64,000 bases of DNA from Candidatus Nitrotoga sp. CP45 (GTDB lineage: Bacteria > Pseudomonadota > Gammaproteobacteria > Burkholderiales > Gallionellaceae), in NCBI GenBank assembly GCA_945874105.1, contig CAMCFJ010000001.1, positions 1 through 64,000 of the forward strand. The letters run 5' to 3'. The stretch's first letter is position 1. Each line of letters opens with the position of its first letter. The notes below the pieces were generated by a model. The model saw only the letters and a program-made list of their open reading frames with translations, ran no database searches and was not told the origin of the DNA. Shown here in pieces: positions 1 through 64,000 of this stretch. The position numbers were made by a program, and so were the translations under genes.

Positions 1-24
1 AGGTAGCCAGTTAGTCGACAGTTA

Positions 25-140
25 TGTCTGACGACCATAGCAAGTTGGCCCCACTCCTTCCCATCTCGAACAGGACAGTGAAACGACTTCGCGCCGATGA
101 TAGTGTACATACGTATGTGAAAGTAGGTCATCGTCAGACT
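25..140 (+). rRNA. rrf: 5S ribosomal RNA
   Basis: The sequence has the conserved 5S layout: a 5' strand starting TGTCTGACGACC, the internal CCCATCTCGAACAGG-type loop, and a 3' strand GGTCATCGTCAGAC that pairs with the 5' end to close helix I. Length is about 116 nt. It marks the end of an rRNA operon whose 16S and 23S genes lie to the left of the window. It is convergent with purB and followed at once by a terminator. Exact ends are uncertain by a few bases. Confidence 0.93.
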
Positions 141-150
141 CCTTGCAAAT

Positions 151-183
151 AAAAAACCCTCTCCGTTGTGAGAGGGTTTTTTA
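151..183 (+). terminator. Rho-independent terminator of the rRNA operon
   Basis: AAAAAACCCTCTC, loop CGTTGT, GAGAGGGTTTTTT: a perfect stem followed by a T-run, ten bases after the 5S rRNA. The A-run on the left gives a T-run on the other strand, so it may also stop purB transcription arriving from the right. Confidence 0.9.
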
Positions 184-229
184 TTTGGATGAAGCTAAAG
201 ATGAAACTTTTCAAGCGAAACTATCTGGT

Positions 230-1624
<1,395 letters not shown>

Positions 1625-1734
1625 TTATTGATTTTCAATTAGAGCTAAATTTATATCTGCGATTGGTCAGTTTTTGCTACTTTTTATCCGGGGAAGCCCG
1701 TCAAGCTATTAGCAGCGGTGCAACAATTCGCACA

Positions 1735-2808
1735 TTACCGATTATTTGCAATGATGCCGCCACCTAGACAAATTTCACCATCGTAAACTACCACCGATTG
1801 CCCTGGAGTTACGGCCCATTGTACTTCACTAAATTCAAAGCTGCCGAGGGTGCCGGATATCGCCTTGAAGTGGCAACTTACATCGGCTTGGCGGTAACGG
1901 ATCTTGGCGGTGTAGTCACGTGTAATATCAGGCATGTGGTTGTCAATCCAGTGCAGATCTGTTGCATCAAGAAAGGTGGACAGCAAAGCTGGATGATCGT
2001 GTCCTTGAGCCACAATCAGATGATTGTTCGCAAGGTTTTTGGCCGCCACGAACCAAGGCAGGCCTTGCCCGCCAATACCTAAGCCTTGACGCTGGCCAAT
2101 GGTATAGAACGATAGTCCCATATGTTCCCCGACCATTTGACCCTCGGGCGTGTACATTGGGCCGGGTTGGGCAGGCAGGTAACGGTTAAGAAATTCGCGG
2201 AACGGACGCTTGCCGATGAAGCAGATTCCAGTACTGTCTTTCTTGGCATAGTTGGATAGATTGTGCTGGCGTGCGATTTCTCGCACCTGCGATTTTAGCA
2301 GCATGCCTAGCGGGAACCTTGCTTTGGACAATTGCGCTTGATTCAGGCGGTATAAAAAATAGCTTTGATCCTTGCTACTGTCTATCGCCTTGAGTAATTG
2401 ATAGTTGCCGTCTACCTTGCGAATTTGCGCATAATGTCCAGTGGCAATGGAATCTGCGCCCATATTGACAGCGTGTTCCAGAAAAGCCTTGAATTTTATT
2501 TCAGAGTTGCACAGGATGTCCGGGTTGGGAGTGAGCCCGGCTGCGTATTCGCGCAAAAAATGGCTGAATACGCGATCCTTGTATTCCTTTGCGAAATTCA
2601 CCGTTTCGATGGGGATACCTATGGTGTCGGCGATGGAGACAGCATCTATCAGGTCTTGGCGCGAGGAACAGTACTCGTCATCATCATCGTCTTCCCAGTT
2701 TTTCATGAACAGGCCAATGACCTTATGGCCCTGCTGTTTCAGCAGTAGCGCGGTAACGGCTGAATCTACTCCGCCGGATATGCCGACGACAATACATTCT
2801 TTAGGCAT
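1735..2808 (-). CDS. mnmA: tRNA-specific 2-thiouridylase MnmA
   Basis: MnmA activates U34 of tRNA-Lys, -Glu and -Gln with ATP and inserts sulfur to make the 2-thiouridine of mnm5s2U. The 357-residue protein has the PP-loop SGGVDS near residues 11-16. The nucleophile Cys100 is in [12 protein letters not shown] and the persulfide-forming Cys196 in STGICFIGK. The C-terminal beta-barrel includes [14 protein letters not shown]. Length is normal for the family. It is followed by purB and is probably transcribed from the 2809-3054 gap. The sulfur donor (TusE or IscS) is not in the window. Confidence 0.97.
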
Positions 2809-3058
2809 GATGTATTCGTGTCATTATGGGATAGCGTTTGTCGCAAAGATAAAATTCTACGCAACTCAGTATAAATGGGCTACGGTGGAGGATGTTGTTG
2901 GCTCAGCAGGTTGATTGAATAACAGGGGGGTGTTCTTCAAGCAGTAGAAATTTGCAGTTTTGCTCGATAACGGCTGCTATCGTGGCTTTAGGTTTCCAGA
3001 CCATGTCATGCCGATTTCAGATTGTGTGCTTTTATGCGGAGAATCGGATGAAATAAAA

Positions 3059-3080
3059 ATGGCAGGGTTGCCCCTGCCAT
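3059..3080 (-). terminator. Terminator of the Ala/Lys-rich protein gene
   Basis: Perfect 9-bp stem ATGGCAGGG / CCCTGCCAT with a 4-nt loop. Read on the minus strand it is followed by a TTTTATTT tract. It lies 18 bp beyond the stop codon of the small secreted protein. Confidence 0.85.
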
Positions 3081-3097
3081 TCCTAAAGCTTACAAAA

Positions 3098-3316
3098 TTA
3101 ATGCGCTGCTGGAGCTGCTGCTGGAGCTGCTTCGTCAGCCTTCTTGGCTTTTTTAGCTTTTTTGGCTTTTTTAGCTTTCTTGGCAGGAGCAGCTGCGTCT
3201 GAAGCTGCAGCGCCAGTTGCACCAGGAGCAGCTGCAGGAGCGGCTGCATCAGCAGCAACAGCGGAGAAAGTAACAACGGCGAATACAGCAGCGATCAGTG
3301 TAGATAACAGTTTCAT
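3098..3316 (-). CDS. Small exported Ala/Lys-rich protein
   Basis: A 72-residue protein of unknown function. The start at 3316 is chosen because a GGAG box stands about 6 nt upstream; a longer reading to 3358 would only add residues before the signal peptide. Residues 1-21 form a Sec signal peptide (MKLLSTLIAAVFAVVTFSAV, cleavage probably after AVA). The mature part is almost only Ala, Pro and Gly, interrupted at residues 46-59 by a Lys-rich block of regular KKA repeats, then an acidic DE pair. The Lys repeat recalls histone-H1-like tails, but the export signal argues for a periplasmic or surface role. It is a single-gene unit with its own terminator. Confidence 0.7.
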   Translation of the reverse strand: MKLLSTLIAAVFAVVTFSAVAADAAAPAAAPGATGAAASDAAAPAKKAKKAKKAKKAKKADEAAPAAAPAAH

Positions 3317-3427
3317 GTGAACTCCAGTTCTAATTAAGTTAATAAACAATGGTGACATTACATAGTGTCAAGGCTAATAACGCCTCAGTTTTCTATTGGT
3401 TGACAATTCGAGTAATGAATTTATAGC

Positions 3428-3514
3428 TGGTGCCGGGAGAGGGACTCGAACCCTCACACTGTTACCAGCACCGGATTTTGAGTCCGGCGCGTCTACCAAT
3501 TCCGCCATCCCGGC
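3428..3514 (-). tRNA. tRNA-Leu (anticodon CAA)
   Basis: Minus-strand 87-nt tRNA. The acceptor strands GCCGGGA / TCCCGGC pair perfectly, the discriminator is A, and CCA is encoded. The anticodon stem CCGGA / TCCGG holds loop CTCAAAA, giving anticodon CAA. A long class-II variable arm (about 13 nt) and the T-loop GGTTCGAGTCC support leucine. It stands alone between the small exported protein and the accessory patch; tRNA ends are common integration points, but no attachment-site repeat was recognised here. Confidence 0.96.
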
Positions 3515-3535
3515 ATGTGAAGCAGGAGATTATCC

Positions 3536-3673
3536 ATGAAACAACAGTCTTCATCAAGTATAAGCGTCGTCCTGCCCGAAGAAATCGCCCTCGACGAAGA
3601 CCGCATCAAAGCGAGAGAAGCAACACGAAGGCTGCCGGATATCGAGAGGACTTTCATGATGTCCAATGTTTGA
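3536..3673 (+). CDS. Possible 45-residue peptide, function unknown
   Basis: A short ORF that begins 21 bp beyond the 5' end of the tRNA-Leu gene, on the opposite strand. Support is a good AGGAG box 8 nt before the ATG and a charged helical composition (MKQQSSSSISVVLPEEIAL...). The SISVVLPEE start resembles the first strand of small ribbon-helix-helix antitoxins, but the rest does not clearly continue that fold. It could be a truncated antitoxin or chance. No partner toxin follows; the next gene is the convergent GFA protein. Confidence 0.35.
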   Translation: MKQQSSSSISVVLPEEIALDEDRIKAREATRRLPDIERTFMMSNV

Positions 3674-3738
3674 ATTCACCGGGGCTGTGCGGCTTTATCG
3701 CGCTTCTCCAGTGGAATGATGGGTAGGGTGGCATATGA

Positions 3739-4137
3739 TTACCTACCGGGTTGCCATTCTTGATAGAACGACACGTCCTTATCGTCCTGTAGCCACGGAA
3801 CGTCATGTGAACACCAAATGTGCATAGCAGGTTTGGTGCCGGGGTCTTCATCGAGTGTTGCTAACCGCACAATGACATGTGGCTGTGCGAGGCGCTCGGC
3901 GACGAGGTTTGAGCCACAAGCAGAGCAGAAATGCCTGAGCTTTCCCGGTGATGACTCAAAAGCCGTCAATTTTTCTTTACCTTTTATCCAGCGAAAATGT
4001 TCCCGTATAACACCGGCGTTCGATGCAAAAGCAGCAGCATGAGCTTTTCGACAAGTGCGGCAATGGCAATGACTTATTGGCATATCCAACTGATCGACTT
4101 CGTACTCAATGGCACCACACAAACAGCTGCCCCTCAT
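3739..4137 (-). CDS. GFA/CENP-V family zinc protein
   Basis: A 132-residue cytosolic protein with the complete cysteine pattern of the GFA (glutathione-dependent formaldehyde-activating enzyme-like) fold. Cys5 and Cys7 are in GSCLCGAIEY, Cys24, Cys26 and Cys29 in SHCHCRTCRKAH, and Cys71 and Cys74 in FCSACGSNL. These normally bind one structural and one catalytic zinc. Most members have no proven substrate; the formaldehyde-glutathione activity was assigned to a few only, so the call is at family level. GGGTGA about 7 nt before ATG is an acceptable ribosome site. It is monocistronic and sits at the edge of the repeat-bounded patch. Confidence 0.85.
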   Translation of the reverse strand: MRGSCLCGAIEYEVDQLDMPISHCHCRTCRKAHAAAFASNAGVIREHFRWIKGKEKLTAFESSPGKLRHFCSACGSNLVAERLAQPHVIVRLATLDEDPGTKPAMHIWCSHDVPWLQDDKDVSFYQEWQPGR

Positions 4138-4182
4138 ATTTTCACCCTATGTAAAAGTTACGGAACTCTTTGATACCTGACA

Positions 4183-4334
4183 AATGGAATAGACGCCTAC
4201 TTTTTTAATATGGCATCAAAGTGCCAAAGTAGTGGTGGCATTACTACTACTATCAGGCTGCTGAAAAATCTGATTTTCATAGGGTGAGTGGTGAGATGTT
4301 GGGCTTCATTTCATTCAGACCAACCTACCGCGCT
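4183..4334. repeat. Direct repeat, left copy, flanking the BrnTA locus
   Basis: About 150 bp that recurs at 4995-5148 in the same orientation with scattered mismatches. Shared landmarks are GGCATCAAAGT, CAGGCTGCTGAAAA, GATTTTCAT and GTGAGATGTTGGGCTTCATT, ending in CTACCGCGCT. The last part resembles a widespread intergenic repeat around a GTTGGG...CAACC core. The left copy ends 37 bp before the brnA stop codon. Confidence 0.85.
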
Positions 4335-4370
4335 ATCGGCTTCGACCTCGCGCGTGAATGAAGCAATGGC

Positions 4371-4646
4371 TTACGCCGGAGAATGGCTCTTGAGCCAATC
4401 ACGCAAAGCTGCGTCCACTCGGGTCTGCCAGCCCTCGCCGCTTTCGCGGAATTGCTCTACTACTTCTCGCGACAACCGAATAGTGATGCGCTCTTTAATC
4501 GGTGCTTTCTGAGAGCCACGCACGCCTAGTTTTTTTCTAAGGGACAGTGGCAACACTTCAGCGGCTGGCCTAAATTTTGCCATATCTTCGGTGGTTAGTT
4601 CGCGGACCTCGCCGTCTGCGTCAATCAAGGGTTTGCGGCTTGCCAT
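4371..4646 (-). CDS. brnA: BrnA-type antitoxin
   Basis: The 91-residue protein is the antitoxin and DNA-binding partner of a BrnT/BrnA type II module. Its C-terminal half (residues 52-86, ERITIRLSREVVEQF then a two-helix segment ending ALRDWL) is a ribbon-helix-helix domain. The N-terminal half, with VRELTTEDMAKFRPAAEVLP, matches the flexible toxin-binding arm of BrnA proteins. The start codon lies inside the toxin gene (26-bp overlap), giving toxin-first order, as usual for brnTA. A GAGAGG box precedes the ATG. By analogy, BrnA with BrnT represses the promoter upstream of brnT. Confidence 0.85.
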   Translation of the reverse strand: MASRKPLIDADGEVRELTTEDMAKFRPAAEVLPLSLRKKLGVRGSQKAPIKERITIRLSREVVEQFRESGEGWQTRVDAALRDWLKSHSPA

Positions 4647-4899
4647 ATCTATTTGCCTCTCTCGAATTTGCCTTACGGAAACTGATTACCCGAATGCCCG
4701 TCTCGGTCTCGGTAAAGCACAGAACATGCAGCCGGCGATCCAGGAAGCACAGCGCGATGTAACGGGTTTCGCCATATGCTTTTCGGGTGTCAGGAAACAA
4801 CAGCGCAGTATTGAAATCGACTTCTGCCACTCGTTCGAATGAGAGTTGGCGCTCTCTGATGTTTCTCTCGTTCTTGGACAGGTCAAAGTCGACTTTCAT
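4621..4899 (-). CDS. brnT: BrnT-type toxin (RelE-like ribonuclease)
   Basis: A 92-residue member of the BrnT family (DUF497), whose characterised member is a RelE-fold ribonuclease that slows translation. The start at 4899 is chosen because MKVDFDLSKNERNIRERQLS matches the family N-terminus (F-D-x-x-K-x-x-x-N-x-x-x-H/R); upstream in-frame codons would add an untypical 18 residues. The middle holds the DTRKAYGETRYIALCFLD strand pair, and the C-terminus IRVISFRKANSREANRY carries the conserved R-I-S-x-R-x-A basic active-site motif. It precedes and overlaps brnA. The module lies between two direct repeats, suggesting acquisition or loss as a unit. Confidence 0.85.
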   Translation of the reverse strand: MKVDFDLSKNERNIRERQLSFERVAEVDFNTALLFPDTRKAYGETRYIALCFLDRRLHVLCFTETETGIRVISFRKANSREANRYGKPQTLD

Positions 4900-4910
4900 G
4901 AGCCATGAGT

Positions 4911-4958
4911 GTATGTACAAATAGGGGGGTGCGTCAATGTTTTTTGTATGCACAAATA
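4911..4958 (-). promoter_or_regulatory. Candidate brnTA promoter/operator
   Basis: Upstream of brnT there are two 13-bp direct repeats, GTATGTACAAATA at 4911-4923 and GTATGCACAAATA at 4946-4958, differing at one base with starts 35 bp apart. Between them the minus strand reads TTGACG, a possible -35 box. Paired near-identical sites fit binding of a ribbon-helix-helix repressor such as BrnA. The -10 box is not clear, so the promoter assignment is inferred. Confidence 0.45.
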
Positions 4959-4994
4959 CACAATAAGCTGCCGCGTGAAAGTGGAGTCGAACGT

Positions 4995-5148
4995 AATGGA
5001 ATGGACGCTCACTATTTATAATGCGGCATCAAAGTACCAAAGTAGGGGTGGTATTACTACCTCTAGCAGGCTGCTGAAAATATCCGATTTTCATATGGTG
5101 AGTGGTGAGATGTTGGGCTTCATTTCATTCAACCCGGCCTACCGCGCT
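4995..5148. repeat. Direct repeat, right copy, flanking the BrnTA locus
   Basis: Second copy of the ~150-bp repeat at 4183-4334, same orientation, again starting near AATGGA(A/G)T.GACGC and ending CTACCGCGCT. It separates the toxin promoter from the orphan gene at 5166-5852. Confidence 0.85.
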
Positions 5149-5165
5149 CTACCCATTTTTCTTCG

Positions 5166-5852
5166 TTAAACATCAATTTCGGAAATATCCGTAAGTGCTG
5201 AAGCCAAGCCCTTGGCAACAATACCATTAACTTTTGTGCCGACACGAATGCTGGGATGGCAGTAATCAACCAATATGGATTGATGGCTGCCAAGAGCCAC
5301 ATACCAGAATCCTACGCCATTGATAGTCATTTTTCGATCATATTGATTACAATAAAAAATATGTCTGAGTTGGTCGCCATTTCCACAAGCAATAATAAAA
5401 TTTGGTGCATATATGGCTAATTGCTCTAGGATTTCCGTTTTGTCATTATTTACGACTTTATTTAGCTCGTCGTTTGATACTGACCCAAAGCCCCAGTTCT
5501 TTTTTAATTGAATAAAGCAGTGTCTGGACAATGCTTCCTTAATTGACGCGGCAGAGTCTATTGCTTTTAGCCCTTCCTGCCACGAAACCGTAGGGGATTT
5601 TATAAATAAGCACCATCTTGCGATAACACCCCACCATCTATGTGGATTATGTTCTAGTTCGTATCTCTGATCGTACACTTCACCAGGTTGACCGTTTTCA
5701 CCCATATTCCCATCTTTTAGTACAAATATGACTTTTTGAATTGCTGCTTCATATTGGAATGGATTTGGACATCCGTCTATCATGAACGATGTTTCTGGGT
5801 GTTTCAGACGCCATTGTTTGAATAGTGCGTCTTCTTTATTTCTAGTATTCAT
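5166..5852 (-). CDS. Hypothetical protein, possibly UDG-superfamily-like
   Basis: A 228-residue protein I cannot assign with confidence. The start at 5852 has a strong GGAGGAG box 6-8 nt upstream. No signal peptide or membrane segment is visible. VIFVLKDGN (41-49), a hydrophobic strand NFIIACGNGDQL (151-162), and VDYCHPSIR (195-203) recall the order of motifs in uracil-DNA glycosylase superfamily proteins (early strand with a loop, a central 'can access' strand, a late H-P-S). The catalytic Asp/Asn pattern is not typical. It is a lone gene beside the repeat-bounded toxin-antitoxin patch and is more AT-rich than its housekeeping neighbours, suggesting accessory origin. Confidence 0.6.
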   Translation of the reverse strand: MNTRNKEDALFKQWRLKHPETSFMIDGCPNPFQYEAAIQKVIFVLKDGNMGENGQPGEVYDQRYELEHNPHRWWGVIARWCLFIKSPTVSWQEGLKAIDSAASIKEALSRHCFIQLKKNWGFGSVSNDELNKVVNNDKTEILEQLAIYAPNFIIACGNGDQLRHIFYCNQYDRKMTINGVGFWYVALGSHQSILVDYCHPSIRVGTKVNGIVAKGLASALTDISEIDV

Positions 5853-6078
5853 TTATTTCTCCTCCAAAACGACTAGGCCAAGTGCGCGATAAGCTGCAGA
5901 TTAAGCATTACAGCACTCGCGTTAAGCAAATTCAAATTGATTTAATTAAGTGTTTTATTTTCTTTCATGGTAGCGGCAACCGAAAAAATTCGGCGCGCGT
6001 GACGTGGGGACTTTTCTTATTCACTTGGCAGTAGCAGGCAAAATTTCCGCATCCACTCAGAACCAATCGAAGAGCACA

Positions 6079-7413
6079 CTACAAACCGGCTAACCCCAGC
6101 AACAACTTCTCATGTATCCCGCCAAATCCGCCGTTGCTCATGACCAGAAGGTTATCGCTGGGGCGAGCTGCGGCAACAATGGCTGCTATCAATTCATTCA
6201 GGTTATCATTTATGATAGCCCTGTCTCCTAGCGGAGCGAGAGCCGCGCGAGCGTCCCAACCGAGGTTGAGGTCGTAGCAAAATACCATGTCGGCATCCTT
6301 GAGACTGTCGGGCAGGGCGTTCTTCATCACGCCTAGTTTCATGGTATTGGAACGCGGCTCCAGCACCGCCAGGATGCGCGCGCTGCCTGCTTTGGCGCGC
6401 AGCCCGGACACGGTAGTGGCAATCGCAGTGGGGTGATGTGCGAAGTCGTCATACACGGTGATGCCGTTTACTACGCCGCGCACTTCCATGCGCCGTTTGA
6501 CGTTTTTAAATTCGCTTAATGCCGCCAGGCCTTGCGCTACGGGCACGCCGGCATGACGCGCGGCGGCAAGTGCGGCAAGTGCGTTCAAGCGGTTGTGTTC
6601 GCCCATCAATTCCCATTTCAGTTCGCCATGCGCTTTGCCATTAAAAGTCACGTGATTATCTGCGTCGATGTTCCAGCCGTCAGCACAGGCAAATAATTCC
6701 ACTGGCGTCCAGCAACCGTGGCTGATCACGCGCTTCAATGAATCGGCACGACAGTTGCTGATTATCAGCCCGTTGCCGGGCACAGTGCGCACCAGATGAT
6801 GGAATTGCGTTTCGATAGCGGCGAGGTCGGCAAAGATGTCAGCGTGATCGAACTCCAGATTGTTGAGGATGACGGTACGCGGACGGTAATGAATAAACTT
6901 GGAGCGCTTGTCGAAGAAGGCGGTGTCATATTCATCCGCTTCAATGACGAAGAAAGCCGTATCGGTTAAACGCGCAGAGAGTCCAAAATTCTGCGGCACA
7001 CCGCCGATCAGGAAACCCGGGTTCAAGCCCGCATATTCCAATATCCACGCCAGCATAGAGGTGGTGGTGGTCTTGCCGTGTGTGCCTGCGACTGCCAGCA
7101 CCCATTTGTCATGCAGCAGATTTTGCGATAGCCACTGCGGGCCAGAGATGTAGGACAGGTTGCGATTGAGGATTTCTTCCATCAGCGGATTTCCGCGCGA
7201 TACCACATTGCCGATAACGAAAATGTCCGGCTGAAGGGTGATCTGTTCCGGGCCGAAGCCTTCAATCAGTTCTATGCCCTGAGCCTCAAGTTGCGTGCTC
7301 ATCGGCGGGTAAACGTTGGCGTCGCAGCCGGTGACGCGATGCCCTGCTTGTTTGGCCAGCACTGCAATGCCGCCCATGAAGGTGCCGCAGATACCCAGTA
7401 TATGAATGTGCAT
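6079..7413 (-). CDS. mpl: UDP-MurNAc:L-Ala-gamma-D-Glu-meso-DAP ligase
   Basis: Mpl rejoins the tripeptide recovered from old peptidoglycan to UDP-N-acetylmuramate, a cytosolic recycling step. The 444-residue protein has the Mur-ligase layout: N-terminal Rossmann domain (MHIHILGICGTFMGGIAVLA), central ATPase domain with P-loop GTHGKTTTTSM, and a C-terminal domain with YDDFAHHPTAI. The motif GICGTFMGG separates Mpl from MurC. The start at 7413 is preferred over an in-frame ATG at 7425, because a GGAG box lies 6 nt before it and would otherwise be inside the coding region. It is preceded by a repeat-containing gap and metH on the same strand. Confidence 0.95.
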   Translation of the reverse strand: MHIHILGICGTFMGGIAVLAKQAGHRVTGCDANVYPPMSTQLEAQGIELIEGFGPEQITLQPDIFVIGNVVSRGNPLMEEILNRNLSYISGPQWLSQNLLHDKWVLAVAGTHGKTTTTSMLAWILEYAGLNPGFLIGGVPQNFGLSARLTDTAFFVIEADEYDTAFFDKRSKFIHYRPRTVILNNLEFDHADIFADLAAIETQFHHLVRTVPGNGLIISNCRADSLKRVISHGCWTPVELFACADGWNIDADNHVTFNGKAHGELKWELMGEHNRLNALAALAAARHAGVPVAQGLAALSEFKNVKRRMEVRGVVNGITVYDDFAHHPTAIATTVSGLRAKAGSARILAVLEPRSNTMKLGVMKNALPDSLKDADMVFCYDLNLGWDARAALAPLGDRAIINDNLNELIAAIVAAARPSDNLLVMSNGGFGGIHEKLLLGLAGL

Positions 7414-7518
7414 GTCATGCTCCAATACTGTTTGGTTAAAGAAATTCCGTTCGCCCTGACCCTTCGACTTTGCTCAGGACTGAAGGCATTGTCGAAGGTT
7501 TCTGGGTGAACGACTGGC

Positions 7519-7543
7519 GGTTCGACACGCTCACCACGAACGG
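7519..7543. repeat. Dispersed intergenic repeat arm
   Basis: GGTTCGACACGCTCACCACG followed by AACGG is one arm of a well-known extragenic repeat built around GTTCGACAAGCTCACCACGA, common in betaproteobacteria. A weaker opposed arm (CCTTCGACTTTGCTCAGGAC) lies at 7461-7480, so the 7461-7543 stretch can fold. A related degenerate piece is near 47058-47085. Confidence 0.6.
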
Positions 7544-7664
7544 TTAAGCGAACAGCATTTGTTATGCCCTGAAAATAAAAAACACCGCGCCCATCAGGCA
7601 CATTGCGGCATAACTATGCTGAGCTGTTCTGAAAGAATCTCAAGATTAAAAATCGGGCGCAGAA

Positions 7665-10600
7665 TTAAGCATCATAATTTAACACGGGCGCTAACCAGCG
7701 TTCGGTTTCTTCAATGCTTAAGCCCTTGCGCTGTGCGTAGTCTTCAATCTGATCTTTGTCTGCTTTTGCCGTAGCAAAATACTGCGATTGCGGATGCGAA
7801 AAATAAAAACCACTCACAGCAGCAGTCGGCAGCATGGCAAAACTTTCAGTCAGCGTAATGCCGGCCTTGTTGGGTGCATCCAGCAGTTCAAACAGGGCGC
7901 GCTTTTCAGTGTGATCAGGGCAAGCCGGGTAGCCCGGGGCCGGGCGGATGCCGCGATATTTTTCATCGATTAAATCTTCAGTGCTGATCTGTTCGTCGGC
8001 GGCATAGCCCCAGAACTCGCGCCGGACACGGGCATGCAGTAGTTCGGCGAAGGCTTCTGCCAGACGGTCGGCCAAGGCTTTCAGCATAATGCTGTTGTAG
8101 TCGTCATGCTTGCTTTCGAATTCCGCCACGCGCTCATCAATGCCGATGCCGGTCGTGACCGCAAATGCGCCGATATAATCAGCCACGCCGCTTTCCTTGG
8201 GCGCGATGAAATCGCCGAGGCTGAGGTTGGGCTTGTCTTCCGGCTTGACCATTTGCTGGCGCAGATTGTGCCAAGTCATGGCCACGTGGCTGCGCGATTC
8301 ATCCGTGTAAATTTCGATGTCGTCATTATTGACACTGTTGGCCGGAAACAGGCCAAACACAGCGTTTGCGCCCAACCACTTTTCGTCGATGATGCGCTTG
8401 AGCATGGCCTGCGCATCGTGGAATAAATTGCGTGCCGCTTCGCCGATCACTTCATCATTGAGAATTTTCGGGTAGCGCCCGGACAGCTCCCAAGTCTGGA
8501 AGAATGGCGTCCAGTCGATGTAGGGGCTGATCTCTGCCAGCGAGTAGTCGCTGAGCGCCTTCACACCGATGAAGCTGGGCTTGGGCGGCGTATAGCTGGC
8601 CCAATCTGTTTTCAGGCCGTGCGCGCGCGCGTCTGCCAGTTTGTAACGTGCGCCTTGAGGTTTTTTGTTGGCATGCAGTTCGCGCGTCTTGGCATAGTCG
8701 GTCTTTATTCCGGCCACATAGCTGTCGTGTAAAGTGCTGCTCAACAGGTTGTTGCACACCCCCACTGCGCGCGACGCGTCGGTCACATAAACGGTCACGC
8801 CGCTGGTATAGTTCGGCTCGATTTTCACCGCCGTATGCATGCGTGAAGTGGTCGCGCCGCCGATCAGCAGCGGGATGGTGAATCCTTGGCGCTGCATCTC
8901 CTTGGCTACATACGCCATCTCTTCCAGTGAGGGCGTAATCAATCCGGACAGGCCGATCATATCGGCGTTGTGCTCGCGCGCTGTGTCCAAAATTTTCTGG
9001 CACGGCACCATCACGCCCATGTTGATCACTTCGAAATTGTTGCATTGCAGCACCACTGTAACGATGTTCTTGCCGATGTCATGCACATCACCTTTGACTG
9101 TGGCGATGACGATTTTGCCTTTGGGCTTGTTGTCGCCCGAGCGCGCCTTTTCCGCTTCTATGTAGGGCACCAGATGCGCCACTGCCTGCTTCATCACGCG
9201 CGCGGATTTCACCACTTGCGGCAAAAACATTTTGCCCGCGCCGAACAGGTCGCCGACCACGTTCATGCCGGTCATCAAGGCGCCTTCGATCACTTCGACC
9301 GGGTACGTCGACTGTAACCGCGCTTCCTCGGTATCTTCCACGACATAGGTATTAATGCCGCGCACCAGCGCGTGGGTCAGGCGCTCCTGCACTGTGCCCT
9401 GTCGCCATGCCAGATCTTCCACCTGAACCTTGGCGCCGCCTGTCACATTTTCTGCCACCACTACCAACCGTTCGCCCGCATCGGGACGGCGATTCAGCAC
9501 GACGTCTTCCACCGCCTCGCGCAGATCTGCTGGAATTTCATCGTATACGCCGAGCTGACCGGCATTGACGATCCCCATGTTCATGCCCGCTTGCACCGCG
9601 TGATAGAGAAACACAGTGTGAATAGCCTCGCGCATGGCATCGTTACCACGGAATGAGAACGATACATTGGATACGCCGCCGCTAATTTTTGCGTAAGGCA
9701 GATTCTTTCTGATCCAGCGCGTGGCTTCAATGAAGTCCACCGCGTAGTTGTTGTGCTCCTCTATGCCGGTGGCAATGGCGAAAATGTTCGGGTCGAAAAT
9801 AATATCTTCCGGCGGGAAGCCGACCTGGTTTACCAGAATGTCATAGCTGCGCTGACAAATTTCAATTTTGCGCTGTTGCGTATCGGCCTGCCCTTTTTCA
9901 TCAAATGCCATCACGACTGCCGCTGCACCATAGCGGCGTACCAGCTTGGCATATTTGATGAACTCGGCTTCGCCTTCTTTCATGCTGATAGAGTTGACAA
10001 TAGCCTTGCCCTGCACGCATTTCAGCCCGGCTTCGATCACCGACCACTTGGACGAATCTATCATCAGCGGCACGCGTGAAATATCCGGCTCCGATGCGAT
10101 CAGGTTGAGATACTTCGTCATGGCGAACTGCGAATCCAGCATCGCTTCGTCCATGTTGATGTCGATAACCTGTGCGCCATTTTCCACTTGCTGCCGCGCC
10201 ACGTTGACGGCTGTCGAGTAATCACCAGCAAGAACAAGGCGTGCAAACATCTTGGAACCGGTAACGTTGGTGCGCTCCCCGACGTTCACGAACAAGGAAT
10301 CATCGCCGATGTTGAATGGCTCCAGACCGGATAGCCGACACTTTTTTTCAAGCTCTGGAATGCGGCGCGGAGGGACATCTTTTAGTGCCTCGGCAATCGC
10401 CTTGATGTGTGCTGGCGTGGTACCGCAGCAGCCGCCCGCGATGTTGAGGAAGCCGCTGGTGGCAAATTCCTTAACCAGCTTGGCGGTATGTTCCGGCGAT
10501 TCGTCGTAGCCGGTTTCCGACAGCGGATTGGGCAAGCCGGCATTGGGATGCGCACTTAGATAAGTGGTGGCGACGCGCGACAATTCCTCGACGTAGGGGC

Positions 10601-11396
10601 GCATCAATTCCGCACCCAGAGCACAATTCAATCCAATGGATAACGGCTTGGTATGTGACAGCGAATTCCAGAATGCTTCAGTCGTTTGGCCCGACAAGGT
10701 GCGCCCCGAAGCGTCGGTGATGGTGCCGGAAATCATGATCGGAACGCGCACGTTATGGTGATCGAAATACTGCTCGATGGCGAACAGTGCGGCCTTGGCG
10801 TTCAGCGTATCGAAAATGGTTTCCACCATCAGCAGATCCGCTCCGCCATCCAGCAGGCCGCGTATGGCTTCGGTATAGCCTTCCACCAGCTGATCGAAAT
10901 TGATGTTGCGGAAACCGGGGTCATTTACGTCTGGTGAGATGGATGCGGTACGCGTCGTTGGCCCCAACACGCCCGCTACAAAGCGTGGCTTGTTCGGCAC
11001 TTGGTTTTCGTATTCGTCGCAGACATCACGCGCCAGCTTTGCCCCAGCCACGTTCAACTCATACACCAGATGCTCCATCTGGTAATCCGCCATCGATACG
11101 GAGTTGGCGTTGAAAGTATTGGTCTCAAGGATATCCGCTCCCGCTTCCAGGTATTCTGCATGGATGCCACGAATGATCTGCGGCTGCGTCAGCAACAGCA
11201 GATCATTATTACCCTTGAGGTCGAGCGGGTGGTCGGCGAAACTCTGGCGAGGCTCGATATCGCCATCATGCGCGACTACGCCGCGATAGTGGTCTTCGGT
11301 CAGCTTGTATTGCTGAATCATCGTTCCCATCGCGCCGTCCAGAATAAGGATGCGCTGTTCCAGCAAACGTTCAATAAGATGGGGTGTGCGGTTCAT
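7665..11396 (-). CDS. metH: Cobalamin-dependent methionine synthase
   Basis: MetH transfers a methyl group from 5-methyltetrahydrofolate to homocysteine through cob(I)alamin. The 1243 residues match the full four-module enzyme. The homocysteine domain holds zinc cysteines in [11 protein letters not shown] and [11 protein letters not shown]. The folate-binding TIM barrel includes [15 protein letters not shown]. The cobalamin domain has the B12 signature [10 protein letters not shown] (D-x-H-x-x-G), whose His is the lower axial ligand, plus [13 protein letters not shown]. The C-terminal AdoMet-reactivation domain has [15 protein letters not shown]. It follows the Sel1 gene by 29 bp. I found no cobalamin riboswitch directly upstream, so B12 control is not shown. 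No MetE appears in the window. Confidence 0.97.
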
Positions 11397-11425
11397 AGTG
11401 TCAGAGACTTAAAAAATAGGTTGTT

Positions 11426-12331
11426 CTAATCGCAATTTGTGTAATTGCTTTTCTTGCAGTCGCGTGCCATTTTTTGCGCTTCATCGATTTGGGCTGGTGT
11501 CATGCGTTGCGCCACTTTATCGAGATTTCCCTGCGCGTCATGTTGACGATTGATTGTTGCGAGATTAAACCACATGTGTGCGTGAACATAATCCTGCGCC
11601 ACGCCCTGACCGAGGTCATAACTTAAGCCAAGGTAATATTGTGCTTTAGCATGCCCCTGTTCGGCCGCTGAGCGAAACCACTTTACCGCTGCCTGATAAT
11701 CCTGTGCAGCGCCCTGGCCGTTGCCATAGCTTACGCCCAGATTAAATTGAGCTTTTGCATGCCCTTGCTTGGCCGCCAAGTGAAACCACTTCACAGCTTC
11801 CTGATAATTTTGCGCTGCAATTTGCCCCTCAAGATAGATTAAACCAAGGTTGTATTGCGCGACTGCATCACCTTGTTCGGCCGCCGAACGAAACCACTTT
11901 ACCGCTTCCTGATAGTCATGTGTAACGCCCTGTCCGTTGGCATAATTTATGCCAAGGCTGAACTGTGCTTTCGCATGTCCCTGTTCGGCCGCCGAACGAA
12001 ACCACTTGGCCGCTTCCTGATAGTCCTGAGTGACGCCCTGGCCGTTGCCGTAACTTAAGCCCAGGTTAAATTGTGCATTTGCATGCCCTTGCTTGGCCGC
12101 CGAGCGAAACCACTTTACTGCTTCCTGAGAGTCTTGTGACACGCCATCCCCATAGAGAAACATTTCACCAAGGTTGTTTTGCGCAGTTGCATCACCTTGT
12201 TCGGCAGCCAAGTGCAATGCTTCGTTAACGTGTGCATATTTTCCTTCTGTCTTCACCTCATCAGGATGCGCGTTGGCTAGGCCACTGCTCATTGCCAATA
12301 TGACTGTTAAATAAAAATTCCATTTTTTCAT
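11426..12331 (-). CDS. Exported Sel1-repeat protein
   Basis: A 301-residue protein with a Sec signal peptide (MKKWNFYLTVILAMSSGLANA, cleavage after ANA). It then has about six consecutive 36-residue Sel1-like (TPR-type) repeats from residue ~38 to ~265, each resembling A-x-x-x-L-G-x-x-Y-x-x-G-x-G-V-x-Q-D-Y-Q-E-A-x-K-W-F. Such solenoids bind partner proteins, often at the cell envelope; the partner here is unknown. The C-terminal tail (KMARDCKKSNYTNCD) has two cysteines that could form a disulfide in the periplasm. The DNA is repetitive with a 108-bp period, a source of copy-number change. It lies 29 bp before metH and may be co-transcribed with it. Confidence 0.85.
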   Translation of the reverse strand: MKKWNFYLTVILAMSSGLANAHPDEVKTEGKYAHVNEALHLAAEQGDATAQNNLGEMFLYGDGVSQDSQEAVKWFRSAAKQGHANAQFNLGLSYGNGQGVTQDYQEAAKWFRSAAEQGHAKAQFSLGINYANGQGVTHDYQEAVKWFRSAAEQGDAVAQYNLGLIYLEGQIAAQNYQEAVKWFHLAAKQGHAKAQFNLGVSYGNGQGAAQDYQAAVKWFRSAAEQGHAKAQYYLGLSYDLGQGVAQDYVHAHMWFNLATINRQHDAQGNLDKVAQRMTPAQIDEAQKMARDCKKSNYTNCD

Positions 12332-12761
12332 TAAGTTCCCCGGAGAATTTACGCCTGCATGTTGCTTACCATTTGATCATTATAATGGCATTCAACACGC
12401 GCATGCACAGGCCGCTTAAGGCAATGCTGAACAAGTTATCATGTACAAAACAAAATATACTTCACTGACATAGGCAAACACTTGTTCACCCGGTTTCTTC
12501 GTTTCTGGAAGATGAAGGAATTTGAGTGGCGTGGTGGCGTCAGGTATGGCGTTGTCTCCAGGATATGCTGATTCATTGCAGCCTACTGTGCTTGTCATCT
12601 ATTATGTTTAAAATGTTGCATAACTGTATTGCGTATACTAAATTCAGCGTTGCCTTGGCGCAGTTAATCTGGCGTAAGTGACAGATGCTTTTGTTTCGTC
12701 CCGAAATTGATTCCGCGTCAGTTAACTGTGTTTTTTACGATTTGCAGCGCGCTCAGAAAGA
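12332..12761. other. 430-bp divergent intergenic region
   Basis: This gap separates the minus-strand Sel1/metH unit from the plus-strand GGDEF-EAL gene and must hold both promoters. It is AT-rich around 12600-12660, but I see no convincing -35/-10 pair, riboswitch or conserved ORF. A 60-codon reading at 12416-12598 lacks a ribosome site and was not accepted. Confidence 0.5.
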
Positions 12762-15700
12762 ATGGCCACAATGACAATTTCAAAGAACAACTTGCCCCGA
12801 TTTTCGCGCCATCTCTGCTTGACGCTGGGCATACTTGTTGTTTTTGCCGCAACCTTTGCCGTTTATGCTTGGGGAGAAAGGGAGATCGGTCACGCTAATA
12901 AGTCGCGGCAGCAGTCGTTCCTGCTGGCTAACGAATTGCGCCAGTCGTCTGATGACCTTACCCGCATGGTTCGCACCTATGTGGTGACCGGAGATCCCAT
13001 CTACAAGCAGCACTATCAGGAAGTTCTCGACATCCGAAATGGCAGGAAGCCCAGCCCAATCGACTATCAGAATATCTATTGGGATATCGTACTGGGCGAT
13101 GACCAGCGGCCGCGGCCGCCGGGACTGGCGGTTCCCTTGCTGGAGTCGATGGGGGGGGCCGGTTTTACTGAAGAAGAATTCGCCAAACTAGCGGAGGCGA
13201 AAACCAACTCGGATACGCTCACACGCACCGAATTGGCCGCTATGAAACTGAGCGAATCAACTAACCTGCCGACTGAGGAAATGCGCGGCAAGGCAAGCCT
13301 GATGCTGCATGACGCAGCCTACCACCAAGCCAAGGCCAGCATCATGCGGCCGATCAGCCAGTTTCAGAAAATGGTGGGCCAGCGCACGCTGGAGGCCGTG
13401 CATACCGCTGAAGTCCGCGCCACATTAATGCGTGCGGCCTTCATCCTGTTGGGTTTGCTGCTGGCATTTCTACTCTGGAAATCGCAGCGGAAGTTGCATG
13501 TAACGCTGGGTGGCTCAGTGAACGAGCTGCATACGCGCATCGCCCACCTTGGCAGTGGAAATTTTTCATCCGCCATCTCGGTCGCCAAAGGCATGGAAAA
13601 TAGTGTGCTGGACTGGTTATCGGAAACGCAGATAAGTCTGGCCAGAATCGACGCTCAGCGCAAGGAAGCCGAAGAAAAAAATCAACGCTTGACCAAGCTT
13701 TACGCCGCTTTGAGCAAGTGTAACCAGGCCATCGTGCGCTGCACCAGCGAGGCGGAGTTGTTTGCGCAAGTCTGCCGCGTGGTAGTGAATTTCGGCGGCA
13801 TGGATATGGCATGGATAGGCGTGCCTGAAGAGCATAGCAAACACATAAAGCCGATCGCATCCTTTGGCAGTGGTGTGGAATATCTGAGAGGACTGCAGAT
13901 TTCAGTGGAAGCCAATGAACCATATGGACGCGGACCGACCAGCTCGGCGTTCCGCGAGAACATGCCATTTTGGTGTCAAGATTTTCAGCAAGACCCCGTC
14001 ACCACGCAGTGGCATAAGCACGGTGCACGGTTTGGGTGGGCGTCATCCGCCGCGCTTCCGCTACATCGGAATGGAGAGGTTGCCGGGGTTTTAACCCTCT
14101 ATACCGATGTGGACAACGCCTTCGACGAAAATGTGCGTAATTTGCTGGTGGGAATGGCGCTGGACATAGACTACGCGCTGAAAAGCCTTGAGCACGAGGC
14201 GCAGCGTAAGCGGGCAGAGGAGGCATTGCGGGAGAGCGAACAGCGCTTGCGCACCATCATCGAGACGGAACCGGAATGCATAATGGTCGTTGACAGCGGC
14301 GGTCTAGTCATGGAAATGAACGCTACGGGTCTTGCCATGCTCGAAGCAGATTCGATAGAAGAGGTGCAACAGCATAAGCTCATAGACTTTATTCTTTCCA
14401 AATATCACGAATCCTTTATCGCCACGCATACGCGCGTGATGAGTGGAGAAAGTTGTATTTTTGAGTTCGAAATCAAAGGGATCAAAGGGTCGCAGCACTG
14501 GCTTGAAACCCATGCCGCTCCACTCAGTGATGCGGACGGCAAAATCACGATGTTGCTTGGTATTACCAGAGACATTACCGCGCGCAAGGAAGCCGAGAAA
14601 CGTATTCAATATCTGGCGCATTTCGACGCGCTCACCGGGCTGCCAAACCGCGTCCAACTGAATAACCACGCCAAATATGTCATCAGTTTGGCGCAGCGGA
14701 GTCAGGAGCCAGTGACGTTGATGTTCCTCGATCTCGATCACTTCAAGGACATAAACGATACTCTCGGCCACAGTGTCGGCGATGCTTTGCTGGTCGAACT
14801 AGCCAAACGGCTGCGCTTGGTGCTACGTGAGGAAGATATGGTGTCGCGTCTTGGTGGGGACGAATTTATTTTCTTGTTGTATGGCGTCGATGCACACGAA
14901 GCATCCCATGTGGCGCAGAAGCTGCTGGATGTCATCGCTGAACCGTGCCAGATAGAACAGTATGATTTGAACGTAACCGGCTCGATCGGCATTGCACTTT
15001 ATCCGGGTGACGGCGCGGAGCTGGAGACTCTGTCCAAGAGTGCCGACTCCGCCATGTATCGTGCCAAGCACGAAGGCCGTCATGGCTACTGTTTTTTTAC
15101 TGCGGAAATGCAGATTCGTTCGGAGCGTCACCTGAAACTGGTCAATGCACTGCGCCAAGCGATTGAACGAGATCAACTTCAGATCCACTACCAGCCGCAA
15201 ATATCCGTGAACGACGGCCGCATCGTCGGGGCGGAAGCTTTGCTCCATTGGATACATCCAGAGATGGGTTTAGTTTCGCCAACGGAATTCATCCCCTCCG
15301 CAGAAGAAAGCGGATTGATCCTGCTGATTGGAGAGTGGGTGCTGAGGCATGCGGTGCGGCAGGCAAAATCCTGGATGCAGAATGGCCTGGCTCCACTGGT
15401 TATGGCGGTGAATCTTTCCGTAGTTCAGTTCCGCCATCCCGACTTGCCTAACCTGATCACGCGCATCCTCGACGAAGAGGGCTTGCTGCCGGAATATCTG
15501 GAGCTGGAGCTGACCGAGGGCGTAGCGATGCACGATCCGCAAAAGGCGATCGCCGTAATGAATAAACTGCACGAGCGCGGCGTGCGCATGTCGATCGATG
15601 ATTTTGGTACCGGCTATTCCTCACTGAGCCACCTGAAGAAATTCAAGGTGTACAAACTCAAGATCGATCAGTCCTTTGTGCGTGATATCAGCACCGATCC

Positions 15701-15896
15701 GGAAGACAGGGCTATCGTTAGCGCCATCATCAACATGGCGAAGAGCCTTGGACTGCAAACCATCGCTGAGGGAGTTGAAACGGCGGGGCAACTGGAGTTC
15801 CTGCAGGAACAGGGTTGTGATGAGTTGCAGGGCTATTATTATTGCAAGCCATTGCCGCCCGACCAGTTCGAGGAGTTCGCTCGATCAAATGCCTGA
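12762..15896 (+). CDS. Membrane GAF-PAS-GGDEF-EAL c-di-GMP enzyme
   Basis: A 1044-residue inner-membrane signalling protein able in principle to make and to break cyclic di-GMP. One membrane segment lies near residues 18-37 and a second near 222-240, enclosing a mostly helical periplasmic sensor of ~185 residues. A HAMP-like linker, a GAF domain (~320-465), a PAS/PAC domain (~485-600), GGDEF and EAL follow. The cyclase motif RLGGDEF is intact. The phosphodiesterase keeps AEALLHW, ELTEG, IDDFGTGYSSL, KIDQSF, AEGVET and LQGYYYCKPLP, so both activities look possible. The start at 12762 could also be 9 bp downstream; the ribosome site is weak. It is a single-gene unit; its ligand is unknown. Confidence 0.93.
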   Translation: MATMTISKNNLPRFSRHLCLTLGILVVFAATFAVYAWGEREIGHANKSRQQSFLLANELRQSSDDLTRMVRTYVVTGDPIYKQHYQEVLDIRNGRKPSPIDYQNIYWDIVLGDDQRPRPPGLAVPLLESMGGAGFTEEEFAKLAEAKTNSDTLTRTELAAMKLSESTNLPTEEMRGKASLMLHDAAYHQAKASIMRPISQFQKMVGQRTLEAVHTAEVRATLMRAAFILLGLLLAFLLWKSQRKLHVTLGGSVNELHTRIAHLGSGNFSSAISVAKGMENSVLDWLSETQISLARIDAQRKEAEEKNQRLTKLYAALSKCNQAIVRCTSEAELFAQVCRVVVNFGGMDMAWIGVPEEHSKHIKPIASFGSGVEYLRGLQISVEANEPYGRGPTSSAFRENMPFWCQDFQQDPVTTQWHKHGARFGWASSAALPLHRNGEVAGVLTLYTDVDNAFDENVRNLLVGMALDIDYALKSLEHEAQRKRAEEALRESEQRLRTIIETEPECIMVVDSGGLVMEMNATGLAMLEADSIEEVQQHKLIDFILSKYHESFIATHTRVMSGESCIFEFEIKGIKGSQHWLETHAAPLSDADGKITMLLGITRDITARKEAEKRIQYLAHFDALTGLPNRVQLNNHAKYVISLAQRSQEPVTLMFLDLDHFKDINDTLGHSVGDALLVELAKRLRLVLREEDMVSRLGGDEFIFLLYGVDAHEASHVAQKLLDVIAEPCQIEQYDLNVTGSIGIALYPGDGAELETLSKSADSAMYRAKHEGRHGYCFFTAEMQIRSERHLKLVNALRQAIERDQLQIHYQPQISVNDGRIVGAEALLHWIHPEMGLVSPTEFIPSAEESGLILLIGEWVLRHAVRQAKSWMQNGLAPLVMAVNLSVVQFRHPDLPNLITRILDEEGLLPEYLELELTEGVAMHDPQKAIAVMNKLHERGVRMSIDDFGTGYSSLSHLKKFKVYKLKIDQSFVRDISTDPEDRAIVSAIINMAKSLGLQTIAEGVETAGQLEFLQEQGCDELQGYYYCKPLPPDQFEEFARSNA

Positions 15897-15973
15897 CAGC
15901 CTTGAACTAATAGAAAGCAACATTGAAGTAATGGGATCATGAGTTTTCCGCCTGACGCTATTGATTGGCGGAT

Positions 15974-16372
15974 TCAAATTTGAGTTGCGATGGCAATGAT
16001 CCAGTAACGCGCGAATTTGCCTATCGCCATGAATAATGCAGCGTGCCATGGATTAAGCCTTAGCCATCCGGCAGCAAGACACAGCGCATCACCAAGCAAT
16101 GGCACCCAGGCAAGCAGTAATGCGGGAGTGCCGTAGTGCTGGATTTTCTCCACATGTTTGAGCTTATGAGTTTGAGGTAGCAGCCGACCCATACCGAATG
16201 ACACCATGCCACCTAGCGTATTGCCGAGAGCCCCGAGCAAAAGTGCAGGCCAAAATAACTCCGGGTACAGTTTCAGCACGCCGATCAGCACAACTTCAGA
16301 GCCACCGGGAAGCAAGGTGGCGGCGAGGAAGCTGCTGATGAAAAGCGATAATAGACTGGTAGATTCAGTCAT
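15974..16372 (-). CDS. YqaA-type DedA/VTT-domain membrane protein
   Basis: A 132-residue polytopic membrane protein of the SNARE-associated/VTT (DedA) superfamily, closest in size and pattern to the YqaA subgroup. SFLAATLLPGGSEVVLIGVL is the hallmark re-entrant helix, followed by LLLGALGNTLGGMVSFGMGR and LLLAWVPLLGDALCLAAGWL. DedA proteins take part in lipid flipping and membrane homeostasis, but the YqaA substrate is unknown. It converges with the c-di-GMP gene, has no operon partner, and has no obvious ribosome site. Confidence 0.85.
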   Translation of the reverse strand: MTESTSLLSLFISSFLAATLLPGGSEVVLIGVLKLYPELFWPALLLGALGNTLGGMVSFGMGRLLPQTHKLKHVEKIQHYGTPALLLAWVPLLGDALCLAAGWLRLNPWHAALFMAIGKFARYWIIAIATQI

Positions 16373-16736
16373 GTTCCGACAGTCGGTAGATTCTCAAAAA
16401 CATCAATGGTGTGAGCATGGCTGGTAGCAAGTATGATAAAGACAATAGGGAGCTTTGAATCACATGTCGAGGCATGATGATATTACTTCTGTAAGAATTA
16501 GTTTAAAAATTTCTATGTAACTATTGTAAAGTTTTTGGGACGCACGCAGATTTAGTATCGAGTATATTATTTCAGTGTGGTAAAAAGTGAGTTGGAAGGA
16601 ATACATAATTCTCTTGCATTGTGAAACTGAATCCACGTTAGCATTTTTCGCTGGATTAATTTGAATTAGTGCATTCATGCAACTATTCATGCCTGCTATA
16701 TTTTGTGCAAAGCCACCAAATTAACTCGGAGCCAAT
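16373..16736. other. 364-bp AT-rich intergenic region
   Basis: The region between two divergent genes, clearly AT-rich at 16480-16720. It presumably holds the promoters for the HerA-like ATPase (plus) and the YqaA gene (minus). A 76-codon minus-strand reading at 16460-16690 has biased low-complexity composition and no ribosome site, so no gene is called. Confidence 0.5.
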
Positions 16737-18248
16737 ATGAGCGAACCGCTACTGATCGCTAAAAATAACAAGCAAGAACTTTTTCTACTGGCGCAAATGG
16801 CCAATCGCCACGGGTTGATAACAGGCGCAACAGGAACGGGCAAGACGGTCACCCTGCAAACACTGGCAGAATCCTTTAGCCGCATTGGTGTGCCGGTATT
16901 TCTTTCTGATATCAAGGGGGATTTGTCCGGTTTGAGCAAGTCCGGTGGCAACAATCAAAAAATTACCGAAAGAGTCGTGCAACTCAATCTGGAAAATTTT
17001 GTGCATCGCGCCTATCCAGTAACGTTCTGGGATGTATTCGGAACCATGGGCCATCCACTGCGTGCCACTATTTCTGACATGGGGCCGCTGCTCATCGGGC
17101 GTATGTTGAATTTGAACGAAGTGCAGCAGGGCGTGCTGGCGCTAGTATTCAAAGTGGCCGATGACAATGGACTGTTATTACTTGATTTGAAGGATCTGCG
17201 CGCGATGTTGCAGAACGTTGGTGACAATGCAGCAGATTTCACGACTGAATACGGCAACATCTCCGCCGCCAGCATTGGCGCGATTCAGCGCGGCCTGCTG
17301 CAAATTGAAACGCAAGGCGGCGAAAGTTTTTTTGGTGAACCGATGCTCAATATTGACGACCTGATGCAGACCGACGCTAACGGCTACGGCATGATTAACA
17401 TCCTGGCCGCCGACAAGCTGATGTCTTCGCCCAAAGTGTATTCCACCATGCTGCTGTGGTTGCTTTCCGAATTATTTGAAAACCTGCCGGAAGCGGGTGA
17501 TCTTGCCAAGCCCAGGCTGGTATTCTTCTTCGACGAAGCACATGTGTTGTTCAACGATGCTTCTGAAGCGTTACTCGATAAAATCGAACAAGTGGTACGT
17601 CTGATTCGTTCCAAAGGCGTAGGTGTATATTTCGTCACCCAAAACCCGGCAGATGTGCCGGACAAGGTGCTGGGCCAGCTCGGCAACCGGGTGCAGCACG
17701 CGCTACGCGCCTTTAGTCCACGCGACCAGAAGGCGGTGAAGGCAGCAGCTGAAACCATGCATGACAATCCCGATCTGGATGAAGAAGTCGCCATTACTAC
17801 GCTGGGCGTAGGCGAAGCACTCGTTTCATGTCTGGACGAAAAAGGCCGCCCGGGAATTGTTGAACGTGCGCTGATTGTTCCGCCACAGGCTCAAATCGGC
17901 CCGATTAATGAAGCTGAACGCAAAGCCATTATTCAGGATTCGCTGCTGGTCGGTCACTATGAAAAAGCAGTGGATCGTGAATCGGCTTACGAAATTATCA
18001 AGAAACGCGCCAGCAATAAATCCGCTGAAGCTGAAACAGCGCAGGCTGCTGATCCAGCGCAAGCAGGGACGAGTGGCGGCGCTGGATTTGGCGGGATGTT
18101 GGGAAGCATCTTTAGTGGCAGTACATCAAGAGGTCGTGAAGGTATCGGTGAGGCATTTGTCAGGAGTGCCGCCCGTGCCATTGGCTCATCAGTTGGGCGG
18201 CAAATTATTCGCGGTGTACTGGGTTCGATCCTGGGCGGCAGACGGTAA
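16737..18248 (+). CDS. HerA-like ATPase, DUF853 (YjgR type)
   Basis: A 503-residue cytosolic P-loop ATPase of the FtsK/HerA superfamily, matching the DUF853 (YjgR) family in length and layout. Walker A is [11 protein letters not shown] near residue 32, and Walker B is [12 protein letters not shown] with the catalytic acidic pair. An arginine-containing sensor follows in [20 protein letters not shown]. The C-terminal ~60 residues are Gly/Ser-rich ([15 protein letters not shown]) and end in a [15 protein letters not shown] amphipathic stretch, as in YjgR. The cellular role of YjgR is not established. No NurA or SIR2 partner is next to it, which argues against a HerA defence pair. A CGGAG box precedes the ATG. 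Confidence 0.9.
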
Positions 18249-18257
18249 GTGCTATCG

Positions 18258-18270
18258 TTAGAGGCGCCCT
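18258..18270. repeat. Solo MITE-type terminal 13-mer
   Basis: TTAGAGGCGCCCT, identical to the right tip of the element at 27045-27187 and to 24411-24423. It starts 10 bp after the stop codon of the HerA-like gene. Confidence 0.7.
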
Positions 18271-18298
18271 GTGGTCATTTCGCATCATCCGGGCACCC

Positions 18299-20140
18299 TT
18301 ATTTTTTGCGCGGCATGTATAGGTCAGTAATACTGCCTTCGGCAATTTCCGCTGCGAAGCCGACAGTTTCTGACAGCGTGGGGTGCGGGTGGATAGTCAG
18401 ACCGATGTCTTCCATGTTCGCACCCATTTCCAGCGCAAGCACAGTTTCGGCGATCAATTCCCCCGCATTGCTGCCCACGATGCCGGCACCGAGAATACAT
18501 TTTGTTTGCGGGTCATACAGCAGCTTGGTAAGGCCTTCTTCACCCCCCATTGACAGTGCACGGCCGCTTGCCGCCCATGGAAAGGACGCTTTCTCATAGG
18601 CGATGCCCTGTGCTTTAGCCTGCGTTTCGGTCAGACCCATCCAGGAAATTTCCGGATCGGTATACGCCACAGACGGAATGGTAAGCGCATCGAAGCTGGC
18701 TTTATGCCCGGCAATAACTTCCGCCGCCACTTTGCCTTCATGCGTTGCCTTGTGCGCCAGCATGGGGTCGCCAACAATGTCGCCGACAGCATAGATGTGC
18801 GGCACATTGCTGCGCTGCTGTTTATCCACCGGGATAAAACCGCGTTCATTGACCACTACGCCTGCCGCTGCTGCGTTAATTTCGTGTCCGTTTGGACGAC
18901 GTCCTACGGCGAGCAGCACACGGTCGTATAGTTGCGGCTGCGGTGCATTGTTACCCTCGAAGGTTATATTCAGTCCTTCCTTCGTGGCCTCAATTTTGGT
19001 GACCTTGGTCTTCAGGTAAATTGCTTCGTAACGTTTTTCGATGCGCTTGTGCAATGGACGCACAAGGTCGCGATCAGCGCCGGGAATCAGGCCATCGGCC
19101 AATTCGACCACAGAAATTTTGGAGCCTAGCGCGTCATATACCGTGCCCATCTCCAAGCCGATGATGCCGCCGCCAATAATCAACATACGTTCAGGAATAT
19201 CCTGCAACAGCAATGCACCGGTGGAATCAATCAAGCGTGGATCATCGTATGGAAAGCCGGGAATACGCGCCACGCTGGAGCCTGCTGCAATGATGGCATT
19301 ATCAAACGTGATGGTTTTGTTGCCGTCGCTGGTTTCCACCGTGATGCTGTTAGGCGAGCTGAATTTCGCCACACCGTAAACGACTTGAACTTTGCGCTGC
19401 CTGGATAAAACTGCTAAACCGCCGGTTAGCTTGGCGATAACGCTTTCCTTCCAGCTGCGGATTTTATTAATGTCGATTGCCGGTTTGCTGAAAGTTACAC
19501 CATGACGCGAAACTTCATCTGCCTCGGTGATAACCTTGGCGACATGCAACAACGCCTTCGACGGGATGCAGCCTACATTAAGACACACGCCGCCCAGTTT
19601 GGAGTGGCGTTCAATCAGGATGACTTGTTTGCCCAGATCGGCAGCACGGAAAGCTGCGGTATAGCCACCGGGACCGGCGCCCAGAACGACTATTTCGGCA
19701 TGAAGATCACCTTTTTCAAAAGGGGGTGGGGTTGGGATAGCAAATTCCGGAGTCGAAGAAGGAGCAGGAGTGTCATGACCCATCTTTTCCTCCACGCTTT
19801 CTTTATCGGGTGAGGGGGTTGGCTGTTCTTCTGAAAAAGGGGGAATGGAAGCGACTGAAGTGGATTGAACAGATGAGGAAATGGCTCCTTCCGCTGCCGA
19901 TTCTGCTTCCAACATTAAAATCAAATCGCCTTGGTTGACCTTGTCTCCAATCTTGATCTTTAGTTCTTTCACCACCCCGGCAACGGGGGAAGGCACTTCT
20001 ACAGTTGCCTTGTCGGTTTCCAATGTGATCAGCGATTGCTCTGCGGTTACGGTCTCGCCTATTTTTACCAGCACCTCGATAACGGATACACCCTTAAAGT
20101 CACCGATATCCGGCACGTTAACTGCGATGGTTTGTTTCAT
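18299..20140 (-). CDS. lpdA: Dihydrolipoyl dehydrogenase with N-terminal lipoyl domain
   Basis: E3 subunit of 2-oxo-acid dehydrogenase complexes, reoxidising dihydrolipoamide with NAD+. The 613-residue form carries a lipoyl domain at residues 1-80, with Lys44 in ETDKATVEV as the attachment site, joined by a Pro/Ser-rich linker (~85-150). The flavoenzyme follows: FAD motif [17 protein letters not shown], redox disulfide [16 protein letters not shown] motif [12 protein letters not shown] and catalytic His in HPHPTLSE. This fusion is typical of the betaproteobacterial pyruvate dehydrogenase E3, whose gene usually follows aceE-aceF. Here those genes are absent from the window, so the partner complex must be encoded elsewhere. 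Confidence 0.95.
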
Positions 20141-20207
20141 AATTTTCTTTCGTGATCATTTCAGGCAGGTGCATAGCCACATAAACTCTCGGTGAGAAAT
20201 GTGCCTG

Positions 20208-21467
20208 CTAACGTCTTATCTGTCCGCTGCCCAGCACAATAAACTTCTGCGAGGTTAGTCCTTCCAACCCTACCGGGCCGCGCGCGTGAATTTTGTCAGT
20301 CGAGATACCGATTTCCGCGCCTAATCCATATTCAAAGCCATCGGCAAAGCGCGTTGAAGCATTCACCATCACCGAGCTGGAATCCACTTCGCGTAAAAAG
20401 CGCATCGCCTTGGTGTAATTCTCGGTCACGATGCTGTCGGTATGCTGTGATCCGTAGGTATTGATATGCGCGATAGCATCATCCAACCCAGCGACCACGC
20501 GCACGCTCAAAATCGGCGCAAGATATTCAGTGCGCCAATCTTCTTCTGTAGCAACTGCCATTTGCGTAACAAGTTTACAAGCGGCCACATCACCGCGCAG
20601 CTCCACGCCCTTATCCAGATATATTTTACATAATTGAGGCAGTACTCGTGCCGCCACACTGGCAGCCACCAACAACGTTTCCATGGCATTACACACACCG
20701 TAACGGTGGGTTTTGGAGTTGTCGGCAATACGGATGGCTTTTTCCAAATCAGCCTCGTCGTCGATATATACATGGCAGATACCGTCCAGGTGTTTTATAA
20801 CCGGCACACGGGCTTCTTTCGAGATGCGCGCGATTAGACTTTTTCCGCCACGTGGCACGATCACGTCCACGTATTCCTGCATGGTAATAAGCTCGCCTAC
20901 TGCCGCACGGTCGGTCGTGCTGATCACCTGCACCGCACTTGCCGGCAAGCCGGCTTCGCGCAGCCCTTGCTGCACGCATGCTGCAATTGCCTGGTTGGAA
21001 TGAATCGCCTCGGAGCCACCGCGTAAGATGGCGGCATTGCCTGATTTCAGGCACAGCCCTGCGGCATCAGCCGTCACATTAGGGCGCGATTCATAAATGA
21101 TGCCAATAACGCCAAGCGGCACACGCATCTTACCAACCTGAATGCCGGAGGGACGATACTTCAGGTCGCTAATCTCACCGATGAGGTCTGGCAGGGCAGC
21201 TATTTGTAATAGCCCTTCCGCCATGCTGTGCACGGTTTTTTCAGTCAGGGTGAGACGGTCGATGGAGGCGGCATCCATCCCGTTAACACGCGCAGCAGCG
21301 GTATCCTTGGCGTTCGCCGTAATGAGTTGTGCGGTGCTGCTCAGGATCGCAGCAGCAATATTTTCCAGGGCACGATTTTTTGCCGCAGTACCGGCTTGCG
21401 CCATAATGCGCGAAGCGGCACGAGCCTCCTGCCCGACCTGTTGCATGTACGTTTTTATGTCATCCAT
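20208..21467 (-). CDS. proA: Glutamate-5-semialdehyde dehydrogenase (gamma-glutamyl phosphate reductase)
   Basis: ProA reduces gamma-glutamyl phosphate with NADPH to glutamate semialdehyde, the second step of proline synthesis. The 419-residue reading starts at 21467, where a GAGG box sits 5-6 nt upstream; an in-frame ATG at 21482 would add five residues and swallow this box. Family signatures are [33 protein letters not shown], the cofactor loop [14 protein letters not shown] and [16 protein letters not shown] near the end. The catalytic Cys is in [13 protein letters not shown]. It is divergent from trpC with only 80 bp between. No proB is nearby. Confidence 0.96.
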
Positions 21468-21547
21468 TTCTACCTCGCCCATCTATAAGTGCGCATTTTA
21501 CCATTGCACTTAAGTTAAAATGCGCTCCTTGTATATTAGGGTTCGCC

Positions 21548-22339
21548 ATGTCTGACATTCTGCAAAAAATTCTTACTGTTAAGGCGCAAGAAATTGCTGT
21601 CGCAAAAGCCAATTGCTCATGGGAAACCATGCGTGCCAAGGCGGAGCAAGCCTTACCCACTCGTGATTTTGTCGGAGCAATTCGCAGCAAAATTACAGCA
21701 GGCCAGCCCGCAGTGATAGCCGAAATTAAAAAAGCCAGCCCAAGCAAAGGTGTGTTGCGCGCGGATTTTCGCCCGGCGGAAATCGCCGCCAGCTATGCAA
21801 GTCACGGTGCGGCCTGTCTGTCAGTGCTAACCGATGCGCAATTTTTTCAAGGCAGTGCCGAGTATTTGCAAGCAGCGCGGGCCGCGTGTTCAATCCCGGT
21901 GCTGCGCAAGGATTTCATGGTGGATACCTACCAAATTTATCAGGCTCGTGCGTTAGGAGCGGACTGTATCCTGCTGATTGCGGCGGCATTAAGTTTGGCG
22001 CAGATGCAGGAATTCGAGGCTTTGGCACACAGCCTGAGACTAAGCGTGCTGATAGAAGTGCATAATAAAACAGAATTGGACGAGGCATTGCAACTCACCG
22101 CCCCGCTCATCGGGATCAATAATCGCAACCTGCGTACTTTTGAGGTAAATCTGCAAACCACGCTGGATTTATTACCGCACATTCCACAAGAACGTATTGT
22201 GGTTACCGAAAGTGGCATCCTCCAAGCAGAAGATGTACAGCTGATGCGCAACAATCACGTCAATGCTTTCTTGGTAGGCGAGGTATTTATGCGTGCGCCC
22301 GAGCCAGGTGTTGCATTAGCTCAGTTGTTTGGGTTGTGA
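21548..22339 (+). CDS. trpC: Indole-3-glycerol-phosphate synthase
   Basis: TrpC closes the indole ring of carboxyphenylamino-deoxyribulose phosphate in tryptophan synthesis. The 263-residue TIM barrel has the usual family signatures: [16 protein letters not shown] (catalytic Lys), [34 protein letters not shown] and VTESGILQ. It stands apart from trpGD here, although in many betaproteobacteria trpC follows trpD. A hairpin terminator follows within 25 bp. Confidence 0.96.
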
Positions 22340-22361
22340 TGCATATCACCGCATCAATAAA

Positions 22362-22387
22362 AAACGGGCACCTGCAGGTGCCCGTTT
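22362..22387 (-). terminator. Terminator between trpC and the porin gene
   Basis: AAACGGGCACC, loop TGCA, GGTGCCCGTTT: a perfect 11-bp stem. Read on the minus strand a T-rich run follows, so it mainly terminates the porin gene; on the plus strand it can also stop trpC though with a weaker T-run. Confidence 0.88.
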
Positions 22388-22424
22388 ACGATCAAACTAT
22401 TAATCCTCTTTCGAGGACGATAGT

Positions 22425-23513
22425 TTAGAACGAATGTTTCATACCAGCCGAGAAAGCAGAAGGTGATCCACCAGTCCCTTGATTGCTAACGGAAGTGCTG
22501 CCACTGTTCCAGCCAAGGCCGTAAAGGCCATTAGAATCAACGTCTAACTTGGTGTACAAAGCATACAGCGTAGTGTGAGCGGTCATTTTGTGGTCATAAC
22601 CAACTGAATATTGCTTGGCTCCTGTGTTGGAAGCACCACCAACTTCATTATCAATATCTGTATACGCCAACTTAAGCGCATCAGTTGAAGTTACGTTGTA
22701 CTTACCGGATAGATACCAGCCACGGGAACTACCAGAAGCATTTCTGTTGCTGATCTTTTCATAAACACCATTTATCGCAAAGGCATCTACCGCGTAACCC
22801 CCGGCAATTTTCCAAGCATCTGTGCTTAGGTTGTTTAAGGCCAGACCATTACTGATGCTTTGATAAGCTACAGTGGCGGAATATGGGCCTGCGTTGTACA
22901 TACCAGCAACCGACATACCCTCATTCGTATTGAACAAACTGTTAAGCGTACCCACTGTTGGCGTATTAAAGCCAGGTGCTGTTCCGCCTTGATCGCCAAA
23001 ATAAGAAGCCGCTGCACTGAAACCGGAGTAATTCAAGCTGTTGAAACCAACGGAGTTGCTTGCACGAACGTCATGACCGAGACCCATCAAGGAACGGTTA
23101 TCCGCAATGGTGTTGTGGAACATGTCCATGCCGCGTGTTGCCAGCTTGTAAGGTGTATCGAAACGGCCCAATCTTACAGTACCCGCTGTGTCGCTTTTCA
23201 AGCCAGCGAAGGTATCACGGAAAGCAACTGCTGTTCCAGAACCTGGGTTTTCTGTACCGCCTAAACCTGCGCCAATTGCAATTTGGTTTTCAATTTGCCA
23301 GATTGCTGACAAACCGCCACCCAAATCTTCAGAACCCTTAAAGCCTATGCGTGATGCATTGCTGCCTACTCCATGGCTGTCTCTGTTGTTATCATTGTCT
23401 ATGACATCATAGGATACGTTAGCTTGACCGTAAATACTCATTTCGGCCATTGCTACAGAGCTCGCACATACACCCGCGACGGCTAGAGCAATCAAACTCT
23501 TATTCATGTTCAT
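22425..23513 (-). CDS. General Gram-negative porin
   Basis: A 362-residue outer-membrane beta-barrel of the betaproteobacterial general porin family (OmpC-like trimers for small solutes). The start at 23513 is set by a GGAG box 8 nt upstream and leads straight into a signal peptide (MNMNKSLIALAVAGVCASSV, cleavage after AMA). The mature protein opens with EMSIYGQANVSYD, the typical first strand. It continues with SRIGFKGSEDLGGGLSAIWQ and the L3-type region TFAGLKSDTAGTVRLGRFD, and ends in a terminal Phe (GMKHSF), the BAM recognition signal. It is a single-gene unit with a strong terminator, typical of a highly expressed porin. Confidence 0.94.
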   Translation of the reverse strand: MNMNKSLIALAVAGVCASSVAMAEMSIYGQANVSYDVIDNDNNRDSHGVGSNASRIGFKGSEDLGGGLSAIWQIENQIAIGAGLGGTENPGSGTAVAFRDTFAGLKSDTAGTVRLGRFDTPYKLATRGMDMFHNTIADNRSLMGLGHDVRASNSVGFNSLNYSGFSAAASYFGDQGGTAPGFNTPTVGTLNSLFNTNEGMSVAGMYNAGPYSATVAYQSISNGLALNNLSTDAWKIAGGYAVDAFAINGVYEKISNRNASGSSRGWYLSGKYNVTSTDALKLAYTDIDNEVGGASNTGAKQYSVGYDHKMTAHTTLYALYTKLDVDSNGLYGLGWNSGSTSVSNQGTGGSPSAFSAGMKHSF

Positions 23514-23782
23514 AAAATGTTCTCCTTGATTTACTAAATTGGTTTTCCGGGAAAACCTCTCAAACTTAAACCACTGATGAGAAGTCAGATTGTATTCTGA
23601 CAGAGAGCTTAAGAGATAAGCAAGGCGCATGTTGTATTATTGCAACATAAATACAAACAATAAAATTCCTCTTAGCCCCCTTTAATTGCTAAGGACAAGA
23701 TTTGTTAAGAAGAAAATTGAAAGATGGTTCTAATATTGATAGCATTCACCGAGATAGCTATAAAAATGCAAAGGAGCGTTCC

Positions 23783-24409
23783 GTGCTGAGTTTCGACAGC
23801 TTGATTATCAAATTCGACAAGGGCTTGCGCACTCTATTTAGCGAGGCGCACAGTATCCGCCCTTTCCCTGATGCCGGTTTGCCGGATGCCGCATTGGACG
23901 AGAACGAGAAAAAGCTCGCGGCAGCGCTGATGCGAGTAAACCATAGCGGCGAGATTTGCGCTCAAGCGTTATATCAAGGGCAAGCACTGACGGCGCGTGA
24001 TCCTGTGGTGCAAAAGGAATTGCAACAGACAGCGAACGAGGAGACCGAGCATCTGGCATGGACGTCGCGACGTGTGCATGAATTAGGCGGCCATCTGAGC
24101 TTGCTCAATCCAATTTGGTATGGGAGTTCGTTGGCCATCGGCGCGCTCGCCGGATTGCTAGGCGATAAATGGAATCTTGGATTTATGGCGGAAACTGAAC
24201 GTCAGGTAGGTGCGCATTTGCAAAGTCATTTAGGGAGATTGCCGGAACAGGATATAAAAAGTCGTGTGGTTGTTCGGCAAATGCTCACAGACGAAGCTCG
24301 GCACGGGGATATTGCAGTGCAACTGGGTGGTGCGGAAATGCCACTGCCGATAAAGCTTGCGATGCAAGTGAGCGCAAAGGTAATGACTCAGACTGCATAT
24401 TGGATATAG
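23783..24409 (+). CDS. coq7: Demethoxyubiquinone hydroxylase Coq7
   Basis: Coq7 is a di-iron monooxygenase that hydroxylates C6 of the demethoxyubiquinol ring in ubiquinone synthesis. The GTG at 23783 is chosen because AAGGAG stands 6 nt upstream and gives 208 residues, the family's normal length; in-frame codons up to 23702 would add a Lys/Asp-rich head not seen in the family. Iron ligands fall in [25 protein letters not shown] and [10 protein letters not shown], the expected E, ExxH, E, ExxH set. The middle helix [17 protein letters not shown] is the membrane-associated segment. It is a single gene, and its stop codon is followed after one base by a MITE-type tip. Confidence 0.94.
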
Positions 24410-24410
24410 T

Positions 24411-24423
24411 TTAGAGGCGCCCT
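24411..24423. repeat. Solo MITE-type terminal 13-mer
   Basis: TTAGAGGCGCCCT one base after the coq7 stop codon, identical to the copies at 18258-18270 and 27175-27187. Confidence 0.7.
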
Positions 24424-24463
24424 ATAGTTTGGTGTTCACGGTGGATTCAAGTTCGAACTGCAC

Positions 24464-26716
24464 CTACTCTTGTCTGACGCAATCCACATAGTAGCGCGGT
24501 CCGTCACTCCCCCCATTTGCCACCAAGCCATGAATGTCACTCTCAAATCCTGGAAATTTCTGATTAAAGTCACGCGCAAATTTGAGGTAGTCCACGATGG
24601 TTTTGTTGAAGCGCTCACCCGGGATGAGTAGCGGAATGCCTGGCGGATAAGGCGTCAACAGCACGCTGGTGATGCGTCCTTCCAGTTCGTCAATCGACAC
24701 GCGGTCAATCTCGCCATGCGCCATTTTAGCGAAGGCGTCGGACGGTTTCATGGCAGGTTCCATGTTGGAAAGGTACATCTCGGTGGTTAATCGCGCTACG
24801 TCATTGATCTTGTAAATGCCGTGAATCTGGTCGCACAGGTCACGGAGGCCGATCTTCTCATAGCGTGCGTATTTGGCGACAAATTCGGGCAGCACGCGCC
24901 ATAGGGGCTGATTCTTGTCATAGTCATCCTTGAATTGCTGCAACTCGGTGACCATGGTATTCCAGCGTCCCTTGGTGATGCCAATGGTGAACATAATGAA
25001 AAAAGAATAGAGACCCGTTTTTTCCACCACAACACCGTTTTCCGCCAAGTACTTGGTGACGATGGCAGCCGGAATGCCGGAATCGGCGAAGTCCCCCCCG
25101 ACATCCAGCCCCGGGGTAATAATGGTGGCCTTGATCGGGTCGAGCATGTTGAAGCCCGGCGCCAGGTTGCCGAAGCCATGCCAGCGATCATCTGCACCCA
25201 GCATCCAGTCCGCGCGCGAAGCCATGCCTTCTTCGGCGAGATAGTCCGGCCCCCAAACTTTGAACCACCAATCTGCCCCCCACTCTTCATCCACCTTGCG
25301 CATGGCACGACGAAAATCGAGCGCTTCAGCAATGGATTCTTCTACCAGGGCAGTGCCGCCGGGAGGCTCCATCATTGCCGCAGCCACATCGCATGACGCG
25401 ATAATGGCGTACTGCGGGCTGGTAGAGGTATGCATCATATAGGCTTCGTTGAAGCAGTCACGATCCAGTTTGCGCGCCTCGCTGTCCTGCACCAAAATCT
25501 GTGAGGCTTGACTCAATCCGGCCAACATTTTATGCGTCGATTGTGTGGAAAACACCATGGATTCCTTGCATGGCTTACGGCCTTGGCCTATGGCGTGCAT
25601 ATCCTTGTAGAAATCATGAAAGGCGGCATGCGGTAGCCATGCCTCGTCGAAAAGCAGGGTATCAATTTGTCCATCCAGCATCTGCTTGAGCGTTTCCACG
25701 TTGTACAACACGCCATCGTAAGTACTCTGAGTGATAGTCAGGATTCGCGGCTTTTGCTTTTTATTCTTGATGAACGGATTGGCATCGATCTTGCGCTGGA
25801 TGGTCTCCATTTTAAACTCGTCCAGTGAAATCGGTCCGATGATGCCGAAATGATTGCGTGTCGGCATCAGGAATACGGGTATTGCTCCCGTCATGATGAT
25901 GGAATGCAAGATGGATTTATGACAGTTGCGATCCACCACCACGATGTCGTCTGGTGCGACGGTGGAATGCCATACGATTTTATTTGATGTAGAGGTGCCG
26001 TTAGTCACAAAAAACAGGTGATCGCAATTGAAAATACGCGCTGCATTTCGCTCGCTGGCCGCTACCGGTCCGGTATGGTCGAGCAGCTGACCGAGTTCGT
26101 CGACTGAGTTGCAAACGTCTGCACGCAACATGTTTTCGCCAAAAAACTGGTGAAACATCCGACCTACCGGCGATTTCAGGAAAGCCACTCCGCCCGAATG
26201 GCCGGGGCAATGCCAGGAATAGGAACCATCTTGCGCGTAATTAACCAGCGCGCGGAAAAACGGCGGGGCGAGTGAATCCAAATATAATCGGGCTTCGCGG
26301 AGGATGTGCCGCGCCACGAATTCCGGCGTGTCTTCATGCATATGAATGAACCCATGCAATTCGCGCAGGATGTCATTCGGGATATGGCGTGAAGTACGCG
26401 TTTCGCCGTATAGATAGATAGGGATATCGGCATTTTTAAAGCGGATCTCTTCCACGAAAGCGCGGATGCTTTTCAGTGCAATTGCCGTCTCTTCTTTGCT
26501 GCCACCGCCAAATTCCTCATCGTCAATCGATAGCAAAAATGCCGAAGCCCGGCTTTGCTGCTGCGCGAATGAAGTCAAATCCCCATAGCTTGTTATACCC
26601 AGCACCGCCATGCCTTCTTTCTGGATAGCCTCGGCCAAAGCGCGTACGCTCAGGCCACTGGAATTTTCCGAGCGGAAATCTTCGTCGATGATGATGATGG
26701 GAAAATCAAATTTCAT
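24464..26716 (-). CDS. Orn/Lys/Arg decarboxylase, PLP fold type I
   Basis: A 750-residue cytosolic decarboxylase of the bacterial class that includes AdiA, LdcI/CadA and SpeC/SpeF. The N-terminal ~130 residues form the response-regulator-like wing domain that builds decamers. The core has DHTGPVAASERNAARIF and VVDRNCHKSILHS, and the PLP-binding Lys is in STHKMLAGLSQ. The C-terminus has LLTPYPPGIPLLIPGERF. The length and the motifs around the PLP site look closest to the inducible arginine type (AdiA, ~755 residues), but substrate cannot be fixed from sequence. A small gene lies 48 bp upstream and may be co-transcribed. No antiporter is adjacent, so acid resistance is not implied; polyamine supply is equally likely. 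Confidence 0.92.
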   Translation of the reverse strand: MKFDFPIIIIDEDFRSENSSGLSVRALAEAIQKEGMAVLGITSYGDLTSFAQQQSRASAFLLSIDDEEFGGGSKEETAIALKSIRAFVEEIRFKNADIPIYLYGETRTSRHIPNDILRELHGFIHMHEDTPEFVARHILREARLYLDSLAPPFFRALVNYAQDGSYSWHCPGHSGGVAFLKSPVGRMFHQFFGENMLRADVCNSVDELGQLLDHTGPVAASERNAARIFNCDHLFFVTNGTSTSNKIVWHSTVAPDDIVVVDRNCHKSILHSIIMTGAIPVFLMPTRNHFGIIGPISLDEFKMETIQRKIDANPFIKNKKQKPRILTITQSTYDGVLYNVETLKQMLDGQIDTLLFDEAWLPHAAFHDFYKDMHAIGQGRKPCKESMVFSTQSTHKMLAGLSQASQILVQDSEARKLDRDCFNEAYMMHTSTSPQYAIIASCDVAAAMMEPPGGTALVEESIAEALDFRRAMRKVDEEWGADWWFKVWGPDYLAEEGMASRADWMLGADDRWHGFGNLAPGFNMLDPIKATIITPGLDVGGDFADSGIPAAIVTKYLAENGVVVEKTGLYSFFIMFTIGITKGRWNTMVTELQQFKDDYDKNQPLWRVLPEFVAKYARYEKIGLRDLCDQIHGIYKINDVARLTTEMYLSNMEPAMKPSDAFAKMAHGEIDRVSIDELEGRITSVLLTPYPPGIPLLIPGERFNKTIVDYLKFARDFNQKFPGFESDIHGLVANGGSDGPRYYVDCVRQE

Positions 26717-26764
26717 TCAGTGCTCCTTGGTGGGGAATATCTGCCGGGCAGCGAGTTGGTGCAG

Positions 26765-26986
26765 TTAGTCGCGCGGGGGATAGGGGTTTTTCAGGGCTTG
26801 GACCAGCTCAGTCAGTACCGCGCGAAACTGCTGTTCGTCACAACCCATTAATACTGCATCCTCCAGCGCATCCTGGCAGATTTGGCGGATTTCCTCCATG
26901 TTCTCGCTCAGCACCTTGTTCTTTTCCACGCACGCGACCACCTCGCCTGTGGGGCTGCGCCAAATGGTTTGCGGACATGATGCCAT
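26765..26986 (-). CDS. Small conserved-looking protein upstream of the decarboxylase
   Basis: A 73-residue soluble protein with no domain that I recognise. It begins MASCPQTIWRSPTGEVVACV and continues with a helical, acidic stretch (ENMEEIRQICQDALEDAVL) and a second helix FRAVLTELVQAL. Two or three cysteines are spread through it. A GAGG box lies about 10 nt before the ATG. The 48-bp spacing to the decarboxylase start suggests a shared transcript, so a role as a small regulator or partner of that enzyme is possible but not shown. Confidence 0.6.
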   Translation of the reverse strand: MASCPQTIWRSPTGEVVACVEKNKVLSENMEEIRQICQDALEDAVLMGCDEQQFRAVLTELVQALKNPYPPRD

Positions 26987-27044
26987 TAAATCTATGCCTC
27001 TATATGATTCAGTAGAACCGGAACGTAACCATGCATCTGATTTT

Positions 27045-27187
27045 AGGGCGCTTCTAAAAATTCAAGTTTCTAGGCAAGACAAGGCACGAGTAAAAAATTT
27101 GAGCGCAGCATATAGTTGATATGTAAGCGATAATTTTTTTCGAGTAACGCCGTATTGTGACGAAAATTGGATTTTTAGAGGCGCCCT
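27045..27187. mobile_element. MITE-like element with terminal inverted repeats
   Basis: A ~143-bp noncoding element bounded by near-perfect inverted repeats. The left end reads GGGCGCTTCTAAAAATTCAA; the right end, read inward on the other strand, is GGGCGCCTCTAAAAATCCAA (2 mismatches in 20). The interior has no ORF and contains GGCAAGACAAGGC and an AT-rich centre. The right tip abuts the dcd stop codon. Size, inverted ends and lack of coding capacity fit a miniature element moved in trans, but the family and target duplication could not be fixed. Confidence 0.7.
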
Positions 27188-27754
27188 TTATATTTTGGGT
27201 AGTGTAACCCCAACCTGCCCCTGATACTTGCCGCCCCTATCCTTGTATGAGACTTCGCATACTTCGTCGGATTCGAAGAAGATCACCTGCGCCACGCCTT
27301 CATTGGCGTAAATTTTCGCTGGCAGAGGCGTGGTATTGGAAAATTCCAGCGTCACATAACCCTCCCATTCCGGCTCCAACGGTGTGACATTGACGATAAT
27401 GCCGCACCGCGCGTAAGTAGATTTACCCAGGCAAATGGTCAGTATGCTGCGGGGGATGCGGAAGTGTTCCACGGTGCGTGCCAGCGCGAAAGAGTTGGGC
27501 GGGATGATGCAATAGTCGCTCTTGATCTCGACGAAAGAATCGGCATCGAAATTCTTCGGATCGACGATGGTGCTATTGATGTTGGTAAACAGCTTGAATT
27601 CGTCTGAGCAACGGACGTCATAGCCGTAGCTTGACGTGCCATATGACACGATGCGGTGGCCATCCCTTTCTTTCACCTGCCCCGGCTCGAACGGATCGAT
27701 CATGCCGTGCTCTTTGGCCATGTGACGTATCCACTTGTCTGATTTAATGCTCAT
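27188..27754 (-). CDS. dcd: dCTP deaminase
   Basis: Dcd deaminates dCTP to dUTP, feeding dTMP synthesis. The 188-residue trimeric enzyme matches the family length and has [22 protein letters not shown] at its start region, [17 protein letters not shown], the catalytic-Glu segment [17 protein letters not shown] and the C-terminal lid [11 protein letters not shown]. It lies 85 bp downstream of the apbC stop codon on the same strand, a gap long enough for its own promoter. Its stop codon directly touches the MITE-like element. Confidence 0.96.
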
Positions 27755-27839
27755 GTTTAGTTTGATACAGAAGTTATGGTCAAGGGAAAAAAATGAAAAT
27801 ATAAATGCTTCATGACACGTCGCATTTTACGTTTTCTCG

Positions 27840-28934
27840 TTATGTTTTTTGCATCACAATTTTAGGGAATGCCGCGCTATAGTCTTGCGCCATTTCAGCA
27901 ATTTTTACCGCCACACGCCGCGCAATCTGTTTGTACTCCTTGGCAATTGTACCGTCTGGGTCGGCCGCTACGGTGGGTTTGCCGGAATCAGCGTGCTCGC
28001 GGATGCGGATATCCAAAGGCAATGAGCCGAGAAACTCTGCTTGGTAGTCGTTACACATTTTTTCTGCTCCGCCGCTCCCGAAAATATGTTCCTCATGCCC
28101 ACATTTCGAGCAGATATGCGTGCTCATGTTTTCCACGATACCCAGTATTTTAATGCTCACCTTCTCGAACATCTTGAGTCCCTTGCGCGCATCCATCAGT
28201 GCGATGTCCTGCGGAGTGGTCACAATGATTGCCCCGGTCACCGGTACTTTTTGCGACAGAGTCAGCTGGATATCGCCAGTGCCGGGCGGCATGTCCACCA
28301 CCAGATAGTCCAGCCCATCCCAGCGCGTCTGATTCAACAATTGATCCAGCGCTTGAGTGACCATCGGGCCGCGCCAGACCATCGGCACGTCCTCGCCTTG
28401 AATCATGAAGCCGATGGACATCACCTGCAACCCATGTCCCTGCATAGGCTCGACCGACTTGCCATCACGCGAGATGGGCTCGCCTTTGATGCCCATCATG
28501 GTGGGCAGGGAAGGGCCGTAAATATCCGCATCCAGAATCCCGACGCGGGCACCTTCCGCAGCCAGGGCCAGCGCCAGATTTACCGCCGTAGTGGATTTAC
28601 CCACACCGCCTTTGCCGCTAGCCACCGCAATAATATTCTTTACCCCATCAACCAGCTTTACGCCGCGCTGCACAGCATGAGGCACGACTTTGCTGCTCAC
28701 ATTCACTGCAAGAGTGTCGATCCCTGGTAAAGCGCTACGCAGGTGATTTTCCACCATCAACCGTATCTCGTCCCACACGCTTTTTGCTGGGTAGCCAAGC
28801 AGAATGTCGAGCGATAAATTATCGCCGCTGATCTTTATATTTTTTACCGACTTGCCCGCTACAAAGTCTTTTTTTGTATTGGGGTCAATCAACTTTGCCA
28901 GTGCGGCCTGTACGTCTGCGTCGGTAAAACTCAT
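27840..28934 (-). CDS. apbC: Iron-sulfur cluster carrier ATPase Mrp/ApbC
   Basis: A P-loop ATPase of the Mrp/NBP35 family that carries [4Fe-4S] clusters to apoproteins in the cytosol. The start at 28934 is chosen for its GGAG box 6 nt upstream; the TTG 15 bp earlier would include that box. The 364 residues comprise an N-terminal MIP18/DUF59-type domain (~1-95), then the deviant Walker A GKGGVGKST, Walker B region DYLVVDMPPGTGD and the cluster-binding CSKCGHEEHIFG pair (CxxC). It is divergent from metG with ~115 bp between, the common mrp-metG arrangement. Confidence 0.95.
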   Translation of the reverse strand: MSFTDADVQAALAKLIDPNTKKDFVAGKSVKNIKISGDNLSLDILLGYPAKSVWDEIRLMVENHLRSALPGIDTLAVNVSSKVVPHAVQRGVKLVDGVKNIIAVASGKGGVGKSTTAVNLALALAAEGARVGILDADIYGPSLPTMMGIKGEPISRDGKSVEPMQGHGLQVMSIGFMIQGEDVPMVWRGPMVTQALDQLLNQTRWDGLDYLVVDMPPGTGDIQLTLSQKVPVTGAIIVTTPQDIALMDARKGLKMFEKVSIKILGIVENMSTHICSKCGHEEHIFGSGGAEKMCNDYQAEFLGSLPLDIRIREHADSGKPTVAADPDGTIAKEYKQIARRVAVKIAEMAQDYSAAFPKIVMQKT

Positions 28935-29048
28935 GCACTGCTCCTGCAATTAAAACGATAGGGGGCAAGCATTCTACCCAAGATTCCCCGTCACGCCTAT
29001 AGATCAATTTTGCTACAATTACGGCCCTTTACAAGGGGTTTTCCATAT

Positions 29049-31211
29049 ATGTCGCGCAAGATACTGGTTACGTCCGCATTGCCTTATGCCAATGGCAGTA
29101 TTCACTTGGGCCATTTGGTCGAATACATTCAGACTGATATATGGGTGCGCTTCCAAAAAATGCTGGGCAACACGTGTCATTATGTTTGTGCTGACGATAC
29201 TCACGGCACGCCTGTCATGCTTCGCGCCGAAAAGGAAGGTATTACCCCGGAACAATTGATAGATCGCGTGTGGCATGAGCATAAGGCAGACTTCGACGGA
29301 TTCCATGTCGAGTTCGACCACTACGGCAGCACCAATGGCGCCGAGACCAAGGAATACGCGCAGACGATTTATCGCAATCTCAAAGCCGCTGGCTTGATTG
29401 AAGTGCGTTCAGTCGAGCAGTTCTATGACCCCGTCAAGAACATGTTTCTACCGGACCGTTTCATCAAGGGCGAATGCCCGAAGTGCCACGCCAAGGATCA
29501 ATACGGCGACAACTGCGAAGCGTGCGGCACCACCTACGCGCCCATTGAACTGATCAACCCCTACTCCGCCGTGTCAGGTGCGCAACCTGAGCGGCGCAAT
29601 TCCGACCATTACTTTTTCAAACTCTCCGATCTGCGTTGCCAGGAATTCCTGCGCAAGTGGACGCGTAGCGATACGCTCCAATCGGAAGCCTCGAACAAGA
29701 TGCAGGAATGGCTGGGCAGCGAAAGCGAAAACAAATTATCAGACTGGGACATCTCGCGCGATGCGCCCTATTTCGGCTTCGAGATACCCGATGCGCCAGG
29801 CAAATATTTTTACGTGTGGCTGGATGCGCCGGTGGGCTACATGGGCAGCTTCAAAAAGCTGTGCGATGCCAAAGGCATAGATTTCGACGATTACTGGAAA
29901 CAGGGTTCCGATACCGAGTTGTACCACTTCATCGGCAAGGATATCCTTTACTTCCACGCCTTGTTCTGGCCCGCGATGCTGCAACACGCCGGTTTTCGCA
30001 CCCCGACCAAACTATTCGCGCACGGCTTTCTTACGGTGAATGGCGAGAAAATGAGCAAGTCGCGCGGCACGTTCATCACCGCCGGCAGCTACCTTAAACA
30101 GGGACTCAACCCGGAATATTTGCGCTACTACTACGCTGCGAAACTCAACGGCACGATGGAAGACCTCGACCTGAGTCTTGAAGATTTTGTGGCGAAGGTG
30201 AACAGTGATTTGATTGGGAAGTACGTCAACATCGCCAGTCGATGTGCGGGATTTGTGAACAAAATTTTCAATGGGAAAATTCCACTTGTCCGAATAGGAT
30301 CAATCGAAGACGAGAATGGAAAACGTACAGCCCCTAATTGGTCTGGATTGAGGGGAATCATTCACTCTTCGGAGAAAATCGCAGATGCCTACAATCAGAG
30401 GGACTTTGGTAAAGCGCTGCGGCTGATTATGGCATTAGCTGATGAAACTAATCGGTACATTGATGAAAAAGAGCCTTGGGTGGTTGCAAAACGAGCTCTC
30501 GACAACTCCGTTGAATATGACAATCTGGCAGATTGTTGCGCCAACGCATTAAATGCCTTCCGGCTACTCACTCTCTATCTGAAGCCTGTGCTGCCCATGC
30601 TTGCTGAGAACGTAGAGACCTTCTTCAATATCCCACCGCTTAAATGGGACGATGCGCAAACACTCTTGTCTGCCGACCACCACATCAATCCCTATAAACA
30701 CTTGATGACCCGCATAGACCAAAAACAAATAGACGCCATGATCGAAGCCAACAAAGAAACCCTCGCACCTGCAACAGACACTCATTCACCAGCGCGCCAT
30801 GCCGAAGCGCAGCAACACACACCCTCTCCCCTAGCCCCTCTCCCGCCAGCGGGAGAGGGGAACAAGATTGCTCCCGTTGCCGAGACCATCAGCATCGACG
30901 AATTCAATAAGGTGGATTTGCGCGTGGCGAAAATAGTCAACGCCGAGCATGTGGAAGGTGCGGAGAAACTGCTGAAACTGACGTTGGACATCGGCGAAGC
31001 ACAACCGCGTACCGTGTTCGCAGGCATCAAATCGGCATACGATCCGGAAAAATTAAAGGGTCGCATGACGGTGATGGTTGCTAATCTTGCGCCACGCAAG
31101 ATGAAATTCGGTTTATCGGAAGGCATGGTGCTGGCGGCTTCCGGCGATGCGCCCGGTTTATTCATCCTGAGTCCGGACGATGGCGCACAACCTGGCATGA
31201 GGATTAAGTAG
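29049..31211 (+). CDS. metG: Methionyl-tRNA synthetase
   Basis: MetG charges tRNA-Met and initiator tRNA. The 720-residue class I enzyme starts at 29049 ([16 protein letters not shown]), with AAGGGG upstream; an earlier in-frame codon adds 13 untypical residues. HLGH is the HIGH-type motif, zinc cysteines lie in [18 protein letters not shown], and [11 protein letters not shown] is the KMSKS loop. A C-terminal EMAP/Trbp111-like tRNA-binding domain (about 610-720, from [16 protein letters not shown]) forms dimers. The linker between the anticodon domain and this domain contains [14 protein letters not shown], coded by a palindromic intergenic-type repeat. The stop codon is followed at once by an IS200/IS605 remnant. 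Confidence 0.97.
30822..30860. repeat. Palindromic GC-rich repeat inside metG
   Basis: The stretch includes a perfect 11-bp stem CCCCTCTCCCG (30835-30845) / CGGGAGAGGGG (30850-30860) with a 4-nt loop. It is preceded by a further CCCTCTCCCCTAG unit. This is the form of a known dispersed extragenic palindrome, here translated in frame as the metG linker. Confidence 0.75.
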
Positions 31212-31463
31212 TCCGCTCCAAGAAGCAGGCCGAATTTTTCAGCCCCTGAAAAAGAAATACTGGGGCAGGCCCTTTTGGGCGAGAGGGTACTTTTGTGCCA
31301 CGGTAGGCCAGATGACGGAAGCAATGATAGAGCAATATTTTGAGCATCATTTTGAGCCTAAGCCGAACGATGATTTTAAAATGGAACCCGATTAGGACGC
31401 ATCGTTTAGGCGATGCGTATCCGGACTATCAGTCCGTAATTCAAATCCTCCGGCTTTAGCTGG
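31212..31463 (+). pseudogene. IS200/IS605-type transposase 3' remnant and right end
   Basis: The plus strand from 31252 to the TAG at 31395 translates as KKYWGRPFWARGYFCATVGQ followed by MTEAMIEQYFEHHFEP and a short acidic tail. This is the C-terminus of a Y1 (HUH) transposase of the IS200/IS605 type. The preceding segment (31214-31249, reading RSKKQAEFFSP) is one frame off, so a frameshift lies between; everything further upstream is missing. After the stop, hairpins GCATCG/CGATGC (31399-31416), CGGACT/AGTCCG (31422-31436) and CCGGC-TTTA-GCTGG (31450-31463) look like the subterminal and right-end structures used by such elements. The remnant starts right after metG. Confidence 0.8.
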
Positions 31464-33077
31464 TGATTGCTTAGCCCCCGTTCTGGATAATTTAGTCACC
31501 CTTGCGGCGACAGCAGGCTCAAACAAACCAAGAAATCCACGTCCATTCATTTCACTCATCAGAATTTTTGCCCGGGCAAGCTGCTTGACGGTTATTTCTT
31601 CAACCCTTGTTGAGTCGTGTAAGAGAGCGTGTAACGCTGCGGCTAGATGTTCATAGTCCTTTTGCAGAAAATAAACACCGTTATCCTGCATAACTTCACG
31701 GACGGCTGGCAAACCATAGGCAAAAACGGGAGTTCCCGCCAACATCGCTTCGAATACAGGGAGACAAAAACCCTCATCCTCACTCATCGAAACGTACGCT
31801 GATGCAGAAGCGTAATGCTCTGCAAGTTGAGTGTCGGTAACACTGCCAGCCCAATGCACTTTCCCTGCCGGCAATTTTAATTGCATCAACTCGACCCATT
31901 TCAAATAGTTCCAATAAGCCTTGTCAGCACCACCACCGACAATCCATAGCTCGGCATCAGCATTTAACTTGAGATATGCCCCAAACAGCTCCAGTAGGTG
32001 CTCAATTTTTTTATGACTCTTGATCCGGCCAACATAAAGTAGTTTTGTTTTATTCTCCAGATGTTTAGAGGGAGCATTTTGAGCAGAACCAGCACTCATC
32101 AAGCGCGGGGGGATCACTCTTATGTCATCTACACAAAGGCCAAGATCATCATCGAACATGGAAACGAGGGTGGCCGCAGAAACCCTGGAGTTGGCTGCAA
32201 GCAGATCAAATTTTTGCAAGAGCGCCATTTGCGCGATACCTTTCAAACAGGTCACGCTCAACTCAGGATCGAAAACCTGAAGAAGCTCTGGTTTGGTCAC
32301 GCCGTGAAAGTAAGCAATAAGACGCTTAACTTTCAAGCTCAGCAGGTGCTCCAAATTAGGATCAAAAGTCGAGAAAAAATAAAGTAATTGATCATCCGCA
32401 GCAATGTCAGTCACTAATCGATCAACCCTCCGTACCATATCGTTGAGAGCAAGGTCAGTATTTTCAGCATATATTTCGACTGGAATATTGTTTTGTTGGA
32501 GCAGCTTAAAAACATCGAGGCACAAATTTCCAACGGCATCACGAGGGAAAATATTCCGTGAAACAATACGAACGGTGCTTGTTCGTGGGAATACGTAGGT
32601 CAATGTGGCAAACCTTGGTAGTGACCATTCGCGACTAAAGCCTGTTCGAAATTTGGCCAAGTCCTTCCGGCTCTTAAAGGCGGGTACTTTATCCTGATAG
32701 ACGATTGCATTGGTGATGTTGGCACGCAATACAGCGTTGATCACTAATCGTTTAAAGGGAACCTTGCAATCATTTTCCCAAAAGTGAGCAGGAGGAAGCT
32801 CGCCAAGTTCACAGCGAACAATGCCGCCCTCAATACTCAGGAGACCTTTTTCAAAATTTGACAACCGATTTACGGGAAATTTCCACCACCCGAGGTGACC
32901 ATCTGGGTGTACCGGATTGTCTAAATCGTAAACATCGATGACCACGGACAAGTCTGAGTCAATCGCTTGGGTAGAGAGCCTACATTCAAACAGACCGCCA
33001 TCAGCTAGCACAATTTCAGAGTTCACGAAATTAATCGTGCTCAACGCTCCCGGTACATGCTTCAAGCTTGCCCCCAT
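31392..33077 (-). CDS. Glycosyltransferase family 4, with novel N-terminal domain
   Basis: A 561-residue cytosolic or peripheral glycosyltransferase, last gene of the polysaccharide operon. Residues ~1-130 form a beta-rich domain I do not recognise. The GT-B part follows from ~165, with TKLLYVGRIKSHKKIEHLLELF and the nucleotide-sugar E-x7-E motif in EDEGFCLPVFEAMLAGTPV. The start overlaps the preceding gene's stop by 16 bp, implying translational coupling. The last 23 codons (AKAGGFELRTDSPDTHRLND...) are read from the antisense strand of an IS200/IS605 end, so the original C-terminus was replaced. The E-x7-E region is far from the tail, so activity may be kept. Donor and acceptor sugars are unknown. 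Confidence 0.85.
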   Translation of the reverse strand: MGASLKHVPGALSTINFVNSEIVLADGGLFECRLSTQAIDSDLSVVIDVYDLDNPVHPDGHLGWWKFPVNRLSNFEKGLLSIEGGIVRCELGELPPAHFWENDCKVPFKRLVINAVLRANITNAIVYQDKVPAFKSRKDLAKFRTGFSREWSLPRFATLTYVFPRTSTVRIVSRNIFPRDAVGNLCLDVFKLLQQNNIPVEIYAENTDLALNDMVRRVDRLVTDIAADDQLLYFFSTFDPNLEHLLSLKVKRLIAYFHGVTKPELLQVFDPELSVTCLKGIAQMALLQKFDLLAANSRVSAATLVSMFDDDLGLCVDDIRVIPPRLMSAGSAQNAPSKHLENKTKLLYVGRIKSHKKIEHLLELFGAYLKLNADAELWIVGGGADKAYWNYLKWVELMQLKLPAGKVHWAGSVTDTQLAEHYASASAYVSMSEDEGFCLPVFEAMLAGTPVFAYGLPAVREVMQDNGVYFLQKDYEHLAAALHALLHDSTRVEEITVKQLARAKILMSEMNGRGFLGLFEPAVAARVTKLSRTGAKQSPAKAGGFELRTDSPDTHRLNDAS

Positions 33078-35197
33078 TTGCTTTTAATTTTGGCAACAAA
33101 CATTTTGGTCATTTCTATGTAGCGCATGCCATTGCCCAAGGACGGTTCAATATGGGTGTTTTCATGAAATTCATTAAAAGTAGAGATCATTACCAAATGC
33201 GGCTGCACCACCAGCTGCTCTATAAACCGCATCCCCTTTTGGTAGGTCTCGCCTTCCCTCCTGGATATGGAGCGGTAGGGGTTGCCTACACGGTTTTCTG
33301 CATCCAGCCCTGTATCGTCATATCCTGGTGACAACGCCGCGATGCGATAACGCATGCCAGCTTTGTCCGCCCCCCTGTACGCAGTAGCCCAAACCTTGCT
33401 CCAATTATTTTCCGCCGACAATTCAAGCGGAGAAAAAGGAACAAATCCATCGAAGAATCCAAAAGTCAACTTTGTTTCATCCACCTCATTCGGTAGGCGC
33501 AAACTGACCGCCAAATTTGAAAAGCATGCCGCAGACTCTTTCAATGACGAAATCAATCGCTTGTTGCCATCGTAGGCACTTGACCAGAACCAGAATAGAA
33601 CTGGTTTGTTATCTAAGTGAAGGTAATTGGGGTGTTCCGCATACAGTTTCGTCAGCATGAGTATTGTACGTACCAATTCCACCGCATCATCAGAATAGGG
33701 CGCAAGCTGTACGGCAAACCGCAATTTGCTATTTGTTTTTTTAGCTATATCAAATACATGATGAATCCCCATCAGCTCCGAATCATTTACACCACCGGCA
33801 TCGACGTGCAAATTAAGAATGATGTAGTCCAAGTCCATTTGTGCAAACAGATCAAAGTGAAACTTTATCGTCTGCCCTTTAATTGAGCTGTAATAGCCAA
33901 GCAGTGGCTTATCGGCGGCATGTCCACTGGCAGCGTTGTCGTTCCAATGGGCGGCACCGAATCCCTCACCGTACCAAAGGTAGTACTGAATGCCTATCAG
34001 CGTCTTACCGTCTGTGGTGCTCGACACCGTGGGCTTTCCGTCGGTAGATGAATGCCAAGTGTCCAATAAAATTCTTTCCAAGTCGTCAGCAGCGCGCTTC
34101 CAGGTGAACTTTTGTGCAGCCAGCTGACCTGTCGCCCCCATACGTCGTGCAATATCAGGATTTCTTTGCAGATAAGTAATTTTCTCTGCAAAGGCCGACG
34201 GGAAAGGCGGTATTAGAAAAGAATAGTCTGGGTGACAGGCTTCAACATAGCCCCCCTGATTTACTGCGATGACCGGCCTGCCCGCAGCCATGGCTTCCAA
34301 CACCACAATGCCAAATGGCTCGTTCACAGGTGAAAACAAGAATGCGCAGGCACGGGCCAAAACCAAGCCAAGTTCGCGATTACTCAAACCTGAAAGAAAA
34401 AATACTCGATCTTCGACGCCGAGCTTGGCGGCTATCTCAAGTAAACGCTCCTTCTCAGGCCCCGATCCGATCACTATCAATTGCGTATCGTCAGTCAGCG
34501 CTATGGCCTCGATCAGCAGATTAACCCGCTTTTGTGGCCAGAGCTGACTGATGGTGACAAAAAGATTGGGGTCGATGGGTAGATCAATGAATACTTCTGG
34601 TTCCACACCTGGATAAACCACATCCTTAACCGCTACACCATAAACATTTTCCAGATAACGGGCGGAGTAGGCACTGTTGGCTACGATGCGATCCGGCTTG
34701 GCCGCTTTGTCCATGGCATCAATGGAACTGAGGTAGGCCTCATAAAGCGAATTACCAATTCGGTCGTAACTGTATTTCGGGTAGATATGGATGTTGCGCA
34801 CAACCCCCTCCCCAGTATTTTCGAAATTTTGGTCAAATCTCAAGTCATGCAAGACTCGTAGCGGCTCATGCGGGAACCACACCATGGGGTGCAAGTCGAC
34901 CAAGTGTGTCGGCCATAAGTGCGTGTGGTACAAATCATGCTGGCCAATCTCTTGACGCCAAATTTTCGGCAATAGCAAGGCATTCAAGAGCATCGAATGT
35001 TCACCGTCAAAGTATTGCGTTAACTTGCATCTCTGAACGCGCTCACTAATTCCATGTTCAATCAGTAAATCATCCGAATAACTGGTTGAGTACAAGGTGA
35101 TTTCATGGTTGGCTTGCCATTCGCGCACACACTCAATTAGATAGCGTTCAGCTCCACCATATTTTTGAAGAAACGGAATTATTATTGCTATATTCAT
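33062..35197 (-). CDS. GT4 glycosyltransferase fused to a WbsX/GH99-like domain
   Basis: A 711-residue two-domain enzyme. Residues 1-385 are a GT-B glycosyltransferase: MNIAIIIPFLQKYGGAERYL, SQLWPQKRVNLLIEAI, and E-x7-E in EPFGIVVLEAMAAGRPV. A linker with a doubled S/T-T-D-G-K motif (384-399) leads to a domain from 400 to 711 that resembles the WbsX/GH99-like family found in O-antigen and capsule clusters: IGIQYYLWYGEGFGAAHWND, LDYIILNLHVD, KPVLFWFWSSAYDG and MISTFNEFHENTHIEP. GH99 proper are endo-alpha-mannosidases; WbsX-type domains are usually annotated as transferases without proof. The fusion suggests addition and trimming or a second transfer on the same chain. It lies in the exporter operon after a 247-bp gap. 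Confidence 0.85.
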   Translation of the reverse strand: MNIAIIIPFLQKYGGAERYLIECVREWQANHEITLYSTSYSDDLLIEHGISERVQRCKLTQYFDGEHSMLLNALLLPKIWRQEIGQHDLYHTHLWPTHLVDLHPMVWFPHEPLRVLHDLRFDQNFENTGEGVVRNIHIYPKYSYDRIGNSLYEAYLSSIDAMDKAAKPDRIVANSAYSARYLENVYGVAVKDVVYPGVEPEVFIDLPIDPNLFVTISQLWPQKRVNLLIEAIALTDDTQLIVIGSGPEKERLLEIAAKLGVEDRVFFLSGLSNRELGLVLARACAFLFSPVNEPFGIVVLEAMAAGRPVIAVNQGGYVEACHPDYSFLIPPFPSAFAEKITYLQRNPDIARRMGATGQLAAQKFTWKRAADDLERILLDTWHSSTDGKPTVSSTTDGKTLIGIQYYLWYGEGFGAAHWNDNAASGHAADKPLLGYYSSIKGQTIKFHFDLFAQMDLDYIILNLHVDAGGVNDSELMGIHHVFDIAKKTNSKLRFAVQLAPYSDDAVELVRTILMLTKLYAEHPNYLHLDNKPVLFWFWSSAYDGNKRLISSLKESAACFSNLAVSLRLPNEVDETKLTFGFFDGFVPFSPLELSAENNWSKVWATAYRGADKAGMRYRIAALSPGYDDTGLDAENRVGNPYRSISRREGETYQKGMRFIEQLVVQPHLVMISTFNEFHENTHIEPSLGNGMRYIEMTKMFVAKIKSKWGQA

Positions 35198-35444
35198 TCA
35201 TCACCCTAGATCTAATTGCTTTGGAGCCTCTTGCAAAATCACAACTCTGAGCCTGATTTTCTGAGGTGAGAGGCGAAATTGGAGGGTGCAGGCTGCCATT
35301 TCTGGCATGGGTCGGTTTCGACACCAACATCATGAAGTCCACGAAATAAATACTATCCGACACACCCTGATTATGCAACGCTGGGATGTGATTCTGTCAG
35401 CGCAAAGTAGTAATGACCCCTTTCTCCCTTGCCCCCCGAGATCA
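35198..35444. other. 247-bp gap within the polysaccharide operon
   Basis: The only long break between the glycosyltransferase genes. It carries no convincing ORF. It is more G/C-rich than the flanks at 35270-35330 and may be the scar of a lost gene or insertion; I could not name the source. Confidence 0.4.
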
Positions 35445-36422
35445 TTACACGATGGCAGACATCGCTTGATAGGTGTCAACTAAATTTCGTACAGTATTTG
35501 ACCAAGCAAACTTTTTCGCCAAGTTGTGATTCCGCGCTCCTGGGTCCTCAGTTAAAACACGGTCGATACCTTGCCTAATGGATTCGCTTGATAACGGGTC
35601 TATGAAAATTGCGTTCTTTTCAAAATACTCAGTGGCGGAACCTTCGCTCGTAAGTACAAGTGACGCCCCTTGTGCTCCCGCTTCCAGCGCGGCCAAGCCC
35701 GGTGTTTCCAAGGTGCTAGGTAAGGCAAAAACATCGCACGCACTGTAGGCGGAGCGCAGTAGCGGAGAGTTGTGATCGAGTGGACCCAAGTAACTCACTT
35801 GCTTTCCACCCGTTTGTAAAACTTGCTGTAAGTACTCTGGTGTTCTGGCATGTCCGATCAAGATGAGTTGAACATAAGGAAAGGCTTTCATGGCTTCAGC
35901 TAGACGAAGCTGATTTTTTCGCGGCTCAATGTTGCCTACATTTAAGACAAAGCGCCCTTTGATTCCAAATTGGTCACGGAAGAGATTAGGATCCGCCGGC
36001 AGGAAAAAATCTTCCTCCACCCCGTTGTAAACAGTGACGAACTTTTCACGAGGCAACTCCAAGACTTTGGCAAGAGTTTCACACTCCATGTTTGAATTGG
36101 TGATCACTCGGTCTGCCAGACTGAGTTGAGCTCGGATTTCACTCAATGGATATTGGTCTTTAGTTTGCTCCGTAATCCAAAGGCTTGAAGAAACAACCAG
36201 GGGGAGGCCAAGCTGCTTGACGAAAGCACAAAAATGGGAAGACCCACCCACACACGAATAGAAGTGGACGATGTCATGCTCGAGGAAGCGCGGATTCCAC
36301 GGGTCAAACAGTGAAACGTCAATACCAAAAGCAGGCAAATGCTTTTTGTATGCCAATAGCTGCACTTCACCTCCGCCGGGTGTATGGAAAGCCATTGGGT
36401 AGGTAGCGAACAAAACCTTCAC
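35445..36422 (-). CDS. Glycosyltransferase family 4
   Basis: A 325-residue GT-B glycosyltransferase. MKVLFATYPMAFHTPGGGEV is the acceptor-side glycine loop, GRFVLNVGNIEPRKNQLRLA begins the donor domain, and STLETPGLAALEAGAQGASLV gives the E-x7-E-type donor site. No membrane segment or signal peptide is visible. The ATG overlaps the stop codon of the upstream glycosyltransferase by 4 bp (ATGA), so the two are translationally coupled. It probably adds one hexose in the repeat unit; the sugar cannot be read from sequence. It is shorter than most GT4 members because the N-terminal domain is compact. Confidence 0.87.
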   Translation of the reverse strand: MKVLFATYPMAFHTPGGGEVQLLAYKKHLPAFGIDVSLFDPWNPRFLEHDIVHFYSCVGGSSHFCAFVKQLGLPLVVSSSLWITEQTKDQYPLSEIRAQLSLADRVITNSNMECETLAKVLELPREKFVTVYNGVEEDFFLPADPNLFRDQFGIKGRFVLNVGNIEPRKNQLRLAEAMKAFPYVQLILIGHARTPEYLQQVLQTGGKQVSYLGPLDHNSPLLRSAYSACDVFALPSTLETPGLAALEAGAQGASLVLTSEGSATEYFEKNAIFIDPLSSESIRQGIDRVLTEDPGARNHNLAKKFAWSNTVRNLVDTYQAMSAIV

Positions 36423-37597
36423 TGACTCGCCTCCACAATGGCGAGCATTTTTTTAAGCCTGGCGAACCAGGTGTTTTCGCCGACAAAGGCAACGGCTTCT
36501 TCAGAAGTCAGTTTTCCACGCTGCAATTGCTCATTAATTGCAGCGATGAATTCCTCCGTGCTACCTGCCACCTTGAGCCCGGCACCGTGCTGCCTGGTAA
36601 AGTCAAGTAGCGTTGAAGCCACAGGCACTCCAGCAGCCAGGTACTCGAAATACTTCATCGGGAACATTGATTTGGTGTAATCGTTGATCAAAGTTGGCAA
36701 GGTGCCGACATCAATACCCCGCAAATAGATTGGCAGTTGGTTATAGGTTTTATGGCCCAAAAAATGAACATTTGGATGAGTACGGAGCTTTGCAACCCAA
36801 GGACTATTTGACTCCTCTTGCGCGTCCCCAATCAGTACAAAACTCCACTGTGGGCGACATATGGCGACGCTGTGTATCAGTTCAAAGTCGACTTTAAAGT
36901 CAGACAATGAGCCAATGTAGGCAATGCGCGGACTGGGAATGCTTGCAATGTCAGCTGGCAAAGTACCCTCTTTACGAGCCAAGCCAAAATGATCGCTATC
37001 GACCACATTAGGAAAATAATAGATTTCCGCATGAAATGGCTGGCATTTGTCTTTGAGCGCCTGGCTTGTTACGAAAACGGCATTGCACTTAGGTAATAAT
37101 CGCTGTTCCTCCGCATTAAACTTTTCGGCATCAATGCCCGGCATTGCGGATAAGTCATCAACACAATGATAGACAAGAGGGCCGCCCTGGATATTTTTTA
37201 TCGAGCTTTGCATGAATGGGTGATAAGTCCAAATCATCGGTTTTCTAAACCTATGTCGCTGCATAAAAAGCTTGATGCACAGGCGTAGCAAGCCTTGGTT
37301 AATTATTCGAATCAGCGTCCAGTGGTGCTTGAAGGGTATCGCAATGGGTGACAAGACCCAGACACCAGCTTCCACCTGTTTCGGAGGACGCAGCCCGCTC
37401 TTGAGGCGCTGCCAAATTCTTTTTAGATCTTTTGCATTAGCCGTTGGAGAGCGTAACCCAAGGCTTTCAATATAAAGCACGCGATAGCCCATGAGCGCCA
37501 AATGGTGAGCGGTATGCTGCTTGTTGGTCCAGTATGGGGTATCCCAATCTGCCGTAGCAAACAGCAGACAATCTTTAGTGATTGGCGTTGTGATCAT
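36419..37597 (-). CDS. Glycosyltransferase, GT-B fold
   Basis: A 392-residue glycosyltransferase of the GT1/GT4-like type seen in capsule and teichuronic acid clusters (TuaH-like). The N-terminal half includes CLLFATADWDTPYWTNKQHT and a VYHCVDDLSAMPGID segment typical of this subgroup. The donor half holds PRIAYIGSLSDFKVDFELI, and PMKYFEYLAAGVPVAST replaces the E-x7-E motif with the K-x-x-E-Y form. It overlaps both neighbours by 4 bp. The missing classical motif means the donor sugar is uncertain, but fold assignment is firm. Cytosolic; acts on the growing lipid-linked glycan. Confidence 0.83.
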   Translation of the reverse strand: MITTPITKDCLLFATADWDTPYWTNKQHTAHHLALMGYRVLYIESLGLRSPTANAKDLKRIWQRLKSGLRPPKQVEAGVWVLSPIAIPFKHHWTLIRIINQGLLRLCIKLFMQRHRFRKPMIWTYHPFMQSSIKNIQGGPLVYHCVDDLSAMPGIDAEKFNAEEQRLLPKCNAVFVTSQALKDKCQPFHAEIYYFPNVVDSDHFGLARKEGTLPADIASIPSPRIAYIGSLSDFKVDFELIHSVAICRPQWSFVLIGDAQEESNSPWVAKLRTHPNVHFLGHKTYNQLPIYLRGIDVGTLPTLINDYTKSMFPMKYFEYLAAGVPVASTLLDFTRQHGAGLKVAGSTEEFIAAINEQLQRGKLTSEEAVAFVGENTWFARLKKMLAIVEASQ

Positions 37598-38730
37598 GGG
37601 CTCAATGCTTTTAATGGCAGGCCTTGCAGAACATCAAATATTCGCTTGGCGGCCAAGCCATCTCCGTAAGGATTAACCTTAGAGGATAAACGCTCCTTAA
37701 CTGTGGCATCCGCCAGCAATGCATTAGCCGCCCGAATGATGGTTTCGGTGTTGGTTCCCGCAAGAATTGAAAAGCCATTTGCAACGCCCTCCATGCGCTC
37801 GGTATGATCGCGCATAACCACTGTTGGCACGGCAAAAGATGGAGCTTCCTCCTGGATACCACCAGAGTCTGTGATGATCAGTCGGGATCTGCTTTGCAAA
37901 TATAGGTTGGTTTCAAAGTCGACCGGATCAATCAGTAGCAAGTTGGTAATGTTGCCAGACAACTCTTCATTCACTACGGTTCGCACAGCAGGGCTCAGGT
38001 GCACCGGAAAGACAAAGCCTAACTCAGGGTGCTGTTCGCAGAGTGTGCGTATGGCGACACATATCTGGTGCATGGCGGGGCCCTGATTTTCACGCCGGTG
38101 GGCGGTAACCAGCACCAATTCGCGTCCAGGGAAGAACGATTCCGCTAGCCTGACAGCATCGTTACCACCAGACTGCCCCCACCGCTGTCGGATAACACCG
38201 ATGGCATCCACCACGGTGTTGCCAGTCAGGTGGATGTGGCTGGCGTCAACGCCTTCAGCCCGCAGACTGCTGACCGCAGCCCCAGTAGGAGCAAAGTGCC
38301 AGCGTGCCATTCGCGCAATCAACACGCGATTGAGTTCTTCAGGAAAGGGGCTGGCCAGATCGCCGGTACGCAATCCGGCCTCTACATGGCCAACGGGAAT
38401 ATGCAAGTAGAAGGCTGACAACGCCGCTACAAATGCTGTTGTAGTGTCACCTTGCACCAGTACTGCGTCGGGCGCAGATTGACGCATCGCTGTACCCAGC
38501 GCCTCCATAAGCCGTGCGGTAAGGCTGGACAGGGTTTGATTGGCGTGTATGACTGCGAGGTCAATGTCTGGCTGGATTCCAAACACACCCATGGCTTGAT
38601 GCAGCATTTCGCGATGCTGACCGGTGGAGCAAATTGTCAATTGCATATCTGACCTGCGCTGAGCCTCAGCTACCACCGGAGCCAGCTTGATTACTTCTGG
38701 CCGAGTGCCAAATACCAGCATGACTTTCAT
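37594..38730 (-). CDS. wecB: UDP-N-acetylglucosamine 2-epimerase (non-hydrolysing)
   Basis: WecB interconverts UDP-GlcNAc and UDP-ManNAc, supplying ManNAc or ManNAcA residues for surface polysaccharide. The 378 residues match the non-hydrolysing family: MLVFGTRPEVIKLAPVV at the start, VQGDTTTAFVAALSAFY, GHVEAGLRTGDLASPFPEE and the UDP-binding LIITDSGGIQEEAPSF. The active-site Asp and Glu positions are in place. It overlaps the deacetylase upstream by 4 bp and the glycosyltransferase downstream by 4 bp. A WecC dehydrogenase is not in the window, so the product could be ManNAc itself, or the acid if WecC lies elsewhere. Confidence 0.95.
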   Translation of the reverse strand: MKVMLVFGTRPEVIKLAPVVAEAQRRSDMQLTICSTGQHREMLHQAMGVFGIQPDIDLAVIHANQTLSSLTARLMEALGTAMRQSAPDAVLVQGDTTTAFVAALSAFYLHIPVGHVEAGLRTGDLASPFPEELNRVLIARMARWHFAPTGAAVSSLRAEGVDASHIHLTGNTVVDAIGVIRQRWGQSGGNDAVRLAESFFPGRELVLVTAHRRENQGPAMHQICVAIRTLCEQHPELGFVFPVHLSPAVRTVVNEELSGNITNLLLIDPVDFETNLYLQSRSRLIITDSGGIQEEAPSFAVPTVVMRDHTERMEGVANGFSILAGTNTETIIRAANALLADATVKERLSSKVNPYGDGLAAKRIFDVLQGLPLKALSP

Positions 38731-40298
38731 AGCGAGAGTCCTTCGGGTGGCACAGCATGACTCTGTCCTGCGTATTCGACCGATAGGTTCCAGGAGCTAC
38801 GTGACTTGATCGCAGCGCAAATGCTATAACCCCCTGAGTTAGCTTGGATCACTACCTCTGCGCGGTCTTGAAAAAAATCCATTGCGTCGGATTCATTCGC
38901 GAATAACACGTTGCCGCTGTTTTTCATGTGACAAATGAATGCCACATGAGCCTGAACACGCTGCTCTTCCGAGCTCCAACCATACTGGTACCGAGCAGAG
39001 AAAGGATGATCAAGGTAGCCAAAAAATGTACGACTATCTCGCGCCAAATCAAAGGATTGTTTGTAAATAGACAGCGGGTCTGGGCCATCAAATATGCAAT
39101 CACCATGCAACATGCACTGCTGACTGTGCCCGATAAAACCAACTGGTGAACCTGGCGCTGAACCAGCGCGCGCCATTAGATAGTCCGGATCATTGCGGAT
39201 AATTCCGCCGATACATCCTTCGTAGCCTGAGTCCGCCAAAGCGATCCGCGCATACATGGGTGTTTGGTGAAAGGGTGACACTGCATAGCGGACAGCTTGC
39301 CCCGTCACACGTTTGATCGCGTTGGCAGAAGCGCTTGCTTCTTGTAAAGAGGCCTCATAACTCCCACCCCAATTGGAAGCGTGGGTGGCCGTATGCGACA
39401 GTATGGCTCCGCCGTGGGTCAGCACCTCCCGCACAAGAGCGTGGTGTTTAGGGTCATCCAACACTTTTGAATGCAGTGCCAAGGAAAATGGCACTTCCAA
39501 CTGCTGGTAGGCATGCCAAAGGATACGCGCAGACTCGATGTCTTCGTCGCAGTCCAGCCGCATTGTCACCGCAGCCCCATAGCCGTCTGGTATTTCCGAA
39601 ATAACTGGGTGACAGATCCGCGTTGGCCAAGCGTAGTGGGCAATATAGAGTTCAACAATGCGCCATTCTTGTGAGTCAACAGGCCCAACTGAGCGGTTGA
39701 ACCATAGCAAGGAATCCGGCCACAATCCGGCGTAGGCACCCAGAGACTCGCCGTCCATACGGATTTCTGCAAGTGTTTTTTCAGAGGGTAGCTGCAGGCA
39801 TTGACTCAAAGACCAGATTGAATCGTCAGTGCGAATGCCACCGTAACCCAGATTATTCCACTCGTCGGCGAAGTCAAAACGCAAAAATGGTCGACTGGCT
39901 AACGGACTGAATACAACAGGGTCAATCTGCTTGTAGTCTATATGCAACCCGCTTTCGAACATGCCGCCGATGGGTGCTGGCGAGCACTTTGTTCCCTGGC
40001 GCGCGTACTCGGAAATCGGAGCCGAATGTGCGCCAAGATACTGAATTAATTCAAGCGGCATCGCACCAAAGAGCAAAATTTTGCATCGAGCAGACTCTAT
40101 GGTGCGGATGATTGTTGCTGCCCAATTGGCTGGTGGGTTAATGATCACTGCCAGCATACTGATATCCTGGGCCAGGAGCCTGTCCCACTTTGCCAGGCTG
40201 ATTCGACACACCCGGCCCATGCCACAACTACGCTGCAACGCTGCAGCAACAACCGTTGCGGCTTCCTCACTTGAACCTGGACAGATAAGATAGATCAT
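38727..40298 (-). CDS. NodB-like polysaccharide deacetylase-family protein
   Basis: A 523-residue protein. The start at 40298 forms an ATGA overlap with the CapK-like gene; a longer reading to 40388 would run back inside that gene. An N-terminal ~200-residue region with no known domain (MIYLICPGSSEEAATVVAAA) precedes a carbohydrate-esterase-4-like barrel: MRLDCDEDIES in place of the NodB motif T-F-D-D, then ILSHTATHASNWGG as the H-x-x-x-H zinc motif 2, and YAVSPFHQTPM near motif 3. Divergence in motif 1 means deacetylase chemistry is likely but not certain. There is no clear signal peptide, so it would act on cytosolic intermediates. It is coupled to wecB. Confidence 0.78.
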   Translation of the reverse strand: MIYLICPGSSEEAATVVAAALQRSCGMGRVCRISLAKWDRLLAQDISMLAVIINPPANWAATIIRTIESARCKILLFGAMPLELIQYLGAHSAPISEYARQGTKCSPAPIGGMFESGLHIDYKQIDPVVFSPLASRPFLRFDFADEWNNLGYGGIRTDDSIWSLSQCLQLPSEKTLAEIRMDGESLGAYAGLWPDSLLWFNRSVGPVDSQEWRIVELYIAHYAWPTRICHPVISEIPDGYGAAVTMRLDCDEDIESARILWHAYQQLEVPFSLALHSKVLDDPKHHALVREVLTHGGAILSHTATHASNWGGSYEASLQEASASANAIKRVTGQAVRYAVSPFHQTPMYARIALADSGYEGCIGGIIRNDPDYLMARAGSAPGSPVGFIGHSQQCMLHGDCIFDGPDPLSIYKQSFDLARDSRTFFGYLDHPFSARYQYGWSSEEQRVQAHVAFICHMKNSGNVLFANESDAMDFFQDRAEVVIQANSGGYSICAAIKSRSSWNLSVEYAGQSHAVPPEGLSL

Positions 40299-41665
40299 GG
40301 ATGCACTAGATGGCGAAATTTTTGGTGGCGACCCACGCGCATAAAATCGTTCGCATTGACAAACTGCACATCGAAACCTTGACCCCAAAATTCATGTATT
40401 TTTTCTTGAGTTTTGTCTGCATTTTTATGAGAGTCGAGAATGATACGCAAGATAGGTGGCGCACTGCGCAGATCAATTTGAAACTCTTGGATGCCGCCTA
40501 CACGGTGATCCAACATATCCATAATATGGTGAGTTGGATGAGGGATGCCGTTGATAGGTACAAGGTCGTGTATGCGTCCGACCACATCTGTCATATAAAG
40601 GCCATCCGACCGCTGTTCTACTCTAGCCAAGTCGCCCGTTCGATAGCGGATAAGTGGCATCAAGTGATTTCTAAAGCCGGTAAAAACTAACTCTTGTACA
40701 TCGGTATCATCTCCTTCGGCAGGCGCACTCTCGGGCCAACCCTCTGAATCCAGTAACTGCAAGCCTTGTTTAGCGCCATTGAGCTCGTAACCTATTACAC
40801 CAAATTCGGCTAATCCATAACGATTTTCCACACGACACTGCAAAACCGTGCTTATCTTTTCTCTCTGGTACGTCTCTAATAGCTCGCCACTGGATTCAAA
40901 CACCTCAAAGGCATTTCCACTGCCATATTGCCGCTCAACATAACAAGCAAGTGCGTAAATCGTAGAGGGGTGCGCATGCGCGAGATAAGGGCGCCTCCTC
41001 TTCAAGGTTCTCCAAATTTCTTCAAGGCCGATATCATCCAGACGGCTAAAGAAAATATTGCTTCGATTCATGGCGAAGCACTTGAGATCTTCACGAGTGG
41101 GCCAATTGGTCTTCACCGCATCCGGAAACGAGCATGCAAAATGAAGTTCGGATTTGTGCTTCAGTTTGCCAATACGCTCACGAGCGTAAAGGGTGACAGC
41201 TGCGGAGTAATCAGTCGCCTCTTGATCGTAATAGACCATACACGAGGGGCCGGTTGACCCTCCGGTTTTACAAGCATGATGACGAATACCGTCAATAGAT
41301 ATTGAGTGCAGACGAGCACCTTGCTCGCGAATAATGTCTTTGGTGAGGAATGGAAGGTCTTGCAAGAATCCTGCATCTTGACGCACCTTCTCTGGATTGA
41401 ATGAAAGCCTGGAGAAGAGTTCCCGGTAATAGGGAACGTGACTCTGGGCGAAGAGCAGGGTATCGGCCAAACGATTGCGGGCGAGCTGAAGTCGATTAGC
41501 AAACGGAATTTGGTAATGTCTGCGCAACTCCTCCAGCTTGGAGCGAACAATGCGCTTTTCCATGCGCTCAGCAACTGGATATGCAACGTAGGCGCTTACC
41601 AAGCCTATTGCCAAGCGAAATGGTTGGTGTGCAAACAATGCCTCAAGTTTTTCTCTGAGGGCCAT
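40295..41665 (-). CDS. CapK/PaaK-like AMP-forming adenylate enzyme
   Basis: A 456-residue member of the ANL superfamily, similar to phenylacetate-CoA ligases and to CapK proteins of capsule clusters. The P-loop-like motif is KTGGSTGPSCMVYYDQEATD, followed by NRYGLAEFGVIGYELNG (A5-like), FRNHLMPLIRYRTGDLARV (A7/A8-like) and VGRHQKFRHLV at the end. CapK homologues in polysaccharide loci have no settled substrate; activation of an acyl or amino group to decorate the glycan is one idea. The ATG at 41665 is preferred to a GTG one codon earlier; no strong ribosome site is seen. It overlaps the deacetylase start by 4 bp and lies 195 bp after wzt. Confidence 0.83.
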   Translation of the reverse strand: MALREKLEALFAHQPFRLAIGLVSAYVAYPVAERMEKRIVRSKLEELRRHYQIPFANRLQLARNRLADTLLFAQSHVPYYRELFSRLSFNPEKVRQDAGFLQDLPFLTKDIIREQGARLHSISIDGIRHHACKTGGSTGPSCMVYYDQEATDYSAAVTLYARERIGKLKHKSELHFACSFPDAVKTNWPTREDLKCFAMNRSNIFFSRLDDIGLEEIWRTLKRRRPYLAHAHPSTIYALACYVERQYGSGNAFEVFESSGELLETYQREKISTVLQCRVENRYGLAEFGVIGYELNGAKQGLQLLDSEGWPESAPAEGDDTDVQELVFTGFRNHLMPLIRYRTGDLARVEQRSDGLYMTDVVGRIHDLVPINGIPHPTHHIMDMLDHRVGGIQEFQIDLRSAPPILRIILDSHKNADKTQEKIHEFWGQGFDVQFVNANDFMRVGRHQKFRHLVHP

Positions 41666-41859
41666 CACTGCAACCGCCTAATGATCAATCCGATGGATGT
41701 CACTACATACCCCGAGAGCAGCAACTTTAGGTGAGGTGAACAACTATAGGATGGCATGTCAATGAAATCGCCAGTAAATACCGTAAAGAGGCAACGCAAA
41801 ACTTACAGCACGAACATAGGTTCGTGCCTTAACCAAAATTTGGCGGTGGCTTATCACGT

Positions 41860-42624
41860 TCATATCGATTTTCTTGCTGCTGTTGATATGATTTCGTCCT
41901 CAATGATGCGGCCGTGTTGTAGGTGGATGCGGCGGTTACAAATTTTGGCGACCAAATTAGGGTCATGTGTAGCTATTACCAGAATGGATGCCTTATCTAC
42001 GAGCGAACCGAGTCGAACAGCCGCCTTGGCACTAAATTCTGCATCACCAACGTTAAGCCATTCATCCATGATCAAAATATCAGCATCAATGCTGGTTGAA
42101 ATGGCGAAAGCTAAACGCAGCACCATGCCGCTTGAGTAGGTTCTTACGGGAAGATTGAGGAAGTCTCCCAAATCAGTGAAATCAGCAATTTCATCGGTTT
42201 TGTTACGGATGGTCGCAGGTGTAAGGCCATCCAAAATTCCACGCAAGTAGATGTTTTCAAAGCCGGTAGCATCTGGATCCAGGCCCATAGATACATCAAG
42301 TATAGAAGCCACTTTGCCCTGTATCTTAAGATCTCCATGTACCGGCGCATACACGCCTGATAGCACGCGTAACAAGGTTGATTTTCCAGAGCCGTTGTGA
42401 CCAACTAGCCCGACTCGGGCACCTTCTTGGAAATCAAAATTCAATCCATCCAAGGCTCTAACAACCGAGTGATGCTTTGCATCTTGTCCGATTTTTCCGC
42501 CCGTTGATAAGTTGAACACCGCTTTCTTTAATGAGCGGTGAGAGTTTTCGTATATAGGGAATTCAACGCTTACATCCCTGGCAATGATAGAAGCACTCAA
42601 GGGGTCACAACCAGTAGGGAACAC
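41860..42624 (-). CDS. wzt: Polysaccharide ABC exporter, ATP-binding subunit
   Basis: A 254-residue ABC ATPase of the Wzt/KpsT export class. Walker A is GLVGHNGSGKSTLLR, the signature is VRTYSSGMVLRLAFA, and Walker B is ADILIMDEWLNVGDAEF with the switch His in VIATHDPN. The N-terminal RDVSVEFPIYENSHRSLK is typical of O-antigen/capsule exporters. The protein lacks the C-terminal carbohydrate-binding domain found in long Wzt proteins, so export is not gated by a terminal sugar modification. The start lies inside the permease gene (20-bp overlap), indicating coupled translation. It energises transfer of the finished lipid-linked glycan across the inner membrane. Confidence 0.93.
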   Translation of the reverse strand: MFPTGCDPLSASIIARDVSVEFPIYENSHRSLKKAVFNLSTGGKIGQDAKHHSVVRALDGLNFDFQEGARVGLVGHNGSGKSTLLRVLSGVYAPVHGDLKIQGKVASILDVSMGLDPDATGFENIYLRGILDGLTPATIRNKTDEIADFTDLGDFLNLPVRTYSSGMVLRLAFAISTSIDADILIMDEWLNVGDAEFSAKAAVRLGSLVDKASILVIATHDPNLVAKICNRRIHLQHGRIIEDEIISTAARKSI

Positions 42625-43402
42625 GATTTCTATAACGCTGCATCAGATACTGAGCAAAGCCAAAACCGATTATCAGGAATCCGACAGACCACACCCATGA
42701 CTCAAAATGAATAGGTCTCCCAATGATTGGTGCCCGAACAATTTCAATAAGATGATAGAGCGGGTTGCATGTCGCCACCCATGCGCGGTCTTTGAGAATT
42801 TCAGGCGACCACATTACTGGGGTGAAAAAAAATGCTACTTGAACCAAGTTAGTCACGATTTGAGAAATATCCCTGAACCGGGCACAAAACATCCCCAAAA
42901 CAACGCCAATCCAGACACCATGCAATAGCAATAAAAAAAGCGCGAGAGGTACCAAAAAGAATGCTGGGCTTGGCCAATGGCCAGAAGCAATAAGCATGAT
43001 CACAACAACAGGGAGGCTATGCAACAGAATCACAAAGTTCCGCCACGCAATCCTGCAAACATGAACCGTAAGCGGCAATCGTATCTGATTGATAAGATAT
43101 GCCGAACCAATAAACGAAGTGCATCCTTCATTTACTGATGATGCGAGATACTGCCAAATAACTAGTCCTACGGCGAGATAGGGAAGGTAATTAGTGATTT
43201 CTTGCTGTAGTAACGTTGAATAAAGCTCACCAAGTACAACCACCATAATCAGTGTGCTCAATGTAAACCAGAATGGCCCCAAAAAAGATCGGCGATAGCG
43301 CTGGCGAATATCATGCCAACCAAGCGTGCCCCATATTTGAGAGGCACGCATGCCAATAAATAGATCATTGCGCTCGTTGTGAGTAGTGGAGCCGTTTGTC
43401 AT
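42605..43402 (-). CDS. wzm: Polysaccharide ABC exporter, permease subunit
   Basis: A 265-residue ABC-2 type permease with six predicted membrane segments, starting with the cytosolic amphipathic MRASQIWGTLGWHDIRQRYR and FLGPFWFTLSTLIMVVVLGE. The family motif VAFFFTPVMWSPEILKDRAW is the conserved extracellular loop and helix. Length matches Wzm/RfbA proteins. It opens the operon, 19 bp after the dnaE stop codon and on the same strand, so read-through from dnaE is possible as well as a promoter inside dnaE. It forms the channel with Wzt for a capsule or O-antigen chain. Confidence 0.92.
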   Translation of the reverse strand: MTNGSTTHNERNDLFIGMRASQIWGTLGWHDIRQRYRRSFLGPFWFTLSTLIMVVVLGELYSTLLQQEITNYLPYLAVGLVIWQYLASSVNEGCTSFIGSAYLINQIRLPLTVHVCRIAWRNFVILLHSLPVVVIMLIASGHWPSPAFFLVPLALFLLLLHGVWIGVVLGMFCARFRDISQIVTNLVQVAFFFTPVMWSPEILKDRAWVATCNPLYHLIEIVRAPIIGRPIHFESWVWSVGFLIIGFGFAQYLMQRYRNRVPYWL

Positions 43403-43421
43403 ATTTCAAGAAAAAACTTGC

Positions 43422-46400
43422 TCAAGAGTAAGCAATGTTAACATTCTGATCGCCTAGCAGTTTTTTTAATCCGCTCATTAGATCACTGTGCAGCGTGACG
43501 CTCCAAGGCTCGCCCAGCTTCAAGTTCGCGCTTCCGCGGGCATTGTGGTAACACACTACAGCCATGCATTTGCCGTCGCGATAGGGGGTGAGCACTTCTT
43601 TTAACTGGGCCACGCTAATGTGTGCGTCAGACGAAACGACAAGCTCCAGGCGCTTGGCGAATGTGGAACGCGCCGAGGCGAAATCGAATAACTCCTCACC
43701 ATTGACGCGCATATTGCCGGAATACTCGTCGAGACTGGCTTTGCCGCGCACCACCAGCAATTCATCTTCACGTATCCACGGCCGATTGGCCTCGAATACT
43801 TCGTTGAATACCATCATTTCCAACTGTGCGCTGCCGTCGTCCAGTGTGACAATCGCCATGCGCCCACGTCGCGTCTGCTGTATTCGCACGGCAGAGACTA
43901 TGCCAGCCAATACCACTGGCACGCCACCGCGTTTGTTGTTGCCGTTTTGCGGCAGCGCTTGCAGCGTGATATCGGCCAGGCGTGTCTTGACGAAATTTTC
44001 CAGTTCGTTGGCATATTCTTGATAGGGATGGCCACTGAGATAAAAACCCAAGCTGGTTTTTTCGTGTTGCAATTGCTCGCGCAATGTCCAGCGCGGGACG
44101 CTCTTCATTTGCACCGGCATCGCCACACTTGCATCGTCCTCGAATAGACTATTTTGATTGACTGATCGTGCTTGCTGCTCCGCACTGCACAGTGCAGTCT
44201 CGAGCGATGCCAGCAATTGATGGCGATGATCCGAAATCTTATCGAATGCGCCACTGCGGATCAGCGCTTCAGTCGCGCGTCGGTTCACTACGCGCTTATC
44301 TACGCGATGGCAAAAGTCGAACAGGTCGCGGAATGGCCCACCGAGTTTGCGCGCATCTTCAATGCTATCTATCGCAGCTTTGCCGGTACCCTTAATGGCT
44401 TCCAAACCATATGCAATCGTTTTTTCGTCCACCGGCATAAAGCGGTTTACAGACGAGTTAATATCCGGCGGCAAAATGCATATTCCCTGTGCCAGGGTAT
44501 CGAGATAGAAAATATGCACTTTGTCGGTGTTATCCATATCCGATGACAGTGTGGCGGCCATGAATGCCGCCGGGTAATGCGCTTTTAGATAGGCGGTCTG
44601 ATAGGACACCAACGCGTAGGCAGCAGAATGTGATTTGTTGAAGCCGTACCCGGCGAATTTTTCCATCAGGTCGAATAGTTGCTCTGCCAGTCGCTTGTTG
44701 ATAGCGCGCGCCACAGCGCCGTCCACGAAGATGCTGCGTTGCAGCGCCATCTCCTCGGCATTTTTTTTCCCCATCGCGCGGCGCAATTCATCTGCCGCTC
44801 CCAGCGAATAACCGCCGATGATCTGCGCGATCTGCATTACTTGCTCCTGGTACACGATCACACCGTAAGTCGGCTTGAGCGAAACCTCCAGTTCGGGATG
44901 AAAATAATCAGCCTTGGAACGGCCATGCTTGCGGTTGATGAAGTCCTCTACCATGCCAGATTCGAGCGGCCCCGGGCGATATAACGCAACTAGCGCCACG
45001 ATGTCTTCAAAGGTGTCCGGTTGCAGCTTGATAATCAGCTTTTTCATGCCGGGAGACTCAAGCTGAAATATCGCGGTGGTGTTGGCCGCCTTGAGCAGGG
45101 CGTAAGTCGGCTTGTCCTCCAGTGGAAGATTTTCAATGGAGAAGCGATTTTCAATGGAAAAACCTGGGCCTGCCGGCATCTTGTTTACATATTTCACCGC
45201 CCAATCAATGATGGTGAGCGTGCGCAACCCCAAAAAGTCGAATTTCACCAAGCCGATTTTTTCCACATCGTCTTTGTCAAACTGACTGATGCCCTTGTCG
45301 CTGCCCTCGGCGTAATAAAGCGGACAAAAGTCGGTCAGCTTGCCCGGTGCGATCAGTACTCCGCCCGCGTGCATGCCGACATTGCGCGTTAAATCTTCCA
45401 GCCGCGCGCCCAGCTCAAGCAGCTCTTCCACGCCTTCTTCGCTGCTGATGATGGCGTTGAATTCCGGCTCCAGCTCACGCGCTTTTTTCAGTGACACCGG
45501 TTTGACGCCTTCCAGCGGAACGAGCTTGGACAGGCGATCGCACAGGCCATAAGGAAAATCCAGCACTCGTCCGACATCGCGGATCACCGCTTTGGACGCC
45601 ATGGTGCCGAAGGTGGCAATCTGGGACACGCTCGCCGCGCCGTATTTTTGCTTTACATAATCGATAACGCGCTCGCGCCCATCCTGGCAGAAATCAACAT
45701 CGAAGTCGGGCATGGATACGCGTTCCGGATTCAGGAATCGTTCAAACAGCAGGGCGTAGCGTAGTGGGTCAAGATCGGTGATGCCGAGGCTGTAAGCCAC
45801 CAGTGAACCTGCGCCCGAGCCGCGACCGGGGCCGACCGGCACGTCATTGAGCTTGGCCCAGCGAATGAAATCTGCCACGATCAGAAAGTAACCGGAGAAC
45901 CCCATTTTTATAATGGTCTCAATCTCGAACGCCAGGCGTGTGGTGTATTCCTGCATCTTCGCGGCGCGCACAGTTTCATCCGGATACAACTGCAGCATGC
46001 GTTGATGCAAGCCGCGTTCGGATTCAGTACGCAGAAAATCATCCAGGCTTTCGCCGTTGGGGGTGGGAAAATCCGGCAAATAGGGCTTGCCCAGTTGCAA
46101 GGTCAGATTACAACGCTTGGCGATCTCCACGCTGTTTTGCAACGCTTCAGGAAAATCGGCGAACAGTGTCATCATTTCGGCCTGGGTTTTGAAATACTGC
46201 TGCGTGGTGAATTGGCGCACGCGCCGCTTGTCGTTCAGCACATATCCTTCGGCGATGCACACGCGCGCCTCGTGCGCTTTGTAGGCATCCGGGCTTAGAA
46301 ACTGAATCGGATGAGTGGCTACCACGGGTAACGCCAGCTCTGCGGCCAGCCCGACCGTTTCACGCACATGCAGCTCTTCGCGCGCCATGCCGCTACGCTG

Positions 46401-46910
46401 CACTTCCAGATAATATCGACCGGGGAATAGCGTTGCCCACTCAAGCGCCAGTTGACGTGCCGTTGCCCGATTGCCATTCAGTAGCGCCGTGCCGACCTCA
46501 CCGAAATGCGCGCCGGATAATGCGAGCAGCCCATCTGTACCGTCGCGCAACCATTGTTTGTGTATTTCGATGCGACCGCTGTGTTGCCTTTCCAGATAGG
46601 CGCGTGTCACCAAATCACACAAGCGTAAGTAGCCAACATTGGACTGGCATAACAATAACAGGCGGGAAGGTTTGTCGCGCTCGGCGGGATTGCTGATGAA
46701 CACATCACAGCCAATAATGGGCTTGATCCCGGCAGCGCGCGCTGCCTGATAAAACTTGATCAGCCCGAACACATTATTGAGGTCGGTAAGCGCCAGCGCG
46801 GGCATGACATCCTGTTTGGCGGCGGCAATCGCCTCGGGAATGCGCACAATGCCATCGGCAATGGAGTATTCGCTGTGCAGACGCAGATGGATGAAAGAGG
46901 GTTGGGGCAT
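43422..46910 (-). CDS. dnaE: DNA polymerase III alpha subunit
   Basis: The replicative polymerase catalytic subunit, 1162 residues as expected for DnaE1. It has an N-terminal PHP domain (FIHLRLHSEYSIADGIV), the polymerase core with catalytic Asp residues in MPDFDVDFCQDGRERVIDYV, the beta-NTP-binding stretch PVGPGRGSGAGSLVAYSLGI, fingers with YQEQVMQIAQIIGGYSLG, tandem HhH, and a C-terminal OB-fold (VVLAGIVSAVRIQQTRRGR) with the clamp-binding region. No intein or frameshift is visible. It is a single core gene standing directly upstream of the surface-polysaccharide operon. Confidence 0.98.
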   Translation of the reverse strand: MPQPSFIHLRLHSEYSIADGIVRIPEAIAAAKQDVMPALALTDLNNVFGLIKFYQAARAAGIKPIIGCDVFISNPAERDKPSRLLLLCQSNVGYLRLCDLVTRAYLERQHSGRIEIHKQWLRDGTDGLLALSGAHFGEVGTALLNGNRATARQLALEWATLFPGRYYLEVQRSGMAREELHVRETVGLAAELALPVVATHPIQFLSPDAYKAHEARVCIAEGYVLNDKRRVRQFTTQQYFKTQAEMMTLFADFPEALQNSVEIAKRCNLTLQLGKPYLPDFPTPNGESLDDFLRTESERGLHQRMLQLYPDETVRAAKMQEYTTRLAFEIETIIKMGFSGYFLIVADFIRWAKLNDVPVGPGRGSGAGSLVAYSLGITDLDPLRYALLFERFLNPERVSMPDFDVDFCQDGRERVIDYVKQKYGAASVSQIATFGTMASKAVIRDVGRVLDFPYGLCDRLSKLVPLEGVKPVSLKKARELEPEFNAIISSEEGVEELLELGARLEDLTRNVGMHAGGVLIAPGKLTDFCPLYYAEGSDKGISQFDKDDVEKIGLVKFDFLGLRTLTIIDWAVKYVNKMPAGPGFSIENRFSIENLPLEDKPTYALLKAANTTAIFQLESPGMKKLIIKLQPDTFEDIVALVALYRPGPLESGMVEDFINRKHGRSKADYFHPELEVSLKPTYGVIVYQEQVMQIAQIIGGYSLGAADELRRAMGKKNAEEMALQRSIFVDGAVARAINKRLAEQLFDLMEKFAGYGFNKSHSAAYALVSYQTAYLKAHYPAAFMAATLSSDMDNTDKVHIFYLDTLAQGICILPPDINSSVNRFMPVDEKTIAYGLEAIKGTGKAAIDSIEDARKLGGPFRDLFDFCHRVDKRVVNRRATEALIRSGAFDKISDHRHQLLASLETALCSAEQQARSVNQNSLFEDDASVAMPVQMKSVPRWTLREQLQHEKTSLGFYLSGHPYQEYANELENFVKTRLADITLQALPQNGNNKRGGVPVVLAGIVSAVRIQQTRRGRMAIVTLDDGSAQLEMMVFNEVFEANRPWIREDELLVVRGKASLDEYSGNMRVNGEELFDFASARSTFAKRLELVVSSDAHISVAQLKEVLTPYRDGKCMAVVCYHNARGSANLKLGEPWSVTLHSDLMSGLKKLLGDQNVNIAYS

Positions 46911-47131
46911 GGTGGCGAAATGACGGTTACGGCTGAAATTTTACCATCGTCATCAGAGTGAGGAATTAAAAGATTTCTACCTGTTGATATAGCTCAGGAA
47001 AACATGCCAGAGAAGAATGGTTGCCGGGGTTAAAGATGAAGGTTTGCAAGGAGTGCGTTTCGACAAGTTCAACGCGAACGGACTTGTCCAGCCCGGCAGC
47101 CGCATTCCCCGCAATGACGGCTGGTGTCTGA

Positions 47132-47965
47132 CTACTGTGTGGCGGCGTGGATGCTTCCAGTAATGTCCTTGCCCACGCCACGGTAACCGGTAAAGCGACC
47201 GGATGAATCGAACATGGGCTCTCCGCTAATCATAAAATACTGCTGTGAACCTTCTGGATTATGTCGTCTGTAGACGAAATCCAGGAAAGGTCGTCTGGCT
47301 GCTATATATCCTTCCAGTGTCGCCCGTTCTTCTTTATTCCAATGTGCTGCTTGAGTTTTAGTGGGTTCGGCAAGCAAGTCGTCAACTTCAATTCCGAGCA
47401 TCTCAAGAACCGGGCCGTAAATTTTGGTGAAATGTCCGGTCTCGTCTTGCTCCCAATACCAGTCAGACGACAGCTCGACCAGACGGCGAAAACGAGCCTC
47501 GCTTTCCCGCAATGCTGCGGTTCGTGCTTGCACAGTCTGCTCTAATAGCTTGTTGTCGCTTTCAATTTGTTTGTATAAAAGTCGTACTTCCAGCATGTTG
47601 TGGATACGTGTTTGTACTTCGGTCAGATCAAAAGGCTTGCTGATGAAATCTTTCGCACCGGCTTGTAACGCGTGCAGTTTGTGATCTGGCTGGGCAGTAA
47701 TCACAAGTACCGGGAGATAGCCACCGGTTTCGATTGTCTTCAAGCCTTCCAGTACCTGAAAGCCATCCATGCCAGGCATCTGCAAGTCGAGCAGAACCAG
47801 GTCATAGCGGATTTTGCGATACAACTCGCAGACTTCATAGGGATTCTGCGTCGATGCAATGCGCGTATAGCCAGCGCTACGTAGTATTTCCTCCAGTAGA
47901 TGTATATTAGCCTCCTGATCGTCAACGATCAGGAGGTTGGCGTTAAAAATATCAGACCTAAGCAT
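47132..47965 (-). CDS. Response regulator with receiver and PAS domains
   Basis: A 277-residue soluble signalling protein. Residues ~9-125 form a receiver: acidic pair in LLIVDDQEANIHLLEEIL, phosphoacceptor Asp in LVLLDLQMPGMDGFQVLEG, Thr in VLVITAQPDHK and Lys in KDFISKPFDLTEVQ. A coiled-coil (EQTVQARTAALRESEARF) leads to one PAS/PAC domain ending YRGVGKDITGS. There is no DNA-binding, GGDEF or kinase output, so it must work by binding another protein or is a single-domain adaptor. It lies 250 bp after a Crp/Fnr gene on the same strand, and no histidine kinase is adjacent. Confidence 0.9.
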   Translation of the reverse strand: MLRSDIFNANLLIVDDQEANIHLLEEILRSAGYTRIASTQNPYEVCELYRKIRYDLVLLDLQMPGMDGFQVLEGLKTIETGGYLPVLVITAQPDHKLHALQAGAKDFISKPFDLTEVQTRIHNMLEVRLLYKQIESDNKLLEQTVQARTAALRESEARFRRLVELSSDWYWEQDETGHFTKIYGPVLEMLGIEVDDLLAEPTKTQAAHWNKEERATLEGYIAARRPFLDFVYRRHNPEGSQQYFMISGEPMFDSSGRFTGYRGVGKDITGSIHAATQ

Positions 47966-48215
47966 AATTTAAGAATACCTTTAAGAATCAACCATAAAAT
48001 ACCAACACAAACGCACCCTTCGTGAAGGGGAAATATTGACCATAAGGAAAAATATCACTTGCGCTGCCTATCGTCTGTGCGTTTACACACATTAGGAATT
48101 TACCGCTGCAACGGGTGATTTGATCTTTCCATCATGATCGCAAGGCTTGCAGATTTAGCGCTGAGAACTCCTCAAGGATTTAAATTCTGGTGAATTAAAA
48201 TAATGCAAGTGGGTT

Positions 48216-48974
48216 TCATTTTTTACTGACCCCTTGAGAATGTGAGTGTCCGGTGGTTGTGTATGTTGAAAATAAGCAATCAAATTCTTTCTTGGCCACC
48301 TGATAACACTCGCAAGAAAGAGTTTCCAATCCAGATCGATCAAGAACTGTAATGTGCCCACAGCGATAGTTAATAAAGCCAGCATGTTTCAAATTTCCGG
48401 CGGCTTCCGTGATGCCTTCGCGGCGCACGCCAAGCATGCTGGCAATCAATTCCTGCGTCATGACTAACTCATTTGAGGTCAGCCGATCAATGGTTATTAA
48501 CAGCCAGCGGCAAAGCTGCTGTTCGATTGAATGGTGTCTATTGCATGCTGCTATCAGAGACATCTGTGTGATTAGCGCTTGAATATAAAGCAGTGATAAG
48601 CCATGCAGCGATTCAGCGCGATTGAATTCCTGTAGCGCTACTCCGGCTTTTATGCGGTAACCGCAGCCGCCAGTCTGCACAATTGCCCGGCTAGGCGTGG
48701 CTGCGCCACCCATGAAAAGCGAAACACCCAGTACGCCTTCATTGCCTACCCCTGCAATTTCAGTTGAAGCGCCATCCCCCATGGTGTATTGCAGAGACAC
48801 GATGGCAGTCGTGGGGAACCAGACATGTTGCAACCGATCACCGGATTCATAGAGGATGCTACCAAGTTGCATCTGGACAAGCTCCAGATGCGGCTTCAAG
48901 CGTTCAAATTCATCTGCTTGCATAGCTGCAAGGAGATGGTTGTGGATTGTTTCCTGTAAAAAGGTAATGGACAT
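48216..48974 (-). CDS. Crp/Fnr family transcription regulator
   Basis: A 252-residue regulator. The N-terminal cyclic-nucleotide-binding-like barrel (residues ~20-140) includes LGSILYESGDRLQHVWFPTT and a GNEGVLGVSLFMGG phosphate-binding-cassette-like loop without the classic Arg-Glu pair, so cAMP binding is doubtful. No Fnr-type N-terminal cysteine cluster is seen. The C-terminal winged helix has TQELIASMLGVRREGITEAA, the recognition helix region, and RCGHITVLDRSGLE. This fits the Crp subgroup frequent in betaproteobacteria whose effectors are unknown. A 7-bp inverted repeat upstream could serve as its operator. The C-terminal ~20 residues after the HTH are Ser/His-rich and unassigned. Confidence 0.9.
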   Translation of the reverse strand: MSITFLQETIHNHLLAAMQADEFERLKPHLELVQMQLGSILYESGDRLQHVWFPTTAIVSLQYTMGDGASTEIAGVGNEGVLGVSLFMGGAATPSRAIVQTGGCGYRIKAGVALQEFNRAESLHGLSLLYIQALITQMSLIAACNRHHSIEQQLCRWLLITIDRLTSNELVMTQELIASMLGVRREGITEAAGNLKHAGFINYRCGHITVLDRSGLETLSCECYQVAKKEFDCLFSTYTTTGHSHSQGVSKK

Positions 48975-49363
48975 AAGCAGCTTATTAAAATATTTGAAAT
49001 TTTATAGGCACACTCCGCTAATTAAATAATTAGTGGAAATCCATAGTTAAAGCTAATGGCTTAAGTTGCGTTCGATACCGCAAAGACCGTACATGCGCCA
49101 GATAGTAATTTACACGTTGGCGCTTAGTGCCAGATTCGAACACGTCAAGGAACAGGAAAACGTTTAAATGATAGCGTAATTACAACGAAGGTTAAAGCGT
49201 TAGTTTTTAATGAGTTTACGCTGAAATCTACCGGGATAAATTTCAAAATCTACTTAAGGTATCGTTCAATTAAGCAGCTTTGTGAGTTCCGGTCCGATGT
49301 TAATAAGACCCGATTAGTGCTTCCCCGGCAACCTCTCGTCAGCAGAAATCAACTATTCGTCTT
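48975..49363. other. 389-bp intergenic region with a palindrome
   Basis: The region holds the promoter side of the Crp/Fnr gene. CTAATTA-AA-TAATTAG at 49018-49033 is a perfect 7-bp inverted repeat 43 bp upstream of the start codon and could be an operator. No ORF is supported. The right end runs into the broken 5' end of the truncated lyase copy. Confidence 0.45.
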
Positions 49364-50592
49364 ATATTTTAGCTACGGGTATTGACCTTATGAAATGGCC
49401 CGTCTATGGCAAGTTTGGCGATACGCAGATCGCGCAATATGCACCGATATCCACTCCTTCTACGGCTTGGTTACGTGGCTCATTTGGTGACGGTGTAGCA
49501 GATAGTTACTACTATCGTGGATATGCTTTCGATCAGTATCGGCTATTTGCAAAACTCACCGGCAAGCCTTCCGACGAATGGTACTGGAGAGCAGGAACGG
49601 CATCCGTGCCAATTGGTACCGCTATTCCAGCAATCAACTTCATGATGCTTGGGCTCAATCTCCCCACAGTAACCCCAGCAGCTCCAACGAACGACTCGTA
49701 CGCATTTGAGGATTCCGGGATCGCCGCACTGCACACGGCTACCGATGATCCTCTCCGCACCAGTGTCTTCTTCCGCTCCAGTCGATTGGGCGCACTCAAC
49801 CATTCCCATGCAGACAACAACGCTTTCACTTTTGTGTCAAAAGGCAAAGAAATACTAATTAGTGCTGGATACTATATGGATTACGGACAAGCCCATCATA
49901 AGATAGTTTCTCGTGCCACAAGATACAAGAACGCACTCACATTTGACGGCGGTATCGGACAAGCAGAGTCCACTCCTGCTCCTACAGCTCCAGGTGCTCC
50001 AGAGTTTTCAGCAGACACTCGCGGTCAACTCATCAACTACTTCGACAATGGTATCTGGGCAACCGTAACCGGCGATGCTACTCTGGCATATCGAGGACAC
50101 AATGCAGCAGCGGATACGTGGAAGAGTAAAGCCTGGACCCCCCTCCTCACAGAAGCAGATCGTACCGTAGTCTTCAATCGTGTTGAAAAGGTAGCCATCA
50201 TTTACGACTACGCTACCAGCGCCACCCCGCGACAATGGGAACTTAACTATCACACGATGTTGAACTCACCCTTCATCGTCAGTGGGGGAACCATAGAGAT
50301 CAACAACGCTCCCGGCAAAGCTTGCATCGACCATTACGGACTACCCGGCAGCTTTACTCAAACCACAGCGTTTGATGTTCCTCCAGAGGACCTCAATCTT
50401 CCCAATCAGAATCACGGACGATACACGGCTACAACAAAATCTAACGTACTCACTTCAGTTACTGTGATTCGTGAGGATTGCCGCATTCTTCCTGTCAATG
50501 TAACCTTCAGTGGTTCCAGCGCATCGGTTTCTTTGAACAATGCTAGTCCAATCACCTTTGACAAGAAAACCGTTGAAGTACCCGCAATTTAA
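49364..50592 (+). pseudogene. Truncated copy of the heparinase-II/III-like lyase
   Basis: This is a 5'-truncated duplicate of the gene at 51261-54347. Homology to the full protein begins at about 49372 (ATGIDLMKWPVYGKFGDTQ against VTGIDLTKWPVFGKYGDTQ) and runs to the stop. It lacks the signal peptide, PKD-like and TIG domains and the catalytic alpha/alpha barrel. A 400-codon frame remains open from an internal ATG at 49390, with no ribosome site. It keeps the beta-sandwich part with LNHSHADNNAFTFVSKGKEI. The frame is intact, so loss may be recent, or the fragment serves as a donor for gene conversion: its last ~450 bp is almost identical to the full copy. Confidence 0.75.
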
Positions 50593-50609
50593 TAGTTCGT
50601 ATTAGATTC

Positions 50610-50642
50610 ACACAAAAACCCGCACTAAGCGGGTTTTTGTGT
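50610..50642 (+). terminator. Terminator of the truncated lyase copy
   Basis: ACACAAAAACCCGC, loop ACTAA, GCGGGTTTTTGTGT: long perfect stem with T-run, 18 bp after the stop codon. It resembles the terminator of the full copy at 54364, showing that the duplicated segment included it. Confidence 0.9.
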
Positions 50643-51164
50643 ATGTAGAGCCTCCAACAGCAAGTGTGCTTGAGCAATACGTCTGGTGGCAGGAACAATG
50701 CTGTCGGGTATTTTCTCGGATTAACGCGGAATCAGCGTGCTGTCGATGATCAGATTAAGCGTCTCCATGTGGGGACAAGGTAACAAATTGATTTTAATAA
50801 TATATGAATGATAACTTGATTATAACTGTCTCTAAATGAAGACAGATTTCCAAGTTTTATTGATAACAATATTGCAAATTAATATTTCTTTTTAAATATT
50901 AAATTGAGATTACTCGCTGTAACCCTTGCCATAGAGCAGGAAATCCAACAATCCTGAATTTCAAAATGATCTGTGGCATAAAACTTGCTTGGATAATAGT
51001 GGGCTGTAAATGGTTTGTTAGGTAAAGGTATGTGGCTCAGAGGGTGATTGGCGGTGATTTTTTAAAATTGCCCTAAAGTTGGGCTAAATTTTTTTGCAGT
51101 CAGCAAGGTTGCCCCCATATAAAAACGAATAAGGACGATGCCCCATATTCAAAATGTAGCTGGA
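50643..51164. other. 522-bp spacer between the two lyase copies
   Basis: No gene can be supported. Around 50715-50790 the minus strand reads METLNLIIDSTLIPR and stops, which may be the end of a lost gene; I do not recognise it. From 50790 to 50930 the sequence is strongly AT-rich. Confidence 0.4.
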
Positions 51165-51240
51165 ACAAGAAGCGTTGTTTAGGCAACGCATATTCAGAAT
51201 TCCAGTCCGTAGTTCAAACGCACCGGCCTTAGCCAGTGGT
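51165..51240 (+). mobile_element. Second, decayed IS200/IS605-type right end
   Basis: This matches the IS end at 31396-31463 in order: GCGTTG-TTTAGG-CAACGC (51172-51189), CCAGTCCGTAGTTCAAA (51202-51218), and CACCGGC-CTTA-GCCAGTG (51221-51238). In the first hairpin both arms differ from the other copy by paired changes, keeping the stem. Upstream, the transposase part is too decayed to translate. It ends 20 bp before the full lyase start codon. Confidence 0.7.
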
Positions 51241-51260
51241 TATCAAGTACAGGAGTATCC

Positions 51261-54200
51261 ATGAAAAACATAATTAGATTTCGGACTGTTATTACCAGTC
51301 TGGCCATCGTATCTTGCATGATCGCATTTGGCGCTGAAGCACACGCAACGACGAACATCTTGGCAGCAGCAACTCTTGATCCTGTGTCTATACCAACTAC
51401 AATATCGGCAACTCCTTCAGTAAGGGATCGCACAGTATCTTTATATGGTTCTGTCAGCGCACCGTCAGTCAGTAGTACTTGGACTGTCTTGGTAAACTGG
51501 GGAGATGGATCAGTAGCATCCACTGTGCCCGTATACCCCGGTAGAACAAGTCAAAGTGGTGACTGGTATAGCTCCCACACCTATGCTTCTTCAGGGATCT
51601 ATACGGTAAAGGCATCACTGATGAATGCAAGTGTAGTTCTAGCAACGACTACAACCTCTGCTACCATCAACAGTCCTGCACCAGCCCTGACTTCAATCTC
51701 TCCGGTAAGCAAAGTATCAGGAGGCGCTGCCTTCCCGCTTACTCTCACAGGATCAAACTTTGGTACCAACTCAATAGTGAAGTGGAATGGTGTCAGTAAA
51801 ATCACGCATTACATAAGTAGTACAAAAATTACCGCAGACATTCTTGCGTCCGATATTGCAACCGCAGGAGCACCGGCGATAGCTGCATTCACCCCATTAC
51901 CTGGAGGCGGAACATCTGCATCAAAGACGTTTACAGTGACGGCAGCACCAACGCCGATACCTAACACGACAAAATTAACAGGAAATCCATCTGCTTTTAG
52001 CGGTGGAGCAACAGCCGGATGTACACCGCACTTGTCCACTGATTGGATCGATGCCACTGATTGGAGTGCACGATTATTGACTCCAACAGATTGCGCAATT
52101 GTCAAGATCACGACACCTGTTTTTTCATGGAAACAAGTTTATGGTCGCAATCTGAGCATCCCTTGGAACTTTACCCTTCGCAATGCTTCCAATGTTGTCA
52201 TTTTTACCGCTACAAGTTCTTCTCCCCGTATCTTTTTGGATGACTATCCACTTGCCCCCGGAACATACTCTTGGCAAGTTAACTACACGAACACTGCAGG
52301 AGTTGTCCAAACAAGTGTATGGCGTACCTTCTCCATCGCTCCCGATGCAATAACCTTCAAACTTCCTTCTGGAGAGACCTATGCTGCGATGGCGAAGGCA
52401 AAGCCAAGCCCTCGTATGTTGCCAACAGGATCAACCTTCGCAGGTATCGTAGCTTCCGCGAATGCAGGGGAACTCAAGAACCCCTACAGCGGTTTTCTGT
52501 GGCTCGCTAACAAGCTTCTTCCTTCCGCCATGCCCTCCGCACCCGCGATGAAAGTAGAAACAGACTTTCCGTCAAAACTTGAATACACGGCGTGGTTGAT
52601 GAAGATTACGCATTTGGTAGGCGACGAACACCAGGCAATCAACTACATCGCCTATGCAGGCAAGTTCACGGGCGACCCCAAATACAATACGGCAGCATTG
52701 GCGAGAATCATGTCACTTGCGATATGGCCTACGACCGGCCCGACGAGCGAAGCAATTAACGACCAGGCCAACCGTGAGATCTACGTTGCTCTCGCGGAAG
52801 GATTGGATCTGCTTGGCAGCAAGATGACGACTGCACAGCGTGCCACCGTCATTGCGGCAATCCGCGATCGAGTCGGGCAGACAATGGCTACGATAATAAA
52901 TCTTGATTATCAACCGTATAACTCACACCTTCTTGAGGTCAACAGAGCTGCAGTGCAAGCATTGACACTTACTGTTGGCGTTGAAAACTTCCCTGAAGCA
53001 CAGCAATGGCTGGCTCGCTCATGGGAAGCATGGCTCACTACAGCAGCTGTGTGGGGTGGCGCTGACGGCTCATGGGGGAACAGTGGTGCTTATGGTTGGT
53101 TTGCCATGATTCGCATGACCGAGCTGCTCGCCGAAGTCCGCTTGGTGACCGGGATTGATCTCACCAAGTGGCCAGTCTTTGGCAAATATGGTGATACACA
53201 GATCGCACAATACGCACCTATATATAGCCCCGTTACGGCTTTGTTGCGCGGCTCGTTTGGCGATGGCGTAGAAGATGCTAATTTCTACCGCGCTTATTCA
53301 AACACGACCTACCGTCTCTTCGCCAAATTAACTGGAAAGCCTTCTGACGAATGGTACTGGAGAGTGGGGACGACCGCTGTGCCGACAGGAAATGCTATTC
53401 AGGCAACTAATTTTCTGATGCTTGGTCTCGGTTTGCCCGTAGTCACTCCTGCGGCACCAACAAAAAACTCCTATGCATTCGAAGATTCCGGAATTGCCGC
53501 ACTTCATACGAGCACGGCTGATCCTCTTCGCACCAGCTTGTTCTTCCGCTCAAGTCGATTGGGCTCATTGAACCATTCTCATGCCGACAGCAATGCCTTC
53601 ACTTTTGTTTCAAAAGGCAAAGAGATCCTCATCAGTGGTGGCTACTACCCATACTTCGCCTCACCACATCATCTTCAGGTTGGCCGTGCTACGAGGTATA
53701 AAAATGCGCTCACGTTTGACGGTGGCATAGGACAATCAGAACCCACCTCTGCTCCAACAGCTCCAGGCGCTCCAGAGTTTTCAGCGGAAGCTCGTGGCCA
53801 GCTCATCAATTACTTCGACAATGGAATCTGGTCTGCAGTTACGGGCGATGCAACGTTGGCATACCGTGGATTGAATACAGTCTCGAAAATTTGGACCCCC
53901 CTCCTCACAGAAGCAGATCGTACCGTAGTCTTCAATCGTGTCGAGAAGGTAGCCATCATCTATGACTACGCTACCAGCGCAACGTCAAGACAGTGGGAAC
54001 TTAACTATCACACGATGTTGAACTCTCCCTTCATCGTCAGTGGGGGAACCATAGAGATCAACAACGCTCCCGGCAAAGCTTGCATTGATCATTACGGACT
54101 ACCCGGCAGCTTTACTCAAACCACAGCGTTTGATGTTGCTCCCGAGACCGCTCTTCCCAACCAGAACCACGGACGATACACGGCTACAACAAAATCTAAC

Positions 54201-54347
54201 GTACTCACTTCAGTTACTGTGATTCGTGAGGATTGCCGCATTCTTCCTGTCAATGTAACCTTCAGTGGTTCCAGCGCATCTGTTTCGTTGAACAATGCTA
54301 GTCCAATCACCTTCGACAAGAAAACCGTTCAAGTACCTATAATTTAA
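51261..54347 (+). CDS. Secreted heparinase-II/III-like polysaccharide lyase
   Basis: A 1028-residue exported protein. A Sec signal peptide (MKNIIRFRTVITSLAIVSCM ... AHA) is followed by a PKD-like Ig domain (NWGDGSVASTVPVY, SSHTYASSGIYTVKA), an IPT/TIG domain (SPVSKVSGGAAFPLTLTGSN), and an Ig-like heparinase N-terminal domain ending near IAPDAITFKLPSGE. The alpha/alpha toroid covers ~380-640 (NREIYVALAEGLDLLGSK, HLLEVNRAAVQALTL, WGGADGSWGNSGAYGWFAM). The beta-sandwich follows with SSRLGSLNHSHADSNAFTFV, which holds the conserved His/Asn, and SGGYYP. Such enzymes cleave uronate-containing glycans by beta-elimination. Substrate is unknown. An AGGAG box precedes the ATG; a terminator follows. Confidence 0.85.
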   Translation: MKNIIRFRTVITSLAIVSCMIAFGAEAHATTNILAAATLDPVSIPTTISATPSVRDRTVSLYGSVSAPSVSSTWTVLVNWGDGSVASTVPVYPGRTSQSGDWYSSHTYASSGIYTVKASLMNASVVLATTTTSATINSPAPALTSISPVSKVSGGAAFPLTLTGSNFGTNSIVKWNGVSKITHYISSTKITADILASDIATAGAPAIAAFTPLPGGGTSASKTFTVTAAPTPIPNTTKLTGNPSAFSGGATAGCTPHLSTDWIDATDWSARLLTPTDCAIVKITTPVFSWKQVYGRNLSIPWNFTLRNASNVVIFTATSSSPRIFLDDYPLAPGTYSWQVNYTNTAGVVQTSVWRTFSIAPDAITFKLPSGETYAAMAKAKPSPRMLPTGSTFAGIVASANAGELKNPYSGFLWLANKLLPSAMPSAPAMKVETDFPSKLEYTAWLMKITHLVGDEHQAINYIAYAGKFTGDPKYNTAALARIMSLAIWPTTGPTSEAINDQANREIYVALAEGLDLLGSKMTTAQRATVIAAIRDRVGQTMATIINLDYQPYNSHLLEVNRAAVQALTLTVGVENFPEAQQWLARSWEAWLTTAAVWGGADGSWGNSGAYGWFAMIRMTELLAEVRLVTGIDLTKWPVFGKYGDTQIAQYAPIYSPVTALLRGSFGDGVEDANFYRAYSNTTYRLFAKLTGKPSDEWYWRVGTTAVPTGNAIQATNFLMLGLGLPVVTPAAPTKNSYAFEDSGIAALHTSTADPLRTSLFFRSSRLGSLNHSHADSNAFTFVSKGKEILISGGYYPYFASPHHLQVGRATRYKNALTFDGGIGQSEPTSAPTAPGAPEFSAEARGQLINYFDNGIWSAVTGDATLAYRGLNTVSKIWTPLLTEADRTVVFNRVEKVAIIYDYATSATSRQWELNYHTMLNSPFIVSGGTIEINNAPGKACIDHYGLPGSFTQTTAFDVAPETALPNQNHGRYTATTKSNVLTSVTVIREDCRILPVNVTFSGSSASVSLNNASPITFDKKTVQVPII

Positions 54348-54363
54348 TAGTTCGTATTAGGTT

Positions 54364-54398
54364 CACAAAAAAACCCGCATATTGCGGGTTTTTTTGTG
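54364..54398 (+). terminator. Terminator of the full-length lyase gene
   Basis: CACAAAAAAACCCGC, loop ATATT, GCGGGTTTTTTTGTG: strong hairpin with T-run 17 bp beyond the stop codon. Confidence 0.9.
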
Positions 54399-54472
54399 TG
54401 TAGAAGGGAGGAGGGAAAACGGTCAGGCGATCAATCAGACTAATACGAGCCCCTGTAGATTAAGTCTGTATT

Positions 54473-54871
54473 TCACTTTAGCACCACCACAAATATCAAG
54501 CTAGATAGAGCGATGCCCAGTAGCAAACACACATAGATCAAAATTTTGATTCGAACTCGAAAAACTTCGATCGCATTAACTACGCGTGCATTTTGTTCGG
54601 CAAGTGATTTGATTAATTTGGCTGATGAGTTCTGTTCAGAATTCAGTTCAACGATCTTCGCCTGAAGATGACGAACGTGACTGTTCAGATTTGCGAGTCC
54701 TTCAGCATCGAATGAAACAGTCGTTGGTGAACTGTCATCGATAGGCTGGCTGTTTGCTTCAGCTTTTGCCGCAGTAAAAAGACGTTTTGCGCCTTTAACC
54801 ATGCCCGGCGCAGCTTCCAATACATCTTTCCAGGGGATGACTTTCAGTGCGCTAATCCAACCTATAGCCAA
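54473..54871 (-). CDS. Coiled-coil protein with C-terminal membrane anchor
   Basis: A 132-residue protein of unknown function. Translation probably starts at the TTG at 54869-54871, because AGAGGAG stands 8-9 nt before it. The first ~55 residues are mildly amphipathic (WKDVLEAAPGMVKGAKRLF). A heptad-rich coiled coil spans ~58-100 (LANLNSHVRHLQAKIVELN and AKLIKSLAEQNARVVNAIE). One membrane helix closes the chain (IKILIYVCLLLGIALSSLIF). The topology suggests a tail-anchored inner-membrane protein with a cytosolic coiled coil. It lies downstream of mutM on the same strand with a 230-bp gap. No known family was recognised. Confidence 0.75.
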   Translation of the reverse strand: MAIGWISALKVIPWKDVLEAAPGMVKGAKRLFTAAKAEANSQPIDDSSPTTVSFDAEGLANLNSHVRHLQAKIVELNSEQNSSAKLIKSLAEQNARVVNAIEVFRVRIKILIYVCLLLGIALSSLIFVVVLK

Positions 54872-55101
54872 GATTTTTTCTCCTCTTTCGTATATGTAAC
54901 GACATGATCAACCAGCCCACAAGTTATGAAGCTGACTAATAAATTACTCCGGTGCAGGTGACTTTCCCAATGGTTATTAAAAAAAAGCAATATGATATTG
55001 ACCCACAAAGCCAAAAAATGTTTCATGCAAATTTTTCTTCTTCGACGATCTGAAAGCAGCATTTCGACATGAGAACGCCGGAGTGATAGGGAGGGTACTG
55101 A

Positions 55102-55917
55102 TTATTTCTGGCATTGTATGCAATAAAAACTTGATCGCTGTCCTTGCCGAATCTGTTTGATGGGTGTGTTGCATGCACGGCAAGCCTCGGCCGCGCGGCC
55201 ATACACCCAGTAGTGCTGCTGGAAATAGCCAGGATTGCCATCGCTGCCCACGAAATCGCGCAGGCTGCTGCCGCCTAATGCAATGGATTCCGTCAACGTT
55301 TCTTTGATCGTGTGTACCAATCGCGCGCAACGCGGTCGACTAAGTTTTGCGGCGGGTAGTTGCGGGCGGATACCCGCGCGGAATAGAGCTTCATTGGCGT
55401 AGATGTTGCCGACGCCTACTACCAGATGATGATCCATGATGACCAGCTTGATTGCGGCATTGCGATTGCGTATCGCACCATAAAGATATTCGGCATTAAA
55501 GTTATTCTCCAGCGGTTCCACTCCAAGCTTCGACAACAGTGGATGCTGTGCGGGGTCGCCTTCATGCCACAGCACTGCGCCAAAACGGCGCGGATCACGG
55601 AGCCGCATAAGCATTCCGTTGGCCAGCATTAAATCGAAGTGATCGTGCTTTTCTGCCGCTACGTCCGCAGACAAAATGCGCAAGCTGCCGGACATGCCGA
55701 GGTGGAGGATGAGCGTACCGCTGTCGCATTTGATCAACAAATATTTGGCACGGCGATGCAGTGCGTGAATTGTCTGGTCATGCAAGATGGTGGCCAATTG
55801 CCTGGGGATAGCCCAGCGCAAGTGAGATGTTCGAATGACTACGTCCGCGATACGCTGACCGACCAAATGCGGCTCAAGTCCGCGCAGGGTCGTTTCGACC
55901 TCGGGTAGTTCAGGCAT
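55102..55917 (-). CDS. mutM: Formamidopyrimidine-DNA glycosylase
   Basis: MutM removes 8-oxoguanine and formamidopyrimidines and nicks the abasic site. The 271 residues have the N-terminal catalytic [17 protein letters not shown] (Pro2 nucleophile, Glu3), Lys in [13 protein letters not shown], the H2TH region [18 protein letters not shown], and the C-terminal zinc finger [20 protein letters not shown] with a second CxxC pair. All catalytic and zinc residues are present. The start is fixed by Pro2. The upstream small lipoprotein gene is 39 bp away on the same strand. Confidence 0.97.
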
Positions 55918-55955
55918 AAGATTTTTCTCTGTTGGTTGGCATTTAATAAGTACGT

Positions 55956-56144
55956 CTAATTCTTGTCAGAACCTCCAGCAACTGCTTTCACGCCTGCCGC
56001 TGCAACATCGACAGTCGTACTAACCACCGCAGCGCTGACCTTAACGGTTGTTGCAACCACGGTAACAGCAGCATCAGCGACAGTTACCACCGCGCAGCCA
56101 TTACAGAGAATGCAAATTAGGGCATATAGAAGGCAGGCTCGCAT
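55956..56144 (-). CDS. Small putative lipoprotein
   Basis: A 62-residue protein starting at 56144 ([20 protein letters not shown]); a TTG 30 bp upstream is a less likely start because it would put polar residues before the signal. The lipobox LCNGC places lipidation at Cys17. The mature part is a Val/Ala/Thr-rich low-complexity chain ([20 protein letters not shown]), probably a helix or strand along the membrane, ending GGSDKN. Such tiny lipoproteins of similar composition occur in many betaproteobacteria without assigned role. It lies 39 bp before mutM, so the two may share a transcript. The ribosome site is weak. Confidence 0.6.
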
Positions 56145-56438
56145 GGGGATTTTTTGGGCTGAGGAATTGGTCAAGTGCGGTTACAAAATGGCTACATTAA
56201 AACGAGTAAAGGCATGTTCTACACATAACAATTTTGTTTTAAACATACCGTAAAACTTACCGTCAATAGTTTTTGCTTGGTGACAGGTGAAAAATTTATC
56301 GAATGGATTCTATCAGCTACTGAAACGCTTTCATGGAGTGTTTTTCAAAACTGGTCGGATGACTACCGTTTACCCCTCTGTGTCAGGCAGGTTATCGAAG
56401 CAGAACTCATATGGCGTTTTGTCGACGAGGTGTTTTCG

Positions 56439-57338
56439 TTATGAATTGACATTTTGCAGCACCCATCCCAGCCCACCTAGCGATCCAAAGAATATAATGA
56501 CGTGCCCCCAAGCCCAGAGCAGATAGCGGCGTGACAGTTTATCCTGTGAAAGGTTGCTGATAAGGAAGAGTTGGCCATCGGGAGAGCGACTAATGATATT
56601 GGTGCCGGGTTGTGCCTGAACATCCATCCTCATTTTGCCCACTTCCCGCTTGGCTGCTTGTCTGACGAGTTCCCATTCCTCCATGCTTAACTCCCCGTCT
56701 TTGTTTAGATCGAAGCGTGCGAGTAGCGTGGACATGTTTTTCTTCCATTCGGTCAGTAATGCGCTTACCTCAGCACGCGTGTCAAATTCCTGATTGCTGC
56801 CGCCTTGAGTGCGAAATCGCCCGATGACGTAGAGGGTTTCACCCTTGATCAGCTTCCACTCAGTGTAACGACGGCCCTCCATTTGCCACTGGTCATAATC
56901 CTGGGTGATGATCTCTGCACTTTCCGGGTCAACCACACATTCACCGGTGTCGTCGCGCAGTATGAAAGAGTCGTCCGTTTCGCCACTCTCAATTGTTCTC
57001 CATCCATTTTTTTCTCGCTCTTCGATTTTATAGCGACACCACAAGCAAGGAAGTCGTCTTAAGTTGCTGAACAAGGGAGGATCACAGAATGGTTGACCAC
57101 TTCCAATTAATTCAACATAGCCTTGTGCGGCAGAAGCAATTTTTGAGGTAGGTGTGTTGCGTAAGGTACGCAGCCTATATAACGAGGACAGCCATGCATA
57201 AAAGCTAATTAAGGAAATTGCTGCAAGGCAATACAGCCAGCCGTTGCGGGTATGCACGCGGAAGCCGACCAGCAGCAGCAACAACTGCGCTCCCGAGGTA
57301 ATCAATTTCACGTATTCGCGTTGTAGCCAATTCGGCAT
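56439..57338 (-). CDS. GIDE-domain membrane protein with an EF-hand
   Basis: A 299-residue membrane protein. Two N-terminal helices (~13-30 and ~34-52) and one C-terminal helix (~272-292, LLWAWGHVIIFFGSLGGLGW) flank a soluble GIDE-like domain (~75-175), recognisable by AAQGYVELIGSGQPFCDPPL and LPCLWCRYKIEEREKNGWR. The bacterial GIDE family is related to the membrane part of the eukaryotic MUL1 ligase; it has no RING here. Residues 210-221, DLNKDGELSMEE, form a canonical calcium-binding EF-hand with ligands at 1, 3, 5, 7, 9 and 12. It follows lemA by 109 bp on the same strand, the common LemA-GIDE pairing. Function unknown. Confidence 0.85.
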   Translation of the reverse strand: MPNWLQREYVKLITSGAQLLLLLVGFRVHTRNGWLYCLAAISLISFYAWLSSLYRLRTLRNTPTSKIASAAQGYVELIGSGQPFCDPPLFSNLRRLPCLWCRYKIEEREKNGWRTIESGETDDSFILRDDTGECVVDPESAEIITQDYDQWQMEGRRYTEWKLIKGETLYVIGRFRTQGGSNQEFDTRAEVSALLTEWKKNMSTLLARFDLNKDGELSMEEWELVRQAAKREVGKMRMDVQAQPGTNIISRSPDGQLFLISNLSQDKLSRRYLLWAWGHVIIFFGSLGGLGWVLQNVNS

Positions 57339-57447
57339 GGGGGTTATCGTGAATATTGCACAGCGAGTCGCGCGCGCCTTACCAGCCAGAGGTTAGTGAG
57401 AGGTGGCATGGATGCTTAATTAACAGGCACGACATATGCCGTAGCCG

Positions 57448-58014
57448 TTAGTTAAATAATTGCTTCATATCCACATCCGCTGTTTCTGCCGTGGAGAATA
57501 TCAGCAAGGGCTTTTCACCAAAACCGAACATCTTTGCAAGGATGTTGGCGGGAAATATTTCGATTTGTACGTTGTTGACGTTTACAGCATCGTTATAAAA
57601 TTCACGGCGGTCAGCGATTCCATTCTCAAGCGTGCTGATACGGTTTTGCAGCTGCATGAAATTTTCATTAGCTTTCAGCTCCGGGTAAGCTTCTGCAAGT
57701 GCGAAGATTGTGCTCAGTCCCGCGCGCAGCTTTTCTTCCGCCTGCCCGAGGGCTTCGATGTCTTGACGTTCCCCCGCAGACTGCACCTGTGAACGGGCCT
57801 CGATAACTTTTTGCAGGGTGGATTGCTCAAACTGTTTGTATTGTTTGCACACTTCAACCAGTTTTGGCAACTCGTCATGGCGCTGTTTCAGCAGCACATC
57901 GATGTTGGCCCAAGCCTTGGCAACGGCATTTTTGACATTCACCAAGTTGTTATACAAGCTAACGCCGTAGATCAATACTACGGCAACGATACCGAAGAAT
58001 ATAAGTGTAGTCAT
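57448..58014 (-). CDS. lemA: LemA family protein
   Basis: A 188-residue envelope protein with one N-terminal membrane helix (TLIFFGIVAVVLIYGVSLYN) and a four-helix-bundle domain. Family marks are NLVNVKNAVAKAWANIDVLL, LKQRHDELPKLVEVCKQYKQ, LFALAEAYPELKANENFMQLQ-type text around AEAYPELKANENF, and REFYNDAVNVNNVQIE. LemA proteins are widespread, usually near GIDE or TPM-domain genes, and lack an agreed molecular role. AAGGAAAT precedes the ATG. It opens the two-gene unit with the GIDE protein. Confidence 0.92.
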   Translation of the reverse strand: MTTLIFFGIVAVVLIYGVSLYNNLVNVKNAVAKAWANIDVLLKQRHDELPKLVEVCKQYKQFEQSTLQKVIEARSQVQSAGERQDIEALGQAEEKLRAGLSTIFALAEAYPELKANENFMQLQNRISTLENGIADRREFYNDAVNVNNVQIEIFPANILAKMFGFGEKPLLIFSTAETADVDMKQLFN

Positions 58015-58453
58015 GTTGATTTCCTTCTATTGAAATTGGACGACTCAGCCCGAGCATCAGAAGTACAAGCGGTTTTCGTCGGATGTGTAGAGAATTCTTG
58101 ATCGACTGCTTCTGGCCGGTTGCTGAAATTGACTTGAAAAAACTTAACGACAGCAAACGCACTCCAAAGCAGGCTATCCAGATAAAAACTTGTTCTACAT
58201 TACGAATGCCATCTCTGGATTTTTCAGTACATGAGTTTGATGGCTTTACAACTGTCAACGTTTGATCAGGAAAGCATTCGCAATAATTCTGTTACATAAA
58301 TCCCGGATTGTCCATTGGATATTCTATGGGGCAGGGTTGTAGCCATTCCAAACCTTACCTGCATTAGTCCAGAGTCCCTGGTAAATTGGGTAGAGTAGCA
58401 AACAGGCTTTCGCCTGCTCTCCCTCATCCCATGAAGTGGGCCAGCTCATTAAA
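58015..58453. other. 439-bp intergenic region upstream of lemA
   Basis: No ORF with a plausible ribosome site. It must hold the lemA promoter on the minus strand. A small hairpin (CAGGC-TTTC-GCCTG near 58402-58416) lies between lemA and the DUF3293 gene and could be part of a terminator, but lacks a T-run. Confidence 0.4.
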
Positions 58454-58882
58454 TCAACGCAACAATATCAGCTCGGGTACAGCGCCTGCTCCTACCCAGA
58501 CAATGGCGTCCTGCTTGTAGAAAATGCCAAGATTTTTAGCTGTTTCGAGATCAACCCCGACAGCGAAAAAACTCTTCTCCTCGGGCCATTGGCCAGTCGA
58601 GTCGGCACCTGCGCCCTCAATAACTTTGGGCGACAACGTATTTAATTTTTCGCTCAAGCTGGCGTGAGCGGCCTCGTTGGCCTCAGGGCTTTGGGCTTGA
58701 CCGCATGGGTTGTAGGCAGTGATAAACACTCCACAGGCATAACCCGACGAGGTGTAAAGCTGAGATAAAGCTTCGGAACGCGTATCGATGCGTAAGGTAA
58801 TGAGGTCGGTGCCAAAACCGAAGCGATAATTGGTCTTGAGATAGGCCTCGATCTTTTCAGCCGCTATTTCAGATTGTGTCAA
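58454..58882 (-). CDS. DUF3293 family protein
   Basis: A 142-residue cytosolic protein that matches the DUF3293 pattern: an early strand, GVFITAYNPCGQAQSPEANE (the I-T-A-x-N-P centre of the family) and a late KSFFAVGVDLETAKNLG. Function is unknown across the family. The start is a TTG at 58880-58882, supported by a very strong AGGAGG box 8 nt upstream; no ATG gives the right length. It stands alone, 439 bp from lemA. An inverted-repeat structure lies just upstream in its putative leader. Confidence 0.82.
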   Translation of the reverse strand: MTQSEIAAEKIEAYLKTNYRFGFGTDLITLRIDTRSEALSQLYTSSGYACGVFITAYNPCGQAQSPEANEAAHASLSEKLNTLSPKVIEGAGADSTGQWPEEKSFFAVGVDLETAKNLGIFYKQDAIVWVGAGAVPELILLR

Positions 58883-58904
58883 CAGAAACCCCTCCTAGGG
58901 TGGA

Positions 58905-59000
58905 GGGTCGACGCTTCCCGCTTGGTTGCTCACAAAGAGCCACATCCGCCTTCACGAACCACCTTGCCCGGGAAGGGCAGGTTGGATTGGGCGTCGACCC
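58905..59000. repeat. 96-nt inverted-repeat structure in the DUF3293 leader region
   Basis: GGGTCGACGC (58905-58914) and GCGTCGACCC (58991-59000) are a perfect 10-bp pair enclosing smaller hairpins: TGCCC/GGGCA at 58965-58979, a GCTC/GAGC stem at 58928-58940, and alternatively CTTCCCG/CGGGAAG (58914-58920 with 58969-58975). The last two options compete, which would allow two folds. No ORF runs through it. Confidence 0.55.
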
Positions 59001-59191
59001 AAATCTGGATGCAATGCCGCATCCTGTTTCATTAACGAAATCTCGTCAATAAATCTGAGGTAGTGTGTTTTTCAAATCCCCCGGCACATGCTCGTACGTG
59101 CCTTGCAGGAAAATACTGCCAGGTTTGTAAGGCTGGGGGGTTCCATGTATAGTTCTTCGATCAAAATCAAGGGTAGGGGCTAAGATATAAC

Positions 59192-59788
59192 ATGAAAAAA
59201 TCGTTGGTTATCATTGTCTTCTCGTTGTTTATGATGATTTTGTTTGCTGGGCTCGCTCAGGCAACTTCAGTCACTTATGCGGCAGAGCTTCATACCTCGA
59301 AATTTAATCCAGTGACCAATGTGCTAATACTGGAACAGGATCAGTCCGGCACCGTCCATGGCACTGTTTATGGCGCTAATGTGCCCGGCAATGGCCAGGC
59401 GGTCATCAGCCATAATCCTGCGTTTATTCCTGTACGTTCGTTGATTATTGGCATCACAGCTGGCTTGGATCCAAGCGGTGCCGATAAAACGGAAATCATC
59501 ATGTTTTTGAACAAAACCTTTGCAGCTTCTAATAAAGGTGTCAAATGGAGCAATGTATTCCCGGGTTCCAGTCACAGCGGTACCATCGACAGCCTGATTG
59601 CCGCCACTGCGGGCAATGCAACTCAACTGACCTGGTTTACTAATACATTTTTTACTGGAATTGCTGCCCCTGCGGTATTTGATACAGGCGCCGCATTTAC
59701 CGTGGGCGAATTCTCATTGCTCGATCCGATAGGTGGTAGTGTTGCTGAGCCACTGGCCATTCCCAGCCTGAATACATGGACAATATAA
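59192..59788 (+). CDS. Exported hypothetical protein
   Basis: A 198-residue protein with a clear Sec signal peptide (MKKSLVIIVFSLFMMILFAG, cleavage after AQA). The mature chain is beta-rich and Gly/Thr/Asn-rich, with no cysteines: YAAELHTSKFNPVTNVLILE, GTVHGTVYGANVPGNG, and a late LLDPIGGSVAEPLAIPSLN. The composition suggests a soluble periplasmic or extracellular beta protein. No PEP-CTERM or LPXTG-type anchor is present. It is a single gene between the inverted-repeat element and a long empty stretch. I do not recognise a family. Confidence 0.75.
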   Translation: MKKSLVIIVFSLFMMILFAGLAQATSVTYAAELHTSKFNPVTNVLILEQDQSGTVHGTVYGANVPGNGQAVISHNPAFIPVRSLIIGITAGLDPSGADKTEIIMFLNKTFAASNKGVKWSNVFPGSSHSGTIDSLIAATAGNATQLTWFTNTFFTGIAAPAVFDTGAAFTVGEFSLLDPIGGSVAEPLAIPSLNTWTI

Positions 59789-60320
59789 TATTGGCATTAT
59801 TTCTGGCAGGCTTGGCGGTATTCAGGATTCGGTGTGCGCATTCGGACGTCTAAGGCTGCTTTACAACATTAAATGCGGTCAGGTGCTTGAATCTCTCGGG
59901 CGAGCCATTTGTTCAAGAGGTGAATGACTGCAACGTGTCAATAGCGCTACTTCGCGAATGACCGCAATGCGGCGAGCTATTGTGATAGCAAGTTGGTGTG
60001 TTGGTCTATATTCAAACGAGATCGACAACTTTCCTTCTAGCTTAGCTGTCGAAATATCGCTGCGTGGTTTGTAAGCTACTGTGACCCGCTGGGCATTGTA
60101 CGTCTCGAAGCGCCCACCGACGGTCGAAATCTTTCGTGCCGCATTTGTAATGAATGTACGGCGACCGCTATGCGATGAGCAACCCGTCAGTTCGAGGTGT
60201 TTTAGCGCGTCAAGTGATTATTCATCGCATGACCATTGGGTAGTGTTGACGCAAATCTGGTTGAGGCAAGATAAACGGCGAGAGGTTTTTCCTGCAGTCT
60301 CGATGATGAGGTATATTTTT
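59789..60320. other. 532-bp region without a supported gene
   Basis: No ORF with ribosome site was accepted. The frame of the next gene stays open back to 60081, but that part has untypical, Arg/Ser-rich composition and no start signal. The sequence here contains several GC-rich patches (59880-59960, 60080-60200) alternating with AT-rich ones, as in decayed genes, but no family can be named. Confidence 0.4.
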
Positions 60321-61472
60321 ATGGTTATGGGTGGTAGGAAAATTGTGATTCCGTGTGTTGCGCTGAGTGCCCTGCTTCTCTTTGCGGGTAATGTATTTGC
60401 AGACCAGCCAAAACGTTACGTGGATAGTGAAAGAGGATTTAGCCTCATTGTCCCAGCAAATTGGAGCGTTGAGCGATTTGGCATCGAGCCGTCCGTACTA
60501 AGAATAGAGAGCCACAACGGTGACTACGTTGCTAGCTGTTCCTTCACGGTTGTAACTGCGGATAATTTTCCAAATGCAACACAAGAATGGTTAGATAAAA
60601 CTGTTAACTCAGTTGCGCAAACGAGTATTGATCAAAAATTGTCAGTTCAAAAAATGCAGAAAATGGGCAGCAAAATATTTGCCCATTATGCAACCATCCA
60701 GACGATAGGTGGCAGAAAAGCGAATGCTCTTTTTTACAGCAGCTCAACTTACTCCTCAAAAATAGGGGCAAATATTTATACGGAGAGTTTCTTCATTAAT
60801 TATGTGCGCCCCAAAGATCAGGTTGGTGTTACATGCTTTGGCGGAGGTCTATCTTTCTTTAATGCGCACTCAAGTTTTGAACATTACAAATCAGAATTCC
60901 AGGAAATTCTTGCTTCAATAAAATTTCCAAGTGAAAAGGAAAAAGTTCAAGAAGCAGTGAAGCCTGAGCCTCAGCGACAATCAGAAAATGTGGATACGCA
61001 GTCTAAACTGAAGGATGAGGCGAAGCAGAAGGAGCAGGCGGAGCAGGTGATGATTGAAGAACAGAAGATAAAGGTTGAACACGAACAAGCAAATGTCGTT
61101 GTCAAGTTACTTACCAACCCCAAGGCTGAATTGGAGAAAACCGAACAGGGGCGAGTCCGTGCCGAACAATCAGCAGCAACAGCCAAGGAGGAGGTCGAAT
61201 ATACGACCAGGATCATCGCCAAGATACGCCGCAATATCTTGATGCCGCGGAATATACCATCTAATGTGATTGCGGAATTCGAAGTGACACTGATGCCTGA
61301 TGGCATGGTGTCAAGTGCAAAATTGGTTAAGCCGAGTGGAATCGCGGCCTATGACAGGGTGGTGAAACGCGCCATTATTAAAGCACAGCCACTGCCAGTG
61401 CCAACCGACATGGCGCTATTCAACAAGTTTCGTGAATTGCATCTCAAATTTAGACCGGTTAAGGAGAGGTGA
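60321..61472 (+). CDS. Exported protein with TonB-type C-terminal domain
   Basis: A 383-residue protein. The start at 60321 is preferred: GAGG lies 9 nt upstream and the chain opens with a signal peptide (MVMGGRKIVIPCVALSALLL ... VFA). Residues ~27-200 form a domain starting RYVDSERGFSLIVPANWSVE, reminiscent of PsbP-like/DUF1795 lipid- or envelope-stress folds. A highly charged coiled coil (~205-300, rich in KEQAEQVMIEEQKIKVEHEQ type repeats) follows. The last ~95 residues match the TonB/TolA C-terminal fold (RIIAKIRRNILMPRNIPSNV, then LMPDGMVSSAKLVKPSGIAA and KAQPLPVP). The layout is TolA-like, but without a membrane anchor kept after cleavage. Confidence 0.78.
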   Translation: MVMGGRKIVIPCVALSALLLFAGNVFADQPKRYVDSERGFSLIVPANWSVERFGIEPSVLRIESHNGDYVASCSFTVVTADNFPNATQEWLDKTVNSVAQTSIDQKLSVQKMQKMGSKIFAHYATIQTIGGRKANALFYSSSTYSSKIGANIYTESFFINYVRPKDQVGVTCFGGGLSFFNAHSSFEHYKSEFQEILASIKFPSEKEKVQEAVKPEPQRQSENVDTQSKLKDEAKQKEQAEQVMIEEQKIKVEHEQANVVVKLLTNPKAELEKTEQGRVRAEQSAATAKEEVEYTTRIIAKIRRNILMPRNIPSNVIAEFEVTLMPDGMVSSAKLVKPSGIAAYDRVVKRAIIKAQPLPVPTDMALFNKFRELHLKFRPVKER

Positions 61473-61684
61473 CCTTGTTTTTGCAGGCAACTCCACATTA
61501 TTTATACCCGGAAATCTGATATCGTTGCTCTTGGTCGAGTTGCTTGTATTGCTTCATCTGTGTTCCTTTTACTTGGTCGTTTAAGTGGCTCGATGTTAAC
61601 GCAGCTCGCCACCTAAATTCGCTTACAAAAGTTGCACTTCAGAGTTGAATCCGCCAGGGAATAATCAGGAACACTCAGGCAACA

Positions 61685-61716
61685 AAAAACCCGCTATGCC
61701 TTTATTCATGCGGGTT
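61685..61716 (-). terminator. Terminator of the GldG/ABC-2 operon
   Basis: AACCCGC (61688-61694) pairs with GCGGGTT (61710-61716), extended by ATG/CAT inside. On the minus strand the stem is followed by a TTTTTTGTT run. It lies about 30 bp after the gldG stop codon. Confidence 0.85.
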
Positions 61717-61748
61717 AAATGGGCTATTCAGGAATGCCTGAAATATGT

Positions 61749-63089
61749 CTAACGTCTTCTGCGCCACCACAAAATAGCACCCGCCAGCATTAACAGCATA
61801 GGTATGGCAATCAGGAAGCTGCCACTGATTATGGTCAGATGGATTTTGCTCAGGTTAACCGCACCATCTTTCACCGCGCGAGGTTGAGTGGTGATGAGCC
61901 GTTCTTCGTTACCTAGCCAGTTCGTCATGTTGACGCCGAGATCAAGATTGCCGCCGTTACCGGAATAGGCGTTGGCAAGAAACGAACCGCTGCCGACGAT
62001 AACAATGCGTTGTTCGCGATCGTTTATGTTGCGTTGCAGGGCTAGCGCGATGGTTACCGGGCCGGGGATGTCGCGGGTTTTGTTGAAGTGTGGTTTACCT
62101 TGCGGTATGTCGCGGCTAACCCAGCCACGTGGTGCGGCCTCTACCAGCGTGGTGTGATGCCACGCAGCATTTTCCTCCCAGTCAATGGCGCGTGCAAAGG
62201 GGAAGACCGTGATCAAGTTAAAATTTTGCGTGACGGCATGCGGCGGGTAGCCTGAGCCCAGCGCCCAGGTCGCAGGGATATTCATTTCTTCTGCTGCTGG
62301 ATCAATCACGATGCCAGGCGTGAGGATGATGTCCAGTTTTTCAGTCAGACGCTCCAGTCCATGCAACGGTTCGGCGTCTACTATCCACAGCAGGTTGCCG
62401 CCGTTGTCGATATAGCGCAGTAGTTTATCAATCTCGCCCTGCAACAGGTCGATTTGCGGCTGCGTAATGATCAACATGCTGGCATTATCCGGCACGCCTT
62501 GCGCCAGTGTTAAATTCAGGCTGTTGAGGAGAAAGCCATTTTGTTTCAGCCGTTTTCCGAATTCGCCGAGATCGTGGTTTGCGATGCCTTCCAGATTGCG
62601 TTCACCATGTCCATCAAGATACATGAGCAGCTGATTTTTTGTGTGAGCCATGCGTAACAACACGCTGGTTAGCGCTTGTTCGTTCAGCATGGTGACATGT
62701 TCGCGCTTGCCGCCATATTCAACCAGCATCTCGCCATTGACATGAATGTTGACCTTGCGCGCTTCTTCCGGCTGTTTTACCGGGTCGATAAAGGCGAGCG
62801 AAATATCGGGTTTATAGCGCTGATAGAGGGCGACAAAATCACGGGTTATCCTGTGCATATCACCCAAATTGGCATCCTGCCCGGTTACATACATTGTTAG
62901 CTTGATTTCACCGTGCAGCTGGTTCAGTACAGTTACACTGCTATCCTCCAAACTGTTGCTGGCGCTTTGGGTCATATCCCATTGTGAGGGGCGGTGTGCG
63001 GCGAGTTGGTACAGAGCGACAATAACTGCAAGCAGCAGTGCGGTGAAAACAAGGTTTTTAATGAGCAGATTGGGTTGAGGGAATTTCAT
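61749..63089 (-). CDS. GldG-like ABC transporter auxiliary protein
   Basis: A 446-residue membrane protein with one N-terminal helix (LLIKNLVFTALLLAVIVALY), a large periplasmic part (~40-415) and a C-terminal helix (TIISGSFLIAIPMLLMLAGA) ending in an Arg-rich tail WWRRRR. The periplasmic part holds the GldG/DUF4350-like ThiJ/glutamine-amidotransferase-like fold: YVTGQDANLGDMHRITRDFV, LLMYLDGHGERNLEG and LLWIVDAEPLHGLERLTEKL. In gliding Bacteroidetes GldF-GldG form an ABC complex; in proteobacteria homologues have unknown cargo. It lies 12 bp after the permease gene, third in the operon. Confidence 0.9.
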   Translation of the reverse strand: MKFPQPNLLIKNLVFTALLLAVIVALYQLAAHRPSQWDMTQSASNSLEDSSVTVLNQLHGEIKLTMYVTGQDANLGDMHRITRDFVALYQRYKPDISLAFIDPVKQPEEARKVNIHVNGEMLVEYGGKREHVTMLNEQALTSVLLRMAHTKNQLLMYLDGHGERNLEGIANHDLGEFGKRLKQNGFLLNSLNLTLAQGVPDNASMLIITQPQIDLLQGEIDKLLRYIDNGGNLLWIVDAEPLHGLERLTEKLDIILTPGIVIDPAAEEMNIPATWALGSGYPPHAVTQNFNLITVFPFARAIDWEENAAWHHTTLVEAAPRGWVSRDIPQGKPHFNKTRDIPGPVTIALALQRNINDREQRIVIVGSGSFLANAYSGNGGNLDLGVNMTNWLGNEERLITTQPRAVKDGAVNLSKIHLTIISGSFLIAIPMLLMLAGAILWWRRRR

Positions 63090-63101
63090 GCTGGATGGCG
63101 A

Positions 63102-63845
63102 TTAGCTATAAATGCGGTTGTTGTGCAGCCGCCGTATTGTGAGCAACAGAAAGGCGGTACAAAACAGCAGGAAAAATATCAGGTCTGTACTATTCAACAG
63201 GCCAATATTGAAGCTTTGAAAATGGCTGGTGGGGGCGAGCGCGCGCCAAGAGTTGTGACTATCCACTGCGCTGATTTCCACCAGCCACAGGCCGAAAAAT
63301 AGAGCCAATGCACCGATGGCGGCTACCACTGGTTGCGCGGTGAGCGAGGAAATATACAGTCCCAATGCGACGTAGCTGGCGGCAAGCAATATAAGTCCCA
63401 GCGCATTGGTGAGAATAAGTCCTGTGTCCAGTTGCGTGCCTGCGGCCAGCGTTAGCACCATCAACATGCAGCTTGCGATGATGAGCAACAGAAATAGCAT
63501 TAGGCCGATGAACTTCCCTACCACGATGTGAATATCAGAAACCGGTGCGCTCATTAATAGTGTCAGGGTTTGGTTGCGCCGTTCCTCGGCGATCAAGCGC
63601 ATGGTAAATATGGGAATCAGCATCATCAAAATCAGCGCGATGGTGCCAAATAAGGGAGCCGCCACGGCTAATGTGGCGCCGGGCGCGTTGGCAAGCTGTG
63701 CCAGTTGTGACTGTACTTGTAAAAAGGCATCGAGGCGTGCCAGGAAAAACCAGGCGAAGATGAATTGCAGAGCGCCCAAAATCAACCAGGTCGAAGGGAT
63801 GACGAAGAGGCTGCGGAATTCCTTGTGCGCAATGGTTAAAATCAT
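63102..63845 (-). CDS. ABC-2 type permease (GldF/NosY-like)
   Basis: A 247-residue inner-membrane permease with about six helices: an N-terminal MILTIAHKEFRSLFVIPSTW with the first helix LILGALQFIFAWFFLARLD, then GTIALILMMLIPIFTMRLI, the conserved RRNQTLTLLMSAPVSDIHIV cytosolic motif of ABC-2 permeases, FIGLMLFLLLIIASCMLMVL and later helices, including IGALALFFGLWLVEI. The stop of the ATPase gene and this start overlap by 4 bp (ATGA). It forms the channel for the GldG-like partner. NosY-like proteins share the fold, but no nos genes are adjacent. Confidence 0.9.
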   Translation of the reverse strand: MILTIAHKEFRSLFVIPSTWLILGALQFIFAWFFLARLDAFLQVQSQLAQLANAPGATLAVAAPLFGTIALILMMLIPIFTMRLIAEERRNQTLTLLMSAPVSDIHIVVGKFIGLMLFLLLIIASCMLMVLTLAAGTQLDTGLILTNALGLILLAASYVALGLYISSLTAQPVVAAIGALALFFGLWLVEISAVDSHNSWRALAPTSHFQSFNIGLLNSTDLIFFLLFCTAFLLLTIRRLHNNRIYS

Positions 63846-64000
63846 GATTTTTCGTCTTGAGTGATTTGCATAAATACATCTTCCAGCCGCGTTTGCAGCG
63901 GAACGAGTTGCTCCGCTTGCCAGCCATGTTGTGCGGCGAGCGCGAGCAGGGCAGCGCTTGGATTTGTGTTAACGGTATGCAGAATGCGGAACTGTGTGGC
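63842..64000 (-). CDS. ABC transporter ATP-binding protein, C-terminal part
   Basis: Only the last 52 codons are in the window; the gene continues past the right edge. The visible part reads RILHTVNTNPSAALLALAAQ and ends with EQLVPLQTRLEDVFMQITQ then DEKS. The E-D-V-F motif is the usual end of GldA/CcmA-type ABC ATPases. The stop overlaps the permease start by 4 bp, so the operon order is ATPase, permease, GldG-like protein. Walker motifs lie outside the window. Confidence 0.85.
   Translation of the reverse strand, partial: ATQFRILHTVNTNPSAALLALAAQHGWQAEQLVPLQTRLEDVFMQITQDEKS

Follow-up and report, generated by a model that had tools for sequence, protein, structure and literature searches.

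Ectopic (interlocus) gene conversion is recognised by a sharp-edged local drop in synonymous divergence between two gene copies, by the absence of this drop from homologues, and by copies that are closer to each other within the patch than orthologues are. Silent cassettes of the pilS/pilE type, from which several variants arise in a population, are another system with which a truncated copy beside a complete one can be compared. Most estimates of conversion tracts lie between 50 and several hundred bp, mainly in yeast and mammals, and the usual identity is 80%, while conversion below 80% is possible at a low rate (PMC3924818, in extract). For between-strain exchange in E. coli, the mean tract was estimated at 50 bp (PMC2617782, in extract). 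PL15 lyases act on uronic-acid polymers, have a His and a Tyr at the catalytic positions and combine an alpha/alpha toroid with beta-sheet domains; for the exolytic PL15 lyase Atu3025 (structure 3a0o), His311 and Tyr365 are the proposed catalytic residues (PMC11921355, in extract).

Here, we describe a tandem lyase pair in a 64,000-nt stretch of the Candidatus Nitrotoga sp. CP45 genome (the window). The lyase ORF A (49390-50592) is followed by a 0.67 kb gap and the full-length lyase gene B (51261-54347); A and B are the only lyase copies in this draft genome. The pair adjoins a minus-strand gene for a Crp-type regulator (48216-48974), for which HTH_Crp_2 scores above and cNMP_binding just under the respective cut-off. 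Since the ORF list holds glycosyltransferase-like and ABC-transporter-like genes at ~31-43 kb (functions assigned by eye), the setting looks like a polysaccharide cluster. The features are as follows.

49376..50592, plus strand: copy A, lyase truncated at its 5' end, with homology to B starting near residue 632
49376..50133, plus strand: diverged part of A, dS 1.39 vs B 53148-53891
50134..50649, plus strand: homogenised patch in A, 94% and 93% identity to B in two ungapped blocks
53892..54404, plus strand: homogenised patch in B, from the alignment to A
51261..54347, plus strand: copy B, full-length lyase gene, 1028 aa, PL15-like (Pfam and NCBIfam)
50221..50236, plus strand: diverged island in the patch, 6/16 columns differ (two-state segmentation)
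50379..50406, plus strand: diverged island in the patch with a 3-nt indel, 10/28 columns differ (two-state segmentation)
50609..50642, plus strand: terminator-like hairpin 3' of A (folding)
54365..54398, plus strand: terminator-like hairpin 3' of B (folding)
49147..49310, plus strand: small-ORF remnant, similar to a portion of the 103-aa ORF at L042 1391-1702 in a related genome
49314..49367, plus strand: element part, which continues further in the sister genome G015 and at G000:C2:1811-1896 (G000 being the window's genome)
50974..50988, plus strand: sigma-54-like -24/-12 sequence upstream of B, pattern TGGCA-N6-TTGC

The homology between A and B extends from about 49376/53148 to 50649/54404. 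Within the 397 codon pairs of their codon alignment (dS and dN by NG86), the 246 codons before 50134 show a pS of 0.632, a dS of 1.387 (bootstrap 0.99-2.17) and a dN of 0.157, i.e., this part is near saturation at synonymous sites, with ~72% of its columns identical. For the 151 codons from 50134 on, the respective values are a pS of 0.178, a dS of 0.204 (bootstrap 0.12-0.31) and a dN of 0.027, and the identity from 50134/53892 to past the terminators is about 93%. The preliminary description had reported a diverged shared part followed by an alike 3' patch that starts at a motif at these two positions, which the drop in dS from 1.39 to 0.20 bears out; the motif indeed lies at 50134 and 53892. 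A maximum chi-square scan, restricted to the 337 codon pairs without an amino-acid difference, places the breakpoint at codon 50128 (94/191 differing pairs before vs 18/146 after), a value that none of 10,000 shuffles reached. That is, A and B show a sharp-edged local drop in synonymous divergence. Both the window-wise profile and the recombination-type test had been proposed beforehand, with even divergence along both copies as the contrary outcome; the divergence is not even.

The same description called the patch almost identical. The copies are indeed strongly alike here, but the wording is slightly overstated: 31 of the 459 coding columns differ, the longest identical stretch measures 113 nt, and diverged islands interrupt the patch. 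A two-state segmentation of the whole alignment yields three low-divergence tracts within the patch (85, 142 and 173 columns) and one of 34 around the stop codon, separated in part by the two listed islands and a short third one (50580-50586); the method is sensitive to chance, since it also calls four stretches of 8-27 columns low in the 5' part. Over all columns, the differences in the patch are clustered (variance/mean ratio reached in 0/20,000 shuffles; longest run p 0.004), while over synonymous codons alone (18/145 changed) the clustering is not significant (p 0.12; longest run p 0.06). Several conversion tracts behind the islands are thus possible, suggested by all columns and not established by the synonymous codons alone; a single tract followed by mutation is likewise a possible origin of the pattern.

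The similarity reaches ~57 nt past the stop codons, through the hairpins. Similar terminator hairpins in both copies had been noted before, and both in fact fold well (z -5.85 and -6.43) inside the patch of ~93% identity. A consensus terminator scan lists 5 sites in the region (4.6 expected), neither hairpin among them. By eye, the two stems (50609-50642 vs 54365-54398) show an apparent compensatory change, namely C-G in A and A-T in B, and the loops differ as well.

With regard to the proteins, B carries an anchor-type repeat domain (residues 139-226), a DUF4962 domain (325-640) and a Hepar_II_III_C domain (733-917). Its best solved-structure match is the oligo-alginate lyase 3a0o, i.e., Atu3025 (phmmer E 4.2e-39), aligned over B residues 324-874. 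The printed alignment, with residues counted by eye, places His556 and Tyr611 of B opposite His311 and Tyr365, such that B has the PL15 pair by alignment and A does not. With the DUF4962 and Hepar_II_III_C matches and the 3a0o alignment, B may also have the alpha/alpha toroid and beta-sheet domains. In contrast to Atu3025, to which it is only distantly related, B has an extra N-terminal region with the repeat domain and another gene neighbourhood. We predict that B is probably an active PL15-like lyase.

Copy A opens at ATG 49390 and has no internal stop. Its domain content is Hepar_II_III_C only, without the DUF4962 part, and given its start at about B residue 632 it lacks both residues aligned with the catalytic pair. 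A convincing promoter for A was not found among the 8 promoter-like sites in 49000-54600 (7.3 expected by chance). Most likely, A is now a silent remnant. The still open frame is consistent with a late truncation, and the dN/dS of 0.11 in the 5' part indicates that A and B both evolved under purifying selection. Compared with five outgroups, the unique residues of A and B number 14 v 16, 15 v 14, 16 v 8, 16 v 7 and 18 v 11; the excess in A against 4/5 outgroups makes some early relaxation in A possible.

Upstream of A, the ORF homologous to the remnant 49147-49310 is open in the related genome (L042 1391-1702) and decayed by stop codons in the window, where the ~207 bp preceding the remnant are absent; the remnant may be of BON-domain identity. 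Upstream of B, 50761-50990 is 71% identical to an intergenic stretch of the related genome G010 (C46:7360-7585), which precedes a 240-aa ORF, presumably an exosortase-system acyltransferase. The sigma-54 -24/-12 consensus reads TGGCA-N6-TTGC; such a sequence is found in both stretches, as are two inverted repeats, which lie at 50761-50776 and 50827-50844 in the window. Across the own genome, the second repeat pattern matches exactly at this site alone and once more with a mismatch, which does not exceed the count for its reversed control. A PEP-CTERM gene with an RpoN promoter has been described (PMC9850573, in extract). An exosortase (PF09721) match is absent from the window's genome, while 13/19 genus genomes searched (own included) have one; the exosortase system may have disappeared, with a promoter of that type persisting in front of lyase B. 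The ~100 bp just upstream of B (51148-51248) recur with 76% identity near the end of the own contig C4 (L049 2753-2853).

Searches for relatives did not yield a near relative with either copy whole. An alignment query returned 78 loci; the best is only 50% identical, which is too far for synonymous polarity, such that 103 tail columns alone are usable for polarising the patch. With the B protein at E 0.001, 4/41 genomes match, i.e., the own one, G040 (lyase domains) and two of the genus (repeat domain only); a lyase-domain match is found in 0/18 other genus genomes. Order-wide, 14/399 genomes match at E 1e-20 (own included), the others with 27-32% identity over the lyase part, except for one match (46%) that falls in the repeat domain. 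Among plasmids, B matched 21 records, none of which reaches 60% identity (24.5 to 27.7% for the best 20 of 21). With A as the query, the genome collection showed 14 pattern matches, and viral contigs showed 2 for the 3' part of B; neither set contains a relative. A phage search with A had no match. As a side observation, the genome of L065 holds two linked lyase copies that are 68% identical over 736 aa.

We also compared nine related-genome loci (stretches of up to 8.2 kb) with the window around the lyase site. In 8/9, the left flank is matched only to ~49305-49310, whereas G015 (contig C78, L050) matches to 49367 and again from 54296 through the right flank, which makes it the only one of the nine that keeps both flanks. 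Its Crp-type neighbour is also the most similar among the genus genomes searched (90% identity). Between the flank matches, G015 holds ~60 bp followed by the last lyase codons and a hairpin, i.e., the lyase was most likely once present and lost by a deletion of its own. The hairpin of this scar is weaker (z -1.55; 17/200 shuffles fold as well). The comparison with sister strains proposed by the preliminary description thus reveals a shared site and a lyase scar. The left flank and the 60 bp of G015 continue the element also found at G000:C2:1811-1896, which the window exits at ~49362-49370 to enter lyase A, namely at the truncation junction. Since the junctions of window and sister differ, parsimony puts the truncation of A after the split from G015.

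In the 103 comparable columns of the scar, 86 are alike in all three sequences, 9 join B and G015, 3 join A and G015, 4 join A and B, and 1 differs in all. For the closeness of copies relative to orthologues, these are the comparable columns, and in them B groups with G015; their pattern shows no conversion after the split, which the tail of the patch most likely predates. Three neighbouring genes give a pooled dS between this genome and G015 of 0.165 (0.127-0.207; single genes 0.097 to 0.219), to which the patch dS of 0.204 is similar. The homogenisation is hence not very recent; its age is close to that of the split or slightly greater.

The best explanation, which we consider likely, is gene conversion between diverged tandem lyases followed by truncation of A. 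We infer a starting point of two diverged lyase genes in tandem, either paralogues or xenologues, with an ancestral A of full length. Homologous recombination without crossover would then have copied the 3' part and the hairpin from one copy to the other, presumably at, or somewhat before, the split from G015, and the diverged islands may stem from short tracts that were later or incomplete. After the split, a deletion would have fused the upstream element to about codon 632 of A and removed its 5' part. The step in divergence, its absence from homologues and the common site and lyase scar in G015 are observed; the direction of transfer, the recombination pathway, the full length of the ancestral A and the order of events are inferred. 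As in known ectopic conversion, the copies are linked, pass abruptly from near saturation to low dS at homologous positions and show tracts within tens to hundreds of bp; they differ in a 5' background identity of ~72%, below the usual 80% (PMC3924818, in extract).

A rather improbable alternative is that A is a foreign diverged allele taken up by transformation, integrated by homologous recombination where the 3' ends are alike and by end-joining on the left, such that the patch is the recombination anchor. The deep divergence, the missing convincing promoter, a left junction that is not common to G015 and the 0/18 genus genomes with a lyase-domain match are what such an import would leave. 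It requires, however, import and anchoring after the sister split, yet the tail of the patch in B groups with the G015 scar (9 v 3 and 4), and the patch dS is not near zero.

The preliminary description had left the choice between gene conversion and a recent partial re-duplication. The former is favoured by the sharp breakpoint and the failure of constraint as an explanation. The latter, a re-duplication of the 3' end of B beside an older fragment, we rejected as very unlikely: although the similarity stops just beyond the hairpin in both copies, the two copies switch at homologous positions while the frame stays open, as replacement by homologous recombination would produce and a simple insertion would not, and a patch dS of 0.2 is not recent.

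Strong constraint on the 3' part, at the protein, RNA or DNA level, could keep copies alike without recombination, and a well-folding hairpin 3' of the stop codon is part of the patch. We used 14 of the 78 fetched loci as distant homologues (L065 and L066 stem from one genome), and the listing of their 91 pairs covers the 10 whose 5' parts exceed 60% amino-acid identity. Their pS differs by at most 0.07 between 5' and 3' part, compared with 0.632 vs 0.170 for A/B, and their 3' amino-acid identity exceeds the 5' one in 4 pairs, by 0.11 at most, and falls below it in 6. Set against the 14 outgroups, A has a 3' amino-acid identity below the 5' value in 8 cases, the same in 4 and above it in 2; B has one below it in 10 and above it in 4. 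The large 3' drop is thus seen in A/B only and missing from the 10 listed pairs. Since the 3' and 5' parts of homologues vary to about the same extent, in synonymous sites and amino acids alike, constraint does not explain the patch and is extremely improbable as its cause. An RNA element was rejected as well, given no Rfam match at gathering threshold in 47900-55200.

An assembly or consensus artefact is equally hard to credit: this is a draft genome of 50 contigs used at assembly level, but identity never runs unbroken for more than 113 nt, and both tails have differences of their own and different flanks. We give next to no credence to a role of A as a permanent donor from which the C-terminal part of an expressed B is rewritten again and again, i.e., a small diversification device for a polysaccharide-active enzyme. 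Like a pilS/pilE-type silent cassette, A is truncated at its 5' end, lacks a convincing promoter and lies beside the full B with a common 3' end; there is, however, just a single cassette, repeated variation is not seen, and the truncation probably came later than the conversion.

Gene conversion between A and B thus concerns a known process in an ordinary gene pair and leaves current understanding unchanged. It provides a clear natural case between copies that are otherwise near synonymous saturation, for which a sister genome helps with the dating. It is also a warning, i.e., a tree built from the 3' ends of such genes would date their duplication incorrectly, placing it too close to the present.
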